Source: Desulfuromonadales bacterium (GTDB lineage: Bacteria > Desulfobacterota > Desulfuromonadia > Desulfuromonadales > JACZKF01). Taken from it: a DNA stretch of 32,473 bases. Below the pieces are notes generated by a model that was not told the origin of the DNA, ran no database searches, and was given only the letters and a program-made list of their open reading frames with translations. The position numbers and the translations under genes were made by a program. The stretch spans positions 1 through 32,473 of the forward strand of contig JARFUG010000036.1 of the NCBI GenBank assembly GCA_029289095.1. The letters run 5' to 3'. Shown here one piece after another: positions 1-32,473 of the stretch (its first letter is position 1; each line of letters starts with the position of its first letter).

Positions 1-55
1 CCTGGCTCCTGGCTCCTGGCTCCTGGCTCCTGGCTCCTGGCTCCTGGCTCCTGGC
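1..55. repeat. Tandem heptanucleotide repeat (CCTGGCT)n
   Basis: The 7-base unit CCTGGCT is repeated perfectly seven times, followed by a partial eighth copy (CCTGGC). CCTG occurs at 1, 8, 15, 22, 29, 36, 43 and 50. The array begins at the window edge, so its full length is unknown. It lies about 110 bases before the glpX start and is probably intergenic. A degenerate relative with the same CCTGNNN period lies before ruvC. Confidence 0.95.
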
Positions 56-96
56 ATCAAGGATATCGGATCTTTGGCGGACTCTCCAGTGTCCGG

Positions 97-125
97 TTGT
101 TTTCATCCTTCATCCGTGGCATAGT
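97..125 (+). promoter_or_regulatory. Possible sigma-70 promoter for glpX
   Basis: TTGTTT (97-102) and CATAGT (120-125) are separated by 17 bases and lie about 40 bases before the glpX start. They match the -35 and -10 consensus at 3/6 and 4/6 positions, so this is only a weak candidate. Confidence 0.25.
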
Positions 126-163
126 GCGCAGCGATTTTCACGTAACACGAAGTGAGGAGCCGT

Positions 164-1117
164 ATGGATCGCAATCTCGCACTGGAACTGGTCAGAGTCA
201 CCGAAGCGGCCGCCCTTGCCGCCGGACGATGGGTCGGAAAAGGGGATAAGACGGCAGCCGACGAGGCCGCCACGAGCGCCATGCGACGCACCCTTGGATC
301 ACTGGACATCAGCGGAACGGTCGTGATCGGCGAGGGAGAAATGGATGAGGCGCCCATGCTCTACATCGGCGAGCATGTCGGGAACGCCGATTCTCTGGAG
401 GTCGACATCGCAGTCGACCCCCTGGAGGGGACGAACATTTGCGCCAAGGGGATGAACGGCGCCATCGCAACGATCGCTCTCGCCCCCCGGGGAGGATTCC
501 TGCATGCGCCGGACATGTACATGGAGAAGATCGTCGTCGGCCCCGCTGCCAGGGGAGCCATCGACATCAATCTCTCCCCCCGCGAAAATCTTTTGCGGGT
601 GGCCGAGGCGAAAAGGTGCCGGACCGAGGATCTGACTGTTGTCATTCTGGACCGCCCCCGGCACGACAAGATCGTTTCAGAGTTGCGCAGAGCCGGAGCC
701 TGCATCCATCTCATCCCCGACGGCGATGTGGCTCCGGCCATCGCCGCTGCGGTCGAGGGGAGCGGAGTCGACATGCTGATGGGGGTCGGGGGCGCACCAG
801 AGGGGGTATTGGCCGCCGCCGCCCTCAAATGCCTCGACGGCGACATGCAGGGCAGGCTCGTCTTTTTGAGCCAGAGTGAACGCGAACGCGCCGTGGCGAT
901 GGGAATAAAAGATTTCGACCGCGTCTACAGTGCAGAGGAGATGGCCCGCGGCGACGTGGTCTTCGCCGCCACCGGCGTCACCAGCGGCGACCTGCTCACC
1001 GGAGTGCGCTATTTCTCCGGGGGAGCGCAGACTCATTCGATCGTCATGCGCTCTCAAAGCCGCACCGTGCGCTTCGTCGAAGCCCGGCACCGCTTTGACC
1101 ACAAGCCCGTTTACTGA
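164..1117 (+). CDS. glpX: Class II fructose-1,6-bisphosphatase GlpX
   Basis: Hydrolyses fructose-1,6-bisphosphate to fructose-6-phosphate, the gluconeogenic step, in the cytoplasm. The 317-residue product has the family's usual length. The metal and active-site residues known from E. coli GlpX are seen at the same numbers: D33, E57 (in GEGEMDEAP), D85 (in VDPLEGT), T90 and E213 (in APEG). The ATG at 164 is chosen over an in-frame GTG at 152, because AGGAG (155-159) sits just before the ATG and the homologous proteins begin MDRNLALE. The next gene follows after 84 bases that contain a possible promoter, so glpX may be a single-gene unit. Confidence 0.95.
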   Translation: MDRNLALELVRVTEAAALAAGRWVGKGDKTAADEAATSAMRRTLGSLDISGTVVIGEGEMDEAPMLYIGEHVGNADSLEVDIAVDPLEGTNICAKGMNGAIATIALAPRGGFLHAPDMYMEKIVVGPAARGAIDINLSPRENLLRVAEAKRCRTEDLTVVILDRPRHDKIVSELRRAGACIHLIPDGDVAPAIAAAVEGSGVDMLMGVGGAPEGVLAAAALKCLDGDMQGRLVFLSQSERERAVAMGIKDFDRVYSAEEMARGDVVFAATGVTSGDLLTGVRYFSGGAQTHSIVMRSQSRTVRFVEARHRFDHKPVY

Positions 1118-1128
1118 AACTTTTTCGC

Positions 1129-1158
1129 TTGTCAAAACAACTGTTCACTTGATAACAT
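1129..1158 (+). promoter_or_regulatory. Possible sigma-70 promoter for the kinase-BON gene
   Basis: TTGTCA (1129-1134, 5/6 match to the -35) and TAACAT (1153-1158, 4/6 match to the -10) are spaced 18 bases apart in the gap after glpX. A similar pair, TTGTTA and TACCAT with the same spacing, precedes yebC. Confidence 0.35.
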
Positions 1159-1201
1159 TCCCAAGCTAGTCCACAGCTTACGACTACTCCAGAGGACACG
1201 C

Positions 1202-2029
1202 ATGGCTATTATCACCATATCGAGGGAAATGGGAAGCGGTGGCATTCCCATCGTGCACGAGGCCGCGGAGAAACTCGGCTACACGCTGGTGGACGGCGAG
1301 GCGATCGCCAAAGTCGCCCCGCAATACGGCCTGACTCCCGAAGACCTCGAAAACGCCGACGAAAAACCCCCTGCCTTCGTCGAAACCCTCGATCAAAAAG
1401 CCGAGCACGACCTGCACCTGATCGAGCTGATCGTCCTCGAATATGCTCTAAAAGGGAATGTCATCATTTACGGCCGAGGGGGACAGGATCTGCTCAAAGG
1501 GGTCAAGAACGTCTTTCGGGTCCGTATCGTGGCGCCTTTCGAGGATCGCGTCGAGCGGTGGGCCGAGAGAGAATGGCTCGACCCCGATCTTGCCCGGGCG
1601 CTGGTGCGCCGAAGCGATCAGCAAAGAGCCGGCTTCATCAAATATTTCTTCGATCGTGACTGGAGCGATCCTCTCGGTTACGATCTCGTCATCAACACCG
1701 AACGCATCTCCGAGGAAACGGCCGTCAAGCTGATCTGCGATGGGGTCAAGGACAAGAATCTGGTCGAGCAGAGGGGATCCTCGAAAAAGGTCCTCGCCGA
1801 TCTCATCGTCCGCAAACGCGTTGAAATCGCCGTTCTCTCCCAGCCCGACCACGACGGAAATCACGTCTCCATCGATGTCTGCGACGCCGTCGTCACCCTC
1901 GGCGGCCACGTGCACAGCGAAGAAGCCCGCCGCTTCGTGGTCGACGCCGCAGCCGGGGTCGAAGGTGCAAGAGGGGTCGTCGACAACATCAAGGTCGTCG
2001 AATACCGCTCTTTCCCCCGGGAGCACTGA
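1202..2029 (+). CDS. Cytidylate kinase-like protein with C-terminal BON domain
   Basis: A 275-residue protein with two parts. Residues 1-180 resemble the cytidylate-kinase-like family, which starts with ITISREMGSGG, a relaxed P-loop rather than a classic GxxGxGK(S/T). Residues about 198-266 look like a BON domain (a hydrophobic/Gly pattern ending GVVDNIKVVE), a fold usually linked to membrane or ligand binding. The substrate is not known, and a true CMP kinase role is doubtful because the P-loop is atypical. The ATG at 1202 follows GAGGA with a 6-base spacing. The gene has its own intrinsic terminator 22 bases after the stop, so it probably forms a single-gene unit or ends the glpX transcript. 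Confidence 0.85.
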   Translation: MAIITISREMGSGGIPIVHEAAEKLGYTLVDGEAIAKVAPQYGLTPEDLENADEKPPAFVETLDQKAEHDLHLIELIVLEYALKGNVIIYGRGGQDLLKGVKNVFRVRIVAPFEDRVERWAEREWLDPDLARALVRRSDQQRAGFIKYFFDRDWSDPLGYDLVINTERISEETAVKLICDGVKDKNLVEQRGSSKKVLADLIVRKRVEIAVLSQPDHDGNHVSIDVCDAVVTLGGHVHSEEARRFVVDAAAGVEGARGVVDNIKVVEYRSFPREH

Positions 2030-2050
2030 AGCCCTCCTACCGCGAAACCG

Positions 2051-2077
2051 AGCCGGCGCCAAGCCGGCTTTTTTTTT
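2051..2077 (+). terminator. Intrinsic terminator after the kinase-BON gene
   Basis: A perfect 7-bp stem, AGCCGGC (2051-2057) with GCCGGCT (2063-2069), has the loop GCCAA. The arm runs into a stretch of nine T residues (2069-2077). This is a textbook rho-independent terminator. Confidence 0.93.
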
Positions 2078-2109
2078 GCCGAAAAGATTGGCCCGCACCC
2101 TCGAAAACC

Positions 2110-2139
2110 TTGTTAGCGGCAATTTTTTCATGATACCAT
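2110..2139 (+). promoter_or_regulatory. Possible sigma-70 promoter for yebC-ruvCAB
   Basis: TTGTTA (2110-2115) and TACCAT (2134-2139) are separated by 18 bases. They sit just after the upstream terminator and about 60 bases before the yebC start, where a promoter is expected. Confidence 0.4.
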
Positions 2140-2201
2140 TTCCTTCTTTTTCCGCCCTCCGGGCCGGAAACTGAGTCCAGAACGAAAAAGGAGATCCGCA
2201 G

Positions 2202-2945
2202 GTGGCAGGACACAGCAAGTGGGCCAACATCAAACACCGCAAAGGGGCGCAGGATGCCAGGCGCGGGAAAATTTTCACCAAACTCATCAAAGAGATCACC
2301 ATAGCCGCCAAGCTCGGAGACAGCGACCCTAACGCCAATCCCCGACTGCGCCAGGCCATCGACAAGGCCAAAAACGAGAACATGCCAAAGGACACCATTG
2401 AGCGCGCCATCAAGAAAGGCTCGGGCGAACTCGACAGCGTCCAGTACGAGGAAGGCGTGTTCGAGGGGTACGGTCCGGGCGGAGTCGCTGTCATCGTCGA
2501 GTTCATGACCGACAACCGCACCCGCACCGTTGCGGACGTGCGCCATATCTTCAGCAAGCACAACGGCAGCCTCGGGGTGACGGGCTCCGTCTCTTTTCTT
2601 TTCGACCGCAAAGGCCTGATCTCTTTCTCCACCGATCAGGATTTCGACGCTCTGTTCGAAGCCGCTCTGGAGGCCGGCGCCGAGGACGTCAAGGACGAGG
2701 GGGACGCCTACGAAGTCATCACGGCTCCGACCGATTTCATCGAGGTGCGCGATGCCCTTGGCGCCCGCTTCACATGGCAGAGCGCCGAGATCACCATGAT
2801 CCCCCAGACGATGGTGGCGATCGAGGGGAAACAGGCCGAGCAGATGCTAAAGATGATGGAGAAGCTCGAAGACAACGATGATGTGCAGAACGTCTACGCG
2901 AATTTCGACATCTCGGAAGAGGAAATCGCCAAGGCGATCGGATAA
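2202..2945 (+). CDS. yebC: YebC/PmpR-family transcriptional regulator (TACO1-like)
   Basis: The 247-residue product is a full-length YebC family protein, opening with the signature [14 protein letters not shown] and carrying the conserved GYGPGGVAV segment and acidic C-terminal domain. Members are DNA-binding regulators, and some act on translation of proline-rich stretches. The start is GTG at 2202, preceded by AAAGGAG (2187-2193). The gene leads into ruvC, ruvA and ruvB, a widespread bacterial arrangement, which suggests a shared transcript although a repeat-rich gap of 80 bases separates yebC from ruvC. Confidence 0.95.
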
Positions 2946-2955
2946 CCGAGGAAAT

Positions 2956-3017
2956 CAGGTTTCGGGTTTCATGAAGCCTAGAACCCTGACACCTGACACC
3001 TGAGACCTGGAACCTGG
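2956..3017. repeat. Composite inverted heptad repeat between yebC and ruvC
   Basis: On the right, CCTG recurs with an exact 7-base period at 2985, 2992, 2999, 3006 and 3013 (units CCTGACA, CCTGACA, CCTGAGA, CCTGGAA, CCTGG). On the left, 2956-2976 holds three inverted units of the same period (CAGGTTT, CGGGTTT, CATGAAG). The two halves can form an imperfect hairpin, with CAGGT and GGGTTT (2956-2969) against GAACCC and ACCTG (2981-2995). The array reaches to within 9 bases of the ruvC start codon. Confidence 0.85.
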
Positions 3018-3025
3018 TATTCTAC

Positions 3026-3532
3026 ATGAGAATTCTCGGCATCGACCCCGGCAGCCGAATCACGGGGTACGGCATCATCGAGCAGAGGGGGAACCGTCTG
3101 CTGCATGTCGACAACGGGGCGATCTTCACCCGAAGCGACGAGAGTCTCGCCTGCCGTCTTCGAACCATTCACTCGGCCCTGGGAGATGTCATCTTGCGCT
3201 ACGCGCCTGACGCGGCCGTCGTGGAGGAGATCTTCATCGCCAAGAACGCCCTCTCGGCCCTGAAACTCGGTCATGCTCGCGGAGCCGCGCTTCTGGCCGG
3301 GATCAACGCCGGTCTGCCCGTCTTCGAATATACGGCGATGCAGGTCAAAAGCGCCGTGGTCGGATACGGCAAAGCGGACAAGGGACAGGTCCAGCAGATG
3401 GTGCGCATGCTGCTGAATCTTCCGGAGATCGCCCAGGAGGATGCCTCCGATGCCCTTGCGGTCGCCATCTGCCATGCGCACAGCCGAGGCCTGTCCGAAC
3501 GCCTGGCCGTTGCCGCCGGGGGGAAACGATGA
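3026..3532 (+). CDS. ruvC: Crossover junction endodeoxyribonuclease RuvC
   Basis: Resolves Holliday junctions during homologous recombination by symmetric cleavage, working with RuvAB. The 168-residue product has the normal length. The four acidic catalytic residues are visible: D7 (GIDPGS), E67 (VVEEIF), D139 and D142 (EDASDALA). The [15 protein letters not shown] segment is also conserved. The ATG at 3026 matches the family start, but no good Shine-Dalgarno precedes it because the heptad repeat occupies that position. ruvA follows 34 bases after the stop. Confidence 0.97.
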
Positions 3533-3566
3533 GCCCGGCGAACCCCTCAGCATATCGACGAATCCG

Positions 3567-4163
3567 ATGATTGCTCTTCTGACCGGAAAAATCGCCTTTC
3601 GATCGATCGATCATCTGATCGTCGACGTCGCCGGAGTCGGCTACCGCCTGATGATTCCGCTTTCGACCTTCTACGCCCTGCCCGAGGAAGGCGATGTGCG
3701 CCTCCACGTCCACACGCACGTGAAGGAAGACGCCATCCATCTCTACGGTTTCTGGACGCTGCAGGAGAAGGAGATGTTTTTGCTCCTGCTGACCATTTCG
3801 GGGATTGGCCCCAAGGTGGCCCTCAACATTCTCAGCAATATTCCCGTGGCTGAGCTGCGCGCGGCTCTGAGCGAAGGGGACAGCCGACGTCTTTCAGCCC
3901 TTCCCGGCGTCGGAAAAAAAACAGCCGATCGCCTCGTTCTCGAACTCCAGGAGAAGATCCGTCGCCTCGGCGCCCCTCCGGCCGCCTCGGCTGCGAAATC
4001 GGCGCCGGGCGCCTCCCTCCCCTTCGACGATTCCCTCTCTGCGCTGATCAATCTCGGGTATAAGGAGAGCCAGGCGAGAAAAGTCCTTGAGGCGATGGAA
4101 ATCCCCCCCGGAACCCCTCTGGAGACGATCCTCAAGGGGGCGCTGAGAGTTCTGGTGAAATGA
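3567..4163 (+). CDS. ruvA: Holliday junction branch migration protein RuvA
   Basis: RuvA binds four-way DNA junctions as a tetramer and loads the RuvB motor. The 198-residue protein shows the N-terminal OB-fold (1-64, MIALLTGKI start), two helix-hairpin-helix motifs (SGIGPK 78-83, PGVGKK 113-118), an Ala/Pro-rich linker (about 136-150) and a C-terminal RuvB-binding domain (from about 152). The reading frame is open upstream to 3441, overlapping ruvC, but the ATG at 3567 is the only start matching the family. It lacks an obvious Shine-Dalgarno, so translation may depend on coupling to ruvC. Confidence 0.97.
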
Positions 4164-4197
4164 TTTCTGCCCGGCGCCCGAAGAGAGTCCGTCTTTC

Positions 4198-5229
4198 ATG
4201 ACCGACCGCCTGATCACCCCCAGAAGCAGCGAAGAGGACGTCCGCTTCGAAACAGGGCTGCGTCCCCGCGCCTTGCGCGAGTACATCGGCCAGAGCAAGG
4301 CCAAGGAGAACCTCCAGGTCTTCATCGATGCCGCCCGGGGCCGAGGAGAGGCGCTCGACCACGTCCTGTTCTACGGCCCCCCAGGGCTGGGCAAGACAAC
4401 CCTTGCCAACATCATCGCCAACGAACTGCGGGTCAATATCAAGAGCACCTCCGGCCCCGTCATCGAAAAACCGGGGGACCTGGCGGCGATCCTGACCAAC
4501 CTGGAAGCCGGAGACGTCCTTTTCATCGACGAGATCCACCGGTTGTCGGCGGTGGTGGAGGAGATCCTCTATCCGGCGATGGAAGACTACCAACTCGACA
4601 TCATTATCGGACAAGGACCCTCGGCGCGCAGCATCAAGCTCGATCTTCCCCGCTTCACCCTGGTGGGGGCGACGACCCGCGCCGGGCTTCTCTCTTCGCC
4701 GCTACGGGATCGCTTCGGCGTCATCAGCCGCCTGGAATTCTATACGCCCGAGGAACTCACAACCATCGTGGGGCGCAGCGCCGCTATTCTCGGGATCTCC
4801 ACCGAGCCCGAAGGCGCCCGCGAAATCGCCCGCCGCAGCCGGGGCACTCCCCGAATCGCCAATCGGCTTCTTCGCCGGGTGCGCGATTTCGCCGAAGTCA
4901 TCGGCAAGGGGGTGATTTCCGCGCAGGTGGCCAATCACGCCCTGGAGCGTCTGGAGGTCGACGGGGCGGGTTTCGACCACATGGACCGCCGCATCCTTCT
5001 CACCATCATCGATAAATTCTCCGGAGGACCGGTCGGCCTCGAGACGCTTGCGGCCTCTGTCGGAGAGGAGAAGGATACCATCGAAGATGTGATCGAGCCC
5101 TACCTGATCCAGCAGGGATATGTCAACCGCACCCCACGGGGACGGGTCGCCACCCCGCTGGCGTATCGCCATTTCGACCGCTTTGCCGCGGAGCGTTCGG
5201 GGCTGTTTTCCTTCGAAGCTGAGCGCTGA
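4198..5229 (+). CDS. ruvB: Holliday junction branch migration ATPase RuvB
   Basis: A hexameric AAA+ motor that drives branch migration with RuvA. The 343-residue product is full length. It shows Walker A (GPPGLGKTT, starting at residue 60), Walker B (DEIH, 111-114), sensor 1 ([18 protein letters not shown], which includes the arginine finger region) and a C-terminal winged helix (ending near [12 protein letters not shown]). The ATG at 4198 is 34 bases after the ruvA stop, with a weak GAAGAGAG upstream. The GGDEF gene starts only 6 bases after its stop, so the ruvCAB transcript probably continues into it. Confidence 0.97.
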
Positions 5230-5235
5230 ACAAGT

Positions 5236-6561
5236 ATGAAACTCCCCGCATTCACCGTCATTCAAAAGGTTGCCGCAGGCTATCTTCTTCTGGTCTTCTT
5301 CTTCCTTGTGGCCCTGGTCTTTGCCCTCGGCGCCCTGCGCACCCAGACCGAGCGTTCGGAACAGCTCGTTCAAGTCGATTTCAGGGCGCTGAACCTTGCC
5401 CGCAGCCTCCGCCAGAACCTGACGGCATGGGAAAACCTGGCGCGTCAGACAGTGATTCTGCGCGACGAGACGATGATCGCCCTTCTTGAAGCACGGGGAA
5501 TCGAGGCCTCCGATTTGTGGGCGGAGCTTTCCGCCATCGTCCCGGAACTCCCCGAGGAGCTCGTGTCGGCTCGCAGGAGCCTGCTGCAGGAGCAGCCACT
5601 CTGTCTCGAGCTGTTGACGCAAGGGAACTGGCACCAGGCCCAAAACTGTCTTACGCAGATCGCCCCGCACCATTCCTTGATGGCCCGGACTCTCGAGGCT
5701 TTCATCGCCGAGCGGCAAAGAGTTCTCGATGCGACTCTCGTCTTTTTTTCCGAAGCAAGCGCAAAGGCCTATCGCACCGCTCTGGCACTCACGTTTCTGG
5801 GCATCGCCTTATCGGCCATCGTCGCCATGACGATCATTCTCGGAATTCATCGCGCCATCGGGACGCTGACCCGGGCGACCAAAGCGATCGCCGCCGGCAG
5901 TTTCGAGCATTCGGTGGCCGTTGACCGCGCCGACGAATTCGGGCTTCTTGCCCGGGAATTCAACGAGATGGGGATGAAACTGCGTCAGCTCGAAGAGCTC
6001 TGTCTCGACGCCAATCCCCTCACCCATCTTCCGGGCAGTCTCGCCCTCGACAGGGAGATGGCGCTGCGGATCGCTACGGGCAGACCCTTTGCGCACATCT
6101 ATGTGGACCTCGACCATTTCAAAGCCTATAATGACCGATACGGCTATCGGGCCGGCAGCGACGTGATCTCGCGGGTGGCCGACCTCGTCAGGGAAATTGT
6201 CCCACGGCTCGAAATTCCTGAAGCCCTGATCGGTCATATCGGGGGAGACGATTTCGTCATCCTTGCCGGCGATCTCGGAAAAGCCGAAACATTCTCTCAG
6301 GAACTGGTCTCCCGATTCGACGCCATCGCGCCCGAATTCTATTCCGAGGAAGATCGCCGGGAAGGGGGTTTCTCGGGCGTCGACCGGTTTGGCGAGGCGC
6401 GCCGCTTCGCCCTCATGACCATATCGATCGCCGTTGTCTGGTCTGCCCGGATCGACAATCCCACTCCTCACGCGATCAGCCAGGAATGCGTCAAGATGAA
6501 GGATCACCTTAAATCGCAACCGGGGAGCAATTACCTCATCGACCGTCGGCGCGCCCTATGA
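5236..6561 (+). CDS. Membrane-bound HAMP-GGDEF protein (probable diguanylate cyclase)
   Basis: A 441-residue inner-membrane signalling protein. Seen in order: a short cytoplasmic N-terminus, TM1 (about 13-33), an extracytoplasmic helical sensor region (34-180), TM2 (181-203), a HAMP-like linker (204-256) and a GGDEF domain (257-441). The domain has THLPGS, the metal-site DLDHFKAYND (291-300) and GGDDF (336-340) in place of GG(D/E)EF. No RxxD inhibitory site is seen just upstream. GGDDF variants occur in a recognised subset of the family, so activity making cyclic di-GMP is plausible but unproven. The stop overlaps the next gene's ATG (ATGA), indicating coupled translation with the lipoprotein. 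Confidence 0.9.
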   Translation: MKLPAFTVIQKVAAGYLLLVFFFLVALVFALGALRTQTERSEQLVQVDFRALNLARSLRQNLTAWENLARQTVILRDETMIALLEARGIEASDLWAELSAIVPELPEELVSARRSLLQEQPLCLELLTQGNWHQAQNCLTQIAPHHSLMARTLEAFIAERQRVLDATLVFFSEASAKAYRTALALTFLGIALSAIVAMTIILGIHRAIGTLTRATKAIAAGSFEHSVAVDRADEFGLLAREFNEMGMKLRQLEELCLDANPLTHLPGSLALDREMALRIATGRPFAHIYVDLDHFKAYNDRYGYRAGSDVISRVADLVREIVPRLEIPEALIGHIGGDDFVILAGDLGKAETFSQELVSRFDAIAPEFYSEEDRREGGFSGVDRFGEARRFALMTISIAVVWSARIDNPTPHAISQECVKMKDHLKSQPGSNYLIDRRRAL

Positions 6562-6950
6562 TGAAACGTCTCGTGCTGCTGATCGCCATTGTGCTGAGCG
6601 CCGGCTGCGTTCAAATCGTCCCCATCGCCTCGACGACGGTGACGACGCCCGACCCTTCCGAAGCCCTCTTCGTTCAGGTGCTTGAAGAGGAGGCGCCCCG
6701 ACGCGCCGAGGCTCTGGCTGAGTTGGAGCGCGACCATTCGCAGAGCCCGTGGGCTCTTCGGGCGAAAAAGATCGAAGAACTGCGAACCTCACGCGACGCC
6801 CTGACCGACCGCATTCGCAATCTCGAGCGCAGGAATAATACGGAGGTCCAGAAAAATCGCGCCCTGGAAAAGGAGCTCAACAGCCTTCGCAACGATCTGG
6901 AGAAGCTGAAGCAGATCATCATCGAGATGGAGCAGCGCTCGAGGATCTAG
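6558..6950 (+). CDS. Small coiled-coil lipoprotein of unknown function
   Basis: A 130-residue protein with a lipoprotein signal peptide: positively charged MMKR, hydrophobic core, and lipobox LSAG-C with the acylated Cys at residue 17. The mature part has a Thr/Pro-rich segment and then a long charged coiled coil (about 75-127) without a further membrane segment. The family is not recognised. The ATG at 6558 overlaps the stop of the GGDEF gene by 4 bases, so the two are likely made together. It may be an envelope partner of that sensor (inference). A second ATG directly follows at 6561. Confidence 0.85.
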   Translation: MMKRLVLLIAIVLSAGCVQIVPIASTTVTTPDPSEALFVQVLEEEAPRRAEALAELERDHSQSPWALRAKKIEELRTSRDALTDRIRNLERRNNTEVQKNRALEKELNSLRNDLEKLKQIIIEMEQRSRI

Positions 6951-6960
6951 CCTCCCGCCG

Positions 6961-9321
6961 ATGCGCGATCCTGACGCGATTGAGCATCGCCTCCACGCAT
7001 TCTGTATGAGACCAGAAGATCTCCACCTCTTCAGCCGTCAGCTCGCCCTTTGGGCCGAATCGGCCATCACCCGGGGGCGAACTCCTTTCCGACGGGTCGA
7101 GACGTCTCCGACTCTCTTGAGTGCGGCAGGGGAGGTGCGCCCCGCCCTCGTCCTGTGGATCAATCGCGATAGCTTCATGGCCGGCGGAGTCCTTCTGCTC
7201 CCCCCTGCCGGCGGCGAGCCCTCTCACCAAAAGGGGCATCTCTGCGCCCGGGCGCTCGGTCTGAGACATTTCGCCACGTGGGATCCGAAGGAAATCGTCG
7301 TTTGGGAGGATCAAGGGAAAGAAATACGCCGGCATCGCACCCTTGATTTGCCTGCCCCCCCGGGTGCGGAAGATTTTCGTTTCGCGCTGGAGCGCCTTCT
7401 TGAGGAATTCAAGCTTCTGTCCGTCCTCGGAAGCGTCCCTGCACAGGAGCTCTCTCATCATTATTTCGCCAATCTCGCCCGCGCCACCCTCGAGGGGGCC
7501 TTCGGGGCGCTGACCGAATCGGTGCGCGTCGCCCAGGCGGAGAGGCGTCTGCCCGCTTCGCTTTGTCCTTTCGATCACGCCCGACGCAAGAGCGCTCTCG
7601 TCCTTCTGCGCCTGCTGGTGCTCCTGCTCCAGGACCGCCTCCCTACCGGCATTCAGCCGGAGAACCTCGAAAAAGCGATGCTCTTCGCCCTGGAGGAGAT
7701 TGCCGAACCTCTGCGGGATCTTCTGCTGCCCGCTCAAGAGGAACTTCCCCTTTGCTCCGAGGCCGCGGTACGGTTCCATCACCTGCTGCGTCGCCTGGGG
7801 CAGCTTCGATTCGGCGAAGACCCCACACGCGCGGCGCAGGTCCTCGAGCTGTTTCTGTCCTGCGAAGCATCCCGGCTCGGCGGACATCCCCTGCCCGACT
7901 CAGCGCCAAGCGGAGACACGCTCCTTCTCCATCCCGACCGCCTGGTCGCCTGCGCATCGGTCGCGGCTGAAATCTCCTCTTTGCCGCTTCTGGCTCTCGG
8001 CACTTTGCTGCGCACCCTTCGGGGAGAAACTCTGCCGAAGATCCGGCGGCAGAGCGTCTTCGACCTTTCCAGGGAGGAGGTTCCTGCGCACATCGTCGGC
8101 ACCCTGAACGATCGCTCCCTCCCCTCGGCGGCGCAACGCCCGATTCTGCTCGGCCACTTGCGCGCCTCCTGGCCGAACCGGCGCTTTCCGCTCCCCCCGC
8201 ATACGCCTTGGTGGGCCTGGGAACTGCTGCATCTGCTCGGTCTGGCGCCCGAGGGGAGCCAGCTCTATCTGAACGTCCCCGCCGGATGGCTTTGCAGCGA
8301 CTTTGCCGCAACTCTCGTGACTGTTCTGCGCGAAGGCTACACGCTCAGCAGCCTGCGCCATTCGGAACACCATCTGACGCTTGCGATCAGGCGCGAAGCT
8401 TCAGCGCACAGCGAGTCTCGCCTTCTCGACCTTTCCGCAGAGGAGACGATCCTTTCCTGGGCTAAACTGCAAAGCGCCCCCCTCCCCCTATGCTGTCTCG
8501 TTCTGGCCTTTCCATCCTGCTTCTCCCGCCTGCTGGAGCGCGAAGAGCCCATTTTCGATTTCGCCGACTCGGCGGACTGGTCTGGACAGCACCGGCAGAT
8601 TCTTCGCTTCGCCCACAGTTTCCTTGGGCGCCATCTCTGGAAAATCGCCTCCGGGGGCGCCCCCCTTCCGAGCCCGCCTGCATTCGAGAGAGAGGCCAAG
8701 CGCGTCCAATGGCCTGTCCTCTCTGCCGACATTCTGGAACGGCTCGATGCCGTGGCCACCCCGCCCGGAGGGGAGAACGCCGAGTTCGATCGCGAACTGG
8801 CCCGCCTCACCGGCCTTCCGTCCGACTTCACATCGCTCCTTCGCACTTCCTGCAGCCCGTCCTCCTCGCGCAACACTGCGCCCCGGGGGCTGGCCCGAAG
8901 TGTTGCGGCCACGGTCTTCGCCGACGGCATCCCCCTTTTTCCCGAGCAGTATCTCTACGACTACTATCGTCCAGAACTTCAGGTGTTCTCGTTCACAGGG
9001 GCGCTGCGGATCGAGGAAAACTTCTTCGGGGAGATCACCCTGTGCGATTCCCGGGGGGTCAAGATCACCGTTGAGGGTGAAGAGTGCGCAAAGGCGCTGG
9101 AACTTGCCTCCTACAGCGGCCGCACGCCCGTCTATCTTCCCCGCGACCTGCGCATCACCGGAGAAATCCTTGATCGATACCTGCACGATCTTCGGCACCT
9201 CCAGCAGATGCTCCTGCGTCAGACGCACCTCAAGGCGGCGGACACCAAGGCCGCCGATGCACTGGCCCAGCGCATCTGGAAGTCGCTCCCCCTGCCTCCG
9301 TGGTCCGTGCTGGAGCGGTGA
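6961..9321 (+). CDS. Uncharacterised 786-residue protein, possibly a degenerate restriction-modification-like fold
   Basis: I do not recognise the family. There is no signal peptide or clear membrane segment. Residues about 60-130 (PALVLWINRD ... GLRHFATWDPKEIVVWE) recall the N-terminal nuclease-like module of type I or Eco57I-like enzymes, but the acidic/Lys catalytic core is not visible. Residues 138-300 are helical (FRFALERLLEEFKLLSVLG). Residues 430-480 (SQLYLNVPAGWLCSDFAATL ... LTLAIRRE) recall the region after the catalytic motif of N6-adenine methyltransferases, yet no NPPY/DPPY motif or SAM-binding Gly motif is found. The C-terminal 650-786 could be a recognition-type domain. The gene starts 10 bases after the lipoprotein stop and no partner restriction gene is nearby. 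The fold similarity is inference from pattern only. Confidence 0.9.
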   Translation: MRDPDAIEHRLHAFCMRPEDLHLFSRQLALWAESAITRGRTPFRRVETSPTLLSAAGEVRPALVLWINRDSFMAGGVLLLPPAGGEPSHQKGHLCARALGLRHFATWDPKEIVVWEDQGKEIRRHRTLDLPAPPGAEDFRFALERLLEEFKLLSVLGSVPAQELSHHYFANLARATLEGAFGALTESVRVAQAERRLPASLCPFDHARRKSALVLLRLLVLLLQDRLPTGIQPENLEKAMLFALEEIAEPLRDLLLPAQEELPLCSEAAVRFHHLLRRLGQLRFGEDPTRAAQVLELFLSCEASRLGGHPLPDSAPSGDTLLLHPDRLVACASVAAEISSLPLLALGTLLRTLRGETLPKIRRQSVFDLSREEVPAHIVGTLNDRSLPSAAQRPILLGHLRASWPNRRFPLPPHTPWWAWELLHLLGLAPEGSQLYLNVPAGWLCSDFAATLVTVLREGYTLSSLRHSEHHLTLAIRREASAHSESRLLDLSAEETILSWAKLQSAPLPLCCLVLAFPSCFSRLLEREEPIFDFADSADWSGQHRQILRFAHSFLGRHLWKIASGGAPLPSPPAFEREAKRVQWPVLSADILERLDAVATPPGGENAEFDRELARLTGLPSDFTSLLRTSCSPSSSRNTAPRGLARSVAATVFADGIPLFPEQYLYDYYRPELQVFSFTGALRIEENFFGEITLCDSRGVKITVEGEECAKALELASYSGRTPVYLPRDLRITGEILDRYLHDLRHLQQMLLRQTHLKAADTKAADALAQRIWKSLPLPPWSVLER

Positions 9322-9432
9322 GAGCCCCCCTTTTCATCTCGTGCGAAGGGGTGTAGTATACAGTTCACCAGACAAGGGCGAACGACCCGACAGCCCCATT
9401 CGCCGCGGCAGGCCGCGGCATCGGACAAGACC

Positions 9433-9972
9433 ATGAATATTCTGCTGCACATCTGCTGCGCCAACTGCGCCATCTATCCGCTCGCTGTGCTGCGTGAAGA
9501 ACAGCATCAGGTGAGCGGCTTCTTCTACAACCACAACATCCACCCGTACCAGGAATTCCGACGCCGCCTCGACACGGCCAGGGATTACGCAGAACGCGTC
9601 GGCCTCCCGATGGTGTGGCGCGAAGATTATCCGTTGGAGGAGTTCCTCCTGCACACAGCCCCGGTTCCCCAACTGCGCTGTGATTACTGCTACCGTTCAC
9701 GTCTGGAGGAGACGGCCCGCACCGCCGTCCGAGAGGGTTTCGACGCCTTTTCCACCTCGCTGCTCTATTCGCGCTACCAGCAACATGACAAAATCCGCGA
9801 ACTCGGTCAGGATCTCGCCCTGCGCTACGGACTTGCTTTCGTCTACCAGGATTTTCGTCGCGGCTGGCGCCAGGGGATCGACATCTCCAAGGCGATGGGA
9901 CTGTACCGTCAGCAGTACTGTGGCTGCATCTATTCAGAAAAAGAGCGCTATTCTCCGCGCGTCGGCAACTGA
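9433..9972 (+). CDS. queH: Epoxyqueuosine reductase QueH
   Basis: Catalyses the last step of queuosine synthesis in tRNA, reducing epoxyqueuosine to queuosine. It is the cobalamin-independent alternative to QueG (formerly DUF208). The 179-residue protein shows the expected cysteines: vicinal C8-C9 and C12 in the N-terminal HICCANC motif, C83/C86 in RCDYCY, and C163/C165 in YCGC. These bind an iron-sulfur cluster and form the redox pair in characterised members. The ATG at 9433 gives the family N-terminus (MNILLHICC). A gap of 111 bases separates it from the 786-residue gene, so it may start a new unit with the DUF2905 gene, which follows 10 bases later. Confidence 0.95.
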   Translation: MNILLHICCANCAIYPLAVLREEQHQVSGFFYNHNIHPYQEFRRRLDTARDYAERVGLPMVWREDYPLEEFLLHTAPVPQLRCDYCYRSRLEETARTAVREGFDAFSTSLLYSRYQQHDKIRELGQDLALRYGLAFVYQDFRRGWRQGIDISKAMGLYRQQYCGCIYSEKERYSPRVGN

Positions 9973-9982
9973 AGAGGTTGTC

Positions 9983-10192
9983 ATGTCGGCGGGAAAACTC
10001 CTCATCATTGCAGGTCTGATCCTCATCGCCATCGGAGTTTTTGTCATTTGGGGGGGGCGAATCCCTTTCTTGGGGCGCCTGCCCGGCGATATCCGCATCG
10101 AACGGGAAAATTTCTCCTTTTATTTTCCCCTGGCCACAAGTATCCTGATTTCGGCCCTTCTCACGCTTCTGTTCTGGCTCTTTCGCCGATGA
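9983..10192 (+). CDS. DUF2905 family small membrane protein
   Basis: A 69-residue protein with two membrane helices (about 5-23 and 46-67) joined by the diagnostic loop PFLGRLPGDI (28-37), followed by an acidic/aromatic stretch (RENFSFYFPL). This matches DUF2905, a widespread family without assigned function. The frame is open upstream, but the ATG at 9983 is preceded by GAAGAGG (9971-9977) and begins the conserved domain. It sits 10 bases after queH and probably shares its transcript. Confidence 0.9.
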   Translation: MSAGKLLIIAGLILIAIGVFVIWGGRIPFLGRLPGDIRIERENFSFYFPLATSILISALLTLLFWLFRR

Positions 10193-10215
10193 GGCGGGGA
10201 TTGCAGTTCCGCCTC
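10191..10215 (+). terminator. Hairpin at the end of the DUF2905 gene, weak terminator candidate
   Basis: GAGGCGG (10191-10197) pairs perfectly with CCGCCTC (10209-10215) across an 11-base loop, starting inside the stop codon. No T tract follows, so intrinsic termination is doubtful. Confidence 0.35.
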
Positions 10216-10267
10216 CGGCCGTTTCGGAGCGACGATCCACCATCCCGCGCGCTGGGCCGGAGAGAAA

Positions 10268-10295
10268 TTGCACCGGCATCTTCCTGTGTTATTCT
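10268..10295 (+). promoter_or_regulatory. Possible sigma-70 promoter for the phasin-like gene
   Basis: TTGCAC (10268-10273) and TATTCT (10290-10295) are spaced 16 bases apart, about 40 bases before the start. The -35 match is poor (3/6) and the -10 is moderate (4/6). Confidence 0.3.
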
Positions 10296-10334
10296 TATTC
10301 AACTGCTTAATATGACTTGAAAAGGAGAAGAGCG

Positions 10335-10676
10335 ATGTTGGAACTTGTCGAAAAAACACTCCTGGCCGGTATTGGCGCGCTGTCCCTGACCCAGAAAAAG
10401 ACCGAAGAACTCATCGCCGAAGTCCAGAAACAGTTCAATCTCAGCGAGGAGAAGGGACGTGAGCTCTTTGGAAAACTCGAAAACGCCGCCCGCGAAAATC
10501 AGCAGAAGCTCGAGGAGCTGGCACGCCAGGAGGTGCGCAATTCCTGTGAGCGGCTGGGCCTCGTGACCGCCGAGGATCTCGAGATCCTCCGACGCAAGAT
10601 CGATCTGCTGGAAGAGCAGATCCGCGATCTGCAGCTAAAGGAATCCCAGCACACCCCCGTGACGGACGAACTCTGA
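10335..10676 (+). CDS. Phasin-like coiled-coil protein (PHA-granule regulator type)
   Basis: A 113-residue, largely helical protein. Residues 1-70 (start MLELVEKTLLAGIGALSLTQ, then KKTEELIAEVQKQFNLSEEKG) resemble phasin-superfamily or poly-granule-associated proteins. Residues 77-105 form a heptad-patterned coiled coil (TAEDLEILRRKIDLLEEQI). Such proteins coat or regulate polyhydroxyalkanoate granules in some bacteria, but no PHA synthase is in view, so the role is unproven. The ATG at 10335 is preceded by a very strong AAAGGAG (10321-10327), which decides the start. A UbiB-type kinase gene follows about 120 bases later across two hairpins. Confidence 0.85.
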   Translation: MLELVEKTLLAGIGALSLTQKKTEELIAEVQKQFNLSEEKGRELFGKLENAARENQQKLEELARQEVRNSCERLGLVTAEDLEILRRKIDLLEEQIRDLQLKESQHTPVTDEL

Positions 10677-10680
10677 TATC

Positions 10681-10710
10681 CGGGAAAGGGGGCTTCCCCC
10701 CCAGCCCGGT
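10681..10710 (+). terminator. GC-rich hairpin after the phasin-like gene
   Basis: Nested pairing CCGGG (10681-10685) with CCCGG (10706-10710) and GGGGG (10689-10693) with CCCCC, starting 5 bases after the stop. No T run follows, so it may stabilise the 3' end rather than terminate. Confidence 0.35.
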
Positions 10711-10740
10711 CCGATTCATCTTCCCTGCTCGCCCCCCTAA

Positions 10741-10781
10741 GATGGTGGAAGTCATGCTGTTGCCAGGATGACTCCACCATC
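10741..10781 (+). promoter_or_regulatory. 14-bp hairpin in the ubiB leader
   Basis: GATGGTGGA, one bulged A, then GTCAT (10741-10755) pairs with ATGAC and TCCACCATC (10768-10781) around a 12-base loop. The 3' arm abuts AGGA (10782-10785), the likely ribosome binding site of the downstream gene. A T5 run follows at 10790-10794, so it could act as an attenuator or a translation modulator. Confidence 0.6.
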
Positions 10782-10798
10782 AGGACGCCTTTTTGCGC

Positions 10799-12490
10799 AT
10801 GCTGACCTTTTCACGTATCAACCGCAATATTCGCTCCATCCGCCGATATCGCAACATACTCGGCATTCTCATCAAGTACGGCTTCGGCCATATCGTCGAG
10901 CAGCTGAACATCAGCTACTACCTCGAGCTCGGCCGCAGAATCGTGACGCTCGGCACAGCCCCGAAGGAGATCGAGCGCCTGACGCAGCCGGTTCGGCTGC
11001 GCCTCGCCATGGAAGAGCTCGGCCCCACCTTCGTCAAGCTCGGTCAGATTCTTTCCACACGCCCCGACATTCTTTCTCGAGAGTACATCGAGGAATTCAA
11101 AAAACTTCAGGACAATGTCCCCTCCATAACCGCGGAGGCCGTAAGGAGTCAGATCCAGCGCGAGCTCGGTTACCCGGTGGAGGATCTCTTCGCCGAATTC
11201 TCGCCTATTCCCATCGCCGCCGCCTCCATAGCCCAAGTTCATCGCGCCCGCCTGCGCAGCGGTGAGCAGGTCGTGGTCAAGATCCGCCGCCCCGGCATCG
11301 AGCAGGTGATCTCCAGCGATCTCGAAATCCTCATGGGGCTCGCCTATCTTATCGATCAGCATATCCCCGCCAGTCACATCTACGATCCCATCGGGATCGT
11401 CAAGGAATTCCGCCGTATCCTCTCCAGGGAGATGGACTTCCACCGGGAGGGGCGCACCATCGACCGTTTTGCACTGAATTTTCGCGACGACCCCACCGTC
11501 AAGGTCCCCAAGGTCTTCTGGGAGCATACCGCCGAAGCGGTCCTCACTATGGAATTCATCGACGGGGTCAAGATCTCGAGCCTTCAGCTTCTGACCGCCC
11601 GGGGACACGACCTGAAGGCCATAGCCCGCAATGGCGCCGACTCCATTTTGAAACAGGTGCTGATTCATGGCTACTTCCATGGAGATCCTCACCCCGGGAA
11701 CCTCTACGTCCTTGAGGGAGACGTCCTGTGCTATCTCGATTACGGCATGGTGGGACGCCTCGACGAGGATCTGAAATTTCAGTTGATCGAACTGATTTCC
11801 GCTATTCTTGACCGCGATGTCGACAGGGTTCTCAACTCCCTGCTCTTCTCGGGTCAGATGAGCGAAGAGACCGACACCCAGCAATTGCAGCGCGATCTTT
11901 CCGAATTCATCGATGACTATTACGAGCTCCCCCTCCAGGAGATCAACGCAGGGAAACTGCTCACCGAATTCATCGATATTCTCAGCACCTACCACATCCG
12001 CTTTCCCTCGGATCTTATGCTTCTGGCCAAGGCCCTCGTGACGATCGAGGGGATCGGACGACAGCTCGATCCCGAGTTCAACATGATCAACCACATCAAA
12101 CCTTTCATGGGTCGCCTTGCACGCGAACGCTTCAATCCGGCCGCCCTCTCCCGCGAAGCGATGCGCACCATCCAGGGCTACAGCGCGCTGATGAAGAGCC
12201 TGCCCCGGGACATCAAGGAATTCATCGGCCGGGTCAACCGCAATAAATTCAAAATCGATCTTGAGCACCGGGGACTGGAGAGACTGATCGTCGATCTGGA
12301 CAAATCGAGCAACCGCATCTCGTTCAGCATGCTGATCGCATCGCTTATCGTCGGCTCCTCACTGATCATGCAGACGGAACGGCCCCCTTTTCTCTTCGGT
12401 TATCCGCTGCTGGGCTTTCTCGGCTATTCCATCGCTGCCGTGCTTGGGCTCTGGCTCGCCATCGCTATCCTGCGCTCCGGCCGCCTCTGA
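10799..12490 (+). CDS. ubiB: UbiB/ABC1 (AarF) family atypical kinase
   Basis: A 563-residue membrane-associated atypical protein kinase/ATPase linked in characterised members to quinone synthesis. Seen: KLGQ motif (80-83), Ala-rich nucleotide loop AAAS (140-143), lysine K161 (VVKIRRPG), catalytic HGDPHPGN (294-301), metal-binding DYG (314-316) and two C-terminal membrane helices (about 518-560). The start is ATG 10799. An in-frame TTG at 10793 is better placed from AGGA (7 versus 13 bases) and remains possible. Strict anaerobes of this type use menaquinone, so the ubiquinone-based name reflects the family rather than a proven pathway. Confidence 0.93.
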   Translation: MLTFSRINRNIRSIRRYRNILGILIKYGFGHIVEQLNISYYLELGRRIVTLGTAPKEIERLTQPVRLRLAMEELGPTFVKLGQILSTRPDILSREYIEEFKKLQDNVPSITAEAVRSQIQRELGYPVEDLFAEFSPIPIAAASIAQVHRARLRSGEQVVVKIRRPGIEQVISSDLEILMGLAYLIDQHIPASHIYDPIGIVKEFRRILSREMDFHREGRTIDRFALNFRDDPTVKVPKVFWEHTAEAVLTMEFIDGVKISSLQLLTARGHDLKAIARNGADSILKQVLIHGYFHGDPHPGNLYVLEGDVLCYLDYGMVGRLDEDLKFQLIELISAILDRDVDRVLNSLLFSGQMSEETDTQQLQRDLSEFIDDYYELPLQEINAGKLLTEFIDILSTYHIRFPSDLMLLAKALVTIEGIGRQLDPEFNMINHIKPFMGRLARERFNPAALSREAMRTIQGYSALMKSLPRDIKEFIGRVNRNKFKIDLEHRGLERLIVDLDKSSNRISFSMLIASLIVGSSLIMQTERPPFLFGYPLLGFLGYSIAAVLGLWLAIAILRSGRL

Positions 12491-12508
12491 CCCTCTTTTC
12501 ACCTTCGA

Positions 12509-12552
12509 TTGTTGCATTTTTTCCACATCCATTCCTTGCCGATCTGCAACAA
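12509..12552 (+). promoter_or_regulatory. 8-bp inverted repeat, candidate upstream activator site
   Basis: TTGTTGCA (12509-12516) and its exact complement TGCAACAA (12545-12552) lie about 60-105 bases before the sigma-54-type promoter, in the range typical for enhancer-binding proteins. The centre-to-centre distance is 36 bases. Whether a regulator binds here is inference. Confidence 0.4.
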
Positions 12553-12613
12553 AGGTCGCCCCCTTCATCCCTCAACCGTACCAATTCAGGCACTTTATAC
12601 CTCATCAGGACAC

Positions 12614-12629
12614 TGGCAAGGTCTTTGCA
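12614..12629 (+). promoter_or_regulatory. Sigma-54 (-24/-12) promoter upstream of lpxC
   Basis: TGGCAAG, four bases, then TTGCA matches the RpoN consensus TGGCACG-N4-TTGCW with one mismatch and the exact GG-to-GC spacing of 12. The GG is at 12615-12616 and the GC at 12627-12628. The expected transcription start is near 12640, leaving a leader of about 40 bases before lpxC. Confidence 0.6.
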
Positions 12630-12650
12630 TCGAAGATGAGCGGATATGCT

Positions 12651-12656
12651 TACAAT
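12651..12656 (+). promoter_or_regulatory. Possible -10 element of a second lpxC promoter
   Basis: TACAAT is a 5/6 match to the sigma-70 -10 box, 25 bases before the lpxC ATG. No good -35 is found at the right distance, so it is a weak candidate. Confidence 0.25.
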
Positions 12657-12681
12657 GACTGCCGCCCTGAAAGGACCTGCA

Positions 12682-13602
12682 ATGATTTTTCAATGCACCA
12701 TCGCTCATCCGGTATTGATTTCTGGTATCGGTCTGCACTGCGGCGAGCGGATCAATATGGCGCTGCGCCCGGCCGAATCCGGCACAGGGATTGTCTTTCA
12801 CCGCAAACTCACTGATCGCACCGTCTCCATCGAGGCGCACTCTTCACGCGTTGTCGACACCCGCCTTGCAACGGTGCTCGGCAAATCTGGAGTCACCGTT
12901 TCTACCGTCGAGCACCTTCTTGCCGCTCTTTGCGCGCTGGGGATCGACAACCTCCATATCGATATCGACGGCCCTGAGGTCCCCGTACTGGACGGCAGCG
13001 CCGCCCCCTTCGTCGATCTTCTTCAGAACGCCGGCGTGCGTCGCCTCAAGCGCGCCCGACGCTTTCTGGCCGTTCGACGCCCCATGAGCATCGTGGACGG
13101 CGACAAGCGGGTCAGCATTATCCCCTCGCGTTTTTTTCGGATCAGCTTCGAGATCGCTTTCAACCACCCGTGCATCTCGCACCAGGAGCGCACCATCAAG
13201 TTGTCGCCCGAGACCTTCAGCAAAGAGATCGCCCCAGCCCGAACCTTCGGTTTTCTCAAGGAGGTCGAATTTCTCAAAGCCAACGGCCTTGCAAGGGGCG
13301 GGTCGCTCGAAAACGCCATCGTCATCGGTGAGGACTCCATCCTCAACCCCGAAGGGCTCCGTTTCCACGATGAGTTCGTCCGTCACAAGATTCTCGATTC
13401 CATCGGAGATTTCAGTCTTCTCGGCTATCCGATTCTGGGGCATATCAAGGCGTCCAGAGCCGGACACGATCTGAACCACCGCATGGTGGAGCAGATCCTC
13501 GCATCTCCGGAGTGCTGGAAACTTGTCGAATTCACTGTTGACGACTCTGAACACCCCCAGACGAGCATTCCTGCTTTCTTCCCCGAGCCTGCCCTGACCT
13601 GA
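12682..13602 (+). CDS. lpxC: UDP-3-O-acyl-N-acetylglucosamine deacetylase LpxC
   Basis: A zinc enzyme for the committed step of lipid A synthesis, removing the N-acetyl group from UDP-3-O-acyl-GlcNAc. The 306-residue protein has the usual length. Zn ligands H78 (in STVEHLLAAL), H235 and D239 (RHKILDSIGDF), catalytic E77 and H262 (AGHDLNH), and T188 are visible. The ATG at 12682 is chosen because AAGGA (12671-12675) precedes it by 6 bases and the conserved domain begins there. The frame is open to an ATG at 12646 that overlaps the promoter elements. A strong hairpin follows, then ntrY. Confidence 0.97.
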   Translation: MIFQCTIAHPVLISGIGLHCGERINMALRPAESGTGIVFHRKLTDRTVSIEAHSSRVVDTRLATVLGKSGVTVSTVEHLLAALCALGIDNLHIDIDGPEVPVLDGSAAPFVDLLQNAGVRRLKRARRFLAVRRPMSIVDGDKRVSIIPSRFFRISFEIAFNHPCISHQERTIKLSPETFSKEIAPARTFGFLKEVEFLKANGLARGGSLENAIVIGEDSILNPEGLRFHDEFVRHKILDSIGDFSLLGYPILGHIKASRAGHDLNHRMVEQILASPECWKLVEFTVDDSEHPQTSIPAFFPEPALT

Positions 13603-13613
13603 CCTCTTCACCT

Positions 13614-13653
13614 GTGCGGGGCGCCTTCCCGAGGCGCCCCGCACTTGCATTTA
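13614..13653 (+). terminator. Strong hairpin after lpxC, probable (partial) terminator
   Basis: A perfect 13-bp stem, GTGCGGGGCGCCT (13614-13626) with its complement (13632-13644), has the loop TCCCG and starts 11 bases after the lpxC stop. The following TTGCATTTAT is only moderately T-rich, so read-through into ntrY is likely. Confidence 0.7.
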
Positions 13654-13708
13654 TCCCGTCTTCTGGCCTAAAATTCATCGGTTGGACTTACTCCGCCTTG
13701 AGGCCTGC

Positions 13709-15991
13709 ATGCCCCTTTTCCGAACCAGAAACATTTCTGACCAGCCAGGAAAGCGCCGTCAACGACGCGAATGGTTCCTGATCGGCCTGATCATTCTGCT
13801 CGTCGTCTTTTTTACGCGTTTCGAGGCTGAACTCTTCGAACTCACCTCCGAGCTGCCCCTTTCCAATAGCATCCTGGTGCTGGCGCTGATCAACATCAAC
13901 CTGCTGTTGATCATCCTCTTTCTCTTTCTGATCATCCGTAATTTCTTCAAGCTAGTGATGGAGCGTCGCAGAAACGTACCCGGCGCACGATTGCGTTCTC
14001 GCCTTGTGGCCGCTTTCGTCACCCTTTCGCTTGTTCCGACGATGCTCCTCTTTTTCGTCTCCGCCGTCTTCATCACCAACACCATCGAGAACTGGTTCAA
14101 CCAGCAGGTGGAGACATCCCTTCAGGAATCTCTCGAAGTCGCCCAGACTTACTACAAGAATTCGGCCGCCAATGCCCTGTATTACGGCGAACAGCTCGCC
14201 AGGATCATACGCGATGAGCGTCTCCTTAATGAAGAAAACCTGCCGCGCCTTGCCGAGCTGATCCAGCAGAAGCAGCAGGAATACAATCTCGGAGTCGTCG
14301 AGATCTTCTCCTCTACCTATGAGGAGCTCGTGCGCACGTCCAATCCTCTCGTTCCTGCAGCTGACTTCACCGATCCTGGCTCTGACAATATTCGAGAGGG
14401 ACTACAGGGAAACCGCTTCACCCGCATCACGCCTATCGGCAAAGCCGACCTCATTCGAGGGATCGTCCCGATCTACTCTAACTGGAATCCCAAGGACGTC
14501 GTCGGGGTCGTCGTCGTCAACTACTACGTCCCCTATTCACTCGTCAACAAGATGAAGGAGATCTCCAGCTCCTTCGAGCAGTACCGCAATACCAAGCTCC
14601 TTAAAGGTGACATTCAGAAAGCCTACATCATTGTCCTTCTGCTCATCGCTCTGGTTATCATCTTTCTGGCGACCTGGTTCGGTTTCTATCTCGCACGGGG
14701 GATCACCGTTCCCATTCAGCAACTCGCCATCGCCACAAGCCGCATCGCAGAGGGAGATCTCGACGTCCACATCGATTCGCGCACCGACGACGAGATCGGT
14801 TCCCTGATCGCCGCCTTCAACAAGATGACTGCCGACCTTCGTGCAGGTCAACGGGAAATCCGCAGCGCCAACAAGGACCTGCAGGCGACAAACCAGGAGC
14901 TCGAGCAGCGCCGTCGTTACATGGAGATCGTCCTGCGCAACGTCACCGCAGGCGTCATCTCCCTCGACAATCACGGCAATATCACCACGATCAACAAGTC
15001 GGCGGAAAAACTCCTCAAGATCAAGACCGGCAAAATCCTCGGCAAGAATTTCCGCGAGGTCGTCGGCCCTGAGCAACTCTCGATGGTGAAGGAATTCTTC
15101 AAAGATCTCATCGAGTCAGGGAAGGATTCGGTGCGACGCCAGATCACCTTGCCGGTGCAGGAGAGCCGTATCACTCTTCTTGTCAATCTCACCACTCTCA
15201 GGGACGAGAACAACGAATTCATGGGCACTGTCGTTGTCTTCGACGACCTCACCCATCTCATCAAAGCGCAGCGCATGGCGGCCTGGCGCGAAGTGGCCCG
15301 CCGAATCGCTCACGAGATCAAGAATCCCCTGACCCCCATTCAGCTCTCGGCTCAGCGCCTGCGCCGCCGATACCTTGAGCGGTTCACATCTGACGATACC
15401 GTTTTCGACGACTGCACCCGTATGATCATCACGCAGGTGGACGAGCTGAAGAACCTTGTCAATGAGTTCTCGAGCTTCGCCCGCATGCCCACAAGCACCC
15501 CGACGCCTAACGATCTCAATGAAATTCTTGCCGAAACGATCATCCTTTACCAGGAGGCTCATCGAAACATCGCGTTCAACCTTCAGTTGGACACGAATGT
15601 GCCGTTGTTCAACCTCGACCGCGACCAGATCAAACGAGCCCTTATCAATCTGCTCGACAATGCAGTCGGAGCCATTGAGGGAGAGGGTGAAATTCGCCTC
15701 GAATCGAGTTACAATCAGGCGCTTCAGATGGTCACTTTTACCGTGGCCGATACCGGCTGCGGCATCCCCCTCGATGTCAAACAGAGGCTCTTCGAGCCTT
15801 ATTTTTCCACCAAGAAATCAGGGACCGGTCTCGGCCTCGCCATTGTTGCCACAATCGTTTCGGATCATAATGGCTATATTCGTGTGCGCGACAACCAGCC
15901 TAGGGGCTCCCGCTTCACGATCGAACTGCCCGTTAACGGACATAGTGTCGACCAGCCCGACTCTGGCAACCGCGAAGGAAGATGGCAATGA
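13709..15991 (+). CDS. ntrY: NtrY-type sensor histidine kinase
   Basis: A 760-residue membrane kinase with the NtrY layout: three N-terminal membrane helices (about 22-38, 55-80, 97-122), an extracytoplasmic sensor region (123-303), a fourth helix (304-328), HAMP (329-381), PAS (about 402-515), HisKA with the phosphorylated H535 (RRIAHEIKNPLTP), and an ATPase domain with N-box (ALINLLDN, 644-651), DTGCGIP (681-687) and GTGLGLAI (705-712). The ATG at 13709 has GAGG 5 bases upstream. An in-frame TTG at 13682 would add nine residues but lacks support. The stop overlaps the ntrX start (ATGA), so the pair is co-translated. The signal sensed is unknown; nitrogen control is only the classical role of the family. 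Confidence 0.93.
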   Translation: MPLFRTRNISDQPGKRRQRREWFLIGLIILLVVFFTRFEAELFELTSELPLSNSILVLALININLLLIILFLFLIIRNFFKLVMERRRNVPGARLRSRLVAAFVTLSLVPTMLLFFVSAVFITNTIENWFNQQVETSLQESLEVAQTYYKNSAANALYYGEQLARIIRDERLLNEENLPRLAELIQQKQQEYNLGVVEIFSSTYEELVRTSNPLVPAADFTDPGSDNIREGLQGNRFTRITPIGKADLIRGIVPIYSNWNPKDVVGVVVVNYYVPYSLVNKMKEISSSFEQYRNTKLLKGDIQKAYIIVLLLIALVIIFLATWFGFYLARGITVPIQQLAIATSRIAEGDLDVHIDSRTDDEIGSLIAAFNKMTADLRAGQREIRSANKDLQATNQELEQRRRYMEIVLRNVTAGVISLDNHGNITTINKSAEKLLKIKTGKILGKNFREVVGPEQLSMVKEFFKDLIESGKDSVRRQITLPVQESRITLLVNLTTLRDENNEFMGTVVVFDDLTHLIKAQRMAAWREVARRIAHEIKNPLTPIQLSAQRLRRRYLERFTSDDTVFDDCTRMIITQVDELKNLVNEFSSFARMPTSTPTPNDLNEILAETIILYQEAHRNIAFNLQLDTNVPLFNLDRDQIKRALINLLDNAVGAIEGEGEIRLESSYNQALQMVTFTVADTGCGIPLDVKQRLFEPYFSTKKSGTGLGLAIVATIVSDHNGYIRVRDNQPRGSRFTIELPVNGHSVDQPDSGNREGRWQ

Positions 15992-17349
15992 AAAGTATTC
16001 TCGTTGTAGACGACGAGGAAAGCATCCGCGAAAGCCTTGACGGCATCCTTCAGGATGAAGGATTTCGCACTCTGTTCGCTCGAAACGGCGAGGAGGGACT
16101 CTCCATACTGCGCGAGGAGAGCCCTGATCTGGTTTTACTCGACATCTGGATGCCTGGAATCGATGGGATTGAAGTCCTTCGCCGGATCAAGGAGAATCTT
16201 CCTGAACAGCAGGTGGTCATGATGAGTGGCCATGGCACAGTCGAAACAGCTGTGCGAGCCACCAAAATCGGGGCCTATGACTTCATCGAGAAACCCTTGT
16301 CCCTTGAGAAGGTGCTGCTGACGATCCATAATGCCCTCAAGGTCGGCCAACTCGTCGAAGAGAACCGTTCCCTGCGCGCCAAAGTCCATAAAGACGATGA
16401 AATGATAGGGGACAGTTCAGCCATCCGCGAGCTCAAAGCCCAAATAGCCATCGCGGCTCCGACCTCAGGATGGGTTTTGATTACAGGCGAAAACGGAACA
16501 GGAAAAGAACTCGTTGCCCGAGCGATCCACTCCAATTCCCATCGTCGCGACAAACCGTTCGTCGAAGTCAATTGCGCCGCCATTCCCGAAGACCTCATCG
16601 AGTCAGAGCTTTTCGGCCATGAAAAGGGGGCGTTTACGGGTGCGACAGCACAGCGCAAAGGAAAGTTCGACCTGGCTCACGAGGGGACACTGTTTCTCGA
16701 TGAAATCGGCGACATGAGCCTGAAGACTCAGGCCAAGGTCCTCAGGATTTTGCAGGAGCGGAAGTTCGAAAGAGTCGGCGGAAGCCGCACGATCGAGGTT
16801 GATGTCCGCGTCATCGCCGCCACCAACAAGGACCTCGTGGAGGAGATTCACAAGGGGAATTTTCGAGAAGATCTTTACTACCGGCTCAACGTTCTTCCTT
16901 TTCATGTTCCGCCCCTGAGGGAGAGAAGCGAAGATATTCCAGCACTCACTGCCCATTTCCTGCAGCATTTCTGCAGCAAGGAGAGCCGGGAGATCAAGAC
17001 CCTGTCCGATGGTGCTCTGGATGTCCTTCTGAATTACCATTGGCCGGGCAATGTCAGAGAGCTCAAGAACATCATCGAGCGGCTCGTCATCATGACCCCG
17101 GACAAGGTGATTACTGAGAAACAGCTTCCGGCATCCCTGAGGACGCGCCGAATTCTGCCGAAAGTAGCCAATTCCGCAACCGAACCAGGCACCTATCGGG
17201 AGGCGCGCGAGGAGTTCGAACGCGAATATCTTCTGCAAAAACTCGAGGAGAACGATTGGAACATCAGCCGGACGGCTGAAGTAATCGAGGTCGAGAGATC
17301 AAATCTTCACAGGAAAATCAAATCTTATGGAATCGAACTGAAGAAGTAG
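15988..17349 (+). CDS. ntrX: NtrX-type sigma-54-dependent response regulator
   Basis: A 453-residue enhancer-binding protein. It has a receiver domain with acidic pair D8/D9, phosphorylated D52 (LLDIWMPG) and K102 (EKP). The AAA+ domain has Walker A GENGTGKE (167-174) and the sigma-54-contacting loop GAFTGA (214-219). A C-terminal Fis-type helix-turn-helix follows (about 412-453, WNISRTAEVIEVERSNLHRKI). The ATG at 15988 is preferred over one at 15982, as GAAGGA is 8 rather than 2 bases away and ATGA overlaps the ntrY stop. It is the kinase's partner. A sigma-54 promoter before lpxC is a possible target. The gene ends at a bidirectional terminator. Confidence 0.95.
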   Translation: MKSILVVDDEESIRESLDGILQDEGFRTLFARNGEEGLSILREESPDLVLLDIWMPGIDGIEVLRRIKENLPEQQVVMMSGHGTVETAVRATKIGAYDFIEKPLSLEKVLLTIHNALKVGQLVEENRSLRAKVHKDDEMIGDSSAIRELKAQIAIAAPTSGWVLITGENGTGKELVARAIHSNSHRRDKPFVEVNCAAIPEDLIESELFGHEKGAFTGATAQRKGKFDLAHEGTLFLDEIGDMSLKTQAKVLRILQERKFERVGGSRTIEVDVRVIAATNKDLVEEIHKGNFREDLYYRLNVLPFHVPPLRERSEDIPALTAHFLQHFCSKESREIKTLSDGALDVLLNYHWPGNVRELKNIIERLVIMTPDKVITEKQLPASLRTRRILPKVANSATEPGTYREAREEFEREYLLQKLEENDWNISRTAEVIEVERSNLHRKIKSYGIELKK

Positions 17350-17370
17350 GCCGAGGGAAAGGGAGAGGAG

Positions 17371-17411
17371 AATAAAGAAAGGCAGGGAGGAACTCCCTGC
17401 CTTTCTTTATT
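17371..17411. terminator. Bidirectional intrinsic terminator between ntrX and rplQ
   Basis: A perfect 19-bp inverted repeat (17371-17389 with 17393-17411) has a 3-base loop GAA. The inner part is GC-rich (GGCAGGGAG). The outer part is A-rich on the left and T-rich on the right, giving a U tract for either strand. It sits between two convergent operons and can stop both. Confidence 0.93.
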
Positions 17412-17414
17412 GAG

Positions 17415-17888
17415 TTATTTATCTTCAGAAACGGCGGCCCCTTCGGCGGGGGCCTCAGGCGCCTTGAGTGCCTCGGGAGCAGCCGCTGCGGCCACAGGGG
17501 CAGGAGCCGCCTTGCGGGGCCGGGGGGTGAACTCCTCTTCCACGAGCTCGATCTGGGCCAGGGGCGCGTTATCGCCAGGGCGGTTGCCGAGCTTGTAGAT
17601 CCGGGTGTATCCGCCGGGACGGTCTTTGTAACGGGGGCCGACCTGGTCAAATAGCTTGGCCACAACCTTGCGATCACGAATGACCTGCAGGGCAAGTCGG
17701 CGCGCGTGAAGGTCGCCGCGCTTCCCGAGGGTAATCATCCGGTCGGCGATCTTGCGAAGCTCCTTGGCACGGGTATCGGTGGTCGTGATCTTCTCGTTGG
17801 CGATCAGCGAGGTCACCATATTGCGCATCATGGCGTTGCGGTGGCTGGAATTGCGGCCGAGCTTTCTGCCGGCTTTATTGTGACGCAT
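17415..17888 (-). CDS. rplQ: 50S ribosomal protein L17
   Basis: Large-subunit protein located near the exit tunnel. The 157-residue product has the conserved core in residues 1-120 ([20 protein letters not shown] start, GGYTRIYKL). It adds an Ala/Pro-rich, low-complexity tail of about 37 residues (121-157), longer than the E. coli protein (127 residues). It is the last gene of the cluster, 39 bases after rpoA, and its stop lies only 4 bases from the bidirectional terminator. Confidence 0.97.
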
Positions 17889-17927
17889 GGCTCAGTTGTC
17901 CTTTCCTGTAAAATCCGTCGGAAGCCC

Positions 17928-18944
17928 TCAGGCTTCCTCCTTCCCCTTCTGGATCATTTTGAGATATTCCGGATCGGGGAAGTTCTCGATCTTCATCCCG
18001 AGCGTCAAACCCATCTCAGCAAGAATATCCTTGATCTCGTTCAAGGACTTGCGCCCGAAGTTCTGAGTCTTGAGCATCTCCGCTTCGCTGCGCTGAACAA
18101 GGTCGCCGATGAGACGGATGTCGGCGTTCTTCAGGCAGTTGGCGCTGCGCACCGAGAGTTCCAGCTCTTCAACGGATCGATAAAGATGCTCGTTGATCTT
18201 CTTGGTTTCGTCGGGGACCGCCTGATCGACCTCCTCGGTCTCCTCATCGAAGTTGATGAAGATCTGGAGCTGGTCTTTGAGGATCTTAGCGCCGTAGGCA
18301 ATGGCATCGTCAGGGCGGACGCTGCCGTCGGTGTGCACCTCGAAGATGAGCTTGTCATAGTCGGTGATCTGCCCGACACGGGCATTAGTCACCGTGAAGT
18401 TGACCTTCTTGATGGGCGAGAAGATGGAATCCATCGGGATGGTGCCGACGGGGGCCTTTTCGTCGCGATTCCGGTCGGCAGAGACGTAGCCCTTGCCCAT
18501 GGCTACCATCATATCGATCTCAAGGTCGGCTTCCTTGGAGCAGGTGGCGATATGATGATCGGGGTTGAGGATTTCGACGTGAGAGTCGGTGATGATATCC
18601 CCGGCGGTCACCACACCGGCCCCTTTTTTGACGATACGGATGGCGCGACTCTCCTGCCCGTGCAGTTTCAGAAGAACGCCCTTGAGGTTGAGAATGATAT
18701 CGGTCACATCCTCGGTAACCCCAGGCACGGTGGAAAATTCGTGGAGAACGCCCTTGATGCGTACCGAGGTGATAGCGGCTCCCTGCAAAGAGGAGAGAAG
18801 AACTCGCCGCAGAGAGTTGCCGAGGGTCGTGCCGAACCCTCTCTCGAAAGGTTCGGCGTAGAACTTTCCATAGGAGTCGGTAAGCGAATCCGTCTCGACC
18901 TGGAGGCGTTTGGGCTTGATGAGATCTCTCCAGTTTTTATACAT
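17928..18944 (-). CDS. rpoA: RNA polymerase alpha subunit
   Basis: Scaffolds polymerase assembly and contacts activators and UP elements. The 338-residue protein is full length. The N-terminal dimerisation domain (about 1-230) contains [20 protein letters not shown], and the C-terminal DNA-binding domain (about 255-320) contains [21 protein letters not shown] and [10 protein letters not shown]. The ATG at 18944 follows GGAGG with a 6-base spacing. It keeps the alpha-operon order rpsD-rpoA-rplQ. Confidence 0.98.
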
Positions 18945-18985
18945 TCATATCCTCCGTGTTGAGGTTTCCGCAGCGATGTCCCCGG

Positions 18986-19615
18986 TTATTTGGAATACAG
19001 CTCGACAATGAGCTGCTCCTGGAAAACAGGGGTAGTCATCTCCTCACGCACGGGCAGCGTCTTGACGGTTCCCTTGAAAGCGTTGCGATCCAGTTCGACC
19101 CAGGAGGGCAGGCCGCGGCGCATGACGCCGTCGAGAGCTTCGTTGATCCGAGCGATTTTTCTGCTCTTCTCACGCAGCTCGACAACATGCCCGGGGCGCA
19201 CCTGGAAGGAGGGGATGTTCACTTTGCGTCCGTTGACGAGAAAGTGTCCCTGGCGGATCAGCATGCGCGCTTCGGCACGGGAAGTGGCAAAACCCATCCG
19301 GTAGACGATGCTGTCGAGGCGACGCTCGAGAAGAATGAGGAGAAGTTCGCCGGTAACCCCCTTGAGGCGGTCGGCTTCCTCGAAGTATGCCCTGAACTGG
19401 CTCTCGAGAAGACCGTAGGTGCGCTTGACGCGCTGCTTCTCCCGCAACTGAAGGCCATAGTTGGAGACCTTTGCGCGGCCTTGTCCATGCTGACCCGGAG
19501 CGTAGTTGCGGCGCTCGACGGCACATTTATCGGTGTGACATCTGTCCCCCTTGAGGAACAGCTTCATGTTTTCCCTTCTGCACAGACGGCAGACAGGTCC
19601 TGTATATCTAGCCAA
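18986..19615 (-). CDS. rpsD: 30S ribosomal protein S4 (zinc-binding form)
   Basis: A primary 16S rRNA-binding protein and, in E. coli, the regulator of the alpha operon. The 209-residue product begins [12 protein letters not shown]. It carries four cysteines (C9, C12, C26, C31) that form the zinc site of the C+ type, plus the S4 RNA-binding domain ([20 protein letters not shown]). The start is TTG at 19615, supported by GGAGG 5 bases upstream and by the family N-terminus. The stop is 41 bases before rpoA. Confidence 0.97.
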
Positions 19616-19630
19616 CTCAACCTCCTTGGG

Positions 19631-20026
19631 TTAGACTCTTCTGCGCTTGGGCGGACGGCAACCGTTGTGAGGAATCGGCGTGACATCCTTGATCATGGTG
19701 ACGTTGAGCCCGGTCGCCTGAAGCGCACGCAACGCCGACTCACGACCAGCCCCAGGGCCCTTGACCTGAACCTCAACAGAGCGCATACCATGTTCCTGGG
19801 CCTTTTTCGCAGCATCTTCGGCGGCGATCTGAGCGGCGAAGGGGGTGCTCTTGCGCGAACCCTTGAAGTTCTTCGATCCGCTGCTTGACCAGGAAATCAC
19901 GTTTCCGACTGGATCCGTGATGGTTACAATCGTGTTGTTGAAGGTCGCCTGAATGTGTGCAACGCCTGTGGCGATATTCTTTTTCTCGACCTTTTTCCTG
20001 ACAACTTTCTTGCCTGCCTTAGCCAT
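19631..20026 (-). CDS. rpsK: 30S ribosomal protein S11
   Basis: Part of the platform of the small subunit at the mRNA exit site. The 131-residue protein has the conserved [14 protein letters not shown] and the C-terminal [11 protein letters not shown]. Two ATG codons stand in a row (20029 and 20026). The second is preferred because GGAGG would lie only one base from the first. It sits 11 bases after rpsM and 15 before rpsD. Confidence 0.97.
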
Positions 20027-20037
20027 CATTCCTCCGA

Positions 20038-20406
20038 TTATTTCTTTTTGCCGGCCACGGTTTTACGGGGGCCTTTACGGGTGCGGGCATTGGTCTTGGT
20101 GCGCTGCCCGCGGGCAGGAAGGCCCCGACGATGGCGCAAGCCGCGATAGCAGCCGAGGTCCATGAGCCGCTTGATATTTGTGGTGACGTCGCGGCGAAGA
20201 TCGCCTTCCACCTTGTATTCACGATCGATGATGTCGCGAATACGGCCAACTTCGGCTTCCGTCAGGTTGTCGGTTCTGGAACTCTCGTCGACCCCAGCCT
20301 TGGCGAGGATCTTTTGAGAGGTGGAGCGACCGATGCCGTAGATATAGGTGAGAGCAATCTCAATCCGCTTGTTTCTCGGTAAATCAATTCCAGCGATGCG
20401 TGCCAA
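20038..20406 (-). CDS. rpsM: 30S ribosomal protein S13
   Basis: Head protein of the small subunit that contacts the P-site tRNA and the large subunit. The 122-residue protein is of normal length, with [20 protein letters not shown] at the start, [19 protein letters not shown], and a basic tail KKK. The start is TTG at 20406, fixed by AGGAGG 8 bases upstream. First gene of the alpha-operon part after rpmJ. Confidence 0.97.
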
Positions 20407-20428
20407 TGTGAATTCCTCCTGATCCCGG

Positions 20429-20542
20429 TTATCCCTGTCTCTGTTTGTGCTTGGGGTTCTCGCAGATGATCCGGACGATCCCCTTACGGCGGATGACCTT
20501 GCACTTGTCGCAGATCGCCTTGACGGAAGCTCGGACTTTCAT
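20429..20542 (-). CDS. rpmJ: 50S ribosomal protein L36 (zinc-binding form)
   Basis: A 37-residue protein too short for most automatic calls, read directly from the sequence: start [14 protein letters not shown], end NPKHKQRQG. It has the zinc ribbon C11, C14, C27, H32 of the C+ type. It lies 70 bases after map and 22 before rpsM, its conserved place. The usual neighbour infA is not between map and rpmJ. Confidence 0.96.
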
Positions 20543-20612
20543 ACTTCGTTCCTTTACGATGGGACGGTGATTGATATCGAAGAAAACTATACCCTCTGGC
20601 TGAACGGGCAGC

Positions 20613-21359
20613 CTAAAGGCGCGTTAGAATTTCGGGGCCGTTCTCGGTGATGACCACCGTATGCTCAAAGTGGGCCGACGGCTTGCCATCGAGAGTCACA
20701 GCCGTCCAGCCGTCTTCCAGTATCTTGACGCCGTGTCCACCGGCGTTGATCATCGGTTCGATGGCAAGGGTCATTCCCGGTTTGAGACGAGGTCCCTGCC
20801 CCGGCGATCCGAAGTTTGGAATCTGCGGTGCTTCGTGCAATTGCCGGCCGATCCCATGCCCGACGAATTCACGAACGACGCTGAAGCCTTCTCTCTCCAC
20901 GCAAGACTGAACCGCATGAGAGATGTCCGAGAGCCTCCCCCCAGGCAGTGCCGCCAGGATTGCTGCCTCCAGGGCGCTCTCGGTGACCTCGAGAAGACGC
21001 TCCCTCTCCTTGCAGACCCGGCCGACCGGAACTGTGAATGCTGAGTCCCCGTAAAAGCCGTCCTTGACAACCCCGAAGTCAATGCTCAGGATGTCACCTT
21101 CGACAAGAGGGGTATCGGTTGCGAACCCGTGTACGACGACTTCGTTAGGCGAGGCGCAAATCGTAAACGGGAACCCGCCGTACCCCTTGAAGGCGGGCTT
21201 TACCTTTCTTCTGCGGCATTCGTCCTCGGCGAACCGGTCCAGTTCCGCCGTCGTGACCCCTGGAACGATCATTTCCCGCAACGCCGCAAGGACTTCAGCC
21301 ACCACCTTTCCGGCGGCCCTCATCCTCTTGATCTCGTCGCGGGACTTGAGAACTATCAC
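20613..21359 (-). CDS. map: Type I methionine aminopeptidase
   Basis: Removes the initiator methionine from nascent proteins. The 248-residue protein has the five metal ligands D94, D105, H168, E201 and E232 and the substrate-binding H77, all at family positions. The start is GTG at 21359, one base after the adk stop (TGA-G-GTG), so translation likely restarts from adk. The N-terminus [17 protein letters not shown] fits the family. It is followed by 70 bases with no gene before rpmJ. Confidence 0.97.
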
Positions 21360-21360
21360 C

Positions 21361-22008
21361 TCAGGACGTCCGCAGCGCGGCCACGATATCGGATTGAACG
21401 ACGGCGATATCGCGCATTCCGTCGATGGAAATCAGCAACCCCCTTTGACGGTAATAGTCGATGAGGGGCGAGGTCTGTTCGCTGTAAACGGCCAGGCGCT
21501 TGCGGATCGTCTCCTCACGGTCGTCGTCGCGCTGATAAAGCTCGCCTCCGCACTGGTCGCATCTGCCTTCAACGGACGGGGGGTCAAATGCAAGGTGATA
21601 TCCCCTCCCACACACTTTGCAGATGCGGCGGCCGGTCAGACGCTCAACAAGAGCGTCGACCTCGACCTCTAGGGAGATGACGGCGTCGAGATCTTTGCCC
21701 ATCTCCTTCAGCGTGCCATGAAGAGCGTCGGCCTGGGTGACGGTGCGGGGAAAACCGTCAAGGATGAAACCGTTGCGGCAGTCTTCCTTCTCGAGACGCT
21801 CCCTGACAATCCCGACCACGACATCGTCAGGAACTAGGGCTCCGGCATCCATGAAGGACTTGGCCTTGACCCCCATGGGAGAGCCTTCCTTGACCGCCAC
21901 CCTGAGCATGTCGCCCGTCGAGATCTGCGGAATGCCGTAGCGCTCAACCAGCGCAGCGGACTGTGTTCCCTTGCCGGCTCCGGGCGGCCCGAGAAGGATG
22001 AGATTCAT
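21361..22008 (-). CDS. adk: Adenylate kinase (zinc-lid form)
   Basis: Interconverts 2 ADP with ATP and AMP. The 215-residue protein has the P-loop [10 protein letters not shown] (8-17) and a long lid that carries four cysteines (C130, C133, C150, C153), the zinc-stabilised type. The ATG at 22008 has GGAGG 8 bases upstream. An in-frame ATG 18 bases earlier would be unsupported. It sits 14 bases after secY, and its Shine-Dalgarno is next to the secY stop. Confidence 0.97.
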
Positions 22009-22022
22009 TGCCCTGTCCTCCG

Positions 22023-23333
22023 TCATCCCCGCCGCCCCTTCAGGGTGACCCCCTTCATGAAGCCTTCATACGATCTGGAGATGAGGTGCGCTTCAATCTG
22101 GGATGCGGTATCGAGACCGACGGCCACGACGATGAGCAGAGATGTCCCGCCGAAAAAGAACGGGACATTGAACTGCCCGATAAGAATCGTCGGCAGAACG
22201 CAGACAATGGAAACGTAAATGGCGCCCGCGAACGTGAGACGACTGAGGGTGGTATCGAGATAATCCGAAGTAGCCTTCCCCGGGCGAATGCCGGGGATAT
22301 ACCCGCCCTGGTTCTTGATATTGTCCGCTACGTCAACGGGATTGAAAGTCACAGCCGTATAGAAGTAGCAGAAGAAGATGATGAATGCAACATAAAAGAG
22401 ATTATAGACCCAGTGCATCGGCGTCATCATGTTGGCGACGGTCTGAACCCACGGCACATCGACGAGGCTCGCCACCGTAGCGGGGAACATGATAATCGAG
22501 GAGGCGAAGATGGGCGGGATGACCCCGGCCATGTTCACCTTCAGGGGTAGATGGCTCGTCTGCCCGCTGACGCTGCGCATCCCCACCACCCGTTTGGCAT
22601 AGTGGATGGGAACCCTTCGCTGCCCTCTTTCCATAAAGACGATGGCGGCAACGACGGCGATCATGATGACCAGAATGAGAAAGAGGATGGTGGGTGAAAG
22701 CGCTCCAGTTCTCAGAAGGCGAACCGAATTCACCATGGCCGAGGGGATGAGAGCGATGATCCCCGCGAAGATGATGAGAGAAATCCCGTTGCCTACTCCT
22801 CTTTCCGTGATCTGCTCACCGAGCCACATAATAAATGCAGTGCCTGCGGTGAGAGTGATGACGGTCAGAAGAATGAACCCGAGTCCAGGGTTGGTCACCA
22901 CGGGCTCGCCCGTCGGCCCGACCATCGTCTGCAGACCGACGGCGATTCCGGTCCCCTGTATCACCGAGAGAACAACCGTGCCGTACCTCGTGTACTTGGT
23001 AATCGTCTTGCGCCCCTGCTCTCCTTCTTTCTTGAGTCTCGCTATAGGCTCGTAGACGACGGTGAGGAGCTGTAGGATAATCGAGGCGCTGATGTAGGGC
23101 ATGATCCCGAGCGCAAAGACGGTCATCCTCTCGAGCGCACCACCGGTGAAGGCGCTGACGAGACCGAGCAGCGTCCCCTCGGTCCCGGCGAAGAACGTTG
23201 CGAGCACGGCTGCATCCACACCCGGGATGGGCACATGAGCCCCTACCCTGTAGACCGCCAGAATTCCCAGGGTGAACAGAATGCGGCGGCGCAGCTCCGG
23301 AATACTGAAGATGTTTTGAATACTTGAGAACAA
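22023..23333 (-). CDS. secY: Protein translocase subunit SecY
   Basis: The channel-forming subunit of the SecYEG translocon in the inner membrane. The 436-residue protein has ten predicted membrane helices and the conserved PIPGVDA plug region. It also has [15 protein letters not shown] and the cytoplasmic loop [12 protein letters not shown]. The start is TTG at 23333, one base after the rplO stop, with GAGG 9 bases upstream. No nearby ATG fits. It is in the spc order rplO-secY-adk. Confidence 0.97.
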
Positions 23334-23334
23334 T

Positions 23335-23775
23335 TTAGATAACCTCGGCTTTGCCGCCTGCAGCCTCTATCTTGGCAACAGCGGATTTGCTGAATCTGTG
23401 AGCCTGAATGGTCAGGTTCTTCGTCAGTTCGCCATCACCCAAAATTTTGATCCCATCGTTCAATTTATTCACGAGCCCGGCCTGTCCCATCGCATCGATG
23501 CCGACGACGGAGCCGGCCTCAAACACCTCGAGATCTCCGAGGTTGACGAGAGTGAAGACCTTCTTGTTCACCGAGGTGAAGCCGCGCTTGGGAAGACGAC
23601 GCTGCATAGGCATCTGCCCCCCTTCGAAACCGGCCTTGACGCCTCCGCCGGACCTGGCGTTCTGCCCCTTGTGCCCTTTTCCGGCAGTCTTGCCTGTGCC
23701 GGAGCCCGGGCCGCGACCTATGCGCTTTCTTTTTTTTGTCGAACCGATTGCCGGTTTAAGATTGCTCAGATCCAT
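23335..23775 (-). CDS. rplO: 50S ribosomal protein L15
   Basis: Assembly protein of the large subunit. The 146-residue protein has the basic, Gly-rich N-terminus ([23 protein letters not shown]) and the conserved [13 protein letters not shown]. The ATG at 23775 (MDLSNLKPA) fits the family. An in-frame GTG two codons upstream (23781) lies closer to AGGA and is an alternative. Confidence 0.95.
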
Positions 23776-23796
23776 GTTCACAACATCCTTGTCGGG

Positions 23797-23976
23797 TCAG
23801 TCCTCAACGGAGACCATGTGGGAGACCTTGCGGATCATGCCGCGGATTTCAGGGGTGTCCTGAAGAACAACGGTCTTGTTCAGCTTGGTCAGCCCGAGGC
23901 CTTTCAGGACCTGGGTGAAGTATTGAGGACGGCCGATGCCACTTTTCTTCAGTGTCACTTTTACGGTTGCGGTCAT
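23797..23976 (-). CDS. rpmD: 50S ribosomal protein L30
   Basis: A 59-residue large-subunit protein (MTATVKVTLKKSGIGRP, GLGLTKLNKTVVLQDTPEIRGMI). The ATG at 23976 has AAAAGG 8 bases upstream. A GTG three codons earlier would overlap this Shine-Dalgarno and is rejected. It sits between rpsE (12 bases) and rplO (21 bases). Confidence 0.96.
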   Translation of the reverse strand: MTATVKVTLKKSGIGRPQYFTQVLKGLGLTKLNKTVVLQDTPEIRGMIRKVSHMVSVED

Positions 23977-23988
23977 TGCATTCACCTT

Positions 23989-24486
23989 TTACTCGCCCGA
24001 GGCCAGGCCCCGACGGCTGCGGATCTCCTCGGCGCTCTTGAGCTGCTGGAGGGCATGAATCGTCGCCTTGACCACGTTGTGGGGATTGTTCGATCCCAGG
24101 CATTTTGAAAGGATGTCTCCAACGCCGGCGACCTCAAGAACGGCGCGAGCCGCGCCGCCGGCAATAACGCCGGTACCGGCAGAGGCCGGCTTCAAAAGAA
24201 CCTTGCCGGCGCCGTATTTCCCAACGACGTCGAAGGGGATCGTGCGGTCCTTGAGAGGGATGTGGACAAGGCTCTTCTTGGCCTGCTCAACACCCTTGCG
24301 AATGGCCTCGGGGACTTCCTTGGCCTTTCCGAGTCCGTAACCGACTGCGCCCTGACCGTCTCCCACCACGACGAGAGCGGAAAAGCTGAAGCGGCGGCCA
24401 CCTTTGACGACCTTGGCACAACGGTTGATGTGGATGACCCGGTCCGTCAGGTTGAGTTCATTCGGATCGATGCGTTGCAAAGACAT
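23989..24486 (-). CDS. rpsE: 30S ribosomal protein S5
   Basis: Small-subunit protein important for decoding fidelity. The 165-residue protein has [33 protein letters not shown] and the C-terminal S5 domain. The ATG at 24486 stands only one base after GGAG, which is unusually close. An in-frame TTG at 24480 (giving [10 protein letters not shown]) would have a 7-base spacing and may be the true start. Confidence 0.95.
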
Positions 24487-24496
24487 TCTCCTTTAC

Positions 24497-24865
24497 CTAG
24501 AAGGCCAGTCCATTTTCCCGGGCAGCATCGGCAAGAGCCTTGATGCGGCCATGGTAGAGGAACCCGTTACGGTCGAAGACCACTTGTTTGATATTCTGCT
24601 CCAGGGCCTTGCGGGCGATGGCAGCGCCTACCGCCTTTGCGGCCTCAACATTGCCGCCGAATTCAAGCCCTCCGGCAACGTCTTTGGAGATGGACGAGGC
24701 GGCAACGAGGGTTTTCCCCGTGGTATCCTCGATGATTTGCGCATAAATATGCTTGGCGCTGCGAAAGATGCACAGGCGGGGATGGTCGGCGGTTCCACGA
24801 ACCTTCCGGCGTACCCGTATCTGTCTTTTCTTTCGGGCCTGACGTCTTTCCTGGGCGACGTTCAC
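24497..24865 (-). CDS. rplR: 50S ribosomal protein L18
   Basis: Binds 5S rRNA. The 122-residue protein shows the basic N-terminus ([18 protein letters not shown]), RPRLCIFRS-like [18 protein letters not shown], and the C-terminal [21 protein letters not shown]. The GTG at 24865 is preferred because AAGGAG lies 8 bases away. A TTG at 24871 would leave only 2. It sits 47 bases after rplF. Confidence 0.95.
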
Positions 24866-24912
24866 AATCAACTCTCCTTGGCCTGAAATCTTAATATGCT
24901 AGTAGATGACGT

Positions 24913-25452
24913 TTACTTTTTGCCGGTCTTGCCGGCCTTGCGCAGAATGCGTTCTTCAGCGTATTTGATCCCTTTGCCCTTGTAGGGCTCGGGCTCGCGG
25001 AAGGAGCGGATCTTTGCGGCCGTGGCGCCGACGAGTTCCTTGTCGATACCGCGAACGAAGATTTTGGTCTGCTTCTCGACCTCGGCAGTGATTCCGGCCG
25101 GCAGAGGGTATTCGATCGGATGCGAGTATCCCAGGGAGAGGTTGATTACGCTTCCCTTGGCTTCGGCGCGGTATCCGACGCCGTTGATCTCGAGAATCCG
25201 CTCATATCCCTTGGTCACCCCATCGACCATATTGGCAATGAGGGTGCGGGTCAGACCGTGCAGGTGATCGGTCTTTTCTGCGTTGTCAGGGCAGGAAACG
25301 ACGACCTGATCGGCTTCCACAGCCACGTCGACCCTGGAGGTCAGTTCGCGGGTGAGCTTGCCTTTGGGCCCCTCGACGGTGAGCGTAGTCCCATTCTGGA
25401 CGACCTTGACGCCAGCGGGGATGGCAATGGGCTTTTTCCCAATTCTAGACAT
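24913..25452 (-). CDS. rplF: 50S ribosomal protein L6
   Basis: Large-subunit protein near the factor-binding site. The 179-residue protein is of typical length, with two repeated alpha/beta domains, [17 protein letters not shown] at the start and [13 protein letters not shown] at the C-terminus. The ATG follows AGGAG with an 8-base spacing. It is 26 bases after rpsH. Confidence 0.97.
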
Positions 25453-25478
25453 CTTCGAAACTCCTTAACCCTCGGTTT

Positions 25479-25877
25479 TTACCAGAGAGTGCAGAGGACT
25501 TCTCCACCCACCTGCGCCTCACGGGCCTTCGCATCGTCCATGACGCCCTTGGAGGTGGACAGGATGGCGCAGCCGAGTCCGTTCTTCACGAGGGGGATCT
25601 CGTCCTTGCCGACGTAGATGCGGCGGCCCGGGGTCGAAACCCGCTTGATCTCATGGATGACATGGCTGTTGGATTCATCAAACTTGAGATAAATCCGCAG
25701 TACACCCTGCTTGTCGTCGCTGATGGTTTTGAAGTTCTTGATATAGCCGAGATCCTTCAGCACCGTCGCCACCGCCACCTTGAGCCGAGAAGACGGGACG
25801 TCAAGTTTCTGGTGCTTGGCCATCCCCGCATTTCGGATACGGGTCAGCATATCCGCAATAGGATCTGTCATTGACAT
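25479..25877 (-). CDS. rpsH: 30S ribosomal protein S8
   Basis: Binds central-domain 16S rRNA and, in E. coli, represses the spc operon. The 132-residue protein starts [17 protein letters not shown] and ends with the conserved GGEVLCTLW. The ATG at 25877 has AGGAG 8 bases upstream. A second ATG at 25871 gives MTDPIADML but with a 14-base spacing. It is 20 bases after rpsN. Confidence 0.96.
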
Positions 25878-25897
25878 CGATGCAACTCCTCTTGTCC

Positions 25898-26083
25898 TTA
25901 CCAGCTTGCCTTGATGACGCCGGGAATCTTCCCTTCGGACGCCAGCTTGCGCAAGCAGATGCGGCACATGTCGAATTTACGGTAATAGGCCCGGGGGCGG
26001 CCGCACAGCGGGCAACGGTTGTATTCCCTGACACTGAACTTTTGAGGCCTGCTGGCCTTGATCATCATAGATTTCTTTGCCAC
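25898..26083 (-). CDS. rpsN: 30S ribosomal protein S14 type Z
   Basis: The short, zinc-binding form of S14: 61 residues with C24, C27, C40 and C43 ([18 protein letters not shown]). The start is GTG at 26083, supported by GGAGG five bases upstream and a family N-terminus [10 protein letters not shown]. The frame is open further upstream into rplE, but that part is not coding. It is 22 bases after rplE. Confidence 0.96.
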
Positions 26084-26105
26084 TTTTTCCTCCGGTCTCT
26101 TCCTG

Positions 26106-26645
26106 CTATTTCCTGAAGGGCATCCCCATGGCGGCGAGCAAGGCCCGACCTTCCTCATCGTTTCTCGCAGTGGTAACGATGGTGACGTTGAGTCCCTTCA
26201 CCTTTTCGATCTTGTCGAGGTCGATTTCCGGGAAGATCAACTGTTCGCGAATGCCAAGGGTGTAGTTGCCGCGGCCGTCGAAAGCCTTGGGAGAGACCCC
26301 CTTGAAATCGCGGACGCGCGGAAGCGCGACGTTGATCAGACGATCGAGGAATTCATAGGCCCGTGCGCGACGCAGGGTGACCATCGCGCCGATCGGCATC
26401 CCTTCACGAAGCTTGAAGCTGGCGATGGACTTCTTCGCTTTGGTCACGACGGCCTTCTGACCGGTGATGCGGCTCAGTTCATCGACAGCGGATTCGAGGA
26501 CCTTGATGTTCTGAATGGCTTCGCCAAGGCCGATATTGACGACGACTTTCTCGACCCGGGGGACTTCCATGATGTTCTTGAGCTGCAGATCCTGCTTGAG
26601 CTGAGGAACCAGCTCCGTCTGGTACATTTCTTTGAGTCTGGCCAT
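26106..26645 (-). CDS. rplE: 50S ribosomal protein L5
   Basis: Binds 5S rRNA and contacts the P-site tRNA and S13. The 179-residue protein has [11 protein letters not shown], the conserved LREGMPIG and the C-terminal [10 protein letters not shown]. The ATG at 26645 (MARLKEMYQ) has GGAGG 7 bases upstream. An open frame further upstream overlaps rplX and is not coding. Confidence 0.97.
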
Positions 26646-26658
26646 GGAAAATCCTCCG

Positions 26659-26988
26659 TTACTTGTCCACAATCTCGTTGCACTTTTTGCAGAAGCGGGC
26701 CTTGCTGCCGTCCTCCAGGATGCGGAAGCCGGTGCGCGACGGCTTGTTGCAGGCAGCGCACAGAAGCTGGACATTGGAGGCATCCAGCGGAGCTTCTTTC
26801 TCGATGATGCCCCCCTGCGCATTGGCGCGGGTGGGACGGGTATGACGCTTGACCACGTTCAGACTTTCGACGATCACTTTTCCCTTCTCGGGGAAAACGC
26901 GCATCACCTTGCCGGTTTTTCCCTTGTCCTTACCGGTGATGACCGTCACCATGTCGTCTTTTTTGACATGAAGTTTCTTTACCGCCAT
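26659..26988 (-). CDS. rplX: 50S ribosomal protein L24 with CxxC pair
   Basis: Assembly initiator of the large subunit. The 109-residue protein shows the KOW motif ([16 protein letters not shown]) and the conserved NVVKRHTRP. The C-terminus has two CxxC pairs (C77/C80 and C100/C103), a possible zinc site seen in many bacterial L24 but absent from E. coli. It is 20 bases after rplN. Confidence 0.97.
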
Positions 26989-27008
26989 GATGAATCTCCT
27001 GCCGTTGA

Positions 27009-27377
27009 TTAAAGGACTTCGGGCGCCAGCGAAACGATCTTCATGAACTTGCGGGCGCGCAGTTCGCGGGCCACGGGTCCGAAGATACGCGTTCCGATGG
27101 GCTCTCCGGCGGCATTGACGACCACGGCGGAGTTGTTGTCGAACCGGATGCAGGACCCGTCGGGCCGAGGCACCTCTTTGGACGTCCTGACAATGACGGC
27201 TCGGACGACATCGCCCTTCTTCACCTTGGAATTGGGCAGGGCCTCCTTGACGGAGCAGATGATGATATCACCCAACCCGGCGTATTTTCGCTTGGATCCG
27301 CCAAGCACCTTGATGCAGCAGAGTCTCCGGGCTCCGGAGTTGTCGGCCACATCAAGCGTTGTCTGCATCTGGATCAT
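27009..27377 (-). CDS. rplN: 50S ribosomal protein L14
   Basis: Interface protein of the large subunit that contacts 16S rRNA. The 122-residue protein has the standard length and starts [24 protein letters not shown]. It also has DNNSAVVVN and [13 protein letters not shown]. It is 13 bases after rpsQ. Confidence 0.98.
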
Positions 27378-27390
27378 GACCTGTTATCTC

Positions 27391-27657
27391 CTAGACAGTG
27401 ACATTCTTCTCGATGATTTCGCGGACTCTCCACCGCTTGTGCCGGGACAGCGGTCTGGTCTCCACGATAAGGACCTTATCGCCAACGGCGCACTGATTCT
27501 GCTCGTCGTGCGCCTGGCAGGTTACGGTACGCTTGATGTACTTCTTGTAAAGGGGGTGTTTGACCAACTGATCGACCTTGACGACGATGGTCTTGTCCAT
27601 CTTGTCGCTGATGACGATCCCCACCCGGGTCTTCCGATTGCCACGTTCAGTCACCAT
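27391..27657 (-). CDS. rpsQ: 30S ribosomal protein S17
   Basis: Binds 16S rRNA helix 11. The 88-residue protein has [28 protein letters not shown] and [13 protein letters not shown]. The ATG at 27657 ([10 protein letters not shown]) fits the family and has GAGG 5 bases upstream. A further in-frame ATG at 27678 overlaps the rpmC stop (ATGA) and is less likely. Confidence 0.96.
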
Positions 27658-27674
27658 ATCTGCCTCGCCGCTCC

Positions 27675-27866
27675 TCATTGTCCGCGCTTTTCCCGCAGCA
27701 CCGTCAGCACCCGGGCGATATCCTTACGAACCACCCCAATGCGAGAATTGTTCTCAAGGTGGCCGGTGTGGAGCTGGAAGCGAAGATTAAACAGCTCCTG
27801 ATTCAGTTCCTTGGCCTTTTTTTCCAGCCCCGCGATGTCGAGGTCTCTTAAATCTTCAGCCTTCAT
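27675..27866 (-). CDS. rpmC: 50S ribosomal protein L29
   Basis: A 63-residue helical protein at the tunnel exit, contributing to the docking site for chaperones and the signal recognition particle. It has the family pattern [20 protein letters not shown] and [10 protein letters not shown]. The start overlaps the end of rplP by 11 bases, suggesting coupled translation. Confidence 0.97.
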
Positions 27867-28281
27867 TGACAGCCTCCGGCCTTACGACAAACTTTGTCTT
27901 CATCGGGAGCTTGTGGGCCGCAAGGCGAAGAGCCTCTCGGGCGACCTCGACATCGACTCCCTGCATTTCGTAGAGCATCATCCCGGGCCGAACGACGGCC
28001 ACCCACTTCTCAGGGGAGCCCTTACCCTTACCCATGCGGGTTTCGGCGGGCTTGCGGGTGAGAGGCTTGTCGGGGAAAGCCCGAATCCAGATCTTTCCGC
28101 CACGCTTGATGTAGCGTGTCATGGCACGACGGGCAGCCTCGATCTGACGGGCCGAAAGCCAGCCGCACTCGAGCGCCTGCAGGCCGAAGTCTCCGAAATT
28201 GAGATCGTTCCCGCGGTTGGCCGCACCGGTCATGCGCCCCTTGAACTGTTTTCTATGCTTAACCTTCTTGGGCATTAACAT
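27856..28281 (-). CDS. rplP: 50S ribosomal protein L16
   Basis: Large-subunit protein near the A-site tRNA. The 141-residue protein starts [12 protein letters not shown], the usual opening, and has [17 protein letters not shown]. The ATG at 28281 has AGGAG 9 bases upstream. It follows rpsC by 16 bases and its end overlaps rpmC. Confidence 0.97.
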
Positions 28282-28297
28282 CGCAGCTTACTCCTGT

Positions 28298-28936
28298 TCA
28301 AGCCTGTTCCCGGGCGAGAACCTCACCTTTGAAGATGAGGACCTGGACGCCGATGATTCCATAGGTGGTCTTCGCTTCGGCGAACCCGTAATCGATATCG
28401 GCGCGCAGAGTATGCAGGGGGACGCGGCCTTCGCGGTACCACTCGGTACGGCTCATCTCGGCGCCGCCCAAACGGCCACTACAATTGATCTTGATCCCCT
28501 GTGCACCGAACTTGAGCGCCATGGTGACGGACTTCTTCATCGCACGGCGGAAGGCGACACGACGCTCGAGCTGCAGAGCCACGTTTTCAGCGACGAGCTG
28601 AGCGTCGATTTCGGGCTTGCGCACTTCCTGGATATTGATGAAGACTTCCTTGTCGGTGAGTTTGGCCAGTTCTTTCTTCAGAGCCTCAACCTCGGAACCC
28701 TTCTTGCCGATGATGATCCCGGGTCTTGCGGCGTAGATGTTGATCTTCGCCTTATTGGCGGCGCGCTCGACCTCTATCTTGGAAATCCCGGCATGATAGA
28801 GTCGCTTCTTCAGATAGTTGCGAAGCTTGATATCCTCGTGGAGCAGCGTGGAGTAATCTGCTTCTGCGTACCATTTGGAATCCCAGGTCTTGATGACCCC
28901 GAGACGAAAACCGATAGGGTGAACTTTCTGGCCCAA
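28298..28936 (-). CDS. rpsC: 30S ribosomal protein S3
   Basis: Forms part of the mRNA entry channel. The 212-residue protein has [13 protein letters not shown] at the start, the KH-domain loop [12 protein letters not shown] and the C-terminal S3 domain with [21 protein letters not shown]. The start is TTG at 28936, preceded by a strong GGAGG 7 bases away. The usual ATG is absent. Confidence 0.97.
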
Positions 28937-28959
28937 ACTATCACCTCCTTACAGGCAGC

Positions 28960-29292
28960 TTATTTTTCTTCCAGAACGACGGTAATGTGACTGGTCGGCT
29001 TGCGAATCTTTGTAGCGCGCCCCTGTGCTCGGGGCAGGAAACGCTTGAGCGCAGGTCCTTGATCCACGGTGATCGTCTTGACATAGAGACGATCGACATC
29101 GGAGACCCCCTTCTGCTCGGCATTCGCCACAGCCGAACTGACCAGCGTAGAAACGATGCCGGCGGCTTTCTGAGGAGAAAACTTCAGGATGTTGAGAACA
29201 TCCTGAACCCCTTTGCCGCGCACCATATCCACAACCAGACGTGCCTTCTGAGGGGAAAGGCGCACAAAACTCAATTTGGCTTTGGCTTCCAT
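28960..29292 (-). CDS. rplV: 50S ribosomal protein L22
   Basis: Lines the exit tunnel with its long beta-hairpin. The 110-residue protein shows RLSPQKARLVVDMVRGK, the Ala-rich AVANAEQKG and the loop/tail PRAQGRATKIRKPTSHITVVL. It is 26 bases after rpsS, 23 before rpsC. Confidence 0.98.
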   Translation of the reverse strand: MEAKAKLSFVRLSPQKARLVVDMVRGKGVQDVLNILKFSPQKAAGIVSTLVSSAVANAEQKGVSDVDRLYVKTITVDQGPALKRFLPRAQGRATKIRKPTSHITVVLEEK

Positions 29293-29318
29293 GAAATCAG
29301 ACTCCTTCGGGCAATTCC

Positions 29319-29603
29319 CTATTTCTTCCTGACCTTGCTCTTCTTGTCGGCGCCGTGCCCGAAGTAGGTCCGGGTGGGAGCGAACTCCCCGAGCTTGTGT
29401 CCGACCATGTTCTCGGTCACGAAGACGGGGATGAACTTTTTCCCGTTGTGCACGGCAAACGTATGACCGACGAATTCGGGTACGACGGTCGAACGCCGGG
29501 ACCAGGTTTTGATCACCTTCTTCGATGAGGCGCCCCCTTCGAGGTCGATCTTGCGAAGCAGGCTCTCCTCAATGTACGGCCCTTTTTTAATCGATCTTGC
29601 CAC
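29319..29603 (-). CDS. rpsS: 30S ribosomal protein S19
   Basis: Head protein of the small subunit, partner of S13. The 94-residue protein has [11 protein letters not shown] at the start, [20 protein letters not shown] and [13 protein letters not shown]. The start is GTG at 29603, supported by GAGGAG 7 bases upstream. Confidence 0.97.
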
Positions 29604-29634
29604 TTGCCGTCTCCTCGTTTATCGATAATAAAGA

Positions 29635-30462
29635 TTACTTCTTGTCCCTGCGACGGACGATGAATTTGTCCGTGCGCTTGTTGGAACGGGTCTTGTAGCC
29701 CTTGGTGGGCACGCCCCATGGGGTGACCGGATGACGTCCGCCGGAGCTCTTCCCTTCGCCGCCGCCGTGGGGATGGTCGACGGGGTTCATGGCGACGCCG
29801 CGCGACTGCGGGCGTTTGCCGAGCCAGCGATTGCGACCGGCCTTGCCGATCTTGATGTTCTCGTGCTCGGTGTTCCCGACCTGCCCGATCGTCGCACAGC
29901 AGTCCTGAAGAACGAGGCGAACCTCTCCAGAGGGAAGACGCAGTTGCGCGTACTTGCCTTCCTTGGCGGCAATGGATGCATACGTGCCGGCGCTGCGCGC
30001 AAGCTGCCCTCCCTTGCCGACCTTCAGCTCGATATTGTGCACCCATGTCCCAAGCGGAATGGAACGGATCGACAGGGCATTGCCGGGCTTGATGTCGGCG
30101 CTTTCGCTGGCAATCACCACATCCCCGACGTTGAGCCCAAGGGGTGCGAGAATGTAGCGCTTCTCACCATCGGCGTAGCTCAGAAGGGCGATGCGCGCGG
30201 AACGGTTGGGATCGTACTCGATGGAGACGACCTTGGCCGGGATCTCCTTCTTCTCGCGCCTGAAATCGATGATGCGATACTTGCGCTTGTGCCCGCCGCC
30301 GGTGTGGCGCTTGGTGATCCGCCCGACGTTGTTGCGGCCCCCGCTCTTTTTGAGCGGAGCGAGCAGCGACTTCTCCGGGGTGGAGGTCGTCACCTCTTCG
30401 AAAGTATGGCCGGTCATCTGCCGGCGGCCGGCGGATGTCGGTTTGTAATTCTTGATTCCCAT
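29635..30462 (-). CDS. rplB: 50S ribosomal protein L2
   Basis: A core large-subunit protein needed for subunit joining and peptidyl transfer. The 275-residue protein has [20 protein letters not shown] and the C-terminal [12 protein letters not shown] with the conserved histidine. The ATG at 30462 has GGAG 8 bases upstream. An in-frame GTG at 30471 would overlap that site and is rejected. Confidence 0.98.
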
Positions 30463-30492
30463 TATCGTCACTCCGTATCGCTATGACACTCT

Positions 30493-30780
30493 TTACACGC
30501 CAAAGAAATCGATGTTGCTACCTTCGGCCAGGGTCACGTAGGCTTTCTTCCAGTTAGAGCGTTTCCCGAACTGGCGACCGACCCTCTTGACCTTGCCGGC
30601 GACGAGGACGGTATTGACATTCTTCACCTTGACGTCGAATGCACTCTCAACCGCCCTTTTGATTTCGATTTTGTTGGCGTCCCTGGCGACTTCGAAGGCG
30701 ACGACCTGAGCGGCCTCCTTCTGAAGGCTCGTCTTCTCGGTGATCAACGGCTTTTTAATAATCTGATGCAGCGGTTTCAT
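30493..30780 (-). CDS. rplW: 50S ribosomal protein L23
   Basis: Tunnel-exit protein where trigger factor and SRP dock. The 95-residue protein has [35 protein letters not shown] and the loop [15 protein letters not shown]. Its ATG overlaps the rplD stop by 4 bases (ATGA), implying coupling. Confidence 0.98.
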
Positions 30781-31400
30781 TGCCCTAACGCTCCTTCCAA
30801 CTGACTGACGGCGCCCTCGGTGAGGATGACGTTGGGGTAGCGCATCAGATCGTAGACGTTCACACCTTCTGCACGCAGAACCTTCACCTGGGGCAGATTC
30901 CGGGCGGAGAGCTCGATGTTGGGATTGGCGCCGTCGATGACGACGAGCGCACTGGTGAGCTCGAACCTGCCGAGGAATTCCGAGAACCCCTTGGTGCTCG
31001 CCTTCTCCATCTGCAGAGCGTCGAGAACGGTCATCCGCTCTTCTTTGTAGCGCACCGAAAGTGCGCTGCGCAGGGCGGCCTTCTTCACCTTGCGGTTAAG
31101 CTTGAAGGCGTAGCTGCGAGGAGTCGGACCAAAAACGGTTCCGCCCCCGACAAAGTGCGGGGCACGAATCGTCCCCTGGCGGGCGTTGCCGGTTCCCTTT
31201 TGCTTGTAGGGCTTCTTTCCGCCGCCACGAACCTCGCCACGCGTTTTGGTATCGGCAGTGCCCTGCCGGCGGGCGGCAAGCTGGTAACGCACCATATCGT
31301 GGATCAGGTGCCCCTTGACATCGACATTGAATACGTCGTCTGCCAACTCCCTCTCGGAAACCTGATTCTTATTGATGTCATAGACTGCAATTTTAGCCAT
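30777..31400 (-). CDS. rplD: 50S ribosomal protein L4
   Basis: Tunnel-wall protein and, in E. coli, the regulator of the S10 operon. The 207-residue protein has the long arm with [20 protein letters not shown] (residues near the macrolide-sensing constriction) and [12 protein letters not shown]. It is 30 bases after rplC. Confidence 0.98.
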
Positions 31401-31430
31401 CGTTTCTCTCCCGGACTCCGATTCAGTGGG

Positions 31431-32069
31431 CTACTTGCTCTTGGCCTTGATTCCCTTGCGGATTTCCACCAGCCCATTCTTGGGTCCTGGAACAGCCCCT
31501 CTGATCAGAAGAAGATTCTGCTCGGGCCTGACCTCTACGATCTCAAGGTTCTGCGTCGTCACCCGGGCATTGCCCATCTGGCCGGCCATTTTCTTTCCCT
31601 TGAAAACGCGGGAAGGCCAGGCGCTGCAGCCGATGGAGCCGGGTGCGCGGTGGAACATGGAACCGTGAGTCGCCCGCCCGCCGGCAAAATGCCAGCGCTT
31701 GATCACGCCTTGAAAACCCTTTCCCTTGCTTGTCCCCGTCACATCGACGATGTCGCCTGCGGCGAAGAGCGAACAGGCGATCTCATCGCCGAGCTGGTAA
31801 TCGTCGACGTTGGCGGCTTTGAGCTCGCGAACATACGCGAACGCACCCTTGCCCGCTTTTTTGAAGTGACCCATCTCAGGCTTGTTGACGCGCTGAGCCT
31901 TTTTCTCGCCGAAACCGACCTGAAGCGCGACGTAACCGTCGGTATCAGCCGTTTTCTTCTGCAGCACGACGCAAGGGCCGGCCTCAACGACGGTGACCGG
32001 AATACGCCTTCCGTCCACGGCGAAGATCTGGGTCATCCCCAGTTTCTTACCTAAAATTCCCTTTATCAT
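31431..32069 (-). CDS. rplC: 50S ribosomal protein L3
   Basis: Early assembly protein near the peptidyl-transferase centre. The 212-residue protein starts [16 protein letters not shown]. It has the finger with [15 protein letters not shown], in which the glutamine is the methylation site in E. coli, and [16 protein letters not shown]. It is 29 bases after rpsJ. Confidence 0.98.
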
Positions 32070-32098
32070 TGCACTGACCCTTACGATTGGAATGACGG

Positions 32099-32407
32099 TT
32101 AGAGCTTGATTTCGACGTCGACGCCGGCGGACAGATCAAGTTTCATCAAAGCGTCGACCGTCTGCTGAGTCGGTTCGATGATATCGAGCAGCCTCTTGTG
32201 GGTGCGCATCTCGAACTGTTCACGGCTCTTTTTGTCGACATGAGGTCCACGCAGCACGGTGTATCGATTGACAATGGTCGGCAGCGGAATCGGACCGGCG
32301 ATGCGTGCCCCGGTGCGCTTGGCCGTGTCCACGATCTCATTGACGGAGACATCGAGCAGCTTGTGATCGTAAGCCTTCAAACGAATTCTGATTTTCTGGC
32401 TGGGCAT
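32099..32407 (-). CDS. rpsJ: 30S ribosomal protein S10 (NusE)
   Basis: Small-subunit head protein that also serves as NusE in transcription antitermination. The 102-residue protein has [24 protein letters not shown] and [20 protein letters not shown]. The ATG at 32407 follows GAGGA and lies 10 bases after the tuf stop, so the two genes share a transcript. Confidence 0.98.
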
Positions 32408-32417
32408 GAGAGTTCCT

Positions 32418-32473
32418 CTACTCGATAATGTCGCTGACGACGCCGGCGCCGACGGTGCGGCCCCCTTCGCGGA
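32418..32473 (-). CDS. tuf: Elongation factor Tu, C-terminal end only (cut by window edge)
   Basis: The last 18 codons and stop (TAG at 32418-32420) read [17 protein letters not shown] in the same frame, the typical EF-Tu C-terminus. The rest of the gene lies outside the window. Its position just before rpsJ is the standard str/S10 junction. Confidence 0.93.

Follow-up and report, generated by a model that had tools for sequence, protein, structure and literature searches.

A gene of no recognised family behind ruvB

What does the product of an unannotated gene do in a string that includes ruvCAB, the genes for processing crossed DNA strands, throughout an order of metal- and sulfur-breathing bacteria? 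The gene, for which we use the working name X, encodes a protein of 786 residues at positions 6961-9321 of the plus strand, in a single uninterrupted frame of 786 codons. It was studied within a window of 32,473 nucleotides, by which we mean the whole stretch of DNA analysed. Since the majority of homologues have their first residue where X has Met16, and residues 1-13 have a pLDDT below 50 in the AlphaFold model, the X start may be at 7006, giving a protein of 771 residues.

A preliminary description of this DNA had recognised no family, and the databases bore this out. Even at permissive thresholds, X gave no match in Pfam, NCBIfam, PHROGs or PADLOC, and comparison with PDB sequences (phmmer and profile search) returned nothing meaningful. 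Pfam matches, including those to N6_Mtase, Eco57I, HSDR_N and similar families, were likewise absent from the X family (0/29 members). Neither a description of the family nor an experimental phenotype of any homologue was found in the open literature.

Homologues, mostly full length, were present in 48 of the 58 sampled relatives. By profile search, 70 of the 75 genomes from the order Desulfuromonadales carry X, and the 71 from the rest of the class all lack it; in a further 292 genomes of the phylum from outside the order, it was also absent. The order of the carriers is Desulfuromonadales by the named contigs (Desulfuromonas, Desulfuromusa, Malonomonas, Geothermobacter, Geoalkalibacter, Geopsychrobacter and Pelovirga), and cultured carriers include Desulfuromusa kysingii, Malonomonas rubra, Geothermobacter hydrogeniphilus and Pelovirga terrestris. 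Given these homologues and the substitution rates reported below, X is a real gene. One contig carrying X came from a metagenome-assembled genome labelled Chloroflexi; its gene order was the same as in Desulfuromonadales, and it is probably mis-binned.

Linkage of X to ruvB

Of the 54 named loci, 53 had ruvB upstream of X on the same strand, the remaining contig ending before that point, and in loci without an intervening gene the distance from the ruvB stop to the X start was mostly -4 to 30 bp. Upstream of ruvB, the genes ruvA, ruvC and yebC were found in nearly all contigs long enough, and downstream of X came a phasin-like gene (49/54 loci), ubiB (47/54) and lpxC (45/54). The preliminary description had named ruvCAB, a GGDEF gene and a lipoprotein gene as neighbours; all of these, and queH, were confirmed in the window (Table 1). 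When the neighbourhood was followed across Desulfuromonadales, as had been proposed there, the linkage to ruvB was general and that to queH was not (29/54 loci), while the GGDEF gene and the lipoprotein gene were detected in 11/54 and 5/54 loci. A constant partnership of X with the GGDEF gene or queH was therefore rejected.

Terminator-like sites at 2050-2070 and 13614-13644 flank the yebC-lpxC string, such sites being no commoner in the window than in shuffled sequence. A pattern scan found no LexA-type box upstream of the string, and near-matches to this box occurred in the window as often as expected by chance.

Linkage within the string is no proof of partnership; yebC, queH, ubiB and lpxC share it and their functions are unrelated. 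X could serve another process encoded there (tRNA queuosine, quinone, lipid A or envelope), or have a general role, its proximity to ruvB reflecting co-expression. This reading, which draws on the presence of queH, ubiB, lpxC and the phasin-like gene in the same string, seems unlikely to us: queH is an inconstant member, ruvB is the constant immediate neighbour, and the fold predicted for X comes from DNA-acting enzymes.

Table 1. Features of the X locus (positions in the window; residue numbers refer to the 786-residue frame)
Feature	Position	Strand	Basis or remark
yebC	2202..2945	+	Pfam, NCBIfam
ruvC	3026..3532	+	Pfam
ruvA	3567..4163	+	NCBIfam TIGR00084; match begins at residue 43 of the over-long ORF 3441-4163, so the start is probably near 3567
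ruvB	4198..5229	+	NCBIfam; conserved partner gene of X
HAMP-GGDEF protein gene	5236..6561	+	GGDDF motif; sits between ruvB and X in 11/54 loci
Small coiled-coil lipoprotein gene	6558..6950	+	LSAGC lipobox; optional neighbour
X gene	6961..9321	+	One open frame; likely true start 7006 (Met16)
PD-(D/E)XK-like pseudo-nuclease, residues 18-160	7012..7440	+	Model, BpuSI/DrdV alignments, 9y1l/6okh; most conserved region
WINRDS, residues 66-71	7156..7173	+	Near-invariant WINRxS; between the strands that bear catalytic residues in active nucleases
Helical domain, residues 161-300, HsdM/type IIG-like	7441..7860	+	Model secondary structure; 2okc alignment
Truncated gamma N6-adenine methyltransferase fold, predicted to be without catalysis, residues 301-500	7861..8460	+	Model, fold matches, alignment
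Place of motif I, LLLHPD, residues 321-326	7921..7938	+	Glycines lost; placed by strand order in the model
Place of motif IV, GTLND, residues 380-384	8098..8112	+	Motif lost; placed by strand order in the model
SWPNRRF, residues 403-409	8167..8187	+	New conserved signature LRxSWPxRRF of the pseudo-methyltransferase; W404 and R407 invariant
Variable segment, residues 501-640, place of the type IIG/TaqI target-recognition domain	8461..8880	+	Structure alignment
Conserved C-terminal alpha/beta domain, residues 641-786 (146 residues)	8881..9318	+	Separate model
queH	9433..9972	+	Optional neighbour, 29/54 loci
Phasin-like gene, ubiB, lpxC	10317..13602	+	Conserved downstream end of the gene string

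The predicted structure of X has a type IIG layout

The structure of X was predicted with AlphaFold2 from a 29-sequence alignment (mean pLDDT 87, pTM 0.76). In the model, a single chain has a PD-(D/E)XK-like domain at its N terminus, followed by a helical domain and then by the fold of gamma-class N6-adenine methyltransferases; this is the layout of type IIG restriction-modification (RM) enzymes. The element order of the pseudo-nuclease is H18-37, E45-48, E63-68, E73-79, H88-99, E103-107 and E111-117. When the model was compared with the PDB by Foldseek, BpuSI ranked first (E 4.4e-12), DrdV next (E 8e-8) and HsdM-type methyltransferases after them; the restriction-endonuclease-like chains 9y1l and 6okh were weaker, single-domain matches of a size that suits the N-terminal domain. 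VIA-align placed residues 14..561 on BpuSI, 15..584 on DrdV, and 165-517 on the HsdM subunit 2okc (Z 19.4, rmsd 3.3 over 308 residues). The best structure matches in the viral library were adenine methyltransferases too.

Type IIG enzymes (RM.BpuSI, 3s1s; DrdV, 7lvv; MmeI, 5hr4) have the same order of nuclease, helical and N6-adenine methyltransferase parts in one polypeptide, but X differs from them in lacking PD..ExK, DPxCGSG and NPPY, in its putative target-recognition segment, which is reduced or deleted, in its unmatched C-terminal domain and in its vertically inherited housekeeping locus. With the type I subunit HsdM (2okc, EcoKI, EcoR124I), X shares the helical and methyltransferase folds over residues ~165-517 (Z 15-19); unlike HsdM, it lacks SAM and catalytic motifs, an S or R partner and any Pfam N6_Mtase match. 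Its predicted fold makes X a descendant of type IIG RM enzymes or a protein of common ancestry with them.

Conservation was uneven along the protein, with a mean pairwise identity of 43% in the pseudo-nuclease, 37% in the C-terminal domain, 36% in the helical domain, 28% in the pseudo-methyltransferase and 22% in segment 501-640. Structure matches to CamA and TaqI extend within this last segment as far as residue 619, and 80-110 of its residues are deleted in 9 members examined. As type IIG/TaqI enzymes have their target-recognition domain at this place, the variability and deletion of the segment make the reading of a fixed DNA sequence unlikely as the conserved function of X. With its slightly acidic composition overall, the protein is not an obvious DNA binder.

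The C-terminal 170 residues, when modelled separately, reached a pLDDT of 89.7. No Foldseek match in the PDB was obtained for the C-terminal domain at E<=0.001, and the best VIA match, ribosome recycling factor (Z 5.1), was rejected as a relative, its score being below kinship level. The domain is without a convincing PDB relative, and weak or missing matches of this kind are no proof of a new fold.

Both catalytic signatures have been lost

Motifs were surveyed in a 73-row alignment (X and 72 relatives), the columns of the nuclease site comprising 70 sequences without gaps, and the places of the catalytic motifs in X were set by strand order in the model rather than by residue-level superposition. 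At the nuclease "PD" position (columns 61-62), the 70 sequences have mostly P-P, and ExK is absent from the strand at residues 73-80, which reads AGGxxLL. Across the 73 rows, SAM motif I (DPxCGSG) is absent, its presumed place being occupied by [NHY]Px, as is catalytic motif IV (NPPF/Y), where G-T-L-x-[DN] is found. X is not a type IIG RM enzyme, because both catalytic signatures are missing. In BpuSI, N406 of the NPPY motif is needed for both activities (PMC3817140), so X, judged by its sequence, should have neither nuclease nor methyltransferase activity. With its homologues in Desulfuromonadales, X forms a new pseudoenzyme family that has no name as yet.

Conversely, new residues have become fixed near both former sites: W66, N68 and S71 occur in 70/70 sequences without a gap at the site. 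Such near-invariant polar and aromatic residues, together with full-length purifying selection, raise the question of whether X might perform a new, unrecognised catalysis in the old clefts by means of W66/N68/R69/S71 and W404/R407. We hold this to be improbable: for the most part W, P, R, G and N are the residues that do not vary, with no recognisable catalytic set among them, and any metal- or SAM-binding signature is gone.

Profile-profile comparison (HHalign) gave no significant link of X to RM enzymes, be it to HsdM or to nine further ORFs for RM-type methyltransferases in related genomes. In 4 of these 9 comparisons, individually non-significant, the best segment was X residues ~424-468, just after the NPPF/W of the partner, and the same segment came out best against a combined type IIG-like set, again without significance. 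The repeated choice of this segment is suggestive of RM ancestry, for which the sequence by itself would be weak support.

The preliminary description had likened residues ~60-130 to restriction nucleases and 430-480 to the post-catalytic part of N6-adenine methyltransferases, with the catalytic motifs of both missing. Both likenesses agree with the fold matches to BpuSI, DrdV and HsdM subunits, and the second also with the HHalign segment; the signatures are absent family-wide. The structure search that it had proposed led to type IIG and HsdM proteins as top matches and not to an unrelated fold; no characterised family with intact catalytic residues was matched, and the proposed profile-profile search brought no significant hit.

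X is inherited vertically and kept by selection

Pairwise dN/dS over the entire X gene was 0.09-0.27, and was low in every domain in nearly all pairs. Pairwise distances of X correlated with those of RuvB (r 0.91), UbiB (0.90) and LpxC (0.96), and none of the Mantel permutations equalled the observed correlations; X evolves about 6.7 times as fast as RuvB. This distance pattern is that of a vertically inherited housekeeping gene. That X is a decaying pseudogene or an annotation artefact is hardly credible: the loss of the catalytic motifs and the frameshifts or stops in a few genomes might be taken that way, but full-length frames are intact in most of the order and the dN/dS values span the whole of X, by which this reading is refuted. 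Of the alternatives "decayed or repurposed" offered earlier, the second thus stands and the first falls to purifying selection, and the description of X as an RM-like protein in a housekeeping operon is supported by fold, linkage and selection. The preservation of X by selection, with both catalytic signatures lost, suggests that a defence enzyme of ancient origin was put to housekeeping use.

Its descent from an RM fold could also mean that X still acts in defence or anti-restriction, by phage sensing or as an RM decoy. We consider this very improbable. Unlike defence genes, X is inherited vertically, across the order and at a single site; PADLOC gave no match, and in the genome to which the window belongs, no match to the N6_Mtase or Eco57I families was found that X could act with or against. 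No relatives were found in viral contigs or in phage and plasmid collections, and a phage or plasmid origin of the present-day gene was rejected on this ground. Nothing was found that points to the phage response envisaged in the preliminary description.

Loss of X and the RecBCD and AddAB systems

Two lineages of Desulfuromonadales keep ruvCAB without X (L114-L116, L122, L124, L127 and L128; families f2/g3 and f7), and X is therefore not needed by RuvABC. In families f2/g3, a small methyltransferase-like gene lies behind ruvB; in family f7, the GGDEF gene is retained or (L124) the ruvB string continues to lpxC. Among the Geobacterales genomes examined, most have a DnaA/Hda-like ATPase gene, not X, behind ruvB. 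This protein of ~240 residues, which has Bac_DnaA and Hda_lid domains (tested on L120), is encoded directly behind ruvB, in the slot of X, in L120, L123, L125 and L126.

RecC was present in 7/7 members of the order with ruvB but without X, compared with 6/48 members with X (Fisher p 8e-6, counted by genome). Counted by lineage, X was lost in 2/6 RecC-bearing and 0/16 other lineages (p 0.065). With this p value and two losses, a link between X loss and RecBCD is not established and is a lead only. RecBCD and AddAB-like systems alternate within Desulfuromonadales, and the majority of X carriers encode AddAB-like PDDEXK_1 proteins in place of RecC.

AddB carries an inactive enzyme module that serves as a DNA reader in recombination. 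By analogy, X might be a sequence reader, a Chi-like or end-processing regulator working with an AddAB-type helicase-nuclease upstream of RuvABC and dispensable where RecBCD is present. The per-genome count and the AddAB-like proteins of most carriers would be in keeping with such a role, as would the recognition of Chi in a tunnel of RecC (PMC7644769). We nevertheless judge it decidedly unlikely: the count by lineage comes down to two losses, at least four RecC-bearing lineages retain X, AddAB-bearing Geobacterales are without it, and several members have lost the segment likely to serve target recognition. The pseudo-modules of RecC and AddB are, like X, inactive folds, and act as DNA readers; X differs in domain make-up and has no helicase part, so the likeness is an analogy only.

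A possible accessory factor of RuvAB(C)

The architecture of X, the loss of its catalytic signatures, the selection acting on it and its linkage to ruvB are, taken jointly, claims that we make with high confidence. Its function is more tentative. The reading that we prefer, while stopping short of calling it probable, is that X, encoded by a housekeeping gene of the ruvCAB operon, assists RuvAB(C) in Holliday-junction processing as an accessory factor without catalysis, the role in recombination being suggested by linkage and fold ancestry. A role in DNA repair is plausible.

According to this model, X would go back to a single capture of a type IIG-like RM polypeptide near the base of Desulfuromonadales, and its non-catalytic descendant would have been retained in the ruvCAB operon. 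The old nuclease/methyltransferase clamp and the new C-terminal domain may engage DNA at or near junctions, branched DNA or RuvB, and X would load, position or restrain RuvAB(C), neither cutting nor methylating. Several lineages do without the putative target-recognition segment, so X is likelier to recognise the shape of DNA or a partner protein than a fixed sequence. The stronger version, in which an RM polypeptide stripped of both activities and fitted with a new domain has become an order-specific fourth component of RuvABC, lost only where RecBCD is present, is rather doubtful.

That dead enzymes are reused as scaffolds or DNA readers is known already (RecC, METTL14). In METTL14-type pseudo-methyltransferases, a dead adenine-methyltransferase fold serves as a scaffold or substrate platform; X resembles them in this dead fold, but no active paralogue partner is known for it. 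DnmA (YeeA) of Bacillus subtilis is an RM relic with a house function and not in phage defence (PMC9973331). It is like X in this respect, but DnmA is an active m6A methyltransferase, whereas X has lost its catalytic signatures. Literature searches turned up no account of an entire restriction enzyme, nuclease and methyltransferase together, that became a recombination-operon gene with vertical inheritance. If true, our model would describe a route by which selfish or defence genes enter core DNA repair; a recombination pathway that is among the best studied would gain an uncharacterised factor, and a gene left unannotated throughout a bacterial order would have a testable role.

Other observations in the window

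The gene at 1202-2029, which lies upstream of yebC in 33/54 loci, unusually combines a cytidylate-kinase-like domain with a BON domain at the C terminus. At 10317-10676, a short phasin-like protein (PF05597) is encoded immediately 5' of ubiB (49/54 loci). Positions 19844-19861 are an exact match to GGTTNNCNNNNGNNNACC, which we take to be the LexA-box pattern.
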